From Candidatus Pyrohabitans jungbluthii (GTDB lineage: Archaea; Hydrothermarchaeota; Hydrothermarchaeia; Hydrothermarchaeales; BMS3B), in assembly GCA_002010065.2 (NCBI GenBank), contig MTMD02000015.1, positions 62,001 to 126,000 of the forward strand: a stretch of DNA of 64,000 nt, given 5' to 3'. Position numbers and translations under genes: made by a program. Below the pieces are notes generated by a model. That model saw nothing but the letters and a program-made list of their open reading frames with translations, was not told the origin of the DNA and ran no database searches. This document shows, one piece after another, positions 1 through 64,000 of this stretch (positions within the stretch are counted from its first letter, which is position 1; each line of letters begins with the position of its first letter).

Positions 1-182
1 GTTTGGTGCCCTTCGTAGCATTGCCACTGCCGGTGACGGGAGCGTGGACCGGCGTAGCCGCAGCCTACGTGTTTGGAATAAGGTTCCGCTACGCCTTCCC
101 TGCGATAGCGCTGGGCGTGATAATAGCTGGGGTTATTGTCACCCTTGCATCCCTGGGCGCGCTAAGCATCATCGGGATGTGA
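1..182 (+). CDS. C-terminus of COG2426-type small multidrug export protein (5' truncated by window edge)
   Basis: Reading frame 3 is open from the window edge to a TGA at 180-182, giving about 59 residues. The piece starts with the motif PLPVTGAWTG, close to the PLPGTGAWTG signature of the COG2426 'putative small multi-drug export' membrane family, followed by two hydrophobic stretches (AAAYVFGI and ALGVIIAGVIVTLASLGAL). The transport substrate of this family is not established. The gene converges on the radical SAM gene on the other strand, and their 3' ends overlap by about 20 bases. The family call rests on one motif plus hydrophobicity. Confidence 0.7.
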   Translation, partial: LVPFVALPLPVTGAWTGVAAAYVFGIRFRYAFPAIALGVIIAGVIVTLASLGALSIIGM

Positions 183-1034
183 GCTCCGCAAGAGATGCGT
201 ACCGTCGCAGCTCCGCGCTGTGTTCAACCTAAAACCTTCACGACAGGTGGCGAAGGTTATCCCGTGCTTATCGCATGCGTCGCGCACGCGTTGCATGAGC
301 TTAAAGCGCACTTCTCTGGGTAGGTAGTATGAGTTCTGAATCCTCTCCCCCTTCTCAAAGTAAAGCTCTTTTAGATTCACCGCAGATTCGGGGAAAGCTT
401 TGCTAAAGCGGCGCCAGGAGTCGGGGCGAGGTTTAAAGGTAGAGGAGGTTACATGGGCTACGCCTATGTCGGCAAGCTCTTTAACCAAGGCGCTTAAATC
501 ATCGTTTATCCCGGGGATAATCGGGTCGATTCTGCACGCCACTGGTATGCCGCGTTCCGCCAAGCTTTGCAGGGTGCGCAGCCTGCGCTCAGGCGGAGGT
601 GCGAAGGGCTCAAGCCTCGCTGCGATGCCCTCATCGAGGGTGGTTATGGTCATAGCCACGGCTGCGCGCATCTCCGCAAGCAGGTCAGCATCTCTCACCA
701 CTAGGTCCCCCTTTGTAATTATCTCCACCCCGAAATTAAAATCCTTCAAAAGCTTCAGGCAAGCTCTGGTTTGCCTGTAATCTCTCTCCAGTGGCTGGTA
801 GGGGTCTGAGCTGTTGGAGATAGTAACAGGTATGCGCGGGTCGAGTTTCGCTATGTCGCGCTTAACCTGCTTCAACAGGTTCTTCTTCAACCTCGCCTCA
901 AAGCCGCGTGGGATGTAGCTGGTGATGTAGCAGTACACGCAGCTATGCGAGCACCCCGTATATGGGTTCAGCGAGTACTTTCGCGGGCAGGTGCACAGCT
1001 TCGAACGCCAGGGGTCAAATAGGGAGATTGCCAT
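162..1034 (-). CDS. Radical SAM protein, spore-photoproduct-lyase-like (SplB/Rv2578c-type)
   Basis: A 290-residue protein. Near residues 28-36 it has the radical SAM cluster motif C-x3-C-x2-C in GCSHSCVYCY, preceded by the 'SLNPYTGC' lead-in typical of the SPL-like family (COG1533). The motif 'SNSSDPYQPLE' around residue 55 and 'RIDPIIPG' around 170 are also characteristic. Members bind a 4Fe-4S cluster and SAM; most archaeal members have no known substrate. It lies 1 base downstream of the KH-protein gene and probably ends the eIF1A-RIO1-KH operon. Its start ATG is at 1034. The family is clear; the function is not. Confidence 0.85.
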   Translation of the reverse strand: MAISLFDPWRSKLCTCPRKYSLNPYTGCSHSCVYCYITSYIPRGFEARLKKNLLKQVKRDIAKLDPRIPVTISNSSDPYQPLERDYRQTRACLKLLKDFNFGVEIITKGDLVVRDADLLAEMRAAVAMTITTLDEGIAARLEPFAPPPERRLRTLQSLAERGIPVACRIDPIIPGINDDLSALVKELADIGVAHVTSSTFKPRPDSWRRFSKAFPESAVNLKELYFEKGERIQNSYYLPREVRFKLMQRVRDACDKHGITFATCREGFRLNTARSCDGTHLLRSSHPDDA

Positions 1035-1035
1035 G

Positions 1036-1596
1036 CTACGGGAAGGGCTTCTTCCAGAGCGACATCAATCTCTTCTCTTTGAGCTCTCTAGCCTTGCGGT
1101 CAAGGAAGCGGTAGACTGCGCTGTGGGGCTTGCCCTGCACCAGCATGAGCACAGCCTCGCGGGCAACCTGCACCTCCTCAATAGGGCCAATAATTGCAAC
1201 GCTCTTGCCGTAGACGCTGACGTTTGTGCCTGTGGTTTCCTCTATGTAGCGCCGCGTTTTGCCTTTCGTGCCTATTATGCGCGCCTTCTGGCGGATAATC
1301 GCCTTGGGGGTGCGCAGATACTCGCTCAGGTCGATAAGCTCCAGCATGTAATCCTCATGGGTGAGCTTCATTGCCTTCTCTGGGCTCATACCACGAGCTA
1401 TCGCTCGTACAATATCGCGGGCTGTCCACGTAGCTAGTGGCTCGCCCCCGGCGTTCTCTATGGTAACCATGCCCTCCTTATCCACTGTGATCTTAACCTT
1501 CAGCTCGGCTTCAATCCTGCGCTTTACCTCACCTCCCTTACCGATAAGCACACCTATTCTTTCCTTAGGAATCCTCAGGTACTCCACCTTCACCAC
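1036..1596 (-). CDS. Archaeal KH-domain RNA-binding protein (Pno1/Dim2-like)
   Basis: A 186-residue protein with two KH domains. GxxG loops are visible as IGKGGE (residue ~18) and IGTKGK (~107), in the arrangement of the Dim2/Pno1 family that acts in small-subunit rRNA maturation. The start appears to be GTG at 1596, inside the end of the RIO1 gene (32-base overlap), which indicates coupled translation. The RIO1-KH pair is widely conserved in archaea, and both partners are linked to 40S/30S biogenesis. Length fits the archaeal family. Confidence 0.93.
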   Translation of the reverse strand: MVKVEYLRIPKERIGVLIGKGGEVKRRIEAELKVKITVDKEGMVTIENAGGEPLATWTARDIVRAIARGMSPEKAMKLTHEDYMLELIDLSEYLRTPKAIIRQKARIIGTKGKTRRYIEETTGTNVSVYGKSVAIIGPIEEVQVAREAVLMLVQGKPHSAVYRFLDRKARELKEKRLMSLWKKPFP

Positions 1597-2359
1597 CGCA
1601 TGAAGTTATGTAATTATAAACCTCATCATAATCTACAGGAAAATACCTTCTGAAATACCTCACCAGATTAGCGATGTCGCGGTGCAGAAATTCTGATGCA
1701 TAGGGGTGCTCCCTCACCACACCCGAGGAGAGGTCTATTATCACCGGAAGGTCATCCTTAACTAAGATGTTATACTCGCTAAGATCAGCGTGCACAAGGT
1801 TTGCGCGGCAGTAGAGCTTTTTAACATTGGCTAGAAGGTCTCTGAAGAACTCCTCTGGCTGAGAAAGCCCCACATTCTTGAGCATTGGTGACGGCGTGGA
1901 ATCACTGCCTATAAACTCCATGATGATGACGTTGTTCTTAAAGGCAACTGGCTTAGGCACGCGCACACCGTTGAGATAAGCCCGCTCCAGGTTTTTAAAC
2001 TCCTTCCTCACCCAGGTGTAAACTATGCCGCGGCGGTTTCTTCTGAATCCAGTGAAGCGCGGGTCACCCTCTATATATTTCGTCATAGCCCTGAAGTCGC
2101 TCGTGGCGATGCGGTGAATTTTAACTGCAAGCGGCTTGCCATCGCTATCCTTCGCAAGAAACACATTGGACTCCTTGCCTGTTTTAATCACCCCGTAGAG
2201 TAGGTCTATGTAACCCTTATTGGCAAGCTCGTACAGCGTCAAAAGCGTAGCCTTGTCAAAAACCTCGCTGGCTACCTTTAAGTCCTCTATGCCTTTAACC
2301 TTCCTGCGCAGGGCGTCCAGCTCGCGCTCCAGCTGGGAAAGCTTCTTATCAATGCTCAT
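1565..2359 (-). CDS. rio1: RIO1-type serine protein kinase
   Basis: A 264-residue atypical protein kinase. The RIO-type ATP loop appears as 'IKTGKESNVFLA' (residue ~58), the Lys as 'AVKIHRI', the catalytic loop as HADLSEYN (~190) and the metal-binding Asp as IDLSSGV (~209), where DFG is replaced as is normal for RIO kinases. A charged coiled N-terminus precedes the domain. RIO1 is an ATPase/kinase of late small-subunit maturation. It sits between eIF1A (3 bases upstream) and the KH gene (32-base overlap), a standard archaeal arrangement. Confidence 0.95.
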   Translation of the reverse strand: MSIDKKLSQLERELDALRRKVKGIEDLKVASEVFDKATLLTLYELANKGYIDLLYGVIKTGKESNVFLAKDSDGKPLAVKIHRIATSDFRAMTKYIEGDPRFTGFRRNRRGIVYTWVRKEFKNLERAYLNGVRVPKPVAFKNNVIIMEFIGSDSTPSPMLKNVGLSQPEEFFRDLLANVKKLYCRANLVHADLSEYNILVKDDLPVIIDLSSGVVREHPYASEFLHRDIANLVRYFRRYFPVDYDEVYNYITSCGGEGGVPEDS

Positions 2360-2362
2360 GAC

Positions 2363-2668
2363 TTAGAGAAGCCCCATATTGATAAGGCGGTCAACCTGAG
2401 GCTTGGTGTAGCGCCAGACCACGTCGCCCTTCTTGTCCCCCTGCACCTTCCAGGGCTTTACTATTACCACGTCCCCAACCTTGATCCATATTCTGCGCTT
2501 TATTTTACCCGGGATGCGCACCATGCGAAGCTTGTTGTCCTTGCAGCGCACCAGCATGCGGGAACCGCCGAACATCTGCTCCACTACGCCAAGAACCTCA
2601 TCATCTTTGGGCAGGCGAAGCCTCCGCAAAGCAGCCTCTTCGTCCTCGTACTCTTCCTCTACTACCAA
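2363..2668 (-). CDS. eif1A: Translation initiation factor 1A (aIF1A)
   Basis: A 101-residue OB-fold protein. The core 'GVVEQMFGGSRMLVRCKDNKLRMVRIPGKIKRR' region is read as aIF1A, with the usual acidic N-terminus (EEEYEDEE) and basic strand 'RRIWIKVGDVVIVKPW'. It binds the ribosomal A site during initiation. The start codon is TTG at 2668, supported by a GAGGTGAT Shine-Dalgarno-like sequence four bases upstream; no ATG fits. It is the first gene of the minus-strand operon with RIO1 and the KH protein. Confidence 0.95.
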   Translation of the reverse strand: MVVEEEYEDEEAALRRLRLPKDDEVLGVVEQMFGGSRMLVRCKDNKLRMVRIPGKIKRRIWIKVGDVVIVKPWKVQGDKKGDVVWRYTKPQVDRLINMGLL

Positions 2669-2767
2669 TGAATCACCTCTCTATTTATCTCCCCAATCGC
2701 TTTATAAAAGTTCCGTGGGTGATGCACGCGCTGGATAAGATTATATCTTAATTACTATTTAACGTTG

Positions 2768-2858
2768 TAAACCCTATCGCAGGGTTAGAATTGGTAACTC
2801 GCTAACCAAGTAGCTGAGGCGCTACCGCAGGCTCAGTGAAAAGCTGCAGGCTTTTCCA
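2768..2858 (+). other. Run of short hairpins in a 450-base gene-poor region; possible structured RNA
   Basis: Between the eIF1A promoter and the peptide gene at 3122 lies a region without long ORFs. It contains consecutive inverted repeats: AACCCT/AGGGTT (2770-2775 with 2781-2786), TTGGT/ACCAA (2791-2795 with 2805-2809), CTGAG/CTCAG (2814-2818 with 2832-2836) and GAAAAGC/GCTTTTC (2838-2844 with 2850-2856). An AT-rich TATA-like stretch (GATTATATCTTA, ~2738) lies about 25 bases upstream. It matches no RNA family I recognise. It could be a small RNA, a 5' leader or chance repeats. The remaining bases to about 3070 show nothing recognisable. Confidence 0.3.
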
Positions 2859-3072
2859 TATCTTGCAAATCAAAGCAAAACACAGGGTTTAGTTGTACGC
2901 AAAGTATCATACTAATCTTACAACTTTTTGTTGATAGGCAGGAGATTCTAAGTTTCTGCTTTCATTTCTTTTAATTCCATCTGCCTGTCAAGGAATTTAA
3001 TAATCGTATCCATACTAATTGAAAGTTATATTAGAGGTAAAGAGCCGTAATCTAATTTTCACTGCCGACGAT

Positions 3073-3084
3073 AAACTTAATATA
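3073..3084 (+). promoter_or_regulatory. Probable TATA-box promoter of the radical SAM/peptide cluster
   Basis: The AT-rich sequence AACTTAATATA lies about 38-45 bases before the ATG of the 39-aa peptide, as expected for an archaeal TATA box with initiation near 3105. The downstream genes run with overlaps or very short gaps to 9702, so this is the best candidate promoter for the whole cluster. Called by eye only. Confidence 0.4.
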
Positions 3085-3121
3085 GCTCAATAGCATTATC
3101 ACACTGTTAAAGAAAAATTTA

Positions 3122-3241
3122 ATGCGGGGTGCAAGAGTGGACAGGAAGGAGAGAAAGGATTGGAAGCTCACCATTGAAGATTTTGAGAAGGCTGCCTGCT
3201 ACCGTGACCACGGTGACTACCGCCCCATTGCGCCTCAGTAG
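3122..3241 (+). CDS. 39-residue peptide, candidate RiPP precursor
   Basis: ATG at 3122 opens a 39-codon frame ending TAG at 3239-3241, 18 bases before the radical SAM/PqqD gene. A GTG at 3137 would give 34 residues. The peptide has a basic start (VDRKERKDW), an amphipathic acidic stretch (KLTIEDFEKAA) and a C-terminal tail CYRDHGDYRPIAPQ with a single Cys, two Tyr and two Pro. A short peptide directly before a radical SAM/SPASM enzyme with an N-terminal PqqD-like (peptide-recognition) domain is the classic arrangement of a RiPP precursor, as in PQQ and mycofactocin pathways. The sequence matches no precursor family I know. Whether it is translated is inferred from position. Confidence 0.6.
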   Translation: MRGARVDRKERKDWKLTIEDFEKAACYRDHGDYRPIAPQ

Positions 3242-3259
3242 TATCCTGGTGCCGACGCA

Positions 3260-4570
3260 ATGGCTGCGCATGTGGTGAGAAGGAACCCCAACGTAGTTTA
3301 TCGCAGAGAAACCCGGGGTGGCACGGTAGAGGGTTTACTACTTTTTAACTATTCCACTCGTGGGATACATTTTCTTGAGGGTTTAGCAGCTAAGCTATGG
3401 GAAGTGTGCGAGGGGAAGAGCGCAGAGGAGATTGCGCATTCTCTAAAGCTGAGCAAAGCTGAGGTTGAGCGCTTTCTTGGGGAGCTTGAGGCTCGCAGGC
3501 TGGTGCGCTACAAAGGCGAGGGTAGCGAGGGTGACAACGAGGCTTTGAGCACCTCTGGCAAAGGAATGTGGAGCTCCCGGGTTTACTTCGATTCGCCAAT
3601 CTTTGTGCAATTCGACGTTACCAATGCCTGCAACCTGCGCTGCGCCCACTGCGTTACCTCCTCGGGTGAACCTCTGGAAAATGAGCTTTCAACGCAGGAG
3701 GCGCTCTCGTTGATTGATGAGCTTGCGTCGCTCGGGGTTTTCCAGATAGGCTTCTCCGGCGGAGAAGCGCTGCTACGCAGGGATATCTTCACGCTGATGG
3801 AGCACGCGAAAAAGCGAGGCATAAAGGTGCAGCTCACCACAAACGCAACGCTTATCAGCGAAGCTACAGCGAAGAAGCTGGTGAAGCTCGAGCCTATCAC
3901 CGTTGGGGTTAGCCTTGAAGGAGCAACAAAGCAGAGCTACGGAAGCTTTCGCGGCGAGGAGAACTTTGAGCGTGCCCTCTCCGGGGTACGCGCGCTCTTG
4001 CGCCACTCGCTGCCGGTGAAGCTGAAGGTCGCTGTTTCAAGGCGCAATCTTAGCGAGGTGGACGCAATTCTCAAGCTGGCGGTTGAGCTGGGCGTTGAGG
4101 CTGTGGATATGTTCCTACTCTATCCCGAGGGGAGAGCCAGGGGCATGAAGGACGAAGCCCTGAGCAGCACGGAAATTAAGGAGTTCTTAACCCTGCTTGC
4201 AAGGAGGCGCAGGGAGTACGAGGGAAAGCTTGCGATAGATGTGGACGACAAGCCCAACGCCTTTCTGGTTGACGCTTCTCTGGGTGCGAGCACCTGTGGC
4301 GCAGGCGCGTACTGGGCGGAGGTGCTGCCAAACGGAGATGTGGTGCCCTGCATTTTCCTGCGCAGTATGCGCGCTGGCAATGTGCGCGAGGCGAGCTTCA
4401 AGGAGATATGGCAGGGCAGCGTGTGGGAGCCTCTGCGCTCCCGTAGGCTAAAGGGGAGGTGCGGTGAGTGTGAGCACGCCTCTCGCTGCGGCGGGGGATG
4501 CAGGGCGAATGCGCTTTTACTGCTGGGCGACATAATGCAAGAGGATGCGCTGTGCTGGTACGGTGGTTAG
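3260..4570 (+). CDS. Radical SAM/SPASM enzyme with N-terminal PqqD-like peptide-recognition domain
   Basis: A 436-residue protein. Residues ~1-88 form a PqqD-like winged-helix (RRE) domain: FNYSTRGIHFLEG, then LWEVCEGKSAEEIA, then a helix with 'VERFLGELEARRLV'. A linker leads to the radical SAM core with C124-x3-C128-x2-C131 (CNLRCAHC) and the GGE motif 'SGGEALLR'. The C-terminal SPASM part has many Cys (CGAGAYWAEVLPNGDVVPC, then CGECEHASRCGGGC) for auxiliary Fe-S clusters. The enzyme is expected to install a crosslink or other modification on a peptide bound by the RRE. Heme-pathway AhbC/AhbD-like function is an alternative, but the adjacent 39-aa peptide favours RiPP maturation. Confidence 0.85.
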   Translation: MAAHVVRRNPNVVYRRETRGGTVEGLLLFNYSTRGIHFLEGLAAKLWEVCEGKSAEEIAHSLKLSKAEVERFLGELEARRLVRYKGEGSEGDNEALSTSGKGMWSSRVYFDSPIFVQFDVTNACNLRCAHCVTSSGEPLENELSTQEALSLIDELASLGVFQIGFSGGEALLRRDIFTLMEHAKKRGIKVQLTTNATLISEATAKKLVKLEPITVGVSLEGATKQSYGSFRGEENFERALSGVRALLRHSLPVKLKVAVSRRNLSEVDAILKLAVELGVEAVDMFLLYPEGRARGMKDEALSSTEIKEFLTLLARRRREYEGKLAIDVDDKPNAFLVDASLGASTCGAGAYWAEVLPNGDVVPCIFLRSMRAGNVREASFKEIWQGSVWEPLRSRRLKGRCGECEHASRCGGGCRANALLLLGDIMQEDALCWYGG

Positions 4571-5570
4571 GGTGAACGCCTCAGGGTTATACGCGGTGGA
4601 GATCAGGCTAACAAAAGCGTGCAACCTGCGCTGCGCTCATTGCTCCGTCGCCGGAGGGGAGGCGGCGCGGGATGAGCTGGGCACCTCTGAGATAAAGCAC
4701 GTGCTTGACCAGCTTGCAGAGCTTCGCGTTCCCTACGTCACCTTCACAGGGGGCGAGCCTCTGCTGCGCAGGGACGCGATAAAGCTCATCGCATATGCAT
4801 CTTCGCGGGGGCTGCGCCCAAACCTGGACACCAACGGCATGCTCATAAACCCTGCCAAAGCCAAGCGCCTTAAAGAGGTAGGCATTGATCTGGTGCAGGT
4901 GAGTATCGATGGCACAGAGGAGACCCACGAAAAGATACGCGGGCAGGGAAGCTATGCTGCGGCGATTCGTGGTGCCAGGGAGGTGGTCAGGGCAGGGATT
5001 CCACTGCACATCAACTTCACCCTATCCAAGCTCAACCTCTCCGACCTCGAAGCAGTGGTGGAAACCGCCTCTTCCTTGGGGGCGAGAAGCCTCAGCCTGG
5101 AGAGGTTCATCGCCATCGGCAGGGGAGGAGCTATCGCCGAGCAGGCGCTTAGCAGCGAGGAGTTTCGTGAGGCACTGCACAGGTTTTTCTCACTGGCTGA
5201 GCATACACAGGTAAAGCTTCTCACCACCGACCCGCTGCGCGTGCTCATAGATCGCAAGCTTATAGAGCGCTACCGCGAGGAGATGTCGCGAAGAGTTTGC
5301 GGTGGGTGCACCGCTGGCATTGCAGCGCTAACCATATCCTACGACGGTGAGGTGTACCCCTGTCCGAAGCTACCCCTAAGCGTAGGTAATGTTCGTGAGC
5401 AGAGCATCGCAGAGATATGGCAGGGCAATGAGACCCTAGCGGCGCTGCGCGCGCGGGAGTTTAAGGGCAGGTGCGGTGAATGTGAGCTGGTAAATCTGTG
5501 CGGTGGGTGCAGGGGCGAGGCATTCGCGAGGGGAGATTTTCTTGGCGAAGACACCATGTGCTGGAAGTGA
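4545..5570 (+). CDS. Second radical SAM/SPASM enzyme of the cluster
   Basis: A 341-residue protein with C26-x3-C30-x2-C33 (CNLRCAHC), 'TGGEPLLRR' and a C-terminal SPASM region (CGGCTAGIAALTISYDGEVYPCPKL, CGECELVNLCGGC, terminal CW). It lacks the PqqD-like domain of its upstream neighbour, to which its core is clearly related. It overlaps the upstream gene by 26 bases if ATG 4545 is used; GTG at 4572 is an alternative that begins closer to the core. Both genes probably came from duplication, with one keeping the substrate-recognition domain. Substrate unknown; peptide modification inferred. Confidence 0.85.
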   Translation: MRCAGTVVRVNASGLYAVEIRLTKACNLRCAHCSVAGGEAARDELGTSEIKHVLDQLAELRVPYVTFTGGEPLLRRDAIKLIAYASSRGLRPNLDTNGMLINPAKAKRLKEVGIDLVQVSIDGTEETHEKIRGQGSYAAAIRGAREVVRAGIPLHINFTLSKLNLSDLEAVVETASSLGARSLSLERFIAIGRGGAIAEQALSSEEFREALHRFFSLAEHTQVKLLTTDPLRVLIDRKLIERYREEMSRRVCGGCTAGIAALTISYDGEVYPCPKLPLSVGNVREQSIAEIWQGNETLAALRAREFKGRCGECELVNLCGGCRGEAFARGDFLGEDTMCWK

Positions 5571-5574
5571 TGGT

Positions 5575-6651
5575 ATGCGTGACGAGGAGCTTAAGGTTGA
5601 ACTTCTGTGCCGGGGAATGAAGGTTCCTGAGCAAGCGTGGAGCTACTACAAGCGGAGCGCGGGCTTTCCGATAAGGTTTGGGGATACGCTGGTAAGCGTG
5701 CCCTCCTTGGGCAAGTACGACCGCTACAGCTTCGTAGAAGCTTCGCCTTACAGCATAACGAGAAGCGACGGGAAGTGGCTGCTTCTTAAGGACGGGGAAG
5801 TGATTCGCGAAGTCGACGTAGCCGAGGTGCCCGGCTTTTACGAGAAGCTGAGCAGCGATGGCGTGGAGATGAAGCGCATATTCCAGGTTTGTGGCTGGGA
5901 CTGCGTGCTCACAGGCGTTGTTCAGAGCTGTGCCTACCAGAGGCGTGGCACCCAATGCAGGTTCTGTGGCACCATCTACAACCCTGCCTACGAGGGCAGG
6001 CTGGACAGGAAAACGCCTCAGCAGCTTGCTGAAGCCGCTGAAGCAGCGGTGGAGCACGGGATAAAGCATGCGGTTATAACCTCCGGCGTAATGCCCACCC
6101 CCGACAGGGGAGCGCGCCTCTTGCTGGAGGCTGCGAAGGCGATTAAGGAACGCGTGGATATCCCGCTTGAGGCTGAGCTCGCTCCGCCACAGGATTTGCG
6201 CTACTTGGAGCTTCTTTTAGAGCACGTGGACAGCGTGAGCATAAACATCGAAACTTTAGACCAGCGAGTGCGAGAGTACGCCTGTCCCGATAAATCCAAT
6301 ATACCCTACGAGGAATACTTCGCGGCGTATGAGCTCGCCCTCGAGGCTCTCGGCGAAAACCAAGTGAACTCCTGGCTCATCGCCGGTCTAGGGGAGAGTG
6401 ATGAGGCGATCATCGAAGGGGTTGAAGAGCTCGCTGAACGAGGCGTCTTCCCCTTCCTTGTGCCCCTCCGTCCCACAAAGGGCACGGGCTATGAGAACAC
6501 GCCGCCACCATCGCCGGAGAGGCTGAGCACGCTTGCCATGCAGGCTGCGGAGGTGGTTAAAGACTTCGGGCTGAAGCCAGAGAAGAACAAAGCCGGATGC
6601 ATGAGGTGCTCCGCGTGCTCACCCGTGAGGGACTTTCTGAAGCTGGTGTAG
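5575..6651 (+). CDS. Radical SAM protein with unusual C-x8-C-x2-C cluster motif
   Basis: A 358-residue protein starting at ATG 5575, four bases after the preceding stop. The cluster motif is SCAYQRRGTQCRFC, i.e. C-x8-C-x2-C rather than C-x3-C-x2-C. It is followed by 'ITSGVMPTPD', 'LEAELAPPQD' and 'SVSINIETLDQ', the features of a TIM-barrel family resembling the MSMEG_0568-type radical SAM proteins. The C-terminus carries 'KNKAGCMRCSACSP', a possible second Fe-S site. It is paralogous to the protein at 8635-9702. Four radical SAM enzymes in one cluster suggest a multi-step maturation. Function unknown. Confidence 0.75.
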   Translation: MRDEELKVELLCRGMKVPEQAWSYYKRSAGFPIRFGDTLVSVPSLGKYDRYSFVEASPYSITRSDGKWLLLKDGEVIREVDVAEVPGFYEKLSSDGVEMKRIFQVCGWDCVLTGVVQSCAYQRRGTQCRFCGTIYNPAYEGRLDRKTPQQLAEAAEAAVEHGIKHAVITSGVMPTPDRGARLLLEAAKAIKERVDIPLEAELAPPQDLRYLELLLEHVDSVSINIETLDQRVREYACPDKSNIPYEEYFAAYELALEALGENQVNSWLIAGLGESDEAIIEGVEELAERGVFPFLVPLRPTKGTGYENTPPPSPERLSTLAMQAAEVVKDFGLKPEKNKAGCMRCSACSPVRDFLKLV

Positions 6652-7313
6652 GGCTAAAGGAGAAGTGGAGGCGCGGCTACGAAGGGTTGGCTCAGCTTAT
6701 AGCACAGCATATTTACGGGCGCGTGCTTGAGGCGGGCGCTGGCAGAGGACAGCTCACTCAGGCGCTATTGCGCTACCACGAGAACCTCGTAGCCCTGGAT
6801 GCATCGCCGGGAGAGCTTTTTAAGCTTAAACAAAGCTGCCATGTTACGGCGGTGGCAGGAGCTTTTGAGGCGCTGCCCTTCGCGGCGGGGAGCTTCAACT
6901 GCGTGGTGAGCAACTTCACCGCGGGCTGGCTAAACGAGGAGCACTTGCTCAGAGCGCTTAAAGAGTTTAAACGGGTGCTCGCCAAAGGCGGCGTCGCGAT
7001 ACTCAGCGACTTTTACCCGGAGGCAAGGAGCAAGGCGGAAGAGGTGGCGCTGCTTCAGGGCTTGCCCGAGAACAACCTCTTGCCTTCGGAGAAGTGGTGG
7101 CATCCCGAGGAGATTGCAGCGCTTGCAGCGAAGGCTGGCTTTGAGGAGGAGAAGCTAGCCTTCTACGACTGGGGCATACGCTTCACCAGAGAGGAGGCGA
7201 TACTCCAGCTCACGCGGTGGCATGCTAAGCAGGAGTTCATAGGCCGCATAGACGCTCTGCTTTCAAGGCATGGCATGGCTCTTCCCCAAAGCTATGTGCT
7301 CATGCTGAGGTAG
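6597..7313 (+). CDS. Class I SAM-dependent methyltransferase
   Basis: A 238-residue protein. Motif I 'VLEAGAGRGQLTQAL' (residue ~43), 'LVALDASPGEL', 'GAFEALPFAAGSFNCVVSNFT' and 'LAKGGVAILSDF' define a UbiE/BioC-like Rossmann methyltransferase. With ATG 6597 it overlaps the preceding gene by 55 bases; in-frame GTG codons at 6606 and 6615 are other possible starts. Its place inside the radical SAM cluster suggests it methylates the product or an intermediate. The target cannot be read from sequence. Confidence 0.8.
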   Translation: MHEVLRVLTREGLSEAGVGLKEKWRRGYEGLAQLIAQHIYGRVLEAGAGRGQLTQALLRYHENLVALDASPGELFKLKQSCHVTAVAGAFEALPFAAGSFNCVVSNFTAGWLNEEHLLRALKEFKRVLAKGGVAILSDFYPEARSKAEEVALLQGLPENNLLPSEKWWHPEEIAALAAKAGFEEEKLAFYDWGIRFTREEAILQLTRWHAKQEFIGRIDALLSRHGMALPQSYVLMLR

Positions 7314-7317
7314 GGAT

Positions 7318-8106
7318 ATGAAGCTTCTCATCCTGGCTGGAGTGCATGGAGATGAGCCTGCTGCAGTGGAGGCAGCGAAGAGACTGGCGAGGCTTTTCCG
7401 GGACAGTGAAGAGGTTGAGGTGGTGCCGGAGGCTAACCCGGAGGCATGCTTTGCCGGCACCAGGCTGAGCCCCAGCGATGGCAGGGATTTAAACCGCTGC
7501 TTTCCAGGAAATGAAGAAGGGACGAGCACAGAGAGGCTTGCATTTAGGCTTTTTCAGAAGGTGCTTGAGGCTGAGGTTGTGGTGGACCTGCACACGCCCA
7601 GCATGGGCAGAGCGTACCTGCCCCACGCCAGGCTGCGCGTGGCCATGCCAAAGCTGAGAGAGCTGTGCTCCTATGCGGGCATGGACTATGCCACCCTTGA
7701 TGTACCTGAGCAGGGAATGCTCCAGGTGGAGGCTTCTCAGCGGGGGATACCTGTGCTCACCCTTGAGGCTGGAGAGGGAGGCAAAGCAGGCGAAGAAACG
7801 GTTAACGCTCTTGTGGAAGCGGTGCTGGGAGTGGCGCGAAGTCTGGGCGTAGCAGAAGGCGAGGCTGCTCGCGGAGAGGTGCGCTTTGTGAAGCGGGAGC
7901 GGATTCTGAGCGATGCCTCGGGTAAGCTTAAGATGAAGGTGGCGCTAGGCGATGAGGTGAGGCTGGGCACCATAGTTGCGAAGGTTGGAAAGACAAGAAT
8001 AAAGTCCCACGTGAATGGCATTGTTCTGGGTGTGAGTTCTCAGGAGTACGTGGAGGAGAATGAGTTTGTCGCCAGCATAGGCGTGGAGGTTCAGCATGAA
8101 TTATGA
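7318..8106 (+). CDS. Zinc deacylase/peptidase of the succinylglutamate desuccinylase-aspartoacylase (M14-like) family
   Basis: A 262-residue protein. Zinc ligands are visible as HGDE in 'GVHGDEP' (residue ~9) and His in 'VVDLHTP' (~88). 'GRDLNRCFPG' is the substrate-binding block and 'LTLEAGEG' provides the probable catalytic Glu (~145). A C-terminal ~70-residue barrel-sandwich part ('KVALGDEVRLGTIVAKVG') is typical of the AstE/AspA clan. Members hydrolyse N-acyl amino acids or C-terminal residues. In this cluster it could trim a modified peptide. It starts 4 bases after the methyltransferase and overlaps the TPR gene by 11 bases. Confidence 0.8.
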   Translation: MKLLILAGVHGDEPAAVEAAKRLARLFRDSEEVEVVPEANPEACFAGTRLSPSDGRDLNRCFPGNEEGTSTERLAFRLFQKVLEAEVVVDLHTPSMGRAYLPHARLRVAMPKLRELCSYAGMDYATLDVPEQGMLQVEASQRGIPVLTLEAGEGGKAGEETVNALVEAVLGVARSLGVAEGEAARGEVRFVKRERILSDASGKLKMKVALGDEVRLGTIVAKVGKTRIKSHVNGIVLGVSSQEYVEENEFVASIGVEVQHEL

Positions 8107-8638
8107 GGAATGCTATGAGCTTATAAAGCGCGCTCGCTACCGCGATGCAATCTCTTGCTTAGAACGCCTGCTCAGCGCCAACCCGCGCGACGACCGCGCG
8201 TGGGTTACCAAGGCGGGGGCGCACCGTGCCATAGGCGAATACCACGAGGCTTTGAGCTGCTACGACGAGGCGATTAAGCTCAACCCGAGCAACGACGACG
8301 CGTGGTACTTCCGCGGCAAGCTCTTCGCCAGATGGAGTGAGCACGCTGAGGCTGAGCGCTGCTTTGCCGAGGTGCTGAAGCTCAACCCGCGCGATGAGTA
8401 CGCATGGATAGGCAGAGGAAAGGCGCTTAAAGGTTTAGCCCGCTACGAGGAGGCGCTGCGCTGCCTGGACAAAGCTATTGAGATTAACCAGCGCAACGAG
8501 GACTCGTGGATGCTTAAGGCGGAGGTGCTGCTGAAGCTGGGGAAGCGCGACGCTGCCATCGCCTGCCTCAAGCGCGTGCTGGAAATTAACCCCAGAAACG
8601 AGGACGCGAAGGATAAGCTGGAGAGGATAAGGGAATGA
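8096..8638 (+). CDS. Tetratricopeptide-repeat protein
   Basis: A 180-residue protein made almost wholly of about five TPR units of 34 residues, seen as recurring 'ALSCYDEAIKLNPSNDDAWYFRGK' type segments with W-L-G-Y-A-P positions. TPRs mediate protein-protein contacts. The gene overlaps both neighbours (11 bases upstream, 4 downstream), so it is translated with the radical SAM genes and may scaffold the enzymes. No catalytic residues are evident. Confidence 0.88.
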   Translation: MNYEECYELIKRARYRDAISCLERLLSANPRDDRAWVTKAGAHRAIGEYHEALSCYDEAIKLNPSNDDAWYFRGKLFARWSEHAEAERCFAEVLKLNPRDEYAWIGRGKALKGLARYEEALRCLDKAIEINQRNEDSWMLKAEVLLKLGKRDAAIACLKRVLEINPRNEDAKDKLERIRE

Positions 8639-9702
8639 CGCTGAGCGTTGCTGACAAGAAGATACTTATCCAGAGCAAGGGGCTGAGAATCCCCTGGGAA
8701 GTGGAAAAAGAGCTAGCACAGCGCTTCGCGGGCGTTGAGAGCGACTATCCCAGCTTCTTCCTCGAGGGCAGCACACCTGTGGGTCTGCTCAACGGCTTCT
8801 ACACTGAAGCCTCGCCCTTTGAGCTTCGCAGGCATTGCAAGGGGTATGCGATTTTTTGCGACGACGAACCCTTCGCAGAGGTGAGCTTTCTACCTCGCAC
8901 CCCCTTCCTCGACAGGCGCACCTCTCGAGGCATAGCAATGAGGCGCATTGTTAAGATGGTTGCCCCCGGGTTTCCGATAATCTACCTTAACACGGGATGC
9001 ATGTACTGGGGGGAGAAGCAGTGCAAGTTCTGCGTGGTGGGGCACATAGACACAGAGAAGTTTAAGAACCCAGAGGATGTGGCTGAAACCGTCGAAGCTG
9101 GAGTCAAAGACGGTGGTATAAAAACCCACGTGGCGCTCACCAGTGGGGCTTTGCCCAAGGATAAGGCGATTGACCTGCTCGCAGCCACTGTAAAGGCGAT
9201 TAAAGAGCGCGTAGATATACCGGTTTCCGTTAATCTTGAGCCTCCAAGGGATTTGGGCAAGCTTGAGATGCTTGCTGATGCTGACTCTATATACCTGAAC
9301 ATGGAAGTCTACGACCCTGCCGCAAGGAAGCGCTTTCTCCCGGGCAAGAGCGAATTCTCGCCTGAGTACTACTTCAGAGCCTTTAAAGCATGCCTCGATA
9401 TATTCGAGGAGAACCAGGTATGCTCTGTGCTGCTCGCTGGCCTAGAGAGCGACGAGAGCTATCTGCGCGGCGTTGAAGCCCTCGCCGAGCGTGGCGTGCT
9501 CCCCGTAACCACGCCCTTCTACCCAGCGCTCCTCTCAAAGCTAGCGGACGAGAAGCCGCCCTCCGCCGAGAGGATGCGCCGCATATACGAGCGCAGCGTG
9601 GAGATAATCCGCGCCTATGGTTTGGACCCCTTCAAGACAAAAGCAGGTTTTATGCGCGGCGGCGCAATCTTCGCCCTCAAGGAGGTTTGGAAGGAGATGT
9701 AA
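8635..9702 (+). CDS. Radical SAM protein with C-x7-C-x2-C motif, paralogue of the 5575-6651 protein
   Basis: A 355-residue protein. The cluster motif TGCMYWGEKQCKFC reads C-x7-C-x2-C. Later blocks 'ALTSGALPKD', 'VSVNLEPPRDLGKLEML', 'SIYLNMEVYD' and 'KTKAGFMRGGA' align with 'ITSGVMPTPD', 'LEAELAPPQDLRYLELL', 'SVSINIETLD' and 'KNKAGCMRCSA' of the paralogue at 5575. It lacks the C-terminal CxxCxxC of that paralogue. It overlaps the TPR gene by 4 bases and ends the cluster; about 240 non-coding bases follow. Substrate unknown. Confidence 0.75.
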   Translation: MTLSVADKKILIQSKGLRIPWEVEKELAQRFAGVESDYPSFFLEGSTPVGLLNGFYTEASPFELRRHCKGYAIFCDDEPFAEVSFLPRTPFLDRRTSRGIAMRRIVKMVAPGFPIIYLNTGCMYWGEKQCKFCVVGHIDTEKFKNPEDVAETVEAGVKDGGIKTHVALTSGALPKDKAIDLLAATVKAIKERVDIPVSVNLEPPRDLGKLEMLADADSIYLNMEVYDPAARKRFLPGKSEFSPEYYFRAFKACLDIFEENQVCSVLLAGLESDESYLRGVEALAERGVLPVTTPFYPALLSKLADEKPPSAERMRRIYERSVEIIRAYGLDPFKTKAGFMRGGAIFALKEVWKEM

Positions 9703-9883
9703 AAGGGCTATCCAAATTATCCTTATTATCCTTAATATATATGACCAGCCAGAACATTTCAATGATGCTGCTATATAGGCCTACCAAACCCAAAATCTCC
9801 CGCAAGTCTAGTTTCCTCATTATTATGTGATATGAGGGTACTAAATTATTCAGTAATACCCCAAACAATACAAGGGGAGCGAT

Positions 9884-9897
9884 AAACTATATATATG
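9884..9897 (+). promoter_or_regulatory. TATA-box promoter of the DUF515/CpaB-like gene
   Basis: AAACTATATATATG lies 44-57 bases before the ATG at 9941, matching an archaeal TATA box. It marks a new transcription unit after the radical SAM cluster. Called by eye. Confidence 0.5.
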
Positions 9898-9940
9898 CAG
9901 AATTTTTAAGGAGATAATTACCAATCCCGGAGACCAGATT

Positions 9941-11122
9941 ATGGCGTACAGAACTGAGAGTGGTGCGGAGGATATTGTAAGCCGTCTTGAGGCATTGCGC
10001 AAGCGTGCACCACCACGAGAGGAAGGAGCTCCTGCTGCACCTTCACCCCCTCCTGACGATAGAAGGAGAAAAATCTACAGGATTGTGGGTATTGCTGTTA
10101 TAATAATCATAATTTTTGGTCTCTTTTTTGCAGGTTATAAGCTTATAATAAAACCTATAGAGGAGGAGGCAAAGTTAGCGGAGGAGAAGGCGATAAAGGC
10201 TCGGGAAGCCCTGGTTCAGGCAAAGAATCAGAAGATTGCAGAGATTGAGCAGGCTTTTTCAGGTCTTCCTACTAAATATGCCACTGAGAAAGATGAACTT
10301 ATCGCCCAGGTAAAGGCTGCAAAAAACATGGGGGAGCTTAATGCTGTCGACATTAGGGGAGCGGCGAACCGCGCCTGGCGCGCTTATCTCAGCGATGAGG
10401 CGGCAGCGAAGAAAGAGGTATTTGGCGAGGATAGAATGCTCATGACGGCAGGTAATCAAACCTATAAAGGCTACTCCAAGATAATCTCAGCCATATCAAG
10501 CCTAGACTTCACCCTCCTCAAGGGGGCAGTTATTGAGCAGATGCGCACAATATTCGTCCCCGTAAGGCTACCAAGAGACCAGGCTGCGGGTGGTTTCATT
10601 ATGCCCGGCGACTTTGTGAACATCTACTACAAAAACAAGACTGAGGCTGTGGAGATAGTAACAGATGCACAGGTGATTGCGATACTCAGGGCCACTGCTT
10701 CTATAAGTCTCAGCGAGAAGGAAAACAAGATTATCTCAGGACAGGGAGGCGAGGCAAAGGGTGAAGGCACAATCTCCACAGGCGGCGTTAGTTCACTTAC
10801 GGGGCCGATAAGTATAGGCGTGAGGCAAAGCAGCTCCAGCACCACATACACCGTAGATTTGAAAGAGGTGCAGAAAGCTGCGGCTGCGAACAAGATTGAC
10901 CCTACCTATATCGAGGAGGTTCTACGCAACTATGGAATAAAGCTAAGCAGACTTGAGATAGAGAGCCAGGTGGGAGATTTTGACGAGGAGTATTTGATCC
11001 TCCTGGAGATGAGGGAAGAAGAAGCAAAGGCTCTTATTTCCAAGTCTCTCTCCGATAAAGAGAGGGCAAACCTCCAGATGGTGCTCTCCAAACCTTCACC
11101 CTGGATGGCACAGGAGAGGTGA
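9941..11122 (+). CDS. DUF515-family membrane-anchored protein, CpaB/SAF-like
   Basis: A 393-residue protein. A Pro-rich cytoplasmic N-terminus (to ~45) is followed by one transmembrane helix (IVGIAVIIIIIFGLFFAGY, ~47-65), a charged coiled-coil (EEEAKLAEEKAIKAREALVQAK) and a large outer domain. The block 'TIFVPVRLPRDQAAGGFIMPGDFVNIYY' (~205) resembles the SAF/CpaB domain of pilus-assembly proteins, and matches what I know of archaeal DUF515. A role in a type IV pilus-like structure is inferred. It overlaps or abuts the next secreted-protein gene, so the two likely act together. Confidence 0.7.
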   Translation: MAYRTESGAEDIVSRLEALRKRAPPREEGAPAAPSPPPDDRRRKIYRIVGIAVIIIIIFGLFFAGYKLIIKPIEEEAKLAEEKAIKAREALVQAKNQKIAEIEQAFSGLPTKYATEKDELIAQVKAAKNMGELNAVDIRGAANRAWRAYLSDEAAAKKEVFGEDRMLMTAGNQTYKGYSKIISAISSLDFTLLKGAVIEQMRTIFVPVRLPRDQAAGGFIMPGDFVNIYYKNKTEAVEIVTDAQVIAILRATASISLSEKENKIISGQGGEAKGEGTISTGGVSSLTGPISIGVRQSSSSTTYTVDLKEVQKAAAANKIDPTYIEEVLRNYGIKLSRLEIESQVGDFDEEYLILLEMREEEAKALISKSLSDKERANLQMVLSKPSPWMAQER

Positions 11123-11127
11123 TAGCG

Positions 11128-12063
11128 ATGCGAGTCCTCGCTATCATCGCTGTCATTTTTTTTCTCAGCCTCTCGCTGGTGCATGCCGAAGATCTGGGTC
11201 TAAGCTTGGTTGAGTACGGGTATATTACACCTTCAGAGGTGACCACCTACATAGAGGCAACAATAGAAAACCGTGGATTTTACCGGGTATTCGTTGCCCT
11301 GCCGAAGAGCTGGGAGCTGGACATGAGCGAGTACAACGTTAAATCCTATGCGGTGAGGGAGTATGGACTCTGGAGGATTTATGGAGAGGGTAAAAACTCC
11401 ATGCTCTCCCAAGGAAAGGTATACACCACAAAGGGCTTAATGCCGAAGAGTTCGGTTACCATCACAACCAGTGAGGGTACCTACACCGGCTGGTATCTGA
11501 AGCCAAATGAGGGTCTCAAGATTAAGGTGAAAACAAAACCGATACCCAGCGAGGGTGTGGTCGACCCTCTGAAAATCGAGAAGCTCTATCCTGGCATAGT
11601 GGTACTGAAGTGGTATGAGGAGTTTGAACTTAAGCTTCCTGCTGGCAGCTACGGATGGGTTCGCGCGCCCTGGGTGGTGAGAGGCGCTACGCTAACAGAA
11701 GCATCTCCAGCACCCTATGGCGAGGCGTCAAAGACCATCATAACGGGTAAGAGTTTTGTTGGTGTTGAGGGACCTCGCGATGAGTATCTTGAGGTGAGCG
11801 TTGACGTGCCCCGCTGGGACGAGTGGCTACCACTGAGGAATCCCTTAGCTTATGCACTGATTTCAAAGCCTCTTGCAAGGACCAACCTGGAATTTATGGA
11901 GGTTGAACCCCTCGACTATGTACGCCCTGTTTGGGACACTCAGAAGCACAGGACAAGCGTAATCTACTATGCATACGAGTGGGAGCGGGAGAAGGAGATA
12001 AAGGGCATCACATTTTTCAGGGATGATATGAAGGAAATCCCGTCCTGGATGGAGCTGTTTTAG
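11128..12063 (+). CDS. Secreted or surface protein of unknown function
   Basis: A 311-residue protein from ATG 11128; a GTG at 11119 that overlaps the preceding stop is the alternative, but GGAGAGGTGA sits well for the ATG. The N-terminus is a clear signal peptide (MRVLAIIAVIFFLSLSLVHA, then E). No C-terminal membrane segment is visible. Mature residues are rich in Tyr, Trp and beta-type stretches, with no family I recognise. It is encoded directly after the DUF515 protein, pointing to a shared cell-surface role. Confidence 0.65.
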   Translation: MRVLAIIAVIFFLSLSLVHAEDLGLSLVEYGYITPSEVTTYIEATIENRGFYRVFVALPKSWELDMSEYNVKSYAVREYGLWRIYGEGKNSMLSQGKVYTTKGLMPKSSVTITTSEGTYTGWYLKPNEGLKIKVKTKPIPSEGVVDPLKIEKLYPGIVVLKWYEEFELKLPAGSYGWVRAPWVVRGATLTEASPAPYGEASKTIITGKSFVGVEGPRDEYLEVSVDVPRWDEWLPLRNPLAYALISKPLARTNLEFMEVEPLDYVRPVWDTQKHRTSVIYYAYEWEREKEIKGITFFRDDMKEIPSWMELF

Positions 12064-12071
12064 GTGTAGCT

Positions 12072-12419
12072 ATGCGTGAGCCCACTCCGCGCGAGGTGTG
12101 CGCATTTGAGGCAGGAATCAAGCTGGGGGCGCTTTTTCATCAGTTTATTGGCACGCCTGTGAGCGAGGCTTCTAAGGCGAGTTTGGAGGAGGCGATTCGC
12201 AGGGCGGTGATGAACCAGCCTTACGTAAAGAGGGTAGAGGTGAGAATAAGGAGCGACGTTCTGAAGCGAGCCTCCAAGAACACCTTTGGATATGCTTCCC
12301 TTTCCCCAGAGATGCTGGAGGCAAGCGTCTGGATAGAATACGGTGGGGCAACCTGCCGTGGCAGGCTGGCTTACGACGTGGAGAAAAGATATCCGCTAAT
12401 GACACTGGAGTTTGAGTAG
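12072..12419 (+). CDS. mptD: Archaeal 7,8-dihydroneopterin aldolase MptD (DUF372)
   Basis: A 115-residue protein with the conserved 'FEAGIKLGALFHQFIGTPVS' N-terminal block (reading FEAGIKLGALFHQF then IGTPVS), 'MNQPYVKRVEVRI' and 'YDVEKRYPLMTLEFE', characteristic of the MptD family. It converts 7,8-dihydroneopterin to 6-hydroxymethyl-dihydropterin and glycolaldehyde in tetrahydromethanopterin synthesis. Length agrees with the family. It is 8 bases after the secreted-protein gene. Together with mfnB and mtd elsewhere in the window it supports C1 metabolism of methanogen type. Confidence 0.85.
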   Translation: MREPTPREVCAFEAGIKLGALFHQFIGTPVSEASKASLEEAIRRAVMNQPYVKRVEVRIRSDVLKRASKNTFGYASLSPEMLEASVWIEYGGATCRGRLAYDVEKRYPLMTLEFE

Positions 12420-12469
12420 CACCGAAAGGTAATTATTCCCCCGCTTACATATTTAATAGGGGTGTTGAG

Positions 12470-12592
12470 ATGTCGAAGTTGGACAAGAGAGGTAAGGAAA
12501 GGAAGGGTAGTGAGAAAGTCAAACTCCTGGAGAAGAAGCTCCTGGAGGAGGTGATTGCGGAAGAGGCAAAGCTGGCATCTCACTCCTCATAG
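12470..12592 (+). CDS. Small charged 40-residue protein
   Basis: ATG 12470 to TAG 12590-12592. The product is Lys/Glu-rich and predicted helical (KVKLLEKKLLEEVIAEEAKL), with no Cys and no hydrophobic segment. TATA-like ACATATTTAATAG lies about 20-25 bases upstream, which fits a leaderless or near-leaderless transcript. It converges with hef, overlapping its 3' end by 13 bases. No family recognised; coding status is inferred from codon-like composition and promoter. Confidence 0.45.
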   Translation: MSKLDKRGKERKGSEKVKLLEKKLLEEVIAEEAKLASHSS

Positions 12593-14805
12593 GGCGAGGT
12601 TACCACTCGCCTTATCTCCTCTGCTATTTTTTCTCCAATGCCATGCACGCGCTCAAGCTCCTCTTTGCTGGCTGTGAATACCCTCTCAACACTTCCGAAT
12701 TCCTTAAGCAGCCTTCTTGCAAGCTTTGTGTTCACGTTGGGTAAGCCTGCGACTATAAACTCCTGCTCCTCTCTCAGCGTAGCAACGCGCTTCTCGCCGC
12801 GAATCTCCACGTAGCGCTCACCCTCCTGCTGCTCCCTCCTTGCAATCGCCGCAATAAGTGCTGCGCTCTCCGCCTCGTTAGCTGTGAAGAATATGGGTAC
12901 CCCGAGGTCTATGGCAATCGCTGCAAGGGCGCCGCGAATCGCCTGAGGCGAGATGTTGCGCTTCGCGTACAGGGAATCGCCCTCTATTAGCATTAAAGGC
13001 TTTGCATAGCTGCGCTTGAGCATCAGCGCCTGCTCAAAGAGCCTGCCATCTATTATGCTCTGCAGAAAGTCTTCGGTGGTCTTGCGCTCAACGCACACTC
13101 GAGAGCTCAGAACGTAGTCTCCCACCTCCAACCTCTTGGGCTTTGAGATTACCCCCAGCGAAAGAAGCTCACGCACCACATTGGAGGAAAGCTCCCGCGA
13201 ATCAACGACTATAGTAATGCTGCTCTCAAAGAAGTCATCTAGTGTTGAAGACTTTGGTGAGGTTTCTTGCACTTGCTTGGCTTTGCTGAACCTGCGCTTG
13301 AGGTTGGTGAGTATCTCGCGCATTCTTTTCTCTTTGCGGCGGGCGCTCCAGTAGAAAGCCTCGTCCCGCGTTTTCTCAGCAATGAGCACTATCACCCTGC
13401 CTGCGCTTCTCCTACCAGTGCGCCCGCGGCGTTGAATCGCACGGATTTCGCTGGGTATGGGCTCATAGAAGATAACGAGGTCAACCTTGGGTATATCTAA
13501 GCCTTCCTCAGCCACGCTTGTAGCCACTAATATATTATGCTCGCCGCGGCGAAATTTCTCAAGCACCTCCAGCTGTTTCCGCTGTGTGAGCCCCTCGTCG
13601 TCCCTACTCCTGGAAGCCTGCCCCACAAAGCGCGCCGCGCTCACGTTGGGAAGGCGGTTGAGCTCCTCCACCAGCTTTTTGACGGTGTCGCGATACTGGG
13701 TGAAAATTATTGCGCGCTTTTGCGAGAGGTCTTCCTTTTTTATAATCTCCAGAAGCTTCTCCAGCTTCGGGTGGTGCATCTCCTCCGCCAAGTTGGCGCA
13801 CTTGCGGAGGGCACGCAAGAAATCAACGTCATGCAGAAGCTCCTTCGTGGCCTTGGAGCGCGCAGCGCGCTGAAGACGCATGAAGTAGTGGTTCAGAGTC
13901 TCCAGCCCCTGAGTCTCCAGAAGCTCCAGCGCATGGGCAAGGTTTATGCACCCTGCCACGAGGGAGAGGGCTGCGAAGTGCTCGGGCGTCGCCTCCGTCG
14001 CCAAGCTCTGCTGAATCTTCGCCCGAATCTCTAAAAGCTCGCGCTTGCTTATATTTACCTCCGCCGACGTTGCAACGCCAAGACGCTTTAGTTCCCTGAG
14101 TCTCGTTCTAAGCGCTTTCTCAAGGGAAGCCTTTATCTCCGCAAACTCCGGCGGGAGATTTACACGAACCCACTCTACCTTTATACCCTTAATGTATGGG
14201 CGCACATCCTCGTCGCTCTCTGTGCGCACTTCAATGTTCTCTATATAGAGGTTCTCTACCACCTCTGCTATCTTCTCCTCATCTCCTCCCGGCGAGGCGG
14301 TCAACGCGAGTATTCGTGGGTGCTTCGCTTGAGTCATATAGCGCTGGGCTATGAAGGCATAGGGATAATCCCCCACACTTCTGTGCGCTTCGTCAAACAC
14401 AATGAGGGAGACTTCCTCAAGCGAATAACGCGAAGAGATGAGGTCGTTCTGCACAACCTGAGGAGTGGCGCATACAACGCGAGCGCTTTCCCACAGCGAC
14501 TGCCTCTTTTGAGGCGAGATGCTGCCCGTGAAGGTCACCACCTCATCCTTGGATAGCTTCAGAAACTTTTTGAAGCTTGCTGCATGCTGTGCCACAAGTG
14601 GCTTCGTTGGCGCAAGCATGAGCACCTTGCTTTCAGGATAGCGGCTCAGCCTGTGGGCAGCTAGTATTACTGCAATGACCGTCTTACCCAGCGCTGTGGG
14701 TGCCACTACCAGTGTATTCGCACGAGTGGCGCTGGCGAGGATTACCTGCTGATAGAGCCTCGCCTCCACCGTGCCTTCCTTTATAAGTGGGTGGGAAACA
14801 AACAT
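12580..14805 (-). CDS. hef: Hef: archaeal helicase/XPF-family nuclease
   Basis: A 741-residue protein. The N-terminal superfamily 2 helicase has Walker A 'APTALGKT' (~36), DEAH in 'VFDEAHRSVG' (~138), 'LTASPGG', 'IIFTQYRDTV' and 'QRRGRTGRR' (~455). The C-terminal XPF nuclease has 'VVDSRELSSNVV' and the 'VERKTTEDF' ERKxxxD site (~575-585). Tandem helix-hairpin-helix follows ('GLPNVNTKLARRLLKEFGS', 'VHGIGEKIAEEI'). Hef acts on stalled replication forks. All nuclease and helicase motifs are intact. It stands alone, convergent with the small gene at 12470. Confidence 0.96.
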   Translation of the reverse strand: MFVSHPLIKEGTVEARLYQQVILASATRANTLVVAPTALGKTVIAVILAAHRLSRYPESKVLMLAPTKPLVAQHAASFKKFLKLSKDEVVTFTGSISPQKRQSLWESARVVCATPQVVQNDLISSRYSLEEVSLIVFDEAHRSVGDYPYAFIAQRYMTQAKHPRILALTASPGGDEEKIAEVVENLYIENIEVRTESDEDVRPYIKGIKVEWVRVNLPPEFAEIKASLEKALRTRLRELKRLGVATSAEVNISKRELLEIRAKIQQSLATEATPEHFAALSLVAGCINLAHALELLETQGLETLNHYFMRLQRAARSKATKELLHDVDFLRALRKCANLAEEMHHPKLEKLLEIIKKEDLSQKRAIIFTQYRDTVKKLVEELNRLPNVSAARFVGQASRSRDDEGLTQRKQLEVLEKFRRGEHNILVATSVAEEGLDIPKVDLVIFYEPIPSEIRAIQRRGRTGRRSAGRVIVLIAEKTRDEAFYWSARRKEKRMREILTNLKRRFSKAKQVQETSPKSSTLDDFFESSITIVVDSRELSSNVVRELLSLGVISKPKRLEVGDYVLSSRVCVERKTTEDFLQSIIDGRLFEQALMLKRSYAKPLMLIEGDSLYAKRNISPQAIRGALAAIAIDLGVPIFFTANEAESAALIAAIARREQQEGERYVEIRGEKRVATLREEQEFIVAGLPNVNTKLARRLLKEFGSVERVFTASKEELERVHGIGEKIAEEIRRVVTSPYEE

Positions 14806-14900
14806 TTTCTTTTAAAAGCTCTCAGCGGAAGTATTAAATATTTTGGGGAGCACAGGAAAAGTGTACCATATGTACCATAATATTTTAAGGGGTTAAGGAA

Positions 14901-15074
14901 GTGAAAAGGGAAGAGCTTGGACTGGTGCTCATAATCCTCGGAGTTGCAGTTTGGCCTATAGCTGTGGTGTTCCACATAGCAGTACGCACCGCATTGGTTC
15001 TCCATTTAAGCTTTATAATCCCGGGAGTCCTCCTCAGAGGAAGCAGGCTCCTGACAAAGCTCAGGAGAAAGTAA
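14901..15074 (+). CDS. Small 57-residue membrane protein
   Basis: GTG 14901 to TAA 15072-15074 encodes VKREELGLVLIILGVAVWPI and on, with two hydrophobic segments (LVLIILGVAVWPIAVVFHIAV and ALVLHLSFIIPGVLL) and a basic tail (RGSRLLTKLRRK). AAGGGGTTAAGGAA upstream could serve as ribosome-binding site, and ATATTTTA near 14880 as promoter. It lies in the otherwise empty 316 bases between hef and the L21e gene. Function unknown; coding inferred from hydrophobic pattern and spacing. Confidence 0.45.
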   Translation: MKREELGLVLIILGVAVWPIAVVFHIAVRTALVLHLSFIIPGVLLRGSRLLTKLRRK

Positions 15075-15121
15075 TATATAGAGGATGCCCCAAAAAGTAG
15101 CTTGTTCCAGGTGAGTCGGCA

Positions 15122-15415
15122 ATGGAAAAGTCAAAAGGATTCTGGACAAAGCATACGCGGAAGGTCAGGAAGTCTGTTAGGGAGCGCGGTCTCGTGCCCC
15201 TGACGAGGATGCTTCAGCAGTTCTCACCCGGCGATAGGGTGCATATAAAGATTGAGCCTTCAATTCAGAAGGGCATGCCCCACCCGCGCTTCCATGGCTA
15301 CACCGGCGTTGTTAAAGGCAGGCGAGGCAGGGCGTACATCGTCGAGGTAAGAGATGGCAATGCAATAAAGCAGATAATCGCACTACCTGTGCATTTAGAG
15401 GCGCAGAAGCAATGA
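15122..15415 (+). CDS. rpl21e: Large ribosomal subunit protein L21e
   Basis: A 97-residue protein with the L21e features 'GFWTKHTRKVRKSVRERG', 'FSPGDRVHIKIEPSIQKGMPHPRFHG' (read as a continuous block) and 'GRAYIVEVRDGN'. It begins the conserved archaeal operon with RpoF, DUF655, KsgA and HemK, and overlaps rpoF by 4 bases (ATGA). A TATA-like AATATATAG is visible 40 bases upstream. Confidence 0.97.
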   Translation: MEKSKGFWTKHTRKVRKSVRERGLVPLTRMLQQFSPGDRVHIKIEPSIQKGMPHPRFHGYTGVVKGRRGRAYIVEVRDGNAIKQIIALPVHLEAQKQ

Positions 15416-15759
15416 GCGGAAGAGGTATTATTGAGGTTAAGCCAATAACCATGTATGAAGCCAGGGCTATTCTGGAGAAGGAACTGGAGGAGAGCGAGGA
15501 GCCCCTGTACGAGCAGAAGATCTGCCTAGACTACCTCAACAAGTTTGCAAAGCTCTCGCCTGAGGAAGGGCGCAAGATAGTGGAGGAAATTCTAAAGGTA
15601 AGTGACAAGATCCGTCCTGAGATAGCAGTGAAAATCGCTGACCTCCTGCCTCGGGACGAGGAGGACGTGCGCGCTATTTTTGCCAAGGAGAGGGCGATTC
15701 TTGACAAGAGTGAGATAGCAAAGATAATTGAGATATGCGCACCTTACATAAAGGACTGA
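15412..15759 (+). CDS. rpoF: DNA-directed RNA polymerase subunit F (Rpo4)
   Basis: A 115-residue protein of the Rpb4/RpoF family: 'MYEARAILEKELEESEEPLYEQKICLDYLNKFAKL' region read as the helical core, then 'HRDC-like' repeats 'KIADLLPRDEEDVRAIFAKER'. It forms the polymerase stalk with subunit E. It overlaps L21e by 4 bases. The gene order L21e-rpoF-DUF655-ksgA is diagnostic of euryarchaea. Confidence 0.94.
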   Translation: MSGRGIIEVKPITMYEARAILEKELEESEEPLYEQKICLDYLNKFAKLSPEEGRKIVEEILKVSDKIRPEIAVKIADLLPRDEEDVRAIFAKERAILDKSEIAKIIEICAPYIKD

Positions 15760-15772
15760 GGGAGGCGCGGCG

Positions 15773-16360
15773 GTGGGGATGGAAGAGTACGTTTATGTTC
15801 TTGATTACTTACCTCATGGAAGACCAGAGGATGAGCGTCCAATATACAAGAAAGAGCCCCTTGTCCTTGCTATAGGCGAGAAGTACCTATCCCTTCTTGA
15901 ACTCGTTCCAAAGCGCGGGGTGGAGTTAAAGCCGCATGAGCGGGTTTACATCGGCAAGAAGGAGAGGGACAAGATAGACTACATCAAGCGCAGGATAAGC
16001 TATGAGGAACTCAGCTCAGCGGCAAAAGCGGAGCTCCCTTACGTGCTGGAGAAGCTCGTGAAGAAAGATGAGAAGCGCTACGTGGAGTTCTTCAACAAGG
16101 CTGCACCGCTAACCACGCGCTTGCACATGCTGGAGCTTCTCCCGGGCATAGGGAAAAAGCTGATGTGGGAGATTCTGGAAGAGCGAAGGAAGAAGCCCTT
16201 TGAGAGCTTTGAGGACATCTCGAAGCGGATTAAGGCTATCTCTGATCCGGTCAAGCTCATAGTAAATCGCATAATTACAGAGCTTTCCGAAGAGGATGTG
16301 AAGCACGGGAAGCGCAAGTACAGGATATTCGTCTCGCCGTGGCAGAGGCGGGAGAGGTGA
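15773..16360 (+). CDS. DUF655 family predicted RNA-binding protein (COG1491)
   Basis: A 195-residue protein with N-terminal OB-like 'VYVLDYLPHGRPEDERP', 'KERDKIDYIKRRISYEEL' and a helix-hairpin-helix 'LHMLELLPGIGKKLMWEILEER' near 125. It is conserved in archaea between rpoF and ksgA and suspected to act in ribosome maturation. GGAGG at 15761-15765 is 7 bases from GTG 15773 and 13 from ATG 15779, so GTG is the likelier start. Confidence 0.92.
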   Translation: MGMEEYVYVLDYLPHGRPEDERPIYKKEPLVLAIGEKYLSLLELVPKRGVELKPHERVYIGKKERDKIDYIKRRISYEELSSAAKAELPYVLEKLVKKDEKRYVEFFNKAAPLTTRLHMLELLPGIGKKLMWEILEERRKKPFESFEDISKRIKAISDPVKLIVNRIITELSEEDVKHGKRKYRIFVSPWQRRER

Positions 16361-17184
16361 GTCTTCTCGAAGAGACAAAGCTGATTTTGCAGAGGTATGG
16401 AATTAAGCCAAAGAAAAGGCTGGGGCAGCACTTTTTGATAAGCGAACCCGTGATAAAGCGTGAGGTTGAGCATGCTGAGCTTTCGAGAGATGAGACGGTT
16501 CTTGAGATAGGCGCTGGGATAGGCAACCTCACCAAGTACCTTTTAAGCGAGGGGTGTGAGGTAATTGCGATAGAGCGCGATCCCCTCTTAGCCAGAGTGC
16601 TGCGGGAGCGATTTCCCAGAGCAAAGCTTCGGGTAATCTGCGGCGATGCCACCAAAGTTGAGCTTCCGCAATTCGACAAGGTCGTCGCCAATCTGCCTTT
16701 TGCCATCTCCTCGCCCATAACCTTCAGGCTTCTGAGGCATAGATTCAGGAAGGCGGTGCTGATTTACCAGAAGGAGTTTGCCCAGCGCCTGATAGCCAAG
16801 CCTGGTACAAGGGCATACTCGCGAGTGAGCGTCGCCTGCTACTACTTCGCCGAGGCGAAGCTGCTGGAGCGCATCCCCCGAGGAGCCTTCTACCCGCCGC
16901 CAGAGGTGGACGCCGCACTGGTGGAGCTGACTCCACGAAGGGAGCGCATGCACGTGGATGAGGACTTCTTTCTGCGCTTTCTGGCGGCGCTCTTCCCATA
17001 TAAGCGAAAAACGCTAAAGCGTGCGCTTGCCCTTGCGGCGAAGAGGCTTTTTGGCGAAGAGGTGGAGCCTGCGAGCGTCGCCGGGGAGGAGCTTCTTGAA
17101 AGGCGAGTGTTCCAGCTTACCCCGGAAGAGCTCGCACAGGTTAGCGAGGCACTGCGAAGATGGAGTACAGAGGGGTTAAAATAA
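16357..17184 (+). CDS. ksgA: 16S rRNA adenine dimethyltransferase (KsgA/Dim1)
   Basis: A 275-residue protein from GTG 16357, which gives a GTGA overlap with the DUF655 stop and a good GGGAGAG ribosome site; GTG 16339 is an alternative that adds six residues. 'KPKKRLGQHFLISEPVI' and SAM motif 'VLEIGAGIGNLTKYL' are followed by 'VVANLPFAISSPITF' (NLPF, catalytic) and 'PPPEVDAALVEL'. It dimethylates two adenines near the 3' end of 16S rRNA. It overlaps the HemK-type gene by 25 bases. Confidence 0.95.
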   Translation: MSLLEETKLILQRYGIKPKKRLGQHFLISEPVIKREVEHAELSRDETVLEIGAGIGNLTKYLLSEGCEVIAIERDPLLARVLRERFPRAKLRVICGDATKVELPQFDKVVANLPFAISSPITFRLLRHRFRKAVLIYQKEFAQRLIAKPGTRAYSRVSVACYYFAEAKLLERIPRGAFYPPPEVDAALVELTPRRERMHVDEDFFLRFLAALFPYKRKTLKRALALAAKRLFGEEVEPASVAGEELLERRVFQLTPEELAQVSEALRRWSTEGLK

Positions 17185-17750
17185 CCACATGCGAAAAGGT
17201 TTACCCGCCCTGCGACGACACATTTATGTTAGCGGATGCCCTCGTGAGAGAGGTAAGGCAGGGAGACCTCGTCCTCGACGTAGGCACAGGCACGGGTTTG
17301 CTCGCGATACTCGCAGCCAAGCATGCTGAGAAGGTGCTCGCTATTGATGTAAGCGACTTCGCCGTAGCCTGCGCCCAGCGCAATGTCGCAGCGAACCGCG
17401 CGCTGAATGTGGAGGTGAGGAAGAGCGACCTCTTCGCAGATGTGGAGGGAAAATTCGACCTCATCCTCTTCAACCCACCCTATCTGCCAAGCGAGGAGCT
17501 TGAGCCTAAGGATGAGTTAACGCGGGCGTGGGACGGTGGCAAGGACGGTCGCAGGGTGATAGACCGCTTCATACGTGAATGCCGGGGGTATCTCACAGAA
17601 GGCGGGCGTGTGCTCATGGTTCAGTCCTCCCTCAGTGACCTTGAGAAAACCCGGGAAATGTTTTTAAGGCAGGGGTTTGAAGTAAGCGTTATTGCTGAGA
17701 GGAGTTTCTTCTTCGAGAGGCTGTACGTGGTAAAGGCGGTGCTGAAGTGA
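17160..17750 (+). CDS. HemK/PrmC-type (Mtq2-like) protein methyltransferase
   Basis: A 196-residue Rossmann methyltransferase. '[19 protein letters not shown]', '[21 protein letters not shown]' and the NPPY catalytic motif in '[13 protein letters not shown]' (residue ~101) identify the glutamine N5-methyltransferase type that modifies release factor aRF1 in archaea. Length and gene order after ksgA agree with that. It overlaps ksgA by 25 and dcd by 4 bases. Confidence 0.9.
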
Positions 17751-18325
17751 TACTCTCAGATCGTGATATAAAGCGCTATCTGCGCGAGGGCAGAATAAGG
17801 ATAGAGCCCCTCGATGAAGAGGTGCAGGTGCAGCCGAGCAGTGTGGACCTTCGCCTGGGAAACCATTTTAAAATCTTCAAACACATCCGCAAGTCCCACA
17901 TAGACCCTCTTCGCGACAACGTGGAGGAGTACACCGAGGATGTGTTTATTGAAGAAGGGGAATGCTTTATTCTTCATCCTGGGGAGTTTGTTCTCGCCAC
18001 AACCCAGGAATGGGTGGAGGTACCGCCTGAGCTTGTTGCGCGCGTTGAGGGGCGCTCAAGTCTGGGCAGGTTGGCGCTTCTCGTTCATGCCACCGCCGGC
18101 TTCATAGACGCCGGCTTCAGGGGGAGGATAACCCTTGAGCTGAGCAATGTGGGCAAGATGCCAATAGCTCTTCGCCCGGGTATGCGTATCTGCCAGCTCG
18201 CCTTTGAGATGATGAGCTCGCCCGCTGAGAGACCCTACGGGCACCCCTCACGGGGGAGCAAGTATCAGAATCAGGAGAGCGTAACTCCGAGCAGGATTCA
18301 CCTGGATAGGGAGTTTAGGGGCTGA
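17747..18325 (+). CDS. dcd: dCTP deaminase
   Basis: A 192-residue protein starting at GTG 17747 (GTGA overlap). '[12 protein letters not shown]' , '[17 protein letters not shown]', '[25 protein letters not shown]' and '[16 protein letters not shown]' are the dUTPase-like core with the Dcd catalytic Arg, Ser and Glu (RSSLGR, TLE). It deaminates dCTP to dUTP in thymidylate supply; some archaeal members are bifunctional, which cannot be decided here. Confidence 0.94.
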
Positions 18326-18328
18326 GCT

Positions 18329-18682
18329 ATGGAATACAAGCAGGTCATAGTGGTGCGAGTAGATTTAAAGATGACCCGAGGAAAAGCATGCGCACAGGTA
18401 GCACACGCAAGCCTGGGCGCGACAGAGGTAGCGATGCGGGAGCACGTGGATTGGTACGAAGCTTGGAAGCGCACCGGAGAGAAGAAGGTGGTTGTTAGGG
18501 GCGAGAATCAGGAGCATCTGGGCAGGCTCTTCGAGGAGGCGAAGAAGCTGCGCCTGCCCTGCTTCTTGGTGAGAGACGCTGGCTTGACTCAGCTTCCGCC
18601 TGGCACCACCACAGCGCTTGCTATCGGCCCCGCACCAGAGGAGAAGGTGGATCGCCTGACTGGTGAGCTGAAGCTCTTTTAA
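18329..18682 (+). CDS. pth2: Peptidyl-tRNA hydrolase, Pth2 type
   Basis: A 117-residue protein. 'VVRVDLKMTRGKACAQVAHASLGA', 'GEKKVVVRG', 'LPCFLVRDAGLTQLPPGTTTALAIGPAPEE' match the archaeal/eukaryal Pth2 fold and active site (K, D and T positions in TRGK, RDAG, PPGT). It recycles peptidyl-tRNA. It is 3 bases after dcd. Confidence 0.96.
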   Translation: MEYKQVIVVRVDLKMTRGKACAQVAHASLGATEVAMREHVDWYEAWKRTGEKKVVVRGENQEHLGRLFEEAKKLRLPCFLVRDAGLTQLPPGTTTALAIGPAPEEKVDRLTGELKLF

Positions 18683-18718
18683 TAACTTCCGCCAATGTTG
18701 CTTTTCATTGTGTAGGGG

Positions 18719-19345
18719 ATGGCAGGCGAGGGTGAGAAAATTGAGCAGGAAAGTTTTGAGCAGATAGAGAAGAGACTTTCCCACATCCCCCTACCAGAGC
18801 GCGATGTGGTTAAACGCGTGGTTCACGCCACGGCTGACTTCAGCTTTGCAAGAAGCGTGTTTTTTCACCGCGACGCAGTGAGAGAGGCTGTAAAGGCAAT
18901 TCGCGATGGCTGCGATGTGATAACCGACGTTAAGATGGTGGCGTGCGGAATTAATGCACCCCGCTTGGCTAAGTATGGTGGCGAGATGAAGTGCTTTATC
19001 TCCTCGCCAGAGGTGATTGAGGAGGCGAAGAAGCTGGGAATAACCAGAGCCAGAGCCAGCGTACGGCTACACCGGGGAGAGATTGAGGGTAACATCTTCG
19101 TGGTTGGAAATGCGCCCACAGCGCTGTTTGAGCTCTTTGAGCTGATTGAAGCAGGGGTGAAGCCGCGCTTCATCGTAGCAGCGTGCGTGGGCTTCGTAGG
19201 CGCCGCCGAAGCAAAGGAGCGCGTGCTGAAATACGACATTCCGGCGATAGTGGTACGTGGAAAACGTGGAGGTAGCAACATCGCCGCGGCGATAACCAAT
19301 GCCCTGATTTTGCTGGCGGATAGTGATATAACCAGTCATTCATAA
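18719..19345 (+). CDS. cbiC: Cobalt-precorrin-8 methylmutase CbiC
   Basis: A 208-residue protein. 'VVKRVVHATADFSFA', 'CDVITDVKMVACGINAPRL' and 'VVGNAPTALFELFELIEAGVKPRFIVAACVGFVGAAEAKE' (read in parts) are the CbiC/CobH signature, with the active-site His in VHATAD. It moves the C11 methyl to C12, giving cobyrinate. The cbiL and cbiF genes lie 15 kb away at 34.1-35.6 kb, so the cobalamin genes are dispersed. Confidence 0.95.
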   Translation: MAGEGEKIEQESFEQIEKRLSHIPLPERDVVKRVVHATADFSFARSVFFHRDAVREAVKAIRDGCDVITDVKMVACGINAPRLAKYGGEMKCFISSPEVIEEAKKLGITRARASVRLHRGEIEGNIFVVGNAPTALFELFELIEAGVKPRFIVAACVGFVGAAEAKERVLKYDIPAIVVRGKRGGSNIAAAITNALILLADSDITSHS

Positions 19346-19455
19346 GTCGCCTTAAATTTTAATGCTGATTTGTAAAGTATCGCCCACAAAGTTTTATAAA
19401 TCATAAATACAATATACATAGGGGCTAAATAGCTTATAATAGGGAGGAACTATAG

Positions 19456-22089
19456 TTGGGTATTAAAGGAATTGCAGAGGAAAGTTATCGCACTCTAATA
19501 GATGCTCTTGTAGATGCGGTGATAATCACAGATGTTAATGGAAAAATTATACTCTTTAATAAGAAAGCTGAGGAAATTTTTGGTTATAAATACAGTGAGC
19601 TTAAAGGCAAAGAGATTACTGTTTTAGTACCTCCCAGATCCGCTGAGATGCATGGTAAGTGCGTCTCTGATATCTATGCTATGAGAAAGGACGGCTCAGA
19701 AATTCCTGTAGAGGTATCCTTCTCAAAGCTGGAAATTGAAGGCGAAACCTATATTGCTGCGATTGTTCGCGACATCACCCAGAGAAAGCAAATTGAAGAG
19801 GCGCTCAAGGAAAGCGAGGAGATGTTCAGAACTGTAGCGGAGCACTCACTGGTTGGAATATACCTGATCCAGGAGGGTGTTTTTAAGTACGTCAACCCAA
19901 GGTTTGCGGAGATTTTCGGTTATAAGGTGGAAGAGCTTGTAAATAAGAGGGGTCCAAAGGATCTCGTTTATCCGGAAGATTGGCCAATTGTGGAGGACAA
20001 CCTGAACAAGCGCATAAGAGGTGAAGTTACTGCTATCTGTTACGATTTCCGTGGGGTTAAAAAGAATGGAGAGGTGATTTATGTCGAGGTTTATGGCGCC
20101 AAGGTGATGTACCGTGGCAAGCCGGCGGTTATAGGCTCCCTTCTTGATATAACGGACAGAAAGCTTGCCGAGGAAAAGATAACCCATCTAAACAGTGTTC
20201 TCAGCGCTATAAGGGGTATCAATCAGGTTATTGTGCGTGAAAGAGATATGAAAAAACTTCTGCGCAAAGTTTGTGAATTTCTCTACAGGGTCAGAGGCTA
20301 CAGTGTGGTGGAAATATGGCTCATCGACGAGAGTAGCGGCGAATTGAAGCTTGTGGCTCACGTAGGGGAAAAGGAAAGCACAGCGTATGGCAGGGACTTT
20401 GCAGAAAGAGCAATAATAGCTCGCAAGCTCATTGTGGTTAGAGAAGGCAGAGCCACCACCACCGTCCCCATCATCCATGAGAATAAGGTCTACGGCGCGC
20501 TCTGTCTCTGCTCTGACATGAAAGATGCCTTTGACAAGGAGGAGACAGAACTACTGGAGGATGTGACAAATGACATAGCCTATGCTATCAGAGCTATTGA
20601 AGATGAGACCATGCGGAAGCGCGCTGAGGAGGAGCTGCGGCGGCAGAAAGTTTTCTATGAGACTCTTATCCACACCGCTACGGATTTGATACTGGTGATA
20701 GATAGGAAGGGGCGATTCGTCTATGCGAACCGCGCCGCTAAGGATATCCTTGGAGAAGACGTGGTGAGGAAGCATATAAGCGAGGTGGTCGCTCCCGAAT
20801 ATCTTGAATTGACGCTGAACAACTTCAAACGACGCCTCCGCGGAGAGATAGTGAAGCCTTATGTAATCCAAGCCATCGACAAAAATGGCAGGCGAAGGTG
20901 GATGGAGATAAATGGAACCAGATTAGAGATAGACGGGAAAGTGATAGGCACATGCGCGATAGCGAGGGACGTGACTGAAAGGGTAAAGCTGGAGGAGGAA
21001 GTGGCAGAGACCAAGGAGTTCTTGCACAGCATCCTTGAAAGCTCCGCTGATGCGATAATCGCCACCGACGTGGAAGGTAAAATAACCTACTTCTCACGGG
21101 GAGCCGAAGAGATGCTTGGATATAAGGCATCGCAGGTAATCGGAAAACCCATCCTTGAGCTTTGCCCCCCCGTAATCAGGGAAGAGGTGCAGAAGTTTTA
21201 CCAAACACTTTTTGAAAAAGAGGTTCTGAGGAACATAAGAACAAAGCTGTTGTGCATCGAGGGCAGGGTGGTGGACGTCAGCCTCTCCCTTGCGCTGCTC
21301 AGAGATAAAGAGGGCAGACCCATAGGCACGGTTGGTGTTGCTAAGGACATAACAAAGGAGGTGCGCGCTGAGGAGGCGCTGAGGCGTGCTTATGAGGAGC
21401 TAAAGCGCCTTGACCAGCTTAAGAGCGACATAATCGCCAACGTGAGTCATGAGATTCGCACCCCAATCACCATCGCAAAGGGTTACATAGAGCTTGCAAT
21501 GGATGAAATCGACGAGAATGAGCGCAGGGATGAGCTTCAGACGGCAGTTAAAGCCCTGATGAGGCTAAATGAAACTGTTGACGACCTCATCGCCATAGCA
21601 GACATTGAAAGAGGTGACTTCAGCCTAAAACGCCGGGAGGCAAAAATAGAGGATATAATATCCAGAGCACTGGAAACAAAAGAGGAGTTTGCAAGGAGTA
21701 GGGATGTGAGCATTGATGTGGATGTAAATTACAGGGATAAAGTGTGGGTTGACCCGCCGAAGCTTCAGCGCGCCCTTATGAACCTGATAGACAACGCAAT
21801 AAAGTTCAACCGTAGAGGGGGGAAGGTTAATATTCGCGTTGAGAAAAGGGATGGAGAGCTTCTTTTCAGCGTAAGCGACACCGGTATAGGGATACCTGAA
21901 GACAAGCTGGAGGAGATATTCAAACCTTTAACCCAGCTGGACCCCAGCTCCACCCGCTACTACGGCGGCACCGGTACTGGTTTAACAGTGGCAAAGAAGA
22001 TAATCGAAGCCCACGGCGGAAAAATATGGGTGGAGAGCAAACTCGGGGAAGGCTCCACCTTCTACTTCACCATTCCTCTTCGCAACTAA
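19456..22089 (+). CDS. Multi-PAS/GAF sensor histidine kinase
   Basis: An 877-residue soluble-looking kinase with TTG start at 19456 (GGGAGGAAC 8 bases upstream). Domains in order: PAS (~8-115, slightly short), PAS (~118-240), GAF (~245-385), PAS (~395-515), PAS (~520-640), HisKA with phospho-His in '[15 protein letters not shown]' (~672), HATPase with '[11 protein letters not shown]', '[15 protein letters not shown]' and '[12 protein letters not shown]'. No transmembrane segment and no neighbouring response regulator. A TATA-like TTTATAAATCATAAATA lies upstream (~19395). Archaeal kinases of this type sense redox or small ligands; the signal is unknown. Confidence 0.93.
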
Positions 22090-23000
22090 ATAAAGTCCAG
22101 CCAGTGGTGGTATTTTTCGTCTTTTCCTCGGGTAACATCGAAGAACTTTGCCTGAAGCTTTCGCGTAATCTCGCCCGGCTTGCCTATCTCGTAGCCATCT
22201 ATCTCGCGAATAGGCGTTAGCTCAGCCGCGGTGCCCGTGAAGAAGACCTCGTCCGCCAGCAGCAGCTCCGCCCGGGTTATATCCTTTTCAACCACCTCGT
22301 AGCCCATATCCCTCGCAAGGGTGATAACGCTGTCCCGGGTTATTCCGGGAAGGATGCTGGCATGCTCCGGTGGAGTGTAGATAACGCCATCTTTCACTAT
22401 GAATATATTTTCGCCCGGCCCCTCGCTCACAAATCCGCGGTAGTCAAGCATAATCGCTTCGTCATAGCCAGCCTTTAGCGACTCCAGCTTCGCTAGTATA
22501 GAGTTGGCATATTGCCCTGTGCACTTCGCCACAGGCGGCAGAATATTCGGTGCTATGCGCTGGAAGGATGAAATCTTAACTCTTATACCATTCTTCAGTC
22601 CCTCTTCGCCCAGATAGGCTCCCCAGGGCCATGCAGCGATGGCAACCTCGACGGGAGCGTTAAGCGGATTCAGACCCATCTCTCCGTAGCCGCGAAACGC
22701 TATTGGGCGGATGTAGCATTCTTTGAGCCCATTGGCCTTAATAAGCTCCTTCGCCGCCTGCATGAGCTCCTCAACGGTGTAGGGTATCTCCATGAAGTAG
22801 AGCTTTGCAGAACGATGCAGGCGCTGCATGTGCTCGCGGTGCCTGAAAATAGCGGAACCCTTATCTGTGGAGTAGCACCTTATGCCCTCGAAAACGCCTG
22901 AGCCGTAGTGAAGCGCATGCGTAAGAACATGCACCTTCGCCTGCTTCCACTCGACGAGCTCACCATTCATCCATATGTAGCTGACCTCAGGGATGGGCAT
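22086..23000 (-). CDS. ilvE: Branched-chain amino acid aminotransferase
   Basis: A 304-residue PLP enzyme of fold type IV. The start is ATG 23000 ([16 protein letters not shown]), with a GGTGG ribosome site; upstream in-frame codons up to 23144 have no similarity to the family. '[16 protein letters not shown]', '[17 protein letters not shown]', '[25 protein letters not shown]' (read in parts) and '[17 protein letters not shown]' are the IlvE signature. It makes Val, Leu and Ile from 2-oxoacids. It ends 4 bases inside the end of the histidine-kinase gene on the other strand. Confidence 0.94.
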
Positions 23001-23142
23001 GGCAACCACCAGACACGGAATGTTTATACATACCCATATAAATCTCTTCCGCCGGGCGTAGGAATGGACACCTGCTTGAAGCCTGATGAACTGTGAAAAT
23101 GTTCGAGAAAAGACATAAAAGGTGAAGAGTTGAGAATCAAAC

Positions 23143-23970
23143 ATGATAAAAGCAGGGATTATCAGAGGCGAGGGGAAGGGAAAGGTTGTAATCAGAGTGA
23201 GGTCTACTCAGCCCTACACCGCCGAAATCACCTCTGAACAGCTTCGCGTGCTTGCAGAAGTTGCGAGAAAGTACGGCTCCCGCGTGGTGCACACCACTCC
23301 GAGACAGGCTATAGAGATACCCGACGTGGAGGAAAGCCTGGTTGAGGAGGCAATAAGAGAGCTGGAGAAGGCAGGCTTTAAAGCCGGAGCTTCAGGAGAG
23401 CTGACGAGGCATACATTCGCGTGCTCGAGGTGGTGCCTGTACAACTCAACTCCCGTAGCAGAGATGGTAGAAGAGATTAACGAAAAATATGGCGATGTGG
23501 AGATGCCAGCGAAGCTCACCATCTCATTCTCGGGCTGTGACTTCTCCTGCGCTCGCTCAAGAACCTCTGACATAGGGGTAATAGCAAAAACCAGAATAAA
23601 AGTAGAGCCCGATAGGTGTATTAAATGCGGATTATGCGTTAATGACCCCCTCGGCTGCCAGGTCGATGCTCTGACGGTCTCAAAGGAGAAGCCAGTGGAG
23701 TGGGACAGCGAGAAATGCGTTGGCTGCGGCTTCTGCTCCAACATCTGCCCTGTGGGTTCAATTACCGCACAGGAGAAAGGCTTTGACATCTATATCGCAG
23801 GGGGAGGCGGGATGTTCCCGAGAGAGGCCAGGCTGCTGAAGGAGTTCGTGAGTGAGGAGCGTGTGCTGGAGGAAGTAGACAGGATAGTGGAGAAGTACAG
23901 AGCCCTAGCAAAGCCTGGGGAGAGGTTGTTCTCTGTTGTTGAGCGCGTGGGTATAGAGGAGTTTGATTGA
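23143..23970 (+). CDS. Small sulfite/nitrite-reductase-like siroheme protein with two ferredoxin clusters (first of a tandem pair)
   Basis: A 275-residue protein. The N-terminal ferrodoxin-like half ('[37 protein letters not shown]') is followed by siroheme-4Fe4S ligands: 'FACSRWC' and 'SGCDFSC' (two C-x3-C). An inserted 2x4Fe-4S ferredoxin follows ('[14 protein letters not shown]' and '[14 protein letters not shown]'). This is the size and order of methanogen dissimilatory-sulfite-reductase-like proteins. The physiological reaction is uncertain; sulfite reduction or a siroheme-linked step are options. It is divergent from ilvE across 142 bases and directly followed by a paralogue. Confidence 0.85.
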
Positions 23971-23971
23971 A

Positions 23972-24862
23972 ATGGCTGAGGAAGGCTTCAAGCTGGAGCT
24001 GCCGAAGGTGGGAATAATAAAGGGGGTTAAGCCCAAGGATATTGAGGTTGTAGGAGAGAAAATTGTCAATATTAGGGCGAGGGCGAAGCCGTATTCTAAC
24101 ATCTACACAGCGGAGCAGCTGGAGAAGGTTGCGGAGGTGGCCGAGAAGTACGGCTCTGGCAAGGTTCATCTCAGCCCGAGGCACAACCTGGAGATACCTG
24201 AGGTCAGGAACAGCATGCTCATGCCCGCGCTTCAGGAGCTTTTCGCAGCAGGACTCCAGGCAGGTGGTTCAGGCACGTCGGTAAGAAACATATTCACCTG
24301 CGCCGACTACTGCCCCAACAAGGTGAGGGGTGTTAGAGAGCTCGGCGCCATTGTGAGCGAACTCTATGGCGACCTTCCCCTGCCAAACAAGTTTACCATC
24401 TCCTTTGCCGCCTGCCCGAGCGGGTGCTCGAGACCATGGAATGTGGACATTGGCATAATTGGCATTGCAGAGCTTGCTCTTGAAGAAGAGAAGTGCGTCG
24501 ATGGTTGCACCGCTTGCCTCGAAGCCTGCCCGGTGGAAGGCGCCATATCTATAGAAGGTGGGCTGAAGATAGACTCTGAGCGATGCGTGCGCTGTGCCAG
24601 GTGCGCCCGAGCATGCACTGAGGGTGCAATTAAGGTTAAAGACACAGGGTTTAAAGTTGTAGTAGGCGGTAAAGAGGGTAGGACGGTGTTGTTTGGAGAG
24701 GAGTATTTAAGCTTTGCAAAGGATTACGAGGTGATCGAGGCAATAGACAAAGTGATTAGACAGTACAAGAAGCTCGCCCAAAAGAGAGACAGAAAGAAGT
24801 ATGAGAGGCTTGGAGAGGTTATTCAGCGCATAGGTGGTCTGGAAGCTTTTATGAGCAGCTAA
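23972..24862 (+). CDS. Second tandem sulfite-reductase-like siroheme protein
   Basis: A 296-residue paralogue of the preceding gene, starting at ATG 23972. 'YTAEQLEKVAEVAEKYGSGKVHLSPRHNLEIPEV' aligns with the upstream copy. Siroheme-cluster Cys appear as 'CADYC' and 'CPSGC', the latter closer to canonical sulfite-reductase spacing. The ferredoxin insert is 'CVDGCTACLEACPVEG' and 'CVRCARCARACTEG'; the first has an extra residue after the first Cys. The two may form a heteromer analogous to DsrA/DsrB; that is inference from tandem layout and divergence. Confidence 0.85.
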   Translation: MAEEGFKLELPKVGIIKGVKPKDIEVVGEKIVNIRARAKPYSNIYTAEQLEKVAEVAEKYGSGKVHLSPRHNLEIPEVRNSMLMPALQELFAAGLQAGGSGTSVRNIFTCADYCPNKVRGVRELGAIVSELYGDLPLPNKFTISFAACPSGCSRPWNVDIGIIGIAELALEEEKCVDGCTACLEACPVEGAISIEGGLKIDSERCVRCARCARACTEGAIKVKDTGFKVVVGGKEGRTVLFGEEYLSFAKDYEVIEAIDKVIRQYKKLAQKRDRKKYERLGEVIQRIGGLEAFMSS

Positions 24863-24884
24863 AGCCTTTCAAGCTCTGCCCGGG

Positions 24885-24898
24885 GTTAACTTTTTAAC
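24885..24898 (+). promoter_or_regulatory. Promoter element GTTAACTTTTTAAC before the zinc-ribbon gene
   Basis: This 14-base sequence is found again, identical, at 26947-26960. In both places it starts 35-36 bases before a start codon (ATG 24920 and ATG 26983). The spacing places transcription start at or very near the ATG, i.e. a leaderless mRNA. It is nearly palindromic (GTTAA...TTAAC). Confidence 0.55.
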
Positions 24899-24919
24899 TC
24901 CCATCTTCAACATTTCCCC

Positions 24920-25351
24920 ATGCGCTGCTCAGCGTGCAACTCACCTGTGGCGAGCTATGAGCTGTACCCGAGGAGTTACCGCCTATACGTCTACGCCTGC
25001 CACCGCTGTCGCAGGGCGAAGCTGGCGCACAACTTCGATGTTGAGCTGGACATAATCCCCCTGAAGGAGCTCGAGGTTAAGGAAAATGACGGGCTGTTCT
25101 TCATCCTTGGCTTGGAGGTGGAGCCCAGAGTCTTTAATTTTGAGGTAACCCAGGGGGAGGCGGTTATTGTAGCGGACGCTGAGATGGCGCTGGGCGAGCT
25201 TGTGAAAACAGACAAGGGGTATGCCTTTGCCAGCTACTCCAAGCGAGCAAAGCTAAGGCTGTGCAGGCTTCTCAAGCTCGGCGATTGCAACGACATGCCC
25301 GAGGGCAAGCTGGCTGAGATTCTCGCACAGAAGCTGGAGGGGGCGAGGTGA
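24920..25351 (+). CDS. Zinc-ribbon protein of unknown function
   Basis: A 143-residue protein. The N-terminal 'CSACNSP' and 'CHRCRRA' (C-x2-C twice, 23 residues apart) form a probable zinc ribbon. The remaining ~115 residues are soluble and of no family I recognise. It overlaps the following 90-residue gene by 4 bases, so the two form an operon. The promoter at 24885 indicates leaderless expression. Confidence 0.7.
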   Translation: MRCSACNSPVASYELYPRSYRLYVYACHRCRRAKLAHNFDVELDIIPLKELEVKENDGLFFILGLEVEPRVFNFEVTQGEAVIVADAEMALGELVKTDKGYAFASYSKRAKLRLCRLLKLGDCNDMPEGKLAEILAQKLEGAR

Positions 25352-25620
25352 TAGCTGAGATTGAGGCTTACGTTAGGAGGGAGATTGAGAAGCTCACCGA
25401 GGGGCAGAAAATAACACTCAAAGCTTTAATCTTCGCGGGCTACAAGGGCGAACGAGAAGAGCTTGTAAAGATGCTGATAGAAGCCTTCGGGGGCGATGGA
25501 ATAAAAGAGAGCCCGCTGGTGGAGAGCTTTACCTATACCTTCTCAGGCGAAGATGTGAGGTACTGGCGGATTTTACCCGAGTATTACCGTGCGGTGAGGA
25601 AAATTATTTTTGGGGATTAG
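25348..25620 (+). CDS. Conserved-looking hypothetical protein, 90 residues
   Basis: Starts at GTG 25348 inside the stop of the zinc-ribbon gene. The product is helical and charged, rich in aromatic residues at the end ('YWRILPEYYRAVRKIIFGD'). No motif recognised. Its end overlaps the convergent FmdE-domain gene by 17 bases. Coding is supported by the operon overlap and by codon use like its neighbours. Confidence 0.65.
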   Translation: MIAEIEAYVRREIEKLTEGQKITLKALIFAGYKGEREELVKMLIEAFGGDGIKESPLVESFTYTFSGEDVRYWRILPEYYRAVRKIIFGD

Positions 25621-26197
25621 CCACGCAAGCTCTGCAAACAACCTCGCCGCGCCTCTCCTCTGCGTAGGCTTTAAGCACCAGCTCTCCGCAGTTAGAACAG
25701 TAAGCGTGAGCCAAGCTCGGGTAGGGTTCCTGCTTGAAGGGTGGCGCTTCCTTAATCTCGAAGAGCTCCTCGTCGCTCTTCTCCATGAGCTTCGCCACTA
25801 TCTCTTTGCCTCTGCGCATGTGCTCTTCCGCAGCCTGTTTGCGTTCAGCTACGGGCATGTTCTTTATCTCCTCACCCCTGCGGCCGTAATCCAGCGTGGC
25901 TTCAAGGATTTCCTTTCTAACCAGAATACGAAGAGACTTTCCGCTTGCCAGGTCGTAAAAAGAAGCCGCGAATTTGCCGAGAGGCTTGAGGATTAGCGTG
26001 CTCTTGCCGAAGGTGGCGCCTGTAACAAAGGCAATGCCATCCGCCAAGCAATTCTGGAACTCCACCACGGCGAGGAGCTTCATTCCGCCCTCTCTCGCCC
26101 TGCCCAGCTTTTTCAGCGCGAGCTTGCCCATACGGTAGCCCAGGGCAAGCATGGGGCACAGGTGGCCATGAAAGCGTGCCGCTTCCTCGAGACTCAT
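25604..26197 (-). CDS. FmdE-domain protein with C-terminal zinc ribbon
   Basis: A 197-residue protein from ATG 26197 ('MSLEEAARFHGHLCPMLALGYRMG'; read to the HGHLCP motif). HGHLCP and 'NCLADGIAFVTGATFG' are the FmdE (formylmethanofuran dehydrogenase subunit E-like) signature, where His/Cys bind metal. The C-terminus has 'YCSNCGE' and 'VCRACV' as a zinc ribbon. It is not in an fwd/fmd operon. FmdE proteins occur both with molybdenum/tungsten enzymes and alone; the role here is unknown. It is divergent from the methyltransferase at 26235. A related protein is encoded at 54282-55007. Confidence 0.88.
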   Translation of the reverse strand: MSLEEAARFHGHLCPMLALGYRMGKLALKKLGRAREGGMKLLAVVEFQNCLADGIAFVTGATFGKSTLILKPLGKFAASFYDLASGKSLRILVRKEILEATLDYGRRGEEIKNMPVAERKQAAEEHMRRGKEIVAKLMEKSDEELFEIKEAPPFKQEPYPSLAHAYCSNCGELVLKAYAEERRGEVVCRACVANPQK

Positions 26198-26234
26198 GAT
26201 TACCTTTTTACTTTCTCCCGTCGAAAAAAGTTTC

Positions 26235-26945
26235 ATGAAGCCTGAGCTTGAGGAGTACTACTCCAGGCGGGCGGCGACATACCACGATCTCGATGTTCCT
26301 GCGACGATAGTAGCGGCGGTGCGCAGACGTGGTGTAGCTGACCATGTGGCGATAATCAGCGCCAGCGAAAAGCAGCGCATCCTCGACGTTGGCACGGGCA
26401 CGGGCAGGTTTCTCGCTGTTTTTCCTCGCTGTGTGGGCGTAGATCTCACCGAGGAGATGCTTAAGCGAGCAAAGGTTTACCACAAACCCCTGGTTAGAGC
26501 GGATGCCGAGCACCTGCCCTTCCGTGACGAAAGCTTCGACGTGGTGCACAGTGCAGGCTTGCTGGGCGTTTACCGCTCGGCGAAGATTATTGCGGAGTGT
26601 GCGCGCGTGGCAAAGCGTGGCGGTAAGGTGTACATAAGCTTCCCCGCCAGGGAGAGCGTCAGCGGCTTTTTCTTCATGTTGTTCAAAAAGCTCTTCAATC
26701 GCAACGTTACGCTGCTGGACGAATGGTACTCCATCCAGGAGATTCACGAGCTTTACCCTGAGTCTCTTAAAATCGTGAAGGTGCACCGCCTGGGCTTCGA
26801 GTTGCCATTTCAGCGCTGGTACAAGAATCTAACCTCCAAGAGGCTTACGAAGCTATTCCTCTGGCTGGAGGAGAGGCTTCGCGAGAGGCGTGCCTTCAGA
26901 TACTTCAAGGCGAGATATTTGGTTGAGGCTGTGAAGGTGGGTTGA
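26235..26945 (+). CDS. Class I SAM-dependent methyltransferase
   Basis: A 236-residue protein starting at ATG 26235 (MKPELEEYYSRRAATYH), chosen because the earlier in-frame ATG 26196 lies inside the divergent FmdE gene and gives no added similarity. '[15 protein letters not shown]', 'VGVDLTEEMLKRA', 'ADAEHLPFRDESFDVVHSAGLLGVY' and 'VAKRGGKVYISFPAR' are UbiE-like motifs. Substrate unknown. Confidence 0.8.
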   Translation: MKPELEEYYSRRAATYHDLDVPATIVAAVRRRGVADHVAIISASEKQRILDVGTGTGRFLAVFPRCVGVDLTEEMLKRAKVYHKPLVRADAEHLPFRDESFDVVHSAGLLGVYRSAKIIAECARVAKRGGKVYISFPARESVSGFFFMLFKKLFNRNVTLLDEWYSIQEIHELYPESLKIVKVHRLGFELPFQRWYKNLTSKRLTKLFLWLEERLRERRAFRYFKARYLVEAVKVG

Positions 26946-26946
26946 C

Positions 26947-26960
26947 GTTAACTTTTTAAC
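26947..26960 (+). promoter_or_regulatory. Promoter element GTTAACTTTTTAAC before alaS
   Basis: Identical over 14 bases to the element at 24885-24898 and placed 36 bases before the ATG of alaS at 26983. The match in sequence and spacing supports a real core promoter with a leaderless transcript. Confidence 0.55.
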
Positions 26961-26982
26961 CTTCCCGCGGTGATTTAGGGGC

Positions 26983-29706
26983 ATGGTCGATGAAAAGCGC
27001 ATGAAGGCGGAGTTCCGCAAGAAAGCCCAAGCTGATCCAGAGAAGTACTACCCAGTGCAGACGCTCATCGAGGCTGGATTTGAGCGCAGGCAGTGCAAGC
27101 GTTGCGGCAACTACTTCTGGAGCGCGTCGCCAGAGCGCGAGGTGTGCGGCGAGCCCGAGTGCAGCGGGGGCTACACCTTCATAGGCAACTCTCCCGCCAA
27201 GGAAAAGATGGACTTTATTCAAACCTGGAAGAAGTTTTCCAGGCTGTTCAAAAAGCTTGGTTATACTCCAATAAAGCGCTATCCCATCGCCGCTCGCTGG
27301 AGAGATGACACAGACTTCGTCCAAGCGTCAATTTACGATTTCCAGCCTTATGTGGTTACGGGTGAAGTCGAGCCTCCAGCTAACCCGCTGGTGGTGCCTC
27401 AGTTCTGCGTTCGTTTCAACGACATAGACAATGTGGGCATTACCGGGAGGCACTACACTGGCTTTGTTATGATAGGCCAGCACGCCTTCGAACCGCCTGA
27501 AAGCTATGCGCCGGAGGATTATCTTCACCACATTTACCTTTGGCTCACCCAGGGGATGAAGATTCCCAAGGAGGAGATTCAGTTTCATGAGGATGCGTGG
27601 GCAGGTGGGGGCAACCTTGGCCCGAGCATGGAGTTCTTCTCCCGCGGTCTGGAGATAGGCAACCAGGTATACATGCAGTACGACATCACCTCGGGCGAGC
27701 TTCGCGAGCTCAGCATTAAAGTTCTCGACATGGGCATGGGGCAGGAGCGCCCCGCGTGGTTCACATACGCCACAAACACAAGCTACGAGGCGGTGTTCGC
27801 GGACGTGGTAAAGAAGCTGTACGCGCGCACAGGGATTAAGCCCGACCACGAGCTTATGCGCAGGTTTCTGCCCTACTCAGGCTTGCTGAACGTGGACGAG
27901 CGCTCCAGCATAGAGGAAACCTGGCGTGAGGTCGCTAGCAAGATAGGCGTTGACGTGGAGGAGCTTAAGGAGAAGGTTCTCCCCCTGGCGGCGCTTTATT
28001 CCATAGGCGACCACACTCGAAGCCTGCTCGTAGCCCTTGCTGACGGAGCGCTGCCCAGCAACGTGGGTGGGGGGTACAACCTGCGCGTGCTTGTGAGGCG
28101 CAGCTTAGACTTCATCGCAAAGCATGGGTGGGATGTGAGCTTAGCTGAGGTGTGCGAGTGGCACGCTCGCTACCTGAAGCCCCAGTACCCCGAGCTTCTG
28201 GAGCATCTCGACGAGGTGGCTAAGATTCTCGCCGTGGAGGAGCGCAAGTACGCTGAGACAAAGCGCAGGTCTCGCGAGATAGTGGCAAAGCTCAAAGGCA
28301 AGAGGATAACCGTTGAAAAGCTTCTGGAGCTTTACGACTCCCACGGGATAAGCCCTGAGATGCTTGCTGAGGCTGGACTGGAGGTGGAGGTTCCTGAGGA
28401 CTTCTACATCCGCTTGGCAGCGCGGCATGAGCGCAGTCGCGAAGCTGCCCAGATAAAGAAGTTTAAGGAGTTTGACATCTCAGGTTTGCCGGCCACTGAG
28501 ATTCTGTACTACGATGATTATCTCCTGCTGGAGTTCGAGGCGCGTGTGTTGCGCGTGTACGAGGGCAAGTATGTGGTGCTTGATCGCACCGCTTTTTACC
28601 CCACCAGCGGCGGGCAGATCGCAGACCGCGGCTATCTCGGCGATGCCCGCGTTGTAGATGTCTTCAAGCAGAGTAATGTGGTCTTCCACCGCATAGAGGG
28701 CGAGCCTCCTAAGGAGGGAAGCGTGGTTAAAGGTAAAATAGATGCGGAGCGCCGCGTGCAACTCGCCCAGCACCACACAGCGACGCACATAATCAACGGC
28801 GTGGCTCGAAGCCTGCTTGGCGAACACGTGTGGCAGGCTGGCGCCGAGAAGACGCCGGAGAAGGCGAGGCTGGACATAACCCACTACGAGAGCCTGAGCA
28901 GCGAGGAGCTCTCGCGAATAGAAGAGCTTGCCAATGAAGTTATTGCGAAGGCTATACCTGTGAAGAGCATGCTTCTGCCACGAAACGAGGCGGAGAAGCG
29001 CTACGGCTTTCGCCTCTACCAGGGCGGTGCCGTACCCGGGAAGACGATCAGGGTGGTGAAAATCGGCGACCTAGATACTGAAGCCTGCGGCGGCACCCAC
29101 CTGAAGAATACGCGGGAAGCCAGGCTTATAAAGATTATAGGCTCCACCAAGATTCAGGATGGCGTGGTGCGAATAGAGTTCGCCGCTGGAAAAGCTGCCT
29201 TCGAGTACATCCGCGAGAGGGAGCGTCTCCTCACCTTGGCTTCGGAGAAGCTGAGCGTCAACCCGGAACAGCTTCCCGAGACGGTTGAGAAGTTCTTCCG
29301 GGAGTGGAAGGCGCTGCGTAAGGAGGTTGAGAAGCTCCGCGAGGAGATAGCGGAGCTGAAGAAGGCGGAGCTGGAGAAGCAGGCTGTAAGCACCGCAGAG
29401 GGCGAGTACCTCGTCGCGCAGATAGATGCTGCAATGGAGGAGACGATAAAAGCTGCGCAGGCGCTGGTTGCGCCAAAAAGAGCAGTCATACTTTTCGGCG
29501 TCGCCGATAAGGTCTACGTCGCAGGGGTCAGAGGAAAAGAGCTCGATCTGGACATCTCTCGAATAGTGCGTGAGGTGTGCTCCCTCCTTGGCGGCGGGGG
29601 CGGAGGCAAAGCCGAGTTCGCCCAGGGCGCGGGGAAGAATAAGGATAAGTTAGCAGAAGCAAAGACTCTGGCTGAGGAAAAGCTGAGGGAAGCCCTAGCA
29701 CAGTAG
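26983..29706 (+). CDS. alaS: Alanyl-tRNA synthetase, archaeal type
   Basis: A 907-residue protein. Archaeal N-terminus with a zinc-binding 'CKRCGNYFWSASPEREVCGEPEC', class II catalytic blocks ('RPAWFTYATNTSYEAVF', 'GGGYNLRVLVRRSLDFI'), editing domain with 'HHTATHII' and 'EACGGTHLKNT' zinc ligands, and a C-terminal coiled coil ending in the Gly-rich 'LLGGGGGGKAEFAQGAG' DHHA1-like block. Length is typical for archaea. It charges tRNA-Ala. All hallmark residues seem intact. Confidence 0.97.
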   Translation: MVDEKRMKAEFRKKAQADPEKYYPVQTLIEAGFERRQCKRCGNYFWSASPEREVCGEPECSGGYTFIGNSPAKEKMDFIQTWKKFSRLFKKLGYTPIKRYPIAARWRDDTDFVQASIYDFQPYVVTGEVEPPANPLVVPQFCVRFNDIDNVGITGRHYTGFVMIGQHAFEPPESYAPEDYLHHIYLWLTQGMKIPKEEIQFHEDAWAGGGNLGPSMEFFSRGLEIGNQVYMQYDITSGELRELSIKVLDMGMGQERPAWFTYATNTSYEAVFADVVKKLYARTGIKPDHELMRRFLPYSGLLNVDERSSIEETWREVASKIGVDVEELKEKVLPLAALYSIGDHTRSLLVALADGALPSNVGGGYNLRVLVRRSLDFIAKHGWDVSLAEVCEWHARYLKPQYPELLEHLDEVAKILAVEERKYAETKRRSREIVAKLKGKRITVEKLLELYDSHGISPEMLAEAGLEVEVPEDFYIRLAARHERSREAAQIKKFKEFDISGLPATEILYYDDYLLLEFEARVLRVYEGKYVVLDRTAFYPTSGGQIADRGYLGDARVVDVFKQSNVVFHRIEGEPPKEGSVVKGKIDAERRVQLAQHHTATHIINGVARSLLGEHVWQAGAEKTPEKARLDITHYESLSSEELSRIEELANEVIAKAIPVKSMLLPRNEAEKRYGFRLYQGGAVPGKTIRVVKIGDLDTEACGGTHLKNTREARLIKIIGSTKIQDGVVRIEFAAGKAAFEYIRERERLLTLASEKLSVNPEQLPETVEKFFREWKALRKEVEKLREEIAELKKAELEKQAVSTAEGEYLVAQIDAAMEETIKAAQALVAPKRAVILFGVADKVYVAGVRGKELDLDISRIVREVCSLLGGGGGGKAEFAQGAGKNKDKLAEAKTLAEEKLREALAQ

Positions 29707-29746
29707 GACGCTAGCCTTTTAGACGTTACCTCGCCTGTATTAGGTT

Positions 29747-30688
29747 ATGATAGGTATCACCGCCCTGGTGCCGGCGGAAGTGATATACTCCTGCGGCGAG
29801 GCTGCACTGGATTTAAACAACTTCGTGCCGAATTCCAAGCTTGAGCCAGAGGAAAAGCTGTGCGCCTGGACAGCGATATGGCGAGAGCTTGTGCTGAGAG
29901 GGAAGGTTAAAATCGACAAGCTGGTAGTCGTTGCCGGTGGGGACTGCTACAATGCCCTCGTGGAGGGGGAGAAGGTTGAGCTGGCGGGGAAGCCTACACA
30001 CTACTTCACCTATCCCTTCGACCGGGATAGCAAGGTGATGCAGGAAGAGCTGAACGCGCTTGCGGAGTTCCTTGGTGGGATAAAGGAGGAAGCTTTCGAC
30101 GAGGTGGCTGAGCTGAAGAAGCTCGCTCTAGAGATACATGAGATGCGCTGCAATGGTGAGGTGAGCGCTGAGAAGGGATTCTTAATCGAAGTCTCGGGAA
30201 GCGACCTCATGGGTAGCCTGGAAAAGTACCGCTCTGCCATAGAGGAGGTGAGGGAAGAGGAGGTGGACTATGAGTACCGCGTTGCACTGCTGGGCATTCC
30301 CCCGATTTACCCGGACTTCCATGCGTTTCTTCAAGAGGTAGGCATGCATGTGGTCTTCGACGAGATGCCCTTTGAGTTCATCCGCCACTCAGGAAAGAAC
30401 CTGAAGGAGGTGGCGAGGAGCTACGCTAACTACACTTTCGCGGGCCACATAAAGCATCGCCTGAGGTTTCTTGAGTCTCAGCTAAGGCGCCACCGCGTTG
30501 ATGCGGTAATCCACTTTCAGCAGTTCGCATGCCACCACAAGCTTGAGGACCGCCTGCTTCGCGATTATCTGTACGAGAAGCTGGGCTACCCGTACATGAC
30601 CATAGAGGCAGACCTGCCTTCACCTACCCCCCAGCAGGCGAGGCTCCGCCTTGAAGCTTTTGCTGAGCGCCTGAGGGAGGTGTGGTAA
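29747..30688 (+). CDS. 2-hydroxyacyl-CoA dehydratase/benzoyl-CoA reductase subunit-like protein (HgdB/BcrB-type)
   Basis: A 313-residue protein. 'GITALVPAEVIYSCGEAALDLNNF' region (Cys ~16), 'VVVAGGDCYNAL' and 'VIHFQQFACHHKLEDRLLRDYL' carry the Cys positions that hold the 4Fe-4S cluster in the HgdB family. It is followed, with TAATG overlap, by its ATP-dependent activator of HgdC type. Such pairs drive low-potential electron transfer to difficult substrates. It is shorter than dehydratase subunits and has no CoA-specific feature that I can name, so the substrate is open; related systems occur widely in methanogens. Confidence 0.8.
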   Translation: MIGITALVPAEVIYSCGEAALDLNNFVPNSKLEPEEKLCAWTAIWRELVLRGKVKIDKLVVVAGGDCYNALVEGEKVELAGKPTHYFTYPFDRDSKVMQEELNALAEFLGGIKEEAFDEVAELKKLALEIHEMRCNGEVSAEKGFLIEVSGSDLMGSLEKYRSAIEEVREEEVDYEYRVALLGIPPIYPDFHAFLQEVGMHVVFDEMPFEFIRHSGKNLKEVARSYANYTFAGHIKHRLRFLESQLRRHRVDAVIHFQQFACHHKLEDRLLRDYLYEKLGYPYMTIEADLPSPTPQQARLRLEAFAERLREVW

Positions 30689-31398
30689 TGCTTATAGGCT
30701 TAGACGTCGGCTCGAGGGCCGCGAAGGCGGCTTACTACTCCGGCGATGGGTATGAGTTCCGCATAGTTAGCTCGCAGAACTGGGAGGACCTTCTGAGGGA
30801 TAAGGAAGGCGTCGTCGTCTCCACGGGCTACTTCCGCAAGCGTGTGCCGCACGATTTCAACGTAACCGAGATAACCACCGCCATCTACGGCGTTAGGCGC
30901 TTCATAAAGCGGAAGGTGGATGTAATAATAGATATAGGGGGGCAGGACACCAAGGTGATAGACATTGCGAGGAACGACTTCAGGATGAACGATAAGTGCA
31001 GCGCGGGTACGGGCACTTTCCTGGAGTACATAGCCAGCTACTTCGCTTTGGACGTAGCGGAGTTAGCGAAACTGCACCGCTTAGCCAAGTGCGCAGCGCC
31101 GATAAACTCCACGTGCAGCGTGTTCGCCCAGAGCGAGATAGTCTCCCGCTTGGTGGAGGGATACACAAAGGAGGAGGTGATTAAAGGCGTGCACCACGCC
31201 TTTGCTAAGCGAATAGCTCAGATGGTGCCCAAACGCGCGAGGAGCGTCGCCGTTATAGGAGGCACCGCCAAGAATCGTGGCGTAGTGGAGGCGCTTGGCA
31301 AGGAGCTTGGGGTTAGAGTTTTCGTACCTGAGGAGCCGCAGGTGGTTAATGCAGTTGGCGCTGTTGAGTACTACTTAGCCAGGGAGGGGGAGCGCTGA
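30688..31398 (+). CDS. ATP-dependent reductase activator (BadF/BadG/HgdC ATPase family)
   Basis: A 236-residue protein from ATG 30688, overlapping the upstream stop. ASKHA ATPase motifs: 'IGLDVGSRAAKAAYY' (phosphate 1), 'IIDIGGQDTKVI' (phosphate 2) and 'VIGGTAKNRGVVEAL' (adenosine). Cluster ligands are 'NDKCSAGTGTFLE' and 'STCSVFAQSEIVS', one Cys per subunit bridging a 4Fe-4S in the homodimer. It reduces the HgdB-type partner with ATP hydrolysis. A second HgdB-type protein at 35666 may use the same activator. Confidence 0.9.
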   Translation: MLIGLDVGSRAAKAAYYSGDGYEFRIVSSQNWEDLLRDKEGVVVSTGYFRKRVPHDFNVTEITTAIYGVRRFIKRKVDVIIDIGGQDTKVIDIARNDFRMNDKCSAGTGTFLEYIASYFALDVAELAKLHRLAKCAAPINSTCSVFAQSEIVSRLVEGYTKEEVIKGVHHAFAKRIAQMVPKRARSVAVIGGTAKNRGVVEALGKELGVRVFVPEEPQVVNAVGAVEYYLAREGER

Positions 31399-31910
31399 GG
31401 ATTTACTTAATCCCCTTCGGCGGTGTCGCAGAGGAATTTGCGCAGAAGCTGTGTACTGGGATAAGCGCCCATTTGAATGTGAAGTGTACTGTTCTCCCAA
31501 AACAGGAGCTTCCTGTGGTGGGATACAACGCCTCGAGGGGGCAATACTCCGGGGAAGTATTTCTCAGAGAAGTGGCCAAGCTCAGAGTTGAGGCGGGGGC
31601 GAAGCATCTGGGGATATTTGATGTTGACATTTACGCCAAGGGGCTTAAATTTATCTTCGGAATAGCCCTGATAGGAGGTGATTTCGCTCTCATATCTCTG
31701 AAGAGGCTCAGCTTTCCTGAAGAGCTCCTATTTGAGCGTGCTTTAAAAGAGGCAATACACGAGCTTGGTCACACTCTGGGCATGACCCACTGCCCCCGAA
31801 AGGACTGCGTTATGTCCTTCTCAAACAGTCTTCAGGATGTGGATGCAAAAAATGCAGATTTCTGCGAAGAGCACAGTGCACAGCTTAGACTGATTCTTGG
31901 TGAGGGATAG
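31395..31910 (+). CDS. amzA: Archaemetzincin zinc protease, probable CTG start
   Basis: The catalytic motif is HELGHTLGMTHC (HExxHxxGxxH), followed by C-x4-C-x-M and a later Cys, as in archaemetzincins. Similarity begins well before the first standard start codon: the frame from 31395 reads L/M-R-I-Y-L-I-P-F-G, the typical 'MRIYIVPIG' beginning. The codon at 31395 is CTG, overlapping the preceding TGA, with GGGAGGGGG 6-10 bases upstream; the next candidate, TTG 31473, would remove 26 conserved-looking residues. The family's last Cys of the CxxC pair appears as CEEH (His instead of Cys). 171 residues from CTG. Confidence 0.85.
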   Translation: MRIYLIPFGGVAEEFAQKLCTGISAHLNVKCTVLPKQELPVVGYNASRGQYSGEVFLREVAKLRVEAGAKHLGIFDVDIYAKGLKFIFGIALIGGDFALISLKRLSFPEELLFERALKEAIHELGHTLGMTHCPRKDCVMSFSNSLQDVDAKNADFCEEHSAQLRLILGEG

Positions 31911-31911
31911 C

Positions 31912-32271
31912 CGAGTTTTGAGCCAATAGTCTAATTCTGACCTTAACCTTCTCCTGGCGGTGCCACCTCTCGCCCTTATTTCAATCCTACATTAGTCTAA
32001 TTCTGACTTCCAACATTCAGCACCCCCGTATCACTTCGCGCGCATTTCAATCCTACATTAGTCTAATTCTGACTCTGTGTAAAGTTGACTACAACGTCTG
32101 ACGCAACGTATTTCAATCCTACATTAGTCTAATTCTGACCATTTCGTTGTTCAACAGTTTTTTAAGCACATCATCATTTCAATCCTACATTAGTCTAATT
32201 CTGACCGAGATCAACGGCGAGTTCGAACTCGTGCCACTCTAATTTCAATCCTACATTAGTCTAATTCTGAC
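31912..32271 (-). CRISPR. CRISPR array: five intact 30-base repeats plus one degenerate, five 36-base spacers
   Basis: Intact repeats lie at 31978-32007, 32044-32073, 32110-32139, 32176-32205 and 32242-32271. A degenerate copy at 31912-31941 keeps only the last 15 bases. All five spacers are exactly 36 bases. On the minus strand the repeat begins GTCAGAATTAG and ends GATTGAAAT, the usual 3' end of archaeal crRNA repeats. The degenerate copy on the left is thus the old trailer end, and the leader lies on the right (from 32272). No cas genes occur in the window, so the array must use Cas proteins encoded elsewhere. Confidence 0.97.
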
Positions 32272-32336
32272 CCGGCAAACTTTTTCATATTTTATCTAGA
32301 TCGCATATAAAATTTGCTCATTTTTGAGGCTGCGAA
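32272..32336 (-). promoter_or_regulatory. Probable CRISPR leader/promoter
   Basis: AT-rich DNA next to the youngest repeat. On the minus strand it contains TTTTATATGC (complement of 32303-32312), a TATA-like box about 32-40 bases before the first repeat, which would start transcription at the array edge. Its side is set by the repeat orientation and the degenerate far end. Confidence 0.55.
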
Positions 32337-32400
32337 TCGTGGATCTACGGTCATGCATTCTCTTTAAAAATATCCACGACTTAATCTAAGAGAATATTCT
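32337..32400. other. Two interlocked perfect 8-base inverted repeats (possible pseudoknot) plus palindrome
   Basis: TCGTGGAT (32337-32344) pairs with ATCCACGA (32372-32379), and ATTCTCTT (32357-32364) pairs with AAGAGAAT (32388-32395). The order is arm A, arm B, arm A', arm B', as in an H-type pseudoknot. AGAATATTCT (32391-32400) is in addition a perfect 10-base palindrome. It lies between the CRISPR leader and tRNA-Pro, a stretch without genes. Could be an RNA fold, a protein-binding site for spacer acquisition, or chance. Confidence 0.4.
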
Positions 32401-32472
32401 TCACAGGAAAACAGCTGAGGAACGAGGCTTTGATATTGTTGGCAACGTTAAGGTAGGTTAAAGCACCTGACT

Positions 32473-32546
32473 GGGGCCGTAGGGTAGCCTGGTTATCCTC
32501 GTGGCTTTGGGAGCCATGGACTCCGGTTCGAATCCGGGCGGCCCCA
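32473..32546 (+). tRNA. tRNA-Pro (anticodon TGG)
   Basis: The cloverleaf is complete: acceptor GGGGCCG/CGGCCCC, D-arm with GGTTATCC, anticodon stem GTGGC/GCCAT with loop TTTGGGA (anticodon TGG), T-arm CCGG-TTCGAAT-CCGG and discriminator A at 32546; CCA is not encoded. No intron is present. It borders the CRISPR region on the left and an AT-rich membrane gene on the right. Confidence 0.96.
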
Positions 32547-32580
32547 TTTTGACTTACTATGTATGCTTTTTACTTGTATT

Positions 32581-33183
32581 CTATTCATTTTTAAGATTTT
32601 TAATTAGATCATAAATTATAATTGACCAAGCAAATAAAATAATCGTGAATATAACAAAATCGATCAGATCTATATTTTCAAAAATTAAAATCATCAAAAA
32701 AATACTGAATAATATTATATAAATCCCAAATAAATTATGAACTCTTAATATTTCGTATATTCTAAAAGGCCCACGATATACCTTCTTTTTTTCAGATATA
32801 ATTTCTTTTAAAGCGGGGTTGTCATTTTTACAATCTTTTTCATTGAATAGCCGAGCTATCCACATTTTAAATTCAGGTGTCTTCTCAATTTGTTCTATCC
32901 TAGCATTTATTATTTGATTCGTATATGTTAGGCGTCTATCTATTAAATAGGCAATAATGAGTGGAAGGACTGATATAAGTGCGATTGCGCTTAAAAATTC
33001 AGTATCTTTTAAATTTGGGGGATTTTTAAAAATATATGTTAAAAGTACTGCCGAGGTTGGAATGAAAATGGCCATCATTTGATAACTCATATTTGTATTT
33101 TTGATTTTTTCGGTGTGAAGTCTTTCATATTCAAATTTTAATTTTTCTATTTCAAATGAAAGTTTTTCATTTTTATCACTCAT
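32581..33183 (-). CDS. AT-rich membrane protein of unknown function
   Basis: A 200-residue protein starting at ATG 33183 (MSDKNEKLSFEIEKLKFEYE). A coiled-coil N-terminus is followed by two hydrophobic helices (~40-85), a soluble loop, and two more helices near the C-terminus ('YIILFSIFLMILIF', 'FVIFTIILFAWSIIIY'). Base composition is clearly more AT-rich than all neighbours, and codon use favours AAA, ATA and TTT. Placement right after a tRNA gene, plus this composition, suggests acquisition by transfer. No repeat of the tRNA 3' end is found on its far side. Function unknown. Confidence 0.75.
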   Translation of the reverse strand: MSDKNEKLSFEIEKLKFEYERLHTEKIKNTNMSYQMMAIFIPTSAVLLTYIFKNPPNLKDTEFLSAIALISVLPLIIAYLIDRRLTYTNQIINARIEQIEKTPEFKMWIARLFNEKDCKNDNPALKEIISEKKKVYRGPFRIYEILRVHNLFGIYIILFSIFLMILIFENIDLIDFVIFTIILFAWSIIIYDLIKNLKNE

Positions 33184-33285
33184 TTCACACCTTCCCTCCT
33201 CCAATAGTTTTTTATCTCATTATTATTTAAGCTTTTACTCATCTGCGCTTATGTTGGATGGTTTAGAATTATGGAAGCTCATCCC

Positions 33286-33966
33286 TTACACCTCAACCCC
33301 AATATAACTCAGCAGAAACGTCGTCGAATTTATCACCATGTGGGCAGTTATCACAAGGGTGAGGGAGCGCGTTCTCAAATAGGCAAAAGCGAGAATGGCG
33401 CCCAGGACGAAGATGGGGAAGAAGGCTCTGGCATCCAAATGCACCACCGCGAAGTAAGCGCTGCTGAGAACAACACCCGCCTTTTCTCCAAACCTTTTAG
33501 CAAGGGCGCTGAGCATATAGCCCCTGAAGTACACCTCCTCGCTCAGAGGGGCAAGGATGGCGCCCACTAACAGCATGACCACCAATCCCTGCTCGCTTTT
33601 TGCTGCTTCCACGAGGGCACGCTGAAGCTGGCTCTCACCAATGTAATCGTGGAGAAAGTGATAGCTCACCCTTTCAATGAGGAACATCCCAAGCCCAAGG
33701 GCTGCGCCGTAGGCAACCGTCCTTCTTTCTGCCCCGAATCCAAAATCCCTCGCTCGCCACTTCTGCCTGCCTGCAATAAGGAACGTTAGTAGGAGCAGAG
33801 ACACTGAAAAAGTACCTTGGATGAGGATAAAAAGAGGTGAGGTGAGATAGTCGGTCAAACTCTGACTGGGCATGTAGGGCATGAGCAAGTAGCCGAGAAA
33901 GAAACTCAGAGAGTAGGCAATGATAAGGATAATAAATCCAAGCTTTATACTGAGCTTTTTGGTCAT
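33286..33966 (-). CDS. CPBP-family intramembrane metalloprotease (CAAX/Abi type)
   Basis: A 226-residue membrane protein from ATG 33966, the first codon before the hydrophobic start 'KLGFIILIIAYSLSFFLGYLL'; upstream in-frame codons to 34101 pass through the TATA region (CTATTTATAC, ~33990). The catalytic motifs are EExxxR in 'PLSEEVYFRGYML' (~145), 'FAVVHLD' and the C-terminal 'MVINSTTF'. Members process prenylated proteins, bacteriocins or surface proteins; the substrate is unknown. Confidence 0.85.
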   Translation of the reverse strand: MTKKLSIKLGFIILIIAYSLSFFLGYLLMPYMPSQSLTDYLTSPLFILIQGTFSVSLLLLTFLIAGRQKWRARDFGFGAERRTVAYGAALGLGMFLIERVSYHFLHDYIGESQLQRALVEAAKSEQGLVVMLLVGAILAPLSEEVYFRGYMLSALAKRFGEKAGVVLSSAYFAVVHLDARAFFPIFVLGAILAFAYLRTRSLTLVITAHMVINSTTFLLSYIGVEV

Positions 33967-34145
33967 GAGATACAATTCTGCTTTAGATGTATAAATAGCT
34001 AGAGTCAACAATGACGCTTTGTCGCTTAAATGGTTAATGTCTATCCTTGGTCTACTTCTCTTCACCAGTGGTACACGTGCCCCAGAGGAGCAAAAGAGCA
34101 TTAACTCACAAAAAGGATATAAAGGCCACCTTACCTTCTTAAATC

Positions 34146-34847
34146 ATGACCGGAAAGCTCTACGGCGTTGGCGTTGGACCTGGCGACCCTGAGCTCATGA
34201 CCATTAAAGCCAAGAATGTGCTGGAGCGGGTTAATGTCTTGTGCGCCCCGGACTCCGGCAGAGGAGGCAAGGCTCTGGAGATTGTGAAGAAAGCGGTTGA
34301 CCGCGAGTTTAAGGTTCTCAGACCGCATTTCCCCATGACGAAAAAACGCGAGGTTCTGGAAAAGGCGTGGCAAGAGGCGAGCGAAGCGATATATAAAGAA
34401 CTCCAGAAAGGCGAGGATGTAGCCTTTGTTACCATCGGCGACCCCACCTTTTACTCCACCTTTGCCTATGTCATGGAGAGGATTAAGGCAGCGCATCCAG
34501 AGGTGGAGATTGAGGTTGTGCCCGGCATTACCTCTATAACAGCGTGCGCCGCTAATCTGGGCGTTGCTCTCGTCTCGGGAAGTGAGCGCCTCGCCGTGGT
34601 ACCCGCGGCTTATGGTCTGGAAAATCTTGAGCTTCTCGCCCAGAACTTCGACACCCTGGTGCTCATGAAGGTCTCCCGGAGCTTTGACGCCATCGCGGAG
34701 AAGATATCGCGTGCAGGACTGAGCAGCAACGCTGTGTTCGTGGCGCAGTGCGGAAGCGAAGCCTTCTTCTCCAGCGACTTAGAATCGCTTAAGGGTAAAG
34801 AGGTGGACTACCTCTCCATGATACTGCTGAGGGGGCTCCGCAAGTGA
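34146..34847 (+). CDS. cbiL: Cobalt-factor II/precorrin-2 C20-methyltransferase
   Basis: A 233-residue tetrapyrrole methylase. 'YGVGVGPGDPELMTIKAKNVLE', 'VAFVTIGDPTFYSTFAYV' and 'VEVVPGITSITACAANLGVAL' (fragments) are the CbiL signature. GGATATAAAGG 30 bases upstream suggests a leaderless transcript. It overlaps cbiF by 4 bases. Confidence 0.94.
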   Translation: MTGKLYGVGVGPGDPELMTIKAKNVLERVNVLCAPDSGRGGKALEIVKKAVDREFKVLRPHFPMTKKREVLEKAWQEASEAIYKELQKGEDVAFVTIGDPTFYSTFAYVMERIKAAHPEVEIEVVPGITSITACAANLGVALVSGSERLAVVPAAYGLENLELLAQNFDTLVLMKVSRSFDAIAEKISRAGLSSNAVFVAQCGSEAFFSSDLESLKGKEVDYLSMILLRGLRK

Positions 34848-35593
34848 AGGTGTACTTCGTAGGCGCAGGGCCGGGTGATCCAGAGCTGCTGACGCTTAAG
34901 GCGAGAAGGCTTCTAGAAGACGCCGACGTGGTGGTGTACGCAGGTTCGCTGGTTAATCCAGAGGTGCTCAAGTTTGCTGAGCATGCTGAGCTCTACAACA
35001 GCGCGAGCATGAGCCTGGAGGAGATAGTAGAGGTTATGGAGCGAGCAGCAAGGCAGGGGAAGCTCGTAGTCCGCCTCCACAGCGGTGATCCGAGCATCTA
35101 TGGCGCCATTGCAGAGCAGATTCGGGAGCTTCGGAAGCGAGGCGTGGAGTGCGAGGTTGTGCCGGGGGTTAGTTCCTTCCTTGCAGCGGCTGCAAGCCTG
35201 GGCGTGGAGTACACTGTGCCAGAGGTGAGCCAGACGGTCATCTTAACCCGCATTTCTGGACGAACCCCTGTGCCAGAGAAGGAAGACTTAGCAAAGCTGG
35301 CGAAACACCGCGCCAGCATGGCAATATTCCTGAGCGCTTCCCGCATAGAGGATGTGGTGGAAAAGCTCCTCCAAGGCTACGGGGAGGATACCCCAGCAGC
35401 GGTGGTGTACCGCGCCTCCTGGGAAGATGAGAAGGTGATTAGGGGTAAGCTGGGTGAGATTGCTGCCAGAGTGAGGGAAGAAGGCATAGACAGGACAGCG
35501 CTTATCCTGGTGGGAGACTTTCTGGAAGAGCACAGGCAAAGCTCTAAGCTCTACGATAGAGAGTTTGCCCATGGATACCGCCAGAAGCGTTAA
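34844..35593 (+). CDS. cbiF: Cobalt-precorrin-4 C11-methyltransferase
   Basis: A 249-residue tetrapyrrole methylase with 'VGAGPGDPELLTLKARRLLEDADVVVYAGSLVNPEVL' (fragments), 'VRLHSGDPSIYGAIAEQI' and 'VPGVSSFLAAAASLG', as in CbiF/CobM. Coupled to cbiL by a 4-base overlap (starting GTG). It adds the C11 methyl group in the anaerobic cobalamin pathway. Confidence 0.95.
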   Translation: MKVYFVGAGPGDPELLTLKARRLLEDADVVVYAGSLVNPEVLKFAEHAELYNSASMSLEEIVEVMERAARQGKLVVRLHSGDPSIYGAIAEQIRELRKRGVECEVVPGVSSFLAAAASLGVEYTVPEVSQTVILTRISGRTPVPEKEDLAKLAKHRASMAIFLSASRIEDVVEKLLQGYGEDTPAAVVYRASWEDEKVIRGKLGEIAARVREEGIDRTALILVGDFLEEHRQSSKLYDREFAHGYRQKR

Positions 35594-35665
35594 AATAAAT
35601 TTAAATTGTGCTTCGCGAAAATTATAAATATACTTAAGAAACAAGTAGATTTACAGGTGGTAGGT

Positions 35666-36853
35666 ATGCTTTCGAGGACCGCACTTTCTGTGGATGAAAA
35701 GTTGATGCCCTTATACAGTGATATTAAGGAGCTTGAGGGGATAAAGAAGCTTTACCAGTACAACGCCAGCGTTTGGGATCGCTGGGCAAAGCACATTAAG
35801 AAGGGGGGCAAGGTGGTAGGCACTCTTTCAAACTCGCCCATGGAGATTTTCCGGGCTGCGGATGTTTTCACTGTGATATACAAGCGCCGCGAGGACCTGA
35901 ACCGCAAGATTATAGAAGGCAAGTATGAGATGTATAAGTACATATACCACTTTGGCGTGGGCGAGTGCGTTTGCAGGTACATCGCCGGCGGTGCTGGTTC
36001 GCCGATTCTCGGCGCATGCCCGGGATACGACTGGGTTGTTACAGACTTCGCCCCCAAGGATCCTGAGTGGATAAAGCTGCTGAAAGACGTGGGAAGCGAA
36101 TGGGACTTCGATTTTATAGAGATTGAGGCAGGCTTACCGAGGAAGGAGCGGGAGGAGGCGATCTATCAGAAGCTCCTCTTCCTGAAGGAGAAGCTGGAGA
36201 GGCTCACAGGCAAAGAGATAACCGAGGAGAAGCTGCTGCGCAGCATTGAGCTTACCAATGAGGTTACGCGCATCTTTGCGAAGATAGACGAGCTGGTTAA
36301 GGCTGAGCCCCACCCGCTCAAGAGTTTTGACATCTACAATCTGAAGGTTATATGCACCGACTACATAGGCGGCATTACAGAGGAGCTTCTTGGCGTGATG
36401 TACCTCCTGGAGCGGGAGCTTCGCGAGCGCGTGGAGCGCGGCGAGGGGTATGAGGGCAAGAAGATTCTCCTTGCCGGAGGCTTCAGGAGTGAGTTCCTCT
36501 CGGCGATAGAGAACAACGGGGGCATAGTCACTGCCGCGTGGCCCTTCCAGAGGTTCACCGCCCACATGGAGGAGATAAAGGTAAAGGGTGACGCCCTGAC
36601 AACGCTTGCGAAGTGGTACGCCACGCACCCAGGCTTGGGCACCGCTGAAGAAGATGCGGAGCTTTTCAGGAAGCTGGTGGAACACTACGATGTTGACGCT
36701 GTTATATACCACCGCCAGGATCCATTCGGGCATGCGTGCACCTACAACAGCTACGAGGCGATTCGCGAAGCCGTAGATGTACCCTTCCTGACAATAGAGG
36801 CTTCTGAGAGCTATCCAGAGAAGCCCATAGCGGAGTTCCTCAGAAGCCTGTAG
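35666..36853 (+). CDS. HgdB-type 2-hydroxyacyl-CoA dehydratase subunit/double-cubane-like protein
   Basis: A 395-residue protein. ATG 35666 is chosen because TTATAAATATA (35622-35632) looks like its TATA box and GGTGGTAGGT is a good ribosome site. 'VVGTLSNSPMEIFRAADV' , 'FGVGECVCRYIAGG', 'GACPGYDWVVTD' and 'YHRQDPFGHACTYNSY' carry Cys placed as in the HgdB/BcrB family, including double-cubane-cluster proteins. No partner subunit or activator is adjacent; the activator at 30688 may serve it. The substrate is unknown. It converges with cooS across a T/A-rich terminator. Confidence 0.8.
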   Translation: MLSRTALSVDEKLMPLYSDIKELEGIKKLYQYNASVWDRWAKHIKKGGKVVGTLSNSPMEIFRAADVFTVIYKRREDLNRKIIEGKYEMYKYIYHFGVGECVCRYIAGGAGSPILGACPGYDWVVTDFAPKDPEWIKLLKDVGSEWDFDFIEIEAGLPRKEREEAIYQKLLFLKEKLERLTGKEITEEKLLRSIELTNEVTRIFAKIDELVKAEPHPLKSFDIYNLKVICTDYIGGITEELLGVMYLLERELRERVERGEGYEGKKILLAGGFRSEFLSAIENNGGIVTAAWPFQRFTAHMEEIKVKGDALTTLAKWYATHPGLGTAEEDAELFRKLVEHYDVDAVIYHRQDPFGHACTYNSYEAIREAVDVPFLTIEASESYPEKPIAEFLRSL

Positions 36854-36906
36854 TTTTGTTTTTTCTTTTTCTGTTTTTCAAGATAAAAATTAAAAAAGAA
36901 AAAAGG
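36854..36906. terminator. Bidirectional oligo-T terminator between HgdB-type gene and cooS
   Basis: T-rich runs on the plus strand (36854-36879) follow the stop of the HgdB-type gene. A-rich runs (36884-36904) give T-runs on the minus strand just after the cooS stop. Archaeal termination uses such oligo-T tracts without stem-loops. Confidence 0.65.
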
Positions 36907-38853
36907 TTAGGCTGGCAGTCCCAGCTTTCTGCGTTTTTCCAGTATTACCTCCTCTATCATGTCAGCGCTTTCCTTGGGGTCTGGGCTGTGGATAAACTTC
37001 GCGCCAATAAGCTGCTCCGCATCCTTTGTTAGGAGGTTGGTGACAACCTCGCTGCCTGTAATGCGCGGCAGTGGATTCACATGCGTTGTTACTCCAAGAG
37101 CTACTGCCCAGGTGCCGATGCTGAGCGCCTTTTCTGTGTTGTACTCCGGCGCACTTGCAGCTACAGGAAGGTCTTTTATCGCCACGCCAAGCTTCTCAGC
37201 CAGCGCCTTGAGAAGCTGGTTTATCCTCGAGTTATCAACGCAGGAGCCGAAGTGGAGCACTGGCGGGAGAGCCTCTAAGCCGGCGGCCTCACCCAGAGCC
37301 TTTAGCACGCGCTGCAGGCGTTCGCCCGCTAGCTTGTAGCCCTCTGGTTTCATAAGCCCTGCCTTTGCGTGTGCGTGAGCCGCGCAGCCGGTAGCGAGCA
37401 CGAGTATATCCCGCTTGACAAGCTCCTTCGCAAGTTCAACGTGCATAAGGTCGTGGGGCACGCGCGGGTTGTTGCAGCCAACTATAGCGACTGCGCCTTT
37501 AATGTCGCCATTTGCTATGCTTTCCACGAGCGGAGCAAGCGGATCCTCACTATTTATCTTGGAGAGTACCTCCAGCAGGGCTTCGACGCTGAAGCCAGCG
37601 AGAAGCTCTGTCTTAAACTTCGGGATGTGCACCTTACTCGGGTCTCGCTGCTTGTAGTTCTCTATTGCCCGCCTCACAATCTCTTTAGCTACTTCGTCGG
37701 CGCGCTTCTCATCAAACTCTATGTGCTCTGCTCCGGGAATCTTCACTATCGGTGCGGTGGTAATAATCTTGGTATGGAAGCACTGCGCTGCCGGCACGAG
37801 GGCAGGGAAGATGCACTGGTAGTCTACAACCATCGCATCTAGGGCGCCGGTGGCAATAACCAGCTCAGAGTTGAGCTCATTGCCCACCTGGGGTATGCCC
37901 TGTCTTTCCAGAATTTCATTTCCGGTGCAGCATATCCCAACGACGTTTATCCCCTTAGCTCCGGCTTTTTTAGCCTCCTCCTGCAGCGCCTCCGCAGCTT
38001 CAACTATCTTTTCGCTGAGTATTGGCACGTGCCCGTGGCAGGCTATGTTCACGTAGTCCGCTTCGAGCACGCCCATTCCTGCCTCGCTGAATTTGGGTTT
38101 AGGTGTGCCAAAGAGCACGTCCTGCAAATCTGTGCTCATATGCAGCCCGTAAAAGCCATCCGCCAAGCCAGCCTTGATGCACCCCAGGATAAGGTTAACC
38201 GGGTCTGCGTCATTGCCCATGCTGGTGCGGTGCATGCCCTCGAGTATTGGGAGCATTCCGCCTTCGGGCAGAACCCCAAGCTTAGACCACGTCTCAAGGC
38301 GCTCCTGCGTAGAGTGCATCTTTATCCATGTCCCGCCGTTCGCATGCGTAGCTCCTATCTCTTCAAGGGCGCGCATTGCTACCTGCTCCGCAAGCTTATT
38401 AACCTCCATGCTCTCCGCGTTGGGTATGCCCAGCATAGTGCCGAGGTTGCGGAGCTTCGCCTCGTCCTTAATCTGGTAGGGCGCCTCCCCTCTCGCTGCA
38501 TGGAGCAGGGTAAGCGCCACGTGCCGAGCATGGTCCACATGCGAGGCAGCGCCGCCCAGAATGTTCCTAAGCAACCCCCTCGCCACCATCACATCGCCGG
38601 TTGCGCCGCACACACCGCGGTCCGCCTTGGCGGTGATTCTGCATGGCCCCATGGCGCAGTTTCTGCAGCTCAAGCCAGAGAAACAGTAGGGGCACTTGGG
38701 CTCCTGCTTGACCACGCGGTCGAAGGCTGTCTCAACACCAGCTTTCCTAGCAATCTCAAACATCTCCAGATTTGCAGGATCTATTGTTTTTTCAGAGTCG
38801 CTTCTCGCCTCTATTTCCCTCTTCTCCTTAGTAACCAAGCTTTCTACTTTCAA
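36907..38853 (-). CDS. cooS: Anaerobic Ni-Fe carbon monoxide dehydrogenase catalytic subunit
   Basis: A 648-residue CooS-type CODH. 'CPYCFSGLSCRNCAMGPCRI' near residue 54 holds the D- and B-cluster Cys, preceded by a divergent N-terminus. Later 'CHGHVPILSEKI', 'GICCTGNEILERQG', 'DYQCIFPAL', 'VGCNNPR', 'TGCAAHAHAKAG' and 'HFGSCVDNSRI' carry the C-cluster ligands. It interconverts CO and CO2. The start is TTG 38853 with GGAGGTGA upstream. No acetyl-CoA synthase, CooF or CooC gene is adjacent, so it is a monofunctional enzyme in an isolated position. Confidence 0.96.
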   Translation of the reverse strand: MKVESLVTKEKREIEARSDSEKTIDPANLEMFEIARKAGVETAFDRVVKQEPKCPYCFSGLSCRNCAMGPCRITAKADRGVCGATGDVMVARGLLRNILGGAASHVDHARHVALTLLHAARGEAPYQIKDEAKLRNLGTMLGIPNAESMEVNKLAEQVAMRALEEIGATHANGGTWIKMHSTQERLETWSKLGVLPEGGMLPILEGMHRTSMGNDADPVNLILGCIKAGLADGFYGLHMSTDLQDVLFGTPKPKFSEAGMGVLEADYVNIACHGHVPILSEKIVEAAEALQEEAKKAGAKGINVVGICCTGNEILERQGIPQVGNELNSELVIATGALDAMVVDYQCIFPALVPAAQCFHTKIITTAPIVKIPGAEHIEFDEKRADEVAKEIVRRAIENYKQRDPSKVHIPKFKTELLAGFSVEALLEVLSKINSEDPLAPLVESIANGDIKGAVAIVGCNNPRVPHDLMHVELAKELVKRDILVLATGCAAHAHAKAGLMKPEGYKLAGERLQRVLKALGEAAGLEALPPVLHFGSCVDNSRINQLLKALAEKLGVAIKDLPVAASAPEYNTEKALSIGTWAVALGVTTHVNPLPRITGSEVVTNLLTKDAEQLIGAKFIHSPDPKESADMIEEVILEKRRKLGLPA

Positions 38854-39060
38854 TTCCCTTCACCTCCCTCTAGTTATATTCTACTGGAAACCATAAATAG
38901 TTTCCCCCCACGTTATGCCCGCCGTAGCCCTGTTTGAAGTCTTCAACACATTTTCTTTAGAATCATGCCAAGCTATTTAAACTAGGATTTTTAAATATAA
39001 AGATTGACTGCGGAATATACCTGCCCTAAAAAAGCATAGCATTTAGGGGGAGGATAAATT

Positions 39061-39471
39061 ATGGATAGAGATAAGATAGTTGAGTTTCTGAATCAGGATT
39101 TGAGCGGTGAAATTGAGGCAATTCTCGTTTACATGCGCAACGCTACCATTGCGCTGGGTGAAGCTTGCAAGGCAGGGCACGATATGGAAGGGATAGCCTT
39201 TGACGAGATGAGGCATGCGGAGTGGTTAGCTGACCTCATCGTGGAGCTGGGCGGCAAACCCGCGATGACCCACCGAGAGCTTGATTTCGGGGGCGATTCT
39301 GCGAGAGATTTCGTTCGACGCGTGGTGGAGCTTGAGAAAGAAGCGATTGCCATGTACAAGGAGCACATCGCTGCGATAGACGATGAGATGGTGAAGGAGA
39401 AGCTGCAGCACATCCTTCGCGAAGAAGAGTGGCACCTGGCGGAGTTTGAAGAGCTGTTGGAGGAACTGTAG
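39061..39471 (+). CDS. Ferritin-like di-iron protein (bacterioferritin/rubrerythrin clan)
   Basis: A 136-residue four-helix protein. Candidate iron ligands: Glu in 'DLSGEIEAILVY', E-x2-H in 'FDEMRHAEWL', Glu in 'VVELEKEAIAMY' and E-x2-H in 'REEEWHLAEFE'. It has no rubredoxin domain. It probably stores iron or removes peroxide. The promoter 'TTTTTAAATATAAAG' (~38986) and the ribosome site GGGGGAGGAT are clear. It is divergent from cooS. Confidence 0.85.
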   Translation: MDRDKIVEFLNQDLSGEIEAILVYMRNATIALGEACKAGHDMEGIAFDEMRHAEWLADLIVELGGKPAMTHRELDFGGDSARDFVRRVVELEKEAIAMYKEHIAAIDDEMVKEKLQHILREEEWHLAEFEELLEEL

Positions 39472-39512
39472 GGGGACATACAACAGGTTTTATTGTTTAG
39501 GAGTTGAATAAT

Positions 39513-40775
39513 TTGTTTAGTAAATCATTACTTCTGGTAATTGTACTTCTAGTGGGGGTATGGGTAACTGGAATTACTGTGACAAAGCCAGCTAATACAG
39601 AAAAGGTGCAGGTAATAGTTGTTTTTAAGGAAAAGCCTGATCCAGCGTTGATAAAGAAACATGGCGGAGCGGTAAAGTATTCCTACAAAATAATCCCTGG
39701 GATAGCTGCAAGCTTACCCAGAAAAGCGGTTGCCGCTCTGGAGAGGAACCCCGCGGTGGCGTACATAGAGGAGGATGCGATTGTTGCCAAGCCTCCGTGG
39801 GCAGAAGGCAAAGAGAAGACTCAGCCTGTAGAGGTTCTGGAGTGGAATGTGGACAGGATAGACGCTGAGCTTGTATGGGATAGAGATGGAGACTTAGCTA
39901 TAGACGAAGGAGCAAATGCTGGCTCAGGAATAAAGGTTGCAATTCTGGATACGGGCATAGACAAGGACCACCCTGACCTACAGGAGAATATTAAAGGCGG
40001 GGTCAACTTCGTTTCAAAGCCCTGGTGGAAGCCTGCTAACCCTGATAAGTGGGACGACGACAACGGGCATGGTACCTACGTGGCTGGCATAGTAGCGGCG
40101 GTGGATAACGAGATTGGTGTACTCGGCGTGGCGCCAAAAGTCTGGCTCTATGCGGTGAAAGTGCTGGACAGAACAGGTAGGGGATATGTGAGCGACGTCA
40201 TTGCTGGTATCGATTGGGCCGTTGAGAATGGAATAGATGTGATATCTATGAGTCTCGGCTCCAGTTCGGATTCTCAGGCGCTTCACGATGCTGTTGACAG
40301 AGCGTACGCCACTGGCGTTGTTCTTGTTGCATCCGCAGGCAACAGCGGAGACGGCAATCCGGAAACAAATGAAGTAGAGTACCCAGCCAAATATTCCAGT
40401 GTGATTGCCGTTGCAGCAACCGACGTGCTGGACGGCACCCCTACTTGGAGCGCCGAGGGTGAGGAGGTAGAGCTATCCGCACCCGGCGTAGAGGTTCGCT
40501 CCACTTGGAGAGGTGGAAGATATGAAACGCATAGCGGGACCTCTGCGGCATGTCCCCACGTCTCAGGTACTGTGGCTCTAGTGCTTGCCACAAACATAAC
40601 CGAAATCGCCCCGGACTATGACTACAACAAAAACGGTGCCTGGGAACCTGCTGAAGTTAGAACTTGGCTTCAAAGCACAGCAGACGACTTAGGCGCAAGT
40701 GGCAGAGACAACTTCTACGGCTATGGTCTTGTAGACGCCGAAGAAAGCGCAACAGGGGTGCAGTCGAACCCCTAG
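39513..40775 (+). CDS. Secreted subtilisin-like serine protease (S8)
   Basis: A protease of about 420 residues. TTG 39513 is preferred because AGGAG (39499-39503) sits 9 bases before it; TTG 39504 touches the AGGAG. Order: signal peptide (LLLVIVLLVGVWVTG), I9-type propeptide ('VQVIVVFKEKPDPALIKKHGG'-like block, ~30-100), catalytic Asp in 'AILDTGIDKDHPD', His in 'NGHGTYVAG', Asn in 'SAGNSGDGN' and Ser in 'SGTSAACPHVSG'. No C-terminal anchor is seen. It degrades extracellular proteins or processes surface proteins. Confidence 0.93.
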   Translation: MFSKSLLLVIVLLVGVWVTGITVTKPANTEKVQVIVVFKEKPDPALIKKHGGAVKYSYKIIPGIAASLPRKAVAALERNPAVAYIEEDAIVAKPPWAEGKEKTQPVEVLEWNVDRIDAELVWDRDGDLAIDEGANAGSGIKVAILDTGIDKDHPDLQENIKGGVNFVSKPWWKPANPDKWDDDNGHGTYVAGIVAAVDNEIGVLGVAPKVWLYAVKVLDRTGRGYVSDVIAGIDWAVENGIDVISMSLGSSSDSQALHDAVDRAYATGVVLVASAGNSGDGNPETNEVEYPAKYSSVIAVAATDVLDGTPTWSAEGEEVELSAPGVEVRSTWRGGRYETHSGTSAACPHVSGTVALVLATNITEIAPDYDYNKNGAWEPAEVRTWLQSTADDLGASGRDNFYGYGLVDAEESATGVQSNP

Positions 40776-40780
40776 GTTTT

Positions 40781-41464
40781 TTACTTTTTGAGTATCCTTA
40801 CCCCCTCTTTTGTTCCCAGGTGCACTTCGCTCACCATGCTGCTGGTGAAAAGTCCGTTCTCAAGTACGCCCACTATTTTATTTATCTCAGTCTCCAGCTT
40901 CTCTGGCTCAGAGATTTCCCCGAAGTCTGCATCGAGAATATAATTTCCGTTGTCGGTTATTAAGGGGCCAACCTTGCCCTTAGCTCGGCGCATGGCAACG
41001 CTCTTTACTCCCATTTTTATCAATGCCCGCTCTGCAACGCGCCACGCAAAGGGTAGAACCTCTATGGGCACGGGCATGCTCAGCCTTTTGGTAAGCTTGC
41101 TTTCGTCCGCTATTACTATGAAGCGCTTGGCATTGCTCGCCACTACTTTTTCCCGGAAGAGCGCACCGCCGCCGCCCTTAACCAGCTCAAGCTTCTCACT
41201 TATCTGGTCAGCGCCATCTATGGCGATGTCCACCTGATCAAACTCCTCGAAGGTAGTTATGGGTATCCCAAACTCAAGGGCGTGAATTCGCGTATCTACG
41301 CTTGTTGGAATTGCCTTTATGCTCAACCCCTCCTCGCGAACCCTATCCCCAAGAGCGCGGATCGCGTAGTACGTCGTCGAACCCGTCCCCAAGCCAACGA
41401 CGTCGCCATCTTTAACTTCTTTCACGGCGCTCTCTGCAGCGATGCGCTTAAGCTTCTCGCTCAT
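40781..41464 (-). CDS. rpiA: Ribose-5-phosphate isomerase A
   Basis: A 227-residue protein with 'VGLGTGSTTYYAI', 'IDGADQISEKLELVKGGGGAL' (fragments) and 'EKVVASNAKRFIVIADESK', the RpiA active-site blocks. It interconverts ribose-5-phosphate and ribulose-5-phosphate. It lies 1 base after the PHP gene on the same strand. Confidence 0.97.
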   Translation of the reverse strand: MSEKLKRIAAESAVKEVKDGDVVGLGTGSTTYYAIRALGDRVREEGLSIKAIPTSVDTRIHALEFGIPITTFEEFDQVDIAIDGADQISEKLELVKGGGGALFREKVVASNAKRFIVIADESKLTKRLSMPVPIEVLPFAWRVAERALIKMGVKSVAMRRAKGKVGPLITDNGNYILDADFGEISEPEKLETEINKIVGVLENGLFTSSMVSEVHLGTKEGVRILKK

Positions 41465-41465
41465 G

Positions 41466-42092
41466 CTACTCTCTTCTCCCCAGCGTCTTATAAATCTTTG
41501 TTTTTATCAGGTTCATAAAGCCGGCGGGTGTGCCGAAGATATCAACTTTGCCTTTTATTATATCCTCCACACTCTCCACCATAACGCCCGCGCTGCCTAT
41601 CTCAGCATAGGTATGAGCGTCGCTGCCAGCAGTGAACTTAAGCCCATGCTCCAGAGCGAAGCGAAGCGCCTTGCGATTTGAGCCCTGCATCGCACAGCGG
41701 GAGTTGAAAACTTCAATGGCATCGACGTAAGCGTAAAGCTCACTCAGCCCGCGAAGGCGGTAGATGCGGAAGGGGTCGAAGGGATGAGGCACAGCCACAA
41801 AGCCACCCTGAGAGTGGATTTCATCTACCACCTCAAAAAACTCCCTGGATTTAATCTCCTCCTGAAGGAAGTAACCCAGCACTTCACCACGGTCTGTTCT
41901 TATCTCGGCGCCGGCAATAACCACAAAGTCCTCGCTGCTAAGCTTCTTTGCCTCAAGCGCGCCTCGCGCTGTGCCGTGGTCGGTTATGGCTATGCCGTCC
42001 AAGCCTTTAGCTTTTGCTTGTTTTATTATCTCCTCAATCCTCATGCTGGAATCTCTGGAATACACCGAATGCACATGAAGGTCAATCCTCAT
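41466..42092 (-). CDS. PHP-domain metal-dependent phosphoesterase
   Basis: A 208-residue protein. 'RIDLHVHSVYSRDSSM', 'ITDHGTARGA', 'GAEIRTDRGEVLGYFL', 'PHPFDPFR', 'NSRCAMQGSNRKAL' and 'GSDAHTYAEIG' are the PHP metal-binding motifs, all present. Stand-alone archaeal PHP proteins hydrolyse phosphoesters or nucleotides; the substrate is unknown. It is cotranscribed with rpiA. Confidence 0.92.
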   Translation of the reverse strand: MRIDLHVHSVYSRDSSMRIEEIIKQAKAKGLDGIAITDHGTARGALEAKKLSSEDFVVIAGAEIRTDRGEVLGYFLQEEIKSREFFEVVDEIHSQGGFVAVPHPFDPFRIYRLRGLSELYAYVDAIEVFNSRCAMQGSNRKALRFALEHGLKFTAGSDAHTYAEIGSAGVMVESVEDIIKGKVDIFGTPAGFMNLIKTKIYKTLGRRE

Positions 42093-42186
42093 GGAGATTA
42101 AATTCGGCGAGGAGTAGATAAAACTTAGCCCCCGTAAGTTTTAACAGGCATTGACTGAGATATAACATAACCGCGAGGATGAGGCG

Positions 42187-42405
42187 ATGATGGACGTGGG
42201 GATAATCATAGAGAGGCTCAGGGAGAGAAACCGCGAGCTAGAGGCTGAGATTGAGAAAAATCGTGAGATAATCACAGCGCTTGAAGATTTCGCCTCCGGG
42301 AGCATAAGCCTTGAGGAGCTCAAGAGGGAGCTTCGTGATATAGGTGCACGCTATGGAGATGAGCTCACCTCGCGAATACTTGAGATGCTTGAGGTGCAAG
42401 AATGA
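42187..42405 (+). CDS. Small coiled-coil protein, 72 residues
   Basis: ATG 42187 (or 42190) to TGA 42403-42405. The product is almost entirely charged helix ('IIERLRERNRELEAEIEKNREIITALEDF'-type heptads), so a coiled coil is likely. It overlaps the TIM-barrel gene by 4 bases, and may be its partner. Family not recognised. Confidence 0.6.
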   Translation: MMDVGIIIERLRERNRELEAEIEKNREIITALEDFASGSISLEELKRELRDIGARYGDELTSRILEMLEVQE

Positions 42406-43184
42406 AGCTAGGAGCTATGAACAACCCGGGCGAAGAGGTTACTGCGCAGGTCAGGTTTATCGCCAGCAATGGCTTTGAGTTTGTGGAGCTCGCAATTGAG
42501 GCGCCTGAAGCTACGCCTGAATTGCTTAAGGAGAAAGAACAGGAGCTCAGAGATATACTCGAGGGCTACAAGGTTGAAGTGGTGGCGCACCTGCCCTGGT
42601 ACTTTGAGATTGCCCACCCCTACACCAGAGTAAGAGATGCATTTCTGGAAGAGGTGCACTTGGCGCTTGACGTCGCCGCTGCCTTCGACGCCCGCCTCGC
42701 TGGGCTGCACCTCCACAGGCTGCCAAAGTTTTTCAGGGAGAAGCAGCTGGAGATGCATATCTCAGCACTTCACCAGGCGCTTGCCTTTGCAGAGGAGGTT
42801 GGGATAAAGCTTTGCATTGAAAACTCAGATCTGCGCAGCTTCCCCGCGGAGAGCGTCGCAAAGGTGCTAGAAGCTCTGCCCGAGCTTGGACTGGTGCTCG
42901 ACGTGGGGCATGCACACATAGGCGCAACCAGCGAGGAGGTGCTGAGATTTATTCGCGCCTTTCGTCATCGCATTGTGCATGTGCATGCCCACGACAACAA
43001 TCTCAAAGACGACCTCCACCTGCCCATAGGCGCTGGCGCAATAGAGTGGGAGCGCATTTTGCCTGAGCTTAAAAGCTTTTACAATGGCAGAGTGACGCTG
43101 GAAATCCATTCCCGCGATCCAGACTACCTGCTGATAAGCAGGGAGAAGTTTCTGAAACTATGGAATCAAGAAGCAGCAAAGTAA
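42402..43184 (+). CDS. Xylose isomerase-like TIM barrel/AP endonuclease 2 family protein
   Basis: A 260-residue protein. Metal ligands fit the sugar-phosphate isomerase/epimerase superfamily: Glu in 'LCIENSDLR', Asp-His in 'LVLDVGHAHIG', His in 'HVHAHDN' and Glu in 'VTLEIHSRD'. It could be an isomerase/epimerase or an endonuclease IV relative; the sequence does not decide. Coupled with the coiled-coil gene upstream. Confidence 0.85.
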   Translation: MKLGAMNNPGEEVTAQVRFIASNGFEFVELAIEAPEATPELLKEKEQELRDILEGYKVEVVAHLPWYFEIAHPYTRVRDAFLEEVHLALDVAAAFDARLAGLHLHRLPKFFREKQLEMHISALHQALAFAEEVGIKLCIENSDLRSFPAESVAKVLEALPELGLVLDVGHAHIGATSEEVLRFIRAFRHRIVHVHAHDNNLKDDLHLPIGAGAIEWERILPELKSFYNGRVTLEIHSRDPDYLLISREKFLKLWNQEAAK

Positions 43185-43215
43185 TTTTAATTTTATTTAT
43201 CGACATGAAGGTTAC

Positions 43216-43233
43216 CCGGAACTAAAGTTCCGG
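43216..43233. repeat. Perfect 8-base inverted repeat CCGGAACT-AA-AGTTCCGG
   Basis: The arms are separated by only two bases. It lies 30 bases upstream of the tRNA-Leu gene and 31 bases after the TIM-barrel gene stop. A factor-binding palindrome or tRNA 5' leader hairpin are both possible. The T-rich stretch at 43186-43200 may be the tRNA promoter. Confidence 0.5.
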
Positions 43234-43263
43234 ATGACGAAGCTCCGCTAACGTTAAACCCCC

Positions 43264-43347
43264 GCGGGGGTACCCGAGAGGCCAAAGGGGGCAGACTTAA
43301 GATCTGCTGGCTAAGTGCCTACGTGGGTTCGAATCCCACCCCCCGCA
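43264..43347 (+). tRNA. tRNA-Leu (anticodon TAA)
   Basis: Class II tRNA. Acceptor GCGGGGG/CCCCCGC, D-arm, anticodon stem GCAGA/TCTGC with loop CTTAAGA (anticodon TAA), a long variable arm (TGGCTAAGTGCCTAC), T-arm GTGGG-TTCGAAT-CCCAC and discriminator A. No intron and no encoded CCA. Confidence 0.96.
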
Positions 43348-43436
43348 TATCCGCATGGTTGGTTTTGAGGTTTGCTACTCTTAATACCTCGTTTTTGATG
43401 CCTACATGTTAGAAGCACTACTCAAGCCAATAAGGG

Positions 43437-43517
43437 ATGTTTGTGGTGAGCGACTCCACGCCATTAATTCACCTCGCCAAGATAGGTTGCCTAAACATAC
43501 TGAAGAGAAGCATGTAA
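43437..43517 (+). pseudogene. Remnant of a PIN-domain (DUF3368/VapC-like) toxin gene
   Basis: ATG 43437 opens 26 codons reading MFVVSDSTPLIHLAKIGCLN and on to a stop at 43515-43517. This is the start of PIN-domain toxins of the DUF3368 type ('VVSDSSPLIHLAKIG'), with the first catalytic Asp. The rest of the ~150-residue domain is absent downstream. The surrounding 43348-43724 stretch (376 bases) otherwise holds no gene I can support. Confidence 0.55.
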
Positions 43518-43724
43518 TGGCAAGGTAGACAAACCTTTTGCATGGTTTTATTCTAACATTGTGTTGCGATATCAATTTTTCCCGCAGTGCGCTATTCCTC
43601 TTCAAAACCTGTCTAAGACTGTTAAATTTGTAGCATGTAGATGGTTGTGCACACGAATACCATTCTGTGCTTTGAAAGTCAAACTTTATATACTAAAAAA
43701 TTTAAAATTTAAAAAGGTGGGAAG

Positions 43725-43895
43725 GTGATTGGCGGCTTTTTGGAAACGCTTGCAGAGATAAGCAGCGAAAATCCCACGCTTTATGGATTAATAGTGGTGG
43801 CGATAATACTGGTAGAGGGGCTGCTCCTTGCGCTGTTTTTGGAGCTGGTGTTCAGGATTTTAGGCATAGAGGTGAAGGAAATTCCACATCATTAA
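43725..43895 (+). CDS. Small 56-residue single-pass membrane protein before the TauE/SafE-Usp gene
   Basis: GTG 43725 to TAA 43893-43895. GGTGGGAAG upstream is a ribosome site, and CTTTATATACTAAAAA (43684-43699) the TATA box. One hydrophobic helix (LIVVAIILVEGLLLALFLELVF) is followed by a short tail. The next gene starts 9 bases later, so it is in an operon with the transporter fusion and could be an accessory subunit. No family recognised. Confidence 0.6.
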   Translation: MIGGFLETLAEISSENPTLYGLIVVAIILVEGLLLALFLELVFRILGIEVKEIPHH

Positions 43896-43904
43896 GGTGA
43901 TGCC

Positions 43905-45743
43905 ATGTATTTACCCCTTGCTGAAGTGGAGATAAGCGGCTGGTTGCTCTTGGCGATAGGCTTCTGTGTAGGCGTGCTCGCCGGCTTCTTTGGTATTGGG
44001 GGCGGATTTATTGTCACGCCTGCGCTCAACATCTTCGGCTTTCCAATGGCTTATGCCATAGGCACAGACCTGTCGCAGATAATGGGCAACTCCATTGTGG
44101 CTACTTTTAAACACCGGAAGCTGGGCAACGTCGATCTGCGCCTGGGGTTCTTTATGATTATAGGCACCGCCATAGGTGTGGAGGTGGGCAAAGAGGTGGT
44201 GCTCTACCTGGAGGAGATTGGCAAAGTGGGCAGCGTTGTGAGGTCTATCTATATTCTGCTCCTTGGTGGAACGGGCGCCTACATGCTCTTCGACTACTGG
44301 AAGTTTAAGAAGGAAGAGGAGGCGGGAGAGGAGAAGAAGGTGGTGACGGAGCGTGTGGGTAGCAAGCTCTCTGAGATGGTGCACCGAATAAATCTCCCGC
44401 CGAAGGTTGCCCTGCCACAGTCGAAAATAAAGTCCATCTCTCTGTGGGCAATTCTGCTGGTGGGCTTCATCACCGGTTTTCTCGCCGGCTTCCTCGGCGT
44501 TGGCGGCGGATTTATACGCATGCCTGCGATGATATACGCGCTGGGCGTGCCTACAACCATCGCGATAGGCACAGATTTGTTCGAGATAATATTCTCCTCT
44601 GCCATTGGTGCATTCCTCTATGCCACGGAGGGAAGAGTGGAGATAGTTGCCGCTGCGGTGATGGTGTGCGGCTCAGCGATAGGGGCGCAGATTGGTGCCT
44701 TGGCAACGAGCTATGTGCGCGGTATGAAGATACGCTTCTACTTCGCTTTAACAATACTATTTGCCGCAATCAGCGTGGTGATGAAGCAGCTCGCTGTCAG
44801 CCTTTCCATTCCTGTGCTTAGCACCTACGCAGGTTACCTCATCCTCTCAGTTGCAGGTTTAATGACCCTGAACATTACCCTGAGCACAGCCAAGGGTGTA
44901 ATAGAGGAGAGGGCGGTGTATCCTGCTGTGAAGCGCAGGCTTCGCATACTCCTCGCCACAGGTGGCTCGCACCACGCTCTGCGCGCGATTCGCCTAGGCG
45001 CGCGACTTGCGAAGGGCTATGGTGCAGAGGTAACGCTGCTGGTGGTTAAGGACCCGAAAGAGGAGATTCCCGTTGCTGAGGTGCAGCGCAGCGCAGGCAA
45101 AGTGCTAAAGGAGCTTGGGGTAAAGGCTGAGCTCACTGTGAGGCATGGCAACCCCGCCAAGGAGATACTTAAGGCTTCCAAAGAGTACGACCTCCTCGTC
45201 ATAGGTTCCCACGGAACGCGCAGTATAACAGAACACCTGCTGGGGGACAACGCCACACACATAGTGGAGAATATGAAGACCTCAACGCTTGTGGTTAAGC
45301 GGAAGGCGGAGGTCACCAAGATTCTCGCCTGTGTTAACCTGCCCCGCTACCGCGAGGCTGTTGTCAGACGTGCAATAGAGCTTGCAAAGATTCTAAACGT
45401 ACCTCTTGAGTTCCTGTATGTGCTACCTGAGCCGCTTATATACCCGATACGCCGCCTTCACCTGAGCAGCGAGGAGATTATGGAGCTTTACCCGGAGAAG
45501 CGCGAGGCTGCTGAGGAGATTATCAAGCTCGCTAAGAGCGAGGGTGTTAAAGCAAGCGTCAAATTCAGAGAGGGCATACCAGAGGAGGAAATACTGCTCG
45601 AGAAGCGGGAAATCGGCGCAGACCTCGTGATTCTGGGCGACTCTGGCTGGAGGGGCATACTCGGAGAGCTAATAGGCTCCCTTTCTGGGCACATAGTAAA
45701 GCATGCCCGCGTCTCTGTGCTTGTAGTGCATCGCAAGGCTTGA
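43905..45743 (+). CDS. TauE/SafE-family permease fused to two universal-stress-protein domains
   Basis: A 612-residue protein. Residues ~1-335 carry two repeats of the TauE/SafE (DUF81) core: 'GVLAGFFGIGGGFIVTPAL' and 'GFLAGFLGVGGGFIRMPAM', with 'YAIGTDL'/'IAIGTDL' after each. Residues ~345-465 and ~470-612 are two Usp domains; the nucleotide motif G-x2-G-x9-G is visible in 'GSHGTRSITEHLLGD' and 'GDSGWRGILGELIGS'. The permease family exports sulfite, sulfoacetate or similar anions. The cytosolic Usp pair suggests ATP/AMP or stress control of transport. Confidence 0.9.
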   Translation: MYLPLAEVEISGWLLLAIGFCVGVLAGFFGIGGGFIVTPALNIFGFPMAYAIGTDLSQIMGNSIVATFKHRKLGNVDLRLGFFMIIGTAIGVEVGKEVVLYLEEIGKVGSVVRSIYILLLGGTGAYMLFDYWKFKKEEEAGEEKKVVTERVGSKLSEMVHRINLPPKVALPQSKIKSISLWAILLVGFITGFLAGFLGVGGGFIRMPAMIYALGVPTTIAIGTDLFEIIFSSAIGAFLYATEGRVEIVAAAVMVCGSAIGAQIGALATSYVRGMKIRFYFALTILFAAISVVMKQLAVSLSIPVLSTYAGYLILSVAGLMTLNITLSTAKGVIEERAVYPAVKRRLRILLATGGSHHALRAIRLGARLAKGYGAEVTLLVVKDPKEEIPVAEVQRSAGKVLKELGVKAELTVRHGNPAKEILKASKEYDLLVIGSHGTRSITEHLLGDNATHIVENMKTSTLVVKRKAEVTKILACVNLPRYREAVVRRAIELAKILNVPLEFLYVLPEPLIYPIRRLHLSSEEIMELYPEKREAAEEIIKLAKSEGVKASVKFREGIPEEEILLEKREIGADLVILGDSGWRGILGELIGSLSGHIVKHARVSVLVVHRKA

Positions 45744-45790
45744 GCTTTTTACCTTGTGAATCTTGAGCAAAGTAGCGTTGCGGTGATGGA

Positions 45791-46003
45791 ATGTATAAGG
45801 ATGAGGTTGTCCTACTTCACGACTTTCTTGTGAGGATTAAGGTGTTCCTCGAGAAGGGCGGTGCCTCGCTGTCCTGCTTTGAGGAGTATGAGAAGAACCC
45901 TGTGAGACCATACCATATCCACAGAAAAAAGAAGGAGCATGAAGCAGCACTTTTCCTACTTGCTAAATGCCTCGAGAGGTTTTTCAGGGAGAATCCCAGG
46001 TGA
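45791..46003 (+). CDS. UPF0058 family protein
   Basis: A 70-residue protein. 'MYKDEVVLLHDFLVRIKVFLE' and 'PYHIHRKKKEHEAALFLLAKCLERFF' (fragments) are the two helices of the archaeal UPF0058 family. Function unknown. It starts a small operon with the DUF167 and Toprim genes. Confidence 0.8.
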   Translation: MYKDEVVLLHDFLVRIKVFLEKGGASLSCFEEYEKNPVRPYHIHRKKKEHEAALFLLAKCLERFFRENPR

Positions 46004-46009
46004 AGTTTT

Positions 46010-46315
46010 ATGGGCGTGGAGGAAGCGGTTCGCAGCAAGAGCGGGGAGAGTTTTATAGACGTCATAGTATCTCCCAACGCCAAGAAGACCGAAATTGCAG
46101 GTTATGACGCCTGGAGAAAGAGGCTCTCTGTAAAGGTGGCTGCGAAAGCGAAAGCTGGCGAAGCTAACCGCGCCCTTATCTCCTTCTTCGCCTCCCTTTT
46201 TGGAGTTTCCAAGGGTGATGTTAATATTGTGACGGGAGATAACTCTCGGGAGAAGACCCTGAGAGTAAGACTCCCGAGAGATGTGGTGCTAGAAGTTATA
46301 GATAGGGAGCTATGA
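46010..46315 (+). CDS. DUF167/UPF0235 (YggU-type) protein
   Basis: A 101-residue protein with 'VIVSPNAKKTEIAGYDAWRKRLSVKVAAKAKAGEANRALISFFA' (read in parts) and 'VTGDNSREKTLRVRL', the conserved YggU fold blocks (PNAKKTEI, AKAGEANRAL, GDNSREK). Function unknown across the family. It overlaps the Toprim gene by 4 bases. Confidence 0.92.
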   Translation: MGVEEAVRSKSGESFIDVIVSPNAKKTEIAGYDAWRKRLSVKVAAKAKAGEANRALISFFASLFGVSKGDVNIVTGDNSREKTLRVRLPRDVVLEVIDREL

Positions 46316-46704
46316 ACCTGGAAGAGTTTGAGAAGATACTGGAAGAGATAGAAGAGCTGCGCGAGGAGGCGCTCACTACGCCCATCCTAGTGGAGGGCAA
46401 GCGTGACATTCTCGCCCTTGAGAGGCTGGGAATAACCGGTGAGTTTTTCTGCGCATGCAACGGCAAGCCACTGTTTGAAACCTGCGAGGAGATAAGCCAC
46501 GCATACAAGCGGGTTATTTTGCTCGTTGACCTAGACAGCGCGGGCATAGCTATAGGTAAAAAGGTCAAGCACTACCTTTCCCAGCTTGGCGTACATGTGG
46601 TGGAGAAGCACCGCCTAACGCTGCTGAGGAAGCTGGACACACATCAGGTAGAGCACCTCGCCACCCGCGTTGAACGGATTAAGAGGGAGCTCTTTCGCTG
46701 GTGA
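46312..46704 (+). CDS. Small Toprim-domain protein
   Basis: A 130-residue protein with Toprim motifs 'PILVEGKRDILALERLGI' (catalytic Glu) and 'VILLVDLDSAGIAIGKKV' (DxD). It resembles small archaeal Toprim proteins related to DnaG primase and RNase M5. No other domain is present. Substrate unknown. Confidence 0.9.
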   Translation: MNLEEFEKILEEIEELREEALTTPILVEGKRDILALERLGITGEFFCACNGKPLFETCEEISHAYKRVILLVDLDSAGIAIGKKVKHYLSQLGVHVVEKHRLTLLRKLDTHQVEHLATRVERIKRELFRW

Positions 46705-46773
46705 GCGACGCTGCACAAAATTTTTATAGGGCTTTCTCTTTAAATCGCACATAAAGCTGAGAGGAGGAAAAGA

Positions 46774-47169
46774 ATGAGCACAAGAACAGGAGAGGTAAGG
46801 GAAATCAAGGTTGGCAAGTATGTGGTCATCGATGGCGAACCTTGCAAGGTAGTGAGCTATACCACTGCGAAGACAGGCAAGCACGGCCATGCGAAGGCAA
46901 ACGTTGTTGGTATTGGCATATTTGACGGGGTTAAGCGCACCCTGGTTGCACCTGTGGATGCGAAGGTAGAGTTTCCAATAATAGACAAGCGCGTGGGACA
47001 GGTGCTTGCGATAATGGGCGATACGGTGCAGATAATGGACATGGAGACCTATGAGACCTTTGAAACCAAGATGCCTGCACCAGATGATATCGAAGGCGAG
47101 CTTAAGGAAGGCGTGGAGGTTGAATACATAGTAGCGATGGAGAGGCGTAAGTTAACGAGGGTGCGCTAA
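46774..47169 (+). CDS. eif5A: Translation factor aIF5A
   Basis: A 131-residue protein. The hypusination loop is '[24 protein letters not shown]' (fragments), with the Lys to be modified between Gly and His. N-terminal SH3-like and C-terminal OB parts are both present. The promoter AAAATTTTTATAGGGC lies ~60 bases upstream and GAGAGGAGG before the ATG. Agmatinase follows by one base, linking polyamine supply with hypusine formation. Confidence 0.97.
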
Positions 47170-47170
47170 G

Positions 47171-48049
47171 GTGACTGTTTATTCCCTTCCTTCTACCTTC
47201 GGGAGGAGGGAGCTTGGTGTTGAGGAGGCAAGCTACGTCGTAGCTGGCATACCCTTCGACTCCAGTGAGAGCTACCGTTCTGGCTCGCGGGAGGCTCCGC
47301 AGGCGATACGCGAAGCCTCGCGGGAGATCGAGGACTTCGACATGCTTGAGGATTTCGACCTGCTTGAGCTAGCTATAGCGGACATTGGCGATATAGAGGT
47401 CTCCTTCGGGAGCAACGAGGAGACAAGGAAGCGTGTTGTTGAAACTGTGAGGTTTATACGGGATAATCATGCTGTGCCCGTACTTTTAGGCGGAGAGCAC
47501 ACTATCTCTGCCTTTGCGATTGAAGCCTTTCCTGAGGACACCCTGTTCTTGAGTTTCGACGCCCACCTGGATTTCCGGGAGGATTACATCAACAACCCCT
47601 TCTCCCATGCATGTGTGCTTCGCCGTGCTGCGGAGCACTTGGGCTACGAGAACATCCTAGCGGTAGGTGTGAGAAGCGCATGCAGGGAGGAGCTGGAGGA
47701 CGCAAAGAGGCTTGGTGTGAGCTTTATACCCTTTGATGAGTGCTACAACCTCGAGGCGCTGGAGAGCAGGCTGAGAAAGACTGTTGAAGGAAGGAAGGTC
47801 TACCTATCCATAGATATGGATGTCTTCGACCCGAAGGATGCTCGCGGAGTTGGCAACCCCGAGCCTCCTGGCTTCTTTTTCTTTGACTTTCTGCAGATTC
47901 TGGATTTTATAAAAGCTTGCAAGCTCGTGGGCTTTGACGTAACCGAGGTAATTCCTCGCTACGATGCTTACACGCCAGTGCTTGCAGCCAAGTTGATTTT
48001 CAAGGTGCTTGCAAGGTATGAGAAGAGATTAAAAGGCGCTATCCATTGA
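47171..48049 (+). CDS. speB: Agmatinase
   Basis: A 292-residue ureohydrolase from GTG 47171. Manganese ligands are in 'LLGGEHTISAFA', 'SFDAHLDFRED' (DxHxD) and 'LSIDMDVFDPKDARGVGNPEPPG' (fragments DMDVFDP). It hydrolyses agmatine to putrescine and urea. The eIF5A-agmatinase pairing is common in euryarchaea. Confidence 0.93.
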   Translation: MTVYSLPSTFGRRELGVEEASYVVAGIPFDSSESYRSGSREAPQAIREASREIEDFDMLEDFDLLELAIADIGDIEVSFGSNEETRKRVVETVRFIRDNHAVPVLLGGEHTISAFAIEAFPEDTLFLSFDAHLDFREDYINNPFSHACVLRRAAEHLGYENILAVGVRSACREELEDAKRLGVSFIPFDECYNLEALESRLRKTVEGRKVYLSIDMDVFDPKDARGVGNPEPPGFFFFDFLQILDFIKACKLVGFDVTEVIPRYDAYTPVLAAKLIFKVLARYEKRLKGAIH

Positions 48050-48119
48050 ATTTTAATATAAACAAACCAGATGCAGCCTGTAAAATTCCTGTAAATTTAT
48101 TAATGAAGGCTCTTAAAAA

Positions 48120-48232
48120 ATGAGCCAAATGAAAACCCTTAACGAAATACGCAACGCTGGAATTGAAGCTATTGCCGAAGCTATGGTCAAATAGGAATTG
48201 TAAGGGAAATTAAGAACATTAGGTCTGATTAA
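48120..48232 (+). pseudogene. Frameshifted remnant of a short 'MKTLxEIRxAGxEA' gene
   Basis: A frame from ATG 48120 (or 48129) encodes MKTLNEIRNAGIEAIAEAM, then stops at 48192. A neighbouring frame continues 'GIVREIKNIRSD' to a stop at 48230-48232. The beginning resembles small bacterial/archaeal proteins starting 'MKTLxEIRxxGxxAL', often near toxin or nucleotidyltransferase genes. This looks like a decayed gene. The rest of the 332-base gap (48050-48381) holds a TATA-like AAAATTTTTATACTT before the YeiH gene and no other gene. Confidence 0.35.
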
Positions 48233-48381
48233 TTTTAAAGTTTTATACTATTACGCTTGACTCTATAGATGTCCAATCTTGCTTACAAAACACCGGAGAT
48301 GTAGCACCTAGTACTCTGGACAAAATTTTTATACTTAAAACTCGTAATGCTTGCTGTCAAAAGTGAAAGCAGGGAACACAG

Positions 48382-49350
48382 ATGCATAGTGGGGGCTACA
48401 GTAATCTCAGGGAGATTGTTAAAGGTGCTTCAGTGGGAATGACACTCGCACTTCTCGCATACGTGGTATCCACCAACTACCCCTCCCTAGATGCCCTATT
48501 CTTGGCTCTCTTTTTTGGCATGGGGGCGAAGGCGATTCTCGGAGAAGGAGCAATAAGCGAGAAAGCCCTAGATACGAGCATAAGATTCTTTATTCCCTGC
48601 GGTATAATACTTTATTCGGCAAACATCCCATTTTACATTTTCGGAATGACAAGCTCTCTCAGAATTGTTGAAATATTTTGGGTTATGGCATTATATGTTA
48701 TAGTTATTCTGACTCTGGGCTCAATTTTAAACATGGAAAAGAGGATAACAGCCCTCCTCGCCACAGGCTCTGCAATATGCGGTGCTTCTGCCATAGCAAT
48801 TCTCTCCCCTTTAATCAAAGCAAGGCGCGAGGACACGTCGATTGCAATCATGATAATAACCGCCGTGGGTCTCACTGGTGCAATGGTTTATCCCATACTT
48901 AAAGACATCCTGCATCTGAGCGAACTGAGCTATGCCTTTCTGTGTGGAGCAACCCTCCACCAGACAGGTCTGGTAAAGATAGCAGGCTCCTACGCTGGGG
49001 GTGAGGTGATCAGCTCTGCCCTTGCCTTCAAAGGTGTGAGGATAAGCATGATTGCCCTCGCAGCGATAGCCGTGCCATATTCCCTTGAAAGGAAGCCTGC
49101 CTTTCCCCTCTTCATCCTCCCCTTTTTAATCCTCTCCTTTCTATTTTCCTTCGTTGAAAACCTGAAGAGCGTGGCTACGCTCATATCTCCCTTTGCCACC
49201 TTTGCCTTTGCAAGCGCCATGGCGAGCATAGGCTTGAGCGTTGACATGCAGAGTCTCTACAGAGCCAGGCTTCGCTACCTAAATGTAGCCTACGCTGCGT
49301 GGCTCATCGTTTTAATCTCTGTGCTCCTAGGTGAGGGGGTGACGCTATGA
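48382..49350 (+). CDS. YeiH/UPF0324-family putative sulfate/sulfonate exporter
   Basis: A 322-residue membrane protein with about nine to ten hydrophobic helices. 'ALLATGSAICGASAIAILSPLIKA' (fragments) and 'LCGATLHQTGLVKIAGSYAG' match the YeiH (PSE) family signature. Family members are annotated as anion exporters, but few are proven. The gene overlaps the histidine kinase by 4 bases (ATGA), so export and signalling are coupled. Confidence 0.88.
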   Translation: MHSGGYSNLREIVKGASVGMTLALLAYVVSTNYPSLDALFLALFFGMGAKAILGEGAISEKALDTSIRFFIPCGIILYSANIPFYIFGMTSSLRIVEIFWVMALYVIVILTLGSILNMEKRITALLATGSAICGASAIAILSPLIKARREDTSIAIMIITAVGLTGAMVYPILKDILHLSELSYAFLCGATLHQTGLVKIAGSYAGGEVISSALAFKGVRISMIALAAIAVPYSLERKPAFPLFILPFLILSFLFSFVENLKSVATLISPFATFAFASAMASIGLSVDMQSLYRARLRYLNVAYAAWLIVLISVLLGEGVTL

Positions 49351-50420
49351 AGCTGAGGCTCTTCCACAAGACCTTTATACTCTTCCTCCTCCTCTCCATA
49401 CTTCCTATTATCGTGGTGGGCACCAGAATAACACTGCTCAACTTCAAAACCCTCAGCCAGATATCTCAGGAGATGGAAATCCCCCCTGATGTTTTCCAGC
49501 CAATGCTTGACAGGACCCTCCAGGAGGGGATAACCTACTCCTTCTATGTGATAATCATCGTAATTATCGTGGCGATATTCTTTACCGCCAGCATCGTGGG
49601 ACCGATTGAAAGGCTCAGAGAAGCAACTCTCAGGTTGAGCCACGGTGACTACTCCTACATCCCAGAGGTGAATACCGGAGACGAGCTCGAAGAACTGGCG
49701 GAGGCTTTCAAAGAAATGGCAGAAAAGCTTCAGCAGACAATGAGGGAACTTGAGCTGGCAAACAATCAGAAGAGGACTTTTCTGGATATAATGTGCCATG
49801 ACCTTTCCAACTACCTCTCTATAATTGGAGGTTTTACCTCCCTCCTTCAGGAGAGGGAAACTGATGAGAATAAAAGGGAAATACTGAATATAATCCACAA
49901 AAATGCCAGAAAGATAGAGGAGGTGCTTGAAAATGCAAGGCGGTTTGCAAGACTTGAGAAGGGAACCGCTCTGCAGATGGAAGAGCGCGACCTAAAGGAA
50001 ATTCTACTCTCTGTACATGAGGTTTTCTCTCAGAACAATGAGGGGAGTAGAATAAAGCTGAAGCTTCCGGATGGCACGATCATAGTTGAGGTGGATGAGC
50101 TGATAAAAGATGTATTTCTTAATTTAATCTCAAATGCGCTCAAGTACTCGAGGGATGAGGTGGAGGTGGAAGCAGAAGATCTGGGAGAATATGTGAGAGT
50201 GACGGTAAGAGACCTTGGTCCTGGAATACCCGATGAGCATAAGGAGGCCGTTTTTGAGAGGTTCTGGAGGTTTGAAAGGAGCGGAGTTAAGGGCACAGGC
50301 TTGGGGCTGGCGATAGCAAAAAGCATCGTTAAACTCCACGGGGGGAGGATATGGGTTGAAGATAACCAACCCAGGGGTAGCGTCTTTATCGTGGAGCTTC
50401 CAAAGCGACAGGGGGAGTAA
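49347..50420 (+). CDS. Membrane sensor histidine kinase with HAMP domain
   Basis: A 357-residue protein. Two transmembrane helices (~8-28 and ~68-88) enclose a short ~40-residue outer loop. HAMP ('IVGPIERLREATLRLSHGDYSYIP') and HisKA with His in 'IMCHDLSNYLSIIGGF' follow, then HATPase 'NLISNALKYSRDEV', 'DLGPGIPDEHKEAVFERFWR' (fragments) and 'GTGLGLAIAKSI'. The His box reads CHDLSN, a variant common in archaeal kinases. Coupled to the YeiH exporter; no response regulator is adjacent. Confidence 0.93.
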   Translation: MKLRLFHKTFILFLLLSILPIIVVGTRITLLNFKTLSQISQEMEIPPDVFQPMLDRTLQEGITYSFYVIIIVIIVAIFFTASIVGPIERLREATLRLSHGDYSYIPEVNTGDELEELAEAFKEMAEKLQQTMRELELANNQKRTFLDIMCHDLSNYLSIIGGFTSLLQERETDENKREILNIIHKNARKIEEVLENARRFARLEKGTALQMEERDLKEILLSVHEVFSQNNEGSRIKLKLPDGTIIVEVDELIKDVFLNLISNALKYSRDEVEVEAEDLGEYVRVTVRDLGPGIPDEHKEAVFERFWRFERSGVKGTGLGLAIAKSIVKLHGGRIWVEDNQPRGSVFIVELPKRQGE

Positions 50421-50471
50421 TAGAAAAACTTTTCATTTGTTAAACATTTTTTTAATTGTGGCAGTGATATA

Positions 50472-51275
50472 ATGAGAAGGTTAATTCTGCTGGTGGCGGT
50501 GCTGGTTTTCCTTTCCGGCTGCACCGCTCAGAAGGATAGCGAAAGTCTGCATGCTGCTCTCGGGGAGGGGCAGCAGGTGGATATGCCAGAGGTATCACCT
50601 GCTGTGGATGTGAAAATAAGTGAGCTTCTTGAGAGGGCGCAGGAGTTCAACAACCACTACGTCAATGTGAGAGGGAAGGTGCTGGAGAGTGCCAACACCT
50701 CTGTGTACACCTACATAAAGCTCAGCGACGGCACCGGAGAGGTGTGGGTGGCTTTGCCAAAACAGAGCGTTAATGTGGGAGAGGAGATTAGTGTACCAAA
50801 CGCCTACGTTCAGGTTGACTTCTACAGTGCTACTTTTAACACCACTCTGGACGTGATTCTGCTCGCTGAGAGGCTGGGAAGCCCAGAGCCCATGCTAGCG
50901 GGTACAATTCACAGCACTCTCCCTGCCAGAGAGCCGCCTAAGGTTATAAACGTAACTAAGCTGGAGGACGGCTACACCGTTGAAGAGCTCTATGAAAAGA
51001 GGCAGGAGCTTAACAACAAGGTCGTGAAGCTGCGAGGCGTTGTGGTGAAGGTACTCCCCAACATAATGAGCAGGACCTGGATTCACGTGCAGGATGGCAC
51101 AGGCAATGAGAGCGAGGGCACCCATGACATTGTTGTTACCTACACCGGAAGCGAGAAGATATTGCCTGGCGACGTGGTAATCGTTGAGGGCAGGCTTAGT
51201 GCGGACAAGGACATTGGCTCTGGGTACTTCTTTAAGGTGATTATCGAGGACGCGAAAATAGAAAAAGAGGATTAG
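50472..51275 (+). CDS. Lipoprotein with two OB-fold-like repeats
   Basis: A 267-residue protein. A signal with lipobox 'VLVFLSGC' (Cys ~17) is followed by two related segments: 'LLERAQEFNNHYVNVRGKVLES...YTYIKLSDGTGEVWVAL' and 'LYEKRQELNNKVVKLRGVVVKV...RTWIHVQDGTG' . Both look like OB-fold modules of the type found in secreted tRNA_anti-like proteins. The ligand is unknown. It faces the di-heme lipoprotein gene end to end (stop codons adjacent). Confidence 0.8.
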   Translation: MRRLILLVAVLVFLSGCTAQKDSESLHAALGEGQQVDMPEVSPAVDVKISELLERAQEFNNHYVNVRGKVLESANTSVYTYIKLSDGTGEVWVALPKQSVNVGEEISVPNAYVQVDFYSATFNTTLDVILLAERLGSPEPMLAGTIHSTLPAREPPKVINVTKLEDGYTVEELYEKRQELNNKVVKLRGVVVKVLPNIMSRTWIHVQDGTGNESEGTHDIVVTYTGSEKILPGDVVIVEGRLSADKDIGSGYFFKVIIEDAKIEKED

Positions 51276-51965
51276 TCACCTCACAAGAAATATGCTGTGG
51301 CACCCTTTAAGGGAGCAGGTGTTTGCTGAGATTACATTTATTGCCTCTTGAGCTCGTGCTGTATCGTTGGCTGCCAGCGCTTCCTCCAGGTTAACAACGT
51401 ACTCCTCCTTCATCCTCTCTTCGGTGAGTTCTGGCAGGAACTTCGCCACCATCTGCTTGCTTTCAAAGTAGTACCTCTTAAACTCAGGGAAGTGTCTTTT
51501 CGCTTTTTCGATGTCTCCCTCACGCAGGGCTTTCTTAATCTCGCTGTACTCGTACTCCAGGTTTGCCATGGCTCCGCCGCTGCGTTGGTGGCATACACTA
51601 ACGCCGCAGCTACCAGCGATGTTAGAAATCACCTGCTCAGCCTTCGTGAAGTCTCGAGCATGGAGGTGCTCTCCCAGCATTGTGAGGTCTTCCTCAGCCA
51701 CCATGAACCTGAGATGCTGCTCCCCAGCTTTTTCCTTTGCCTTCTCATAAACTTGAAGCAAAGCTTTGTAATGCTCCTCCGCCGACTTGGCGTCGCCTGC
51801 TGCGATAGCCTGCTTTAGCGCAGAGTATTCCTCCTCGAAGCTGCTCTGTATCTCCTTCGCCTCTATAATCCTCTCCTTCTCAGGCTTAACCTCTTCAGCC
51901 GGCTGAGCGCAGCCAGAAAGGAACATTCCGACAAGGAGTAGGGGGATAAGCTTCCTGAGATTCAT
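51276..51965 (-). CDS. Di-heme c-type cytochrome lipoprotein with CX4CH sites
   Basis: A 229-residue protein from ATG 51965 (AGGAGGT 5 bases upstream). A lipobox 'FLSGC' (Cys19) anchors it outside the membrane. Two similar helical domains follow (~40-127 and ~135-223), each ending in a heme-like motif: C120-GVSV-C125-H126 and C217-SLKG-C222-H223. The spacing is C-x4-C-H rather than C-x2-C-H; such sites are known in some multiheme cytochromes. A helical bundle with heme near its C-terminus recalls cytochrome c'. It probably carries electrons at the outer face of the membrane. Confidence 0.75.
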   Translation of the reverse strand: MNLRKLIPLLLVGMFLSGCAQPAEEVKPEKERIIEAKEIQSSFEEEYSALKQAIAAGDAKSAEEHYKALLQVYEKAKEKAGEQHLRFMVAEEDLTMLGEHLHARDFTKAEQVISNIAGSCGVSVCHQRSGGAMANLEYEYSEIKKALREGDIEKAKRHFPEFKRYYFESKQMVAKFLPELTEERMKEEYVVNLEEALAANDTARAQEAINVISANTCSLKGCHSIFLVR

Positions 51966-52162
51966 AGCATACCTCCTAATCATCATCCTACCATATCCCT
52001 ATCCTAACAATTTTAAACATGGTACAGGCGAGCCCTACCCTTGCGATTTGTAAACCACCAAAATTATCCCCCTGTAAAAGGAAGTGAAAGGTTATTCGCA
52101 TTATTATCTCATTATGGGCACATTTAGCACATATTTCATAACCGCGTTGCAAAGGTTTACAG

Positions 52163-52179
52163 AGATATATTAAATATCT
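52163..52179 (+). promoter_or_regulatory. Palindromic TATA region before the CWB2 protein gene
   Basis: AGATAT-attaa-ATATCT is a 17-base inverted repeat that includes a TATA-like core, about 40 bases before the start codon. A regulator binding the palindrome would block TBP. The ribosome site AGGAGGTGA (52202-52210) follows. The other ~170 bases of the gap from 51966 show nothing definite. Confidence 0.4.
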
Positions 52180-52215
52180 AGTGGGTGTAAGTATTACTAA
52201 AAAGGAGGTGAGGGA

Positions 52216-53265
52216 TTGTATATGAAAGGACAGGTAATTTCCGCTCTGGTGTTGATTGCGCTGCTGAGCGCACCTGCGTATGCGTTAGAGAAGACTATAA
52301 TCCTAGTTTCGGACAATCCCGCGGATCTGGCGATTGCCCAGTCTCTGGGGGAGAAGCTTAACATAGATATTGTAATAACTCCCTGGGGCACACTGAGCGA
52401 CGAGGCGATTGAGAAAATCCAGGCGAGTGGTGCCACGCAGGTGTATGTGATAGGCGGCGAGGTTGCTGTGCCAGACGTGGAGGTAAAGCTGAATGTCAAG
52501 GTGAAGAGGTTCGCAGGCAAGGACAGGCACCACACCTCTGCGCTTGTGGCACAGGAGTGGGGCACCGCTGAAGAGGTGGTTATTGCCGAGGGCTACGATG
52601 AGGAGGGTATTAAAGAAGCGATGGCGAAGGCCAAGGCTAAAGGCGTGCCAATGCTTTTTGTTAAGCCTGGAGAAGTGCCCGAGGAGGTTGCTCAAGCTAT
52701 TGAAAAGCTCAAATGCAAGGCTGCGGTAGTGGTGCCAGCGCCCAACATGGTTAAAGAAAGGGTGAGAGCAAAAATAAGAGAACACGGCGTAGAGGAGATA
52801 AACGAGACCGCCGTAAACTTCGAGGAAAGGGCTGCTACGGCTATAGAAGCCGCGGAGGAGGCGATAGCCCAGGCGGAGGCGAATACCGGTGAGATTACCG
52901 ATGGAAGGAGTGTGGCAGCGGCGAGACTGGTTGTAAATGCAAAGAAGCATCTTGACAGGGCGAAGGAAGCCTTCAGCGAAGGTAGCTACGGGGAAGCTTT
53001 TGGCTTAGCAGTTGCCGCAAAGGCGCAGGCGGAGGCGGCGATAAAAATCTCCCAGGGCGTAGTGGTCGGAAATTTCAAGCACGCGGTTGTTAACGCGGAG
53101 CAGGAAATTAAAGCGAAAGGCATTGCGAAGGTGAAGGGTGAGATAGATGTGGAGGCAGGGAAACACGGGGTCAAAATAGGAATGCACAGAGAAATGGAGG
53201 TTATGCCAGGCATGGACAACGCCACTGAGAAATATCCCCCTGCAGCACCGCCCATGAAGAGGTGA
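52216..53265 (+). CDS. Secreted cell-wall-binding-repeat-2 (CWB2) protein
   Basis: About 349 residues from TTG 52216 (spacing of 5 from AGGAGGTGA) or 347 from ATG 52222. A signal peptide ends 'APAYA'. A CWB2-like domain follows: 'TIILVSDNPADLAIAQSLGEKL', 'GATQVYVIGGEVAVPDVEVKL' (fragments) and 'VKRFAGKDRHHTSALVAQEW', ~28-200. A helical Ala/Glu-rich region (~205-285) and a Pro-rich tail ('YPPAAPPMKR') lack a membrane anchor. CWB2 binds cell-envelope polymers in bacteria; in this archaeon a surface-layer or envelope role is inferred. Confidence 0.8.
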   Translation: MYMKGQVISALVLIALLSAPAYALEKTIILVSDNPADLAIAQSLGEKLNIDIVITPWGTLSDEAIEKIQASGATQVYVIGGEVAVPDVEVKLNVKVKRFAGKDRHHTSALVAQEWGTAEEVVIAEGYDEEGIKEAMAKAKAKGVPMLFVKPGEVPEEVAQAIEKLKCKAAVVVPAPNMVKERVRAKIREHGVEEINETAVNFEERAATAIEAAEEAIAQAEANTGEITDGRSVAAARLVVNAKKHLDRAKEAFSEGSYGEAFGLAVAAKAQAEAAIKISQGVVVGNFKHAVVNAEQEIKAKGIAKVKGEIDVEAGKHGVKIGMHREMEVMPGMDNATEKYPPAAPPMKR

Positions 53266-53275
53266 ATTCGCTTAA

Positions 53276-53293
53276 AGGGGGGTCCAAGCCCCT
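53276..53293. terminator. Hairpin between convergent genes
   Basis: AGGGG (53276-53280) pairs with CCCCT (53289-53293) across an 8-base loop, followed by TTCCTTTTT on the plus strand. It sits between the CWB2 gene stop and the end of the minus-strand operon. A termination role is likely but unproven. Confidence 0.35.
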
Positions 53294-54285
53294 CATTCCT
53301 TTTTGTACATGGCTATACGCTGGGTAAACCTCTCCTCTTTGTAAATCTTATACCCGAATTCCAGCTCTACTTGGGCGAGCCTTTCAAAACCTTCGCTGCG
53401 CAGCGTTGCGGAGAGCACATCCCTTGAGAACTTCTCATCTGCAATGGGGCGCCAGATTGCAAGCTCCCATAAATCCTGGGGGTAGAAGTCCCCGCACTTC
53501 TCAGCTTCAATGGGCTCCAGCAGGAGAAGCTTTCCTCCGCGCTGCAGAAGCTCTGCCGCATTTCTGAGCGCTCCCGTGGCATCTTCCACATACTCGAGCA
53601 AAGCGTCCACAATCACCCAGTCACAGCTTTCATTGCGAAGGGGCACAGCATGCTCAACATCGTAGGCGAGAAAGCTTCCGTAGCTGAGCCACTCCTTCAC
53701 GCGCCTCAGTATGGTGGTTGAGAGATTGCCACATATCAGCCTGGCGTTGTTGTGCTTTGCCTTTTGCAGATAGCTTTTAATCCCGGTGGCTGCATCAAAC
53801 ACAACCTCCCTCATGCGCGGGTTGAGCAAGCTCTCGAAGGCGGCTATACGACGCATCGCAAGCTCGTCGGGCTCACTCCTCCTCCCCCTGCTATCCTCTG
53901 CAGGGATGCTGCGCCTCTCAAAGAGCTCATAAAAGCGCTTCCAGGGCACCACCCTAATCGAGTACCTCAGCTTCGGCGAGAGTTTCGCAGCCCTGCCACG
54001 GTTGTCCAGCTCGAGTTTAAGCTTTTCGCTCGCGGAGGAGAATTCCACCTCAAGCTTATCTCCGCGAGGGTTAAGCGCTGAGATGCGGTACTCTCTGCCC
54101 TTGCCCACTCTCGGCATTATGGCGATGTACACATTGCCCTCGGGAAGCTCTGCTCCGGTGAAGCTACCCAGCCTCTCGCGGGAGTAGAGCTTCAGAAGCG
54201 CATACTCACCTTTGCTGAGCCTCTCCACTCTAACCGGGAGGTGAATCGCCCTCTTTTTACCCCTGCGCAGCGCAACCAGCGTCAT
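53293..54285 (-). CDS. SAM methyltransferase-like protein with N-terminal beta domain
   Basis: A 330-residue protein. The N-terminal ~120 residues are beta-rich with no recognised family. The C-terminal part is a Rossmann methyltransferase with a weak motif I ('VVFDAATGIKSYLQKAK'), 'FLAYDVEHAVPLRNESCDWVIVDALLEYV' (fragments) and 'LLQRGGKLLLLEP'. Motif I has ATG instead of GxG, so SAM binding is not certain. Last gene of a six-gene operon; overlaps the FmdE gene by 4 bases. Confidence 0.65.
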   Translation of the reverse strand: MTLVALRRGKKRAIHLPVRVERLSKGEYALLKLYSRERLGSFTGAELPEGNVYIAIMPRVGKGREYRISALNPRGDKLEVEFSSASEKLKLELDNRGRAAKLSPKLRYSIRVVPWKRFYELFERRSIPAEDSRGRRSEPDELAMRRIAAFESLLNPRMREVVFDAATGIKSYLQKAKHNNARLICGNLSTTILRRVKEWLSYGSFLAYDVEHAVPLRNESCDWVIVDALLEYVEDATGALRNAAELLQRGGKLLLLEPIEAEKCGDFYPQDLWELAIWRPIADEKFSRDVLSATLRSEGFERLAQVELEFGYKIYKEERFTQRIAMYKKE

Positions 54286-55007
54286 ATCTCCACTTTTTCT
54301 AGCTCTCGAATCTCAAAATCACCGCTGCAAAGCCTGCACACGCCATTGCTGAGCCTCGTCGCCTCTGTAATTTCGTTGCACACCGTGCAGCGCTTCGGCG
54401 AGGCTATGTACTGCATATCCAGAGGGTACATGAGCTTCGAGAGGTCAACCTCAACGCGGGTGACAATAAAAAGCTCAGAGTCGCTCATCCTGTGCCACTT
54501 TAATATAAGTTCCCTCTCTATTTTCTGAAGCCGCTTTCGCTCAGCCAGCGCTTTTTCAAGGTCCCCCTTCGCATAAACGCGATAGAACTGCTCTAGCTGC
54601 TTGCCATAGTCGATGTGCTCCTCGTCAACGTCTGGCTTGCACTTAATTCTCAGCGCTTCCCCGGTGGCGAGGTTTCCGAAGATGGCGGCAAACTTTCCGT
54701 GGTCCAAGAAGACCAGCCTACCGCTTCCAAAGCTGCACTGCGTGGCTGCGGCTATACCATCGGCGGCGCATGTGAGAATCTCAACTGCCGCCACAAGGTC
54801 ACGCTTTCTTTTCAGATCAAGCAGGCGCACTGCAAGGTGCCCCATCCTCGTACCTAAGTAGCTGGCGGTGCATATATGCCCATGCACCTTTGGCACCGTT
54901 TCAAGAGCCTCACGCAGCGAGGGGTAGCTTGGCGCGCGCTTCCCATGCCCGCGCTTCCTCATGCTCGGCAGCAAATCTTCTATTTCAAAGTCTGGAGTAT
55001 AGCTCAT
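54282..55007 (-). CDS. FmdE-domain protein with C-terminal zinc ribbon
   Basis: A 241-residue protein with 'VHGHICTASYLGTRMG' (HGHxC metal motif), 'CAADGIAAATQCSFGSGRLVFLDHGKFAAIF' (fragments) and a C-terminal ribbon 'CTVCNEITEATRLSNGVCRLC' (C-x2-C pairs). It is a diverged relative of the FmdE protein at 25604, with Ile-Cys-Thr instead of Leu-Cys-Pro. Its operon neighbours (B12 radical SAM, PqqD-like, MfnB) suggest a biosynthetic rather than a dehydrogenase-subunit role; this is inference. Confidence 0.85.
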   Translation of the reverse strand: MSYTPDFEIEDLLPSMRKRGHGKRAPSYPSLREALETVPKVHGHICTASYLGTRMGHLAVRLLDLKRKRDLVAAVEILTCAADGIAAATQCSFGSGRLVFLDHGKFAAIFGNLATGEALRIKCKPDVDEEHIDYGKQLEQFYRVYAKGDLEKALAERKRLQKIERELILKWHRMSDSELFIVTRVEVDLSKLMYPLDMQYIASPKRCTVCNEITEATRLSNGVCRLCSGDFEIRELEKVEI

Positions 55008-56347
55008 CCTGTAGCCTCCTTTTCTAGGGCTATGCTCCTGAAGGAGCGCCTCTCCACACCGGGGAGGACGCGCAGCATGGCGGGAGCCTCTCCGGGTGGT
55101 GCTACATTGGGTACTTCAACCTTATAAAGCCTCGCGAGGGCGTCGAAGAGCAAAGTTCTGAGCTCATCCTGCGAGAAGTGAGAGGTTTCAATCACCGGAT
55201 TGAGGTGGTGGTACTCCCACCAGTTGCATGAGCGCAGCTTTAATCCAAGCTCAGAGGCGTGCCTGAACAGGTAGGTGTCGGGGTAGGGAGTTTGAACAGC
55301 AAACGTAGCCTCGCCTCCCAGCGAGCACACCTCCTCGGCTAAGCGTATGGTAGCCTCCACGCTTTCCCTAGTGTCCCAGGGGTGCCCTATCATGAAGCCG
55401 CATACCGGCGTTATCCCCTCGCGTACAAACTTACGAACTACGTCGAGTAGCCTCTCCAAGGCGATCTCCTTCTTTATGGCGTCCACCACCTCCTGAGAGC
55501 CGCTCTCTATACCGAAGCGCACAACCTCGCAGCCTGCGCTCGCCATGGCTTCAATCAGTTTCTCATCAACGTGGTCAAGGCGAAGCTCCGCGTACCACCG
55601 CATCCCTAACCTCGACACGAGGGAGCATATCCTGAGGGCGCGTTTCCTGTCGTAGGCGAAGTTGGGGTCTATGACGAAGAAGGAGCTCAACCCAAGGCTG
55701 CGAAGATGCTCAACTTCGCGAGCCACGCTCTCAGGGGTGCGCATTCTCAGCTTACCGGACATGGCGCGGGAAGAGCAGTACACGCAGCTGTAGGCGCATC
55801 CTCGCGACGTCGCTATTGCGCCTGGCAAAGCGTAGGCTTTCAGGTTGAGCAGGTGCCTCGCGGGTAGAGGGAGCGCATCCAGGTCGCGAACCCGCCACAC
55901 GCCGTTGCTCTTCGCTTTGCCTTCGCTGAGGTAGGCGATGCCCTTAACGCTGCGCACGTCTTTGCCCTTCTCAAGGCGGGACACGAGCTCAGCGAAGGCG
56001 AGTTCACCCTCGCCGCGAACCGCAAAGTTAAACCCGTGCCTAAGCACCTCCTCATAGCGAAAGGTGGCGTGAATCCCGCCTATCGCCACGAGCTTTCCCT
56101 GCTCCTTCGCCGCCTCGAGTACCGCAAGCGCATAGGGGTAGTTCTGTGTGTAGCTGGAAACCCCGACAAGCTCAGCTTCTGCGATGCGCTGCTCAAGCTT
56201 CGCTTTCCCCAGGTTAAGGTCAAGAATCTCTACGCGATGCCCTCGCTGCTCAAGCATCGCCGCTATGTACGCAAGTCCCAAGGGGGGCATCGCCACCCTC
56301 TTCTCCGAGGCGCTGCTGTGGGGAACCTCTACGAGAAGCACATCCAA
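55004..56347 (-). CDS. B12-binding-domain radical SAM protein
   Basis: A 447-residue protein. An N-terminal cobalamin-binding-like Rossmann domain ('PPLGLAYIAAMLEQRGHRVEILDL', 'LVAIGGIHATFRYEEVL', 'AVRGEGELAFAELV'; fragments) lacks the DxHxxG motif, as in many class B enzymes. The radical SAM motif is C-x3-C-x2-C in 'SRGCAYSCVYCSS' (~185). 'RFGIESGSQEVVDAIKK' and 'GFMIGHPWDTRESVEATI' complete the barrel. Such enzymes often methylate unactivated carbons. It overlaps the PqqD-like gene by 19 bases, which suggests a peptide substrate. Confidence 0.88.
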   Translation of the reverse strand: MDVLLVEVPHSSASEKRVAMPPLGLAYIAAMLEQRGHRVEILDLNLGKAKLEQRIAEAELVGVSSYTQNYPYALAVLEAAKEQGKLVAIGGIHATFRYEEVLRHGFNFAVRGEGELAFAELVSRLEKGKDVRSVKGIAYLSEGKAKSNGVWRVRDLDALPLPARHLLNLKAYALPGAIATSRGCAYSCVYCSSRAMSGKLRMRTPESVAREVEHLRSLGLSSFFVIDPNFAYDRKRALRICSLVSRLGMRWYAELRLDHVDEKLIEAMASAGCEVVRFGIESGSQEVVDAIKKEIALERLLDVVRKFVREGITPVCGFMIGHPWDTRESVEATIRLAEEVCSLGGEATFAVQTPYPDTYLFRHASELGLKLRSCNWWEYHHLNPVIETSHFSQDELRTLLFDALARLYKVEVPNVAPPGEAPAMLRVLPGVERRSFRSIALEKEATG

Positions 56348-56589
56348 GGTACTTCCTCCACAAAGCCCTTCTCCATCCAGAGCTTCAGCAGCCGCTTAGC
56401 CTCTTCGCGGTGCTCTGAAAACTCCCGCTCTATTAACTCCTCAACCTCCTGCATGGTTTTACCGTGCACTTCTTCCCAGAGTCTCGTCGCAGCTTCGTTG
56501 AGCACGTATATGCCATCCCTCGCCATGAGGATAACCCTCTTGCCCTCGCGCTTCCATACCATATTCGCCCTCGCCAGCCTGTACTCCAT
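56329..56589 (-). CDS. Stand-alone PqqD-like peptide-recognition (RRE) protein
   Basis: An 86-residue protein. 'MVWKREGKRVILMARDGIYVLNEAATRLWEEVHGKTMQEVEELI' (fragments) has the PqqD pattern: a beta hairpin, 'YVLNEAATRLWE', then 'T.EEV...I' and 'LLKLWMEKGFVEEV'. PqqD proteins hold the leader of a precursor peptide for a radical SAM enzyme. It is followed, with overlap, by the B12 radical SAM gene. No precursor peptide is evident directly beside it; the 39-aa peptide at 3122 is far away. Confidence 0.82.
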   Translation of the reverse strand: MEYRLARANMVWKREGKRVILMARDGIYVLNEAATRLWEEVHGKTMQEVEELIEREFSEHREEAKRLLKLWMEKGFVEEVPWMCFS

Positions 56590-56590
56590 G

Positions 56591-57283
56591 CTACAACCTC
56601 CCCAGTGCGCGGAGCAGCTCCTCTACTCGTGAGCGCTTCACCACGCCTGCTTCGCACGCCGCGCCGCGAAAGCCCAGTATATCGCTTCCTATGCTAACCG
56701 CACGCTCTAGGTGTGGGATGCGGAGCGAGCCCGAGATGCAGGTCTCCATCCCGCGTTCATGGGCGAGGTCAACAAACTCGCGAAGCCTCTCCACAGAGGC
56801 GAAGTCCAGGATGTTTCGCCCGTCCTTTACTGCGGTGTCCAGCATAATAACATCACAGCTTACGTGCTTCACAAATTCGAAGGGGTTGGCACTGCCAGTG
56901 CGCCAGTAGTCAGCATAGCCAGAGATAATCAGCTTAGCTCCACCACCCTCCTCGGCAAGCGCACGCTTTAAAGCCCTGGAGAGTTTCTCCGCCTGCTCTG
57001 TTGTCTTAACGCCGTAGAAGGAGGCGACAACGTAGTCCACACCTAAACGAGCCACGCCGTATGCAGCCAAGCTTGCGGTGCCTGGCTTGAAGTCTAGGTC
57101 GCCTATGCTCGCCGCAACCTCAATGCGAGGCGGAAGAAGCTCCATCACTTCCTTTATCACCCAGGGCTTGTTGGCGCCCAGCGTCCCCTCCCCGGGGTTC
57201 TTTATGTCGAGAATATCCACGCCGCCTGCTGCCAGAACCTCGCTTGCCTCTTTCTTGTCCTTTATGCTTATGAGCACCCTCAT
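56591..57283 (-). CDS. mfnB: (5-formylfuran-3-yl)methyl phosphate synthase MfnB
   Basis: A 230-residue TIM-barrel protein (DUF556). 'LISIKDKKEASEVLAAGGVDILDIKNPGEGTLGANKPWVI' (fragments) contains the catalytic Lys in DIKNPGEG; 'LDTAVKDGRNILDF', 'CISGSLRIPHL' and 'LGFRGAACE' follow. It condenses two glyceraldehyde-3-phosphates in methanofuran synthesis. It lies 1 base before the PqqD-like gene and overlaps the upstream HhH gene by 4 bases, so methanofuran synthesis and the B12 radical SAM system share an operon. Confidence 0.93.
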   Translation of the reverse strand: MRVLISIKDKKEASEVLAAGGVDILDIKNPGEGTLGANKPWVIKEVMELLPPRIEVAASIGDLDFKPGTASLAAYGVARLGVDYVVASFYGVKTTEQAEKLSRALKRALAEEGGGAKLIISGYADYWRTGSANPFEFVKHVSCDVIMLDTAVKDGRNILDFASVERLREFVDLAHERGMETCISGSLRIPHLERAVSIGSDILGFRGAACEAGVVKRSRVEELLRALGRL

Positions 57284-57795
57284 CTTTCCATCCCCAGCAC
57301 CGTCAGAGCCTTGCTCACCTCGTAGGCGGTGATGCGCTTGCCCTTCCGCAGCTTCGAGATCTCGGCGCGGTAACTGCTGTAGTCTTCAGGGGTAAATCTT
57401 AGTTTGGGCGTGGAAAAGAGCGCCACCCAGGCGAAGTGGTTGAGAAAGGGCAAAGCTTCAGGCTCGAGAAGGCTGAGCACGAACGACGCTACTCTAACAT
57501 CGACGCCGCTCAGGCTAATAAGCTTCCTAAGCGCTTTCTCCGGGGGCAGCGCAAAAGCCTCTTCGGTGGTGTGCTTGAGTATGTTGGGCTCATTTGCGCT
57601 CGCATACGCGGCTAGTGAAGCGTCGACGAAAGCGGCGATACGCACCAACTCAAAGTATGTTAGATACTTTGGCTCGCGTTCAGCAAGCACACGGGAGATC
57701 TTAAGCATGGCTTCCTCTCGCTGGTATGGCCTACTCCCTGCGCTGAAACGCGCCGCAAGGGTACGAAGCTTCTCTTCGCTTATGTGGTGAAGCAA
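57280..57795 (-). CDS. Helix-hairpin-helix protein, DNA-glycosylase-like
   Basis: A 171-residue protein. 'LISLSGVDVRVASFVLSLLEPEALPFLNHFAW' (fragments) resembles the HhH-GPD region of DNA glycosylases (L.G.....S.VL.....P..FP..D) with Asn in place of the usual catalytic Asp. The N-terminal helices have no clear match. It is the first gene of the minus-strand operon with mfnB. Activity is doubtful given the missing Asp. Confidence 0.55.
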   Translation of the reverse strand: MLHHISEEKLRTLAARFSAGSRPYQREEAMLKISRVLAEREPKYLTYFELVRIAAFVDASLAAYASANEPNILKHTTEEAFALPPEKALRKLISLSGVDVRVASFVLSLLEPEALPFLNHFAWVALFSTPKLRFTPEDYSSYRAEISKLRKGKRITAYEVSKALTVLGMER

Positions 57796-57842
57796 TTTTG
57801 ACCCTCGTGAAATTTTTATTTAACTCCGCCTCATAACATGCT

Positions 57843-58004
57843 ATGGCAATCTGGAAATGCCCCCGCTGCGGCGCTACAAAGCAGGTGGTGTGCCCCGTAT
57901 GCGGCGCGGACAAGCGTGCCGGCGAGACCTGCGATTACTGTGGAAGCGAGTTCTCCTTCACCCTGTGCCCAAAATGCGGATATGAGCAGAGGCATAGCAG
58001 ATAA
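57843..58004 (+). CDS. 53-residue zinc-ribbon protein with four CxxC pairs
   Basis: ATG 57843 to TAA 58002-58004. Cys pairs: CPRC, CPVC, CDYC and CPKC, so two zinc ribbons (or rubredoxin-like knuckles) are likely. AATTTTTATTTAAC starts ~35 bases before the ATG, giving a leaderless promoter. The next promoter and livG-like gene follow after 34 bases. Such mini zinc proteins usually bind partners or nucleic acid; no specific role can be assigned. Confidence 0.75.
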   Translation: MAIWKCPRCGATKQVVCPVCGADKRAGETCDYCGSEFSFTLCPKCGYEQRHSR

Positions 58005-58037
58005 AATTTTTATACGTGCTAAGCGAGGATAAGCCCA

Positions 58038-58775
58038 ATGGCGTTGCTTCAGATTCAAGGTATACGCAAGAGTTTCTCTGGCTTGGTCGCATTGAAGAAC
58101 GTGAACTTCGAGGTGAGAGAGGGAGAGATTCTTGGCTTAGTCGGCCCCAACGGGGCGGGTAAGTCAACGCTTATAAACATAATCTCCGGGATATACCGCC
58201 CTGACAGCGGTAAGGTGGTGTTCAGGGGCAGGGAGATAACAGGGCTGCCGCCCCACAGGATATGCCGCCTGGGCATTACCAGAACCTTCCAGAATGTGGA
58301 AACCTTTCCGGAGCTCACTGCGTTGGAGAATGTGCTGGTGGGCGCGCTCTTCGGAAAGAGAAATGGCGACCGAAGCGAGGCAATGGAAAGAGCTGAAGAA
58401 ATGCTGCGTTTTGTGGACTTCCCGAGGGAGAAGTTTGAGGTTAAGGTTAGAAATCTCAACGTTGGAGAGCTTAAAAAGCTCCAGCTAGCTCGTGCCCTTG
58501 CAACTGAGCCCAAGCTTCTCCTCCTAGACGAGGTGACAACGGGTTTGAATCCGAAGGAGAGCAAAGATGCGGTGAAGATGATAAGGAAAATCCGCGATAG
58601 TGGGGTTACAATACTCATGGTGGAGCATATAATGAGGATAATCATGGGGGTGAGCGACCGCATAGTGGTGCTCAACTACGGGGAGAAGATAGCCGAGGGC
58701 ACACCCCGCGAGGTTGCCAGCGACCAGCGTGTTATTGAATCCTACTTGGGTGAGGCGTACAGTTTTGAGGGTTAG
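58038..58775 (+). CDS. ABC transporter ATPase, LivG-like (branched-chain amino acid type)
   Basis: A 245-residue ATPase. Walker A 'LVGPNGAGKSTLINII', Walker B 'LLLLDEVTTGLNP', H-loop 'MVEHIMRIIMGV' are LivG-like. The signature reads 'LNVGELKKLQLARAL', where LSYGQQ would be expected, so the C-loop is degenerate (LNVGE). AAAATTTTTATACG lies 34 bases before the ATG. No permease or binding-protein gene is nearby. Paired with a LivF-like ATPase by 2 bases. Confidence 0.88.
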   Translation: MALLQIQGIRKSFSGLVALKNVNFEVREGEILGLVGPNGAGKSTLINIISGIYRPDSGKVVFRGREITGLPPHRICRLGITRTFQNVETFPELTALENVLVGALFGKRNGDRSEAMERAEEMLRFVDFPREKFEVKVRNLNVGELKKLQLARALATEPKLLLLDEVTTGLNPKESKDAVKMIRKIRDSGVTILMVEHIMRIIMGVSDRIVVLNYGEKIAEGTPREVASDQRVIESYLGEAYSFEG

Positions 58776-58777
58776 AC

Positions 58778-59482
58778 ATGCTACGCGTGGAGAAGGTAAA
58801 TGCGGCCTACGGCTCACTTCAGGTGCTATGGGATGTGAGCTTCGAGGTAAGAGAGGGAGAGATAGTTACCATAATCGGCTCCAACGGTGCGGGTAAGACA
58901 ACGATAGCGAATGTGATAACGGGCTTGCTAAAGCCACTCTCCGGCAGGGTTACCTTCGACGGCGAGGACATAACCAACATGCCCGCGAATGAGCGCGTTA
59001 AGCTAGGAATTGCGCTTGTGCCCGAGGGGAGAGAGATATTTCCAAAGATGACGGTGCTGGACAACCTGCTGCTGGGCGCATACACGGTGAGGAACAAGGG
59101 CGAGGTTGAGGAGAGGCTTAAGTGGGTTTACGACATCTTCCCAAAGCTTAAAGAGCGCGAGACCCAGCTGGCTGGGACACTGAGCGGTGGAGAGCAGCAG
59201 ATGGTCGCTATAGCTCGAAGCTTAATGGCAAACCCGAAGCTTCTGATTCTGGACGAACCATCTCTTGGCCTTGCGCCGATAGTTGTGATAAAGGTGTTTG
59301 AGATTATAGAGAGGCTCAATCGAGAGGGGGTTACCATACTGCTTTCTGCGCAGAATGTGTACCGCGCCCTGGAAATATCGTCAAGAGCGTACGTGCTTGA
59401 GACGGGCAGAATAACCTTAGAGGGCAGGGGCAAAGAGCTGCTGGAGAATCCGTACGTTAAAGAGGCTTATTTAGGAGTTTAG
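58778..59482 (+). CDS. ABC transporter ATPase, LivF-like
   Basis: A 234-residue ATPase with Walker A 'IIGSNGAGKTTIANVI', canonical signature 'LSGGEQQMVAIARSL', Walker B 'LLILDEPSLGLAPIVV' and the LivF-type 'LSAQNVYRALEISSRAYVLETG'(fragments). The signature differs from the LivG-like partner. It is followed after 3 bases by the geranylgeranyl reductase gene. The substrate and the missing membrane subunits must lie elsewhere. Confidence 0.9.
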   Translation: MLRVEKVNAAYGSLQVLWDVSFEVREGEIVTIIGSNGAGKTTIANVITGLLKPLSGRVTFDGEDITNMPANERVKLGIALVPEGREIFPKMTVLDNLLLGAYTVRNKGEVEERLKWVYDIFPKLKERETQLAGTLSGGEQQMVAIARSLMANPKLLILDEPSLGLAPIVVIKVFEIIERLNREGVTILLSAQNVYRALEISSRAYVLETGRITLEGRGKELLENPYVKEAYLGV

Positions 59483-59485
59483 CGG

Positions 59486-60514
59486 ATGCACGAGGTGTGC
59501 GTTCTCGGCGCTGGGCCAGCTGGCGCAAGCGCCGCGGCTGAGCTTGAGAGGCTGGGCATAGATTATGTGCTTATAGATAAGGCGCAGTTCCCTAGGAGCA
59601 AGCCCTGCGGAGGCGTTTTGCCATGGCGGGTGGTGGAGGAGCTTCGTTTGCCTCAGGAAGTTATGGAGCGCCCCCTCAAGGGCTATCGCATATTCTCACC
59701 CTCGCTGGAAAAGGTAGAGAGCAGGTTTCCCTCGCAGGGCGCGGCGGTGCGCCGCTCGACCTTTGACGCCTTCCTGCTCCGCTCGCTTAAGCAGGAGCCA
59801 AGGCAAGCGAAGGTCACCTCAGTAAAGGAGGGCGACGATTGCGTTGAGCTAATCGCCGGCAAACGGAGGGTTAGGGCGAGGTACCTCATCGCCGCCGACG
59901 GGGCGAACAGTGTGGCGAGGCGCAGCCTAGGTATAGCATATGGGAAACTTGCCCTTGCGTGCCAGTATCACGTTGCCCTTCCAGGTGAAGTAATAGCGGA
60001 GCGCATAGGTGAGTGGTTTGAGGTGTACTACTTCTTCTCTTACGGCTACGGGTGGCTAACCCCGCTTCGCAGCGCTGTTAAGGTCGGGATCGGCGGCCTT
60101 GGAAGCGCCTTCTCCCGCCGTGCGCTCGACGCCTTCATTAAAACCTCACCCATAGCAGAGAAGCTGGCTGGAGGAAAGATTGTCCGCTACGAGGCGCACC
60201 GCATACCAATGCAGGGGCCTTCGCCAACGCTTGCGACAAAGCGCGTGCTCTTCGCGGGCGATGCAGGGGGCTTTGTATTTCCGGGCACAGGAGAGGGGAT
60301 ATACTATGCGATAAGGAGCGGCAAAGCAGCAGCGCAAGCTGTTGCAAAGGCGATGCAGGGCGAGCCCCTTACCGAGGCATACAAGAGGGAGACGCACAAA
60401 GCGGGGTTGCTCTCCCTGCGGGAAGTGAACTTTCTCGAAGACACCTTAGCGTCGCCACATGAAGCGGAGCGCTACGTGCGAAGGCTGAAGAAGCTTGCCA
60501 GAGGTTTCCAATAA
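59486..60514 (+). CDS. Geranylgeranyl reductase-family FAD protein
   Basis: A 342-residue flavoprotein. 'VLGAGPAGASAAAELERLG' (FAD dinucleotide motif), 'PRSKPCGGVLP', 'LIAADGANSVARRSLG' and 'VLFAGDAGGFVFPGTGEGIYYAIRSG' (fragments) define the family that saturates archaeal isoprenoid lipid chains or quinone tails. The cluster with ABC ATPases is not a known pairing. Specific substrate is uncertain because paralogues are common. Confidence 0.88.
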   Translation: MHEVCVLGAGPAGASAAAELERLGIDYVLIDKAQFPRSKPCGGVLPWRVVEELRLPQEVMERPLKGYRIFSPSLEKVESRFPSQGAAVRRSTFDAFLLRSLKQEPRQAKVTSVKEGDDCVELIAGKRRVRARYLIAADGANSVARRSLGIAYGKLALACQYHVALPGEVIAERIGEWFEVYYFFSYGYGWLTPLRSAVKVGIGGLGSAFSRRALDAFIKTSPIAEKLAGGKIVRYEAHRIPMQGPSPTLATKRVLFAGDAGGFVFPGTGEGIYYAIRSGKAAAQAVAKAMQGEPLTEAYKRETHKAGLLSLREVNFLEDTLASPHEAERYVRRLKKLARGFQ

Positions 60515-60564
60515 GTCTTGCAGTAGTCCTCTTTGTGAATGCGCAGAGAACACAGGTGATATTT

Positions 60565-61779
60565 TTGAAATTTGAAGAATTGAAACTTAAAGAAGAAGTT
60601 GCCAAGGCGATATCTGATTTTGGTTTTTCTGAAACCACTTCGATTCAAGCTAGGGTGATTCCTCCAGCGCTTGAGGGTAGAGATGTAATAGGCGAGGCTC
60701 CCACCGGTTCTGGTAAAACCCTCGCCTTCGCCATACCAATCGCTGAGAAGATTAAGCGTGATGCTGGCGTTCAGGCGCTGGTTGTAACCCCAACGAGGGA
60801 GCTTGCACTTCAGGTTAGCGAGGTCATAGCTAAGACAACGCGCTACCTGCGCATCCGCGTTGCTACAGTGTATGGCGGCGTAGCTATAGAGCCGCAGATT
60901 CGTGAGCTTCGCAGCGCAGGCGTTGTGGTGGGCACACCTGGAAGGCTGCTCGACCACCTGCGCAGAGGCACGCTTAAGCTGGGGAAGGTGAAGATACTTG
61001 TGCTGGACGAAGCAGACCGCATGCTCGACATGGGTTTCATTGAAGACGTGCAGCGCATAATCCGCCACACACCAAGAGAGAGACAGACGCTTCTCTTCTC
61101 AGCGACTATTCCACCGGAAATAAAGCGCCTCGCCTCGCGTTTCATGCGCAGCTACCTCCACATTCGCAATGTAGAGGAGGATAAGCCGGAGATTGAGGAG
61201 TGCTTCATTGAGGTTCGCGAGGGAGAGAAGTTCCAGCTCCTGCAGGCGCTTCTCGAGGCTGAGAAGCCGGAGTCAGCGATAATATTCTGCAACACCAAGA
61301 TCGTTGCCAGCATTGTGGCTGCCAACTTGGCGAAGCATGGAATGAGCGTCGCTGCGATACACGGCGACCTCTCGCAAGCGAAGCGGGAGAGGGTGATGAA
61401 CAGCTTCCGCGCCGAGAAGCTCCGCATTCTCGTCGCCACCGATGTGGCAGCTCGCGGTATCGACATACCAGCAGTGAGCCACATCTTCAACTACGACATT
61501 CCAGACAACGGCGACGATTACACCCACAGGATAGGCAGGACTGCACGTGGAGGAGCGAAGGGCAAGGCGTTCTGCCTGCTCTCGCCGAGTCATCACGACA
61601 ATATGCGTCGCGTACACAGCGCATTTCCCCACATAGAGCGTAGGGAGTTCGACGCAGAGCTTTCCCGCTATCCAGCGCTGGACTATCGCTTGGGCAGGCT
61701 TCTTCCCAGGAAGGGGCGGCGAAGCTTCTCCAGATCTTTCCCCAGAAGGCGCGGTGGCAGGGATAAGAAGCGCAGGTAG
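60565..61779 (+). CDS. DEAD-box RNA helicase
   Basis: A helicase of 404 residues from TTG 60565, giving the typical start M-K-F-E-E-L-K-L and preceded by AGGTGAT; GTG 60535 is an alternative. Q-motif 'TTSIQARVIPPAL', 'APTGSGKT', 'PTRELALQV', 'LDEADRMLDMGF' (DEAD), 'FSATIPPE', 'AIIFCNTKIVAS', 'ATDVAARGIDIP' and 'HRIGRTARGG' are all intact. The tail is Arg-rich (RRGGRDKKRR) for RNA contact. Probably acts in RNA unwinding during cold response or ribosome assembly. Confidence 0.96.
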   Translation: MKFEELKLKEEVAKAISDFGFSETTSIQARVIPPALEGRDVIGEAPTGSGKTLAFAIPIAEKIKRDAGVQALVVTPTRELALQVSEVIAKTTRYLRIRVATVYGGVAIEPQIRELRSAGVVVGTPGRLLDHLRRGTLKLGKVKILVLDEADRMLDMGFIEDVQRIIRHTPRERQTLLFSATIPPEIKRLASRFMRSYLHIRNVEEDKPEIEECFIEVREGEKFQLLQALLEAEKPESAIIFCNTKIVASIVAANLAKHGMSVAAIHGDLSQAKRERVMNSFRAEKLRILVATDVAARGIDIPAVSHIFNYDIPDNGDDYTHRIGRTARGGAKGKAFCLLSPSHHDNMRRVHSAFPHIERREFDAELSRYPALDYRLGRLLPRKGRRSFSRSFPRRRGGRDKKRR

Positions 61780-62091
61780 CTACTCCTGACTTACTATCTC
61801 AACAATTGCGCTCACTGGTAAGCGTACCTCTTTACCCTTTTCCTCGCCCTTTTCAACTCTGAAAACCGCCACTCTGGGCGATGTCCCGTGAAACTCAATT
61901 TTCCTTGTAATGTAGTCCTTTTCTTCTCCGCCCTGCCTCACCCTAACCCTGAAGGCAACATCGCGGTAGCCAGCGATGTATGCGATGTCATCAAAGCCGA
62001 AGCTTTCGCCAGCGATGGAGCCGTTCTCGCACAGGAGCATTATCGTCGCGATGTGCTTTCCCTGCTTGAGGCAGACATCGAGAATGCCCAT
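61780..62091 (-). CDS. Hypothetical protein, 103 residues
   Basis: Starts at ATG 62091 (MGILDVCLKQGKHIATIMLL); codons further upstream in frame cross the divergent promoter region and are unlikely. The protein is mostly beta ('VAFRVRVRQGGEEKDYITRKIEFHG', 'VAVFRVEKGEE'; fragments). No family recognised. A TTATTATTG element ~25-30 bases upstream suggests a leaderless transcript. Its 3' end abuts the DEAD-box gene stop. Confidence 0.65.
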   Translation of the reverse strand: MGILDVCLKQGKHIATIMLLCENGSIAGESFGFDDIAYIAGYRDVAFRVRVRQGGEEKDYITRKIEFHGTSPRVAVFRVEKGEEKGKEVRLPVSAIVEIVSQE

Positions 62092-62149
62092 GGTTAAAAC
62101 CTCTGGGTTTAACAATAATAAAGCAGCTTTTCCACAACACTTGCCCACG

Positions 62150-62180
62150 GAAAAGTTTATATTATATGATAAATCATGAT
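62150..62180. promoter_or_regulatory. Promoter region of the permuted FrhB gene
   Basis: The plus-strand TTTATATTAT (62157-62166) lies ~43-52 bases before the ATG at 62209, and GCAGGTGGT is its ribosome site. ATCATGAT (62173-62180) is an 8-base palindrome in the initiation region, a possible operator. The region separates the permuted FrhB gene from the divergent 103-residue gene and shows no remains of an FrhB N-terminal half. Confidence 0.5.
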
Positions 62181-62208
62181 AATTTACCTCTTGTGAGCAG
62201 GTGGTATC

Positions 62209-63672
62209 ATGTTGCTCAAGGATTTTCTCAGACCGAGTCTTGAGGCTCTCATCGAGGAGAGCAATGTGATTAAGGAGGACAAGCCTCTTAAGAGCTTGGC
62301 CTATGTGGGGATGCCCTGCCAGATTCAGGCTGTGAGGAAGGCGCAATTTTTTGAGGTTAAGTCAAAGCAGGAGTGGCCCCGCAGGATTAAGGTTACCCTC
62401 GGGCTCTTCTGTGCGGAGAGCTTCCCCTACCGCGAGCTGGTGAAGCTCGTGGAGAGCAAAGGCATTAGCATGGATAAGATAAAGAAGTGGGACATAAAGG
62501 GCAAGCTTCTGGGGTACCACGATGAGGGTGTGCTCAAGATACCCCTTAAGGAGGCGAAGAAGTTCGCCCGTGAAAACTGCCACTACTGCCTTGACTACAC
62601 CGCTGAGCTCGCGGACATAAGCGTCGGCGCTGTGGGCTCTCCCAAGGGCTGGAATACGGTAATAGCGAGGACGCCGCGCGGCTTGGCGATAGTCGAAGGT
62701 GCCATACACGAGGGCTACCTCGAGACCAGAGAAGTGGACGAGGGCGATAAAGGTTTAGGGCTGCTGAGGAAGCTCTCAAAGCGCAAGTTTAAGGGCGCGT
62801 GGAAGAACAAGGCGAAGAAAGAGGAGAAGGGCGCCAAGGTAATGCACCTGGATACAACGCATGAGCGCGACCTGGAGAAGCTGCTCTCTCTCACCACTGT
62901 AGAGCATCGCATAGACGAGCTCATACGCGATGTTGTTGAACCTGGGCTGTGCGTCACCTGCGGCGCATGCGAGGCGAGCTGTGCAGAGAAGATTATTAAG
63001 ATAGACGAAGATGGCACGCCCCAGAAGCTGAAAGATTGCGAGTCCACAGACTGCGGGCGATGCTATTCGCTCTGCCCGCGCACAACACTGCCAATAGATT
63101 TAATTGAGGAGCACCTCTTCGGGAGCAGGCGCTACCAGTTTGAGAAGCGCATTCTGGGGCAGTACATCGCCATATTCTCCTGCCGCGCTGCCAGCGAAGG
63201 CATAAGGAAGCGTGGACAGGACGGAGGCGTGGCCACGGCGCTTCTGAAATACATGCTCGACCATGGTATCGTCGACGCTGCCGTGAGCGTTACCCAGGGT
63301 GATAAGCCCTGGTATCCGGTGAACTACGTCTCCACCAGCAGGGAAGACCTTATGAGAAGCGCCGGTACAATATACAGCACAGCCCCCACGATAATCGCCG
63401 CGAAGCGTGCACTCAAGCAGCACGAAGAGTTCTCCAAGTACTACAGTTTCCTTGTATCGAAAGGCTTTTTACCAGAGCTGGCGATCGCTCAGGAAGAGGC
63501 GAGCAAGGCCAAGAAGGGCGAGGTTGTAGTGCAGGTTGACGAGGAAGAGCTTAAGCGCAGGCGTGCAAAGATAGAGGCGGCGCTTGAGCGCATCTCTAAG
63601 CCAGCAGTGAAGATGATGATAGAGCAGGGCAAGCATGAGAAAGCTATAGAGATGCTTGTGAAGGAGAGATGA
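62209..63672 (+). CDS. Circularly permuted FrhB/FdhB-type F420 oxidoreductase subunit with internal ferredoxin
   Basis: A 487-residue protein. In normal FrhB-type proteins the order is ferredoxin, N-half ('QDGG...'), C-half ('PCQ...'). Here residues ~28-205 hold the C-half ('AYVGMPCQIQAVRK', 'GLFCAESFPYREL', 'CHYCLDYTAELADISVGAVGSPKGW' fragments, 'GLGLLRKLSKRK'). Residues ~246-290 hold a 2x4Fe-4S ferredoxin ('CVTCGACEASC', 'CGRCYSLCP'), and ~318-403 the N-half ('GQDGGVATALLKYML', 'LMRSAGTIYSTAPTIIAAKRAL' fragments). A unique charged tail ends the protein. It likely passes electrons between F420 (via flavin) and Fe-S carriers. It overlaps mtd by 4 bases. Confidence 0.85.
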   Translation: MLLKDFLRPSLEALIEESNVIKEDKPLKSLAYVGMPCQIQAVRKAQFFEVKSKQEWPRRIKVTLGLFCAESFPYRELVKLVESKGISMDKIKKWDIKGKLLGYHDEGVLKIPLKEAKKFARENCHYCLDYTAELADISVGAVGSPKGWNTVIARTPRGLAIVEGAIHEGYLETREVDEGDKGLGLLRKLSKRKFKGAWKNKAKKEEKGAKVMHLDTTHERDLEKLLSLTTVEHRIDELIRDVVEPGLCVTCGACEASCAEKIIKIDEDGTPQKLKDCESTDCGRCYSLCPRTTLPIDLIEEHLFGSRRYQFEKRILGQYIAIFSCRAASEGIRKRGQDGGVATALLKYMLDHGIVDAAVSVTQGDKPWYPVNYVSTSREDLMRSAGTIYSTAPTIIAAKRALKQHEEFSKYYSFLVSKGFLPELAIAQEEASKAKKGEVVVQVDEEELKRRRAKIEAALERISKPAVKMMIEQGKHEKAIEMLVKER

Positions 63673-64000
63673 GCATGACGAACATAGGAGTGCTTAAAAC
63701 TGGTAATATTGCCACTTCTCTCGTTTTAGAGCTTTTACTTGACGAGCGGGCAGACCGCGAGGATATTAGCGTTGAGGTGTTTTCCACAGGTGCAAAGATG
63801 CAGGCAGATGATGCGGAGAAGCTTCTCTCCCGCGTTGATCTCGACGCCTACGATTTAATACTGTACACCACCCCCAATCCCAGCGCGCCAGGACCAAAGA
63901 AGGTGATAGAGGCACTCAAAGGCAAGCGCGCCATTGTAATTGGCGACGCTCCCGGGGTTAAGATGAAGGAGAAGCTGGAGGAGTATGGCTTAGGGTATAT
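63669..64000 (+). CDS. mtd: F420-dependent methylene-H4MPT dehydrogenase (3' end beyond window)
   Basis: ATG 63669 overlaps the preceding stop; ATG 63675 is an alternative. The visible 110 residues read 'IGVLKTGNIATSLVLELLLDERADREDI', 'FSTGAKMQADDAEKL' and 'TTPNPSAPGPKKVIEAL' (fragments), the N-terminal region of Mtd. The enzyme oxidises methylene-tetrahydromethanopterin with F420. Its coupling to an F420-reactive FrhB-type protein suggests joint use of F420H2. The remaining ~165 residues lie outside the window. Confidence 0.93.
   Translation, partial: MSMTNIGVLKTGNIATSLVLELLLDERADREDISVEVFSTGAKMQADDAEKLLSRVDLDAYDLILYTTPNPSAPGPKKVIEALKGKRAIVIGDAPGVKMKEKLEEYGLGY

Follow-up and report, generated by a model that had tools for sequence, protein, structure and literature searches.

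An archaeal operon with several radical SAM enzymes that may modify a short, conserved ribosomal peptide

The window, i.e., the whole stretch of 64,000 nucleotides analyzed from Candidatus Pyrohabitans jungbluthii (contig MTMD02000015.1, positions 62,001 to 126,000), harbours eight tightly packed frames on the plus strand at 3122–9702: a gene for a short peptide followed by genes A to G. Neighbouring frames overlap or are separated by 4–18 nt (peptide–A gap 18 nt, A/B overlap 26 nt, B–C gap 4 nt, D–E gap 4 nt, E/F overlap 11 nt, F/G overlap 4 nt), in agreement with the closely packed set of eight genes on one strand proposed in the initial annotation of this region. The open frames of C and D overlap by up to 55 nt; the start of C is likely ATG 5575, and the true start of D may lie farther downstream than the start of its open frame. 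A block of approximately 80 bp directly preceding the peptide gene (3040–3121, plus strand), including an AT-rich TATA-like stretch, is alignable among three members of the genus and probably represents the promoter region of the operon; the sequence farther upstream diverges.

The precursor-like peptide MRGARVDRKERKDWKLTIEDFEKAACYRDHGDYRPIAPQ (3122–3241, plus strand) comprises 39 codons from ATG. Its start may instead be GTG 3137, a codon preceded by GGGGTG (Shine-Dalgarno-like); this would yield 34 amino acids, a length that fits the 32-residue homologue better. The peptide is the same in three species of the genus, i.e., in the window genome (G000) and in G001 and G004. The peptide genes of G000 and G004 differ by 8 synonymous (all in third positions) and 0 nonsynonymous changes at about 93 nonsynonymous sites (dN = 0, dS 0.45), as compared to dN values of 0.06–0.19 for the other operon genes in the same comparison. 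In G014, which belongs to another family, only 1 of the 22 residues of the block WKL[TS]IEDFEKAACYRDHGDYRP differs, where A is only 59 % identical. The core CYRDHGDYRP is invariant, containing one Cys and two Tyr, each of the latter directly followed by Arg. By these measures, purifying selection on the peptide is strong; its absence from the 39-codon frame had initially been named as a reason for doubt. The conservation within the genus and across families represents the strongest evidence that the frame did not arise by chance but is a real gene and encodes a substrate. The possibility that read-through fuses the peptide to A was considered and rejected: the two frames share a phase in three genomes (G000, G004 and G014), but in G001 the 17 nt separating them put them out of phase, so that the agreement is a coincidence.

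G001 and G004 both retain the order peptide-A-B-C-D-E-F-G; in G004, a small insertion separates E from F. G014 possesses peptide-A-B-C-D-F-G, with E missing from the operon. This conservation of gene order in four species (loci L031, L032 and L033 besides the window) indicates more than a chance arrangement, dispelling the concern that the neighbourhood might not be conserved. The least conserved product of the set is D (73 % identity in G004, i.e., 27 % of residues differing, and 42 % in G014). The operon contig of G014 breaks off within G; it shares an overlap of 183 bp (98.4 %) with a second contig, on which G is followed by genes for a winged-helix protein (AsnC-type HTH) and an AAA ATPase; contig overlap and the tree of G suggest that the operon copy of G probably continues into this regulator-bearing contig.

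The peptide core pattern was found in 4 of the 23 genomes of the class, with two members of the genus lacking it, and full-length A in 4 of 394 sampled archaea, namely the same four genomes; no genome was found to carry the peptide without gene A. When about 85,000 species were scanned with leader-region patterns, no further peptide systems came to light, those with different leaders being liable to escape such a scan, and no relatives were found on viral contigs. The peptide evidence comes from four genomes only, mostly draft metagenome assemblies of a few hydrothermal-vent and related archaea. The nearest named peptide-bearing records are Candidatus Pyrohabitans sp. JdFR-17, Candidatus Hydrothermarchaeota MAG S141_67 (both of the same genus as the window genome) and Euryarchaeota MAG J060.

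Gene A (3260–4570, plus strand) encodes a putative N-terminal PqqD-like domain (RiPP recognition element) fused to radical SAM and SPASM domains, as judged from Pfam, cysteine motifs and a structural model with Foldseek matches, and B (4545–5570, plus strand) a radical SAM/SPASM protein without PqqD-like domain (Pfam/NCBIfam, own clade). Both proteins match PF04055 and PF13186 and contain CX3CX2C according to the motif script. The auxiliary-cluster cysteines that, together with CX3CX2C, mark SPASM maturases are complete in A (C-x12-G-x4-C, CX2CX5CX3C, last C432) and present in B as the variant CX2CX5CX2C. A complete SPASM set including CX2CX5CX3C has been linked to peptide modification (Haft 2011, PMC3023750). 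The PqqD domain initially annotated in A stays below threshold in the window protein (PF05402, 19.1 bits vs. a cut-off of 23.4), but PF05402 is seen in the A orthologues (4 of 4), and model and Foldseek agree with its presence. The model of A (mean pLDDT 70, pTM 0.71) displays an N-terminal three-stranded sheet plus helices, and its nine top-ranking PDB matches are all chains of SuiB, SkfB, PqqE (6c8v) and CteB (5why and 5wgg). When peptide and A were modelled jointly via the in-phase read-through, the peptide was disordered and did not dock, residues 1–48 having a pLDDT <50 with a shallow alignment.

Among the NCBIfam models, A scores best with NirJ2 (230 bits) and B with AhbD (251 bits), in both cases about half of the cut-off of 500 bits. 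Likewise, A and B remain below the equivalog cut-offs for MftC (265 bits; A 189.2, B 167.1) and PqqE (381.35 bits; A 134.5, B 141.3). In a 58-row tree with arbitrary root and several long-branched rows, for which reason it was used solely for exclusion from the AhbD and AhbC clades, A and B each fall into a supported clade of their own, outside the AhbD and AhbC/NirJ-like clades. A separate AhbD-like protein is encoded elsewhere in the window genome (463.5 bits, just under the cut-off of 500). Neither score nor clade placement thus assigns A or B to AhbC, AhbD or NirJ, a grouping which the initial annotation had named as counter-evidence, and a role in heme biosynthesis was rejected on the basis of scores, tree and the separate gene. 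Long SPASM proteins with N-terminal extensions from G005, G012, G021 and G029 (loci L112, L111, L113 and L054) form yet another clade and possibly belong to further peptide-related systems; the PqqD-SPASM-like genes of these four genomes have no neighbourhood in common with the present operon.

The heme-pathway models (NirJ2, AhbD) as best matches of A and B, together with a distant resemblance of C and G to lipoyl synthases, could be taken to mean that the short frame encodes a regulatory or structural small protein and that the substrate of the SPASM enzymes is a different one, such as a tetrapyrrole or some other protein. We regard this as very improbable, since the matches are far under the cut-off, A and B occupy separate clades next to a dedicated AhbD-like gene elsewhere in the genome, and the peptide gene is always found immediately upstream of the PqqD-like fusion gene. 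Such a short conserved precursor gene adjoining modifying enzymes is the arrangement expected for RiPPs and other peptide-derived products.

Genes C (5575–6651) and G (8635–9702), both on the plus strand, encode paralogous radical SAM proteins as determined by NCBIfam and motifs, supplemented for C by model and fold comparison. The motif script verified the initially annotated spacings CX8CX2C for C and CX7CX2C for G; C contains additional cysteines and a C-terminal CX2CX2C (CMRCSAC), G has no C-terminal cysteines. Both exceed the cut-off of NF045502 (125 bits; C 185.3, G 182.1) and remain below that of the MSMEG_0568 model TIGR04043 (303.7 bits; C 262, G 170), C being close to this family; no Nit1C nitrilase genes were found near the operon. 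A 14-row tree places C and G as sister groups within this order. Since C keeps the extra cysteines and a C-terminal AGC-x2-C-x2-C, the latter shared with an MSMEG_0568 protein of Agrobacterium, and G has lost them, an auxiliary cluster may be present in C and is probably absent from G. The model of C is closest in fold to lipoyl and biotin synthases, weakly so (TM <0.5 over the query); an assignment of C and G as lipoyl synthases, for which only weak scores were obtained, was discarded.

Orthologues of G (56–57 % identity) are present without A, B or peptide in G012 and G017, where they are located between genes for an NMT1-like ABC transporter and a winged-helix regulator (L039 6128–9819 and L038 345–2921). 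Nearby genes in G012 encode a small PqqD protein and also a radical SAM enzyme of the B12 type. C-type genes are widespread in other contexts; some lie within the Nit1C cluster or adjoin homocysteine-biosynthesis genes. A, B or peptide were not found beside the C homologues of G132, G097, G077, G110 and G113. Because G-type enzymes stand alone in relatives, the peptide may not be a direct substrate of C and G. One could envisage that A and B modify the peptide, and that a separate small molecule, made by C and G together with D and E, is either joined to the peptide or only has its genes in the same operon. The probable continuation of the G014 copy of G into the winged-helix regulator would fit such a division. 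We rate it as possible but rather doubtful, given that C, D, F and G are co-located with the peptide in two families and that C was not found in close relatives of the genus and family lacking the peptide. As to other C-type radical SAM genes, those of another archaeal family (L153 2739–6515, L154 163–4984) are close to HcyBio and NIL-ferredoxin genes, hinting, as a lead only, at sulfur chemistry or metabolism for the C-type family; in G018 and G014 (L036 2438–5244 and L034 4605–7493), a C-type gene adjoins genes for a TiaS-domain protein and an MtxX-like (PTA_PTB-related) protein.

The remaining genes, all on the plus strand, encode, based on profile matches, a class I SAM methyltransferase (D, 6597–7313, Methyltransf_11), an AstE/AspA-type zinc hydrolase (E, 7318–8106) and, based on Pfam and synteny, a TPR protein as possible scaffold (F, 8096–8638). 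Assignment of E rests on the match to PF24827 (106 bits vs. a family cut-off of 25; 2e-30), its relative PDB 3cdx and the positions of the motifs HGDE, DLNRCFP, DLH and LTLEAG, so that the expected HGDE, NR, DLH and LEAG are all present. Within the class, the E family occurs only in the four peptide-bearing genomes (0 of the 19 others), the copy of G014 being distant (34 %) and located elsewhere in the genome. In G001 and G004, a multiheme cytochrome gene directly follows G (L031 10006–11166 and L032 11040–12158); it is absent from the window at 9703–9940, where about 1.1–1.2 kb are missing relative to G001. The cytochrome was dismissed as client of the product, since relatives occur in 13 of the 23 genomes irrespective of the peptide and it is absent here in G000.

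No transporter or immunity genes were seen in the operon, as judged from gene calls and Pfam including the syntenic loci. This bears on the fused PqqD-like/SPASM architecture, which is shared with sactipeptide and streptide maturases and may indicate a secreted RiPP (antimicrobial or signalling peptide). Such a product is unlikely: besides an exporter and an immunity gene, a leader-protease transporter is lacking in the operon, and the core is identical or nearly so across two families, contrary to the arms-race pattern of bacteriocins (PMC3023750). Following the same reasoning (PMC3023750), the lack of exporter and immunity genes and the invariant core favour an intracellular, cofactor-like product over a bacteriocin.

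We consider it likely that the short peptide serves as ribosomal precursor of a modified small molecule made by the operon, with A binding the peptide, A and B modifying the core and the other enzymes tailoring the product, which would be cofactor-like. In this scheme, of which we infer every reaction as well as peptide binding by A and the cofactor role, the PqqD-like domain of A would bind the conserved N-terminal half WKL[TS]IEDFEKAA, and A and probably B would introduce radical crosslinks or oxidations into the CYRDHGDYRP core. C and G could carry out additional radical steps, either on the peptide intermediate or on some partner molecule, D would methylate, E would hydrolyse an amide bond, thereby releasing or trimming the product, and F could serve as scaffold. 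Known products of SPASM enzymes include carbon-carbon bonds between Glu and Tyr (PqqE) and between Arg and Tyr (RRR) (PMC8326336); the core offers two Tyr-Arg pairs and one Cys. The product would most likely function inside the cell in a cofactor-like manner, as do PQQ and mycofactocin. Synteny, selection on the peptide and the clade placement of A and B speak for the initially annotated single modified peptide or peptide-derived cofactor. The sub-threshold PqqD match, the undocked peptide, stand-alone G, the occurrence of C elsewhere and the absence of E from the G014 operon weigh against this explanation, and against the cofactor reading in particular weighs that client enzymes, to be expected of a cofactor, were not identified. 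It is possible, though less likely than not, that the operon makes a previously unknown archaeal cofactor of ribosomal origin, in which case as many as four radical SAM enzymes, from two different families, would build it from the CYRDHGDYRP core.

Several known systems share parts of this inventory. The AhbC/AhbD/NirJ models are top-scoring for A and B, but at about half of their cut-off and with separate clades. C and G share with NF045502, including MSMEG_0568 of the Nit1C cluster, scores above the family cut-off and, in case of C, the C-terminal AGC-x2-C-x2-C, but differ by scores under the MSMEG_0568 cut-off and the lack of nearby Nit1C nitrilase genes. The streptide maturase SuiB and the sactipeptide/ranthipeptide maturases SkfB and CteB provide the best structural matches of the A model, but belong to simple exported-peptide systems and have low identity to A (17–21 % in the structural alignment). 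PQQ and mycofactocin are two well-established redox cofactors which bacteria derive from ribosomal peptides. PQQ biosynthesis (PqqA, PqqD, PqqE) likewise involves a Tyr-bearing precursor, a PqqD-like recognition domain (putative in the present operon) and a SPASM enzyme; the present operon differs by more radical SAM enzymes and the absence of PqqB-, PqqC- or PqqF-like genes.

Mycofactocin formation involves the peptide MftA, the PqqD-like MftB, the SPASM enzyme MftC and the creatininase-type hydrolase MftE (Haft 2011, PMC3023750). Common to both systems are a short peptide with near-invariant core, a small protein or (here putative) domain for peptide binding, a SPASM enzyme, a metallohydrolase and the lack of an exporter, and the near-invariant core parallels the argument made for mycofactocin (PMC3023750). 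In contrast, the putative recognition domain is here fused to the SPASM enzyme, the hydrolase is of the AstE/AspA rather than the creatininase type, the peptide is unrelated, and a second SPASM enzyme, two variant radical SAM enzymes and a methyltransferase are added. Mycofactocin was first predicted from the same kind of evidence (PMC3023750), and the short, fixed precursor renders the present prediction directly testable. If it holds true, the class of peptide-derived cofactors would gain an archaeal member in which the peptide is unrelated and two variant radical SAM enzymes take part.
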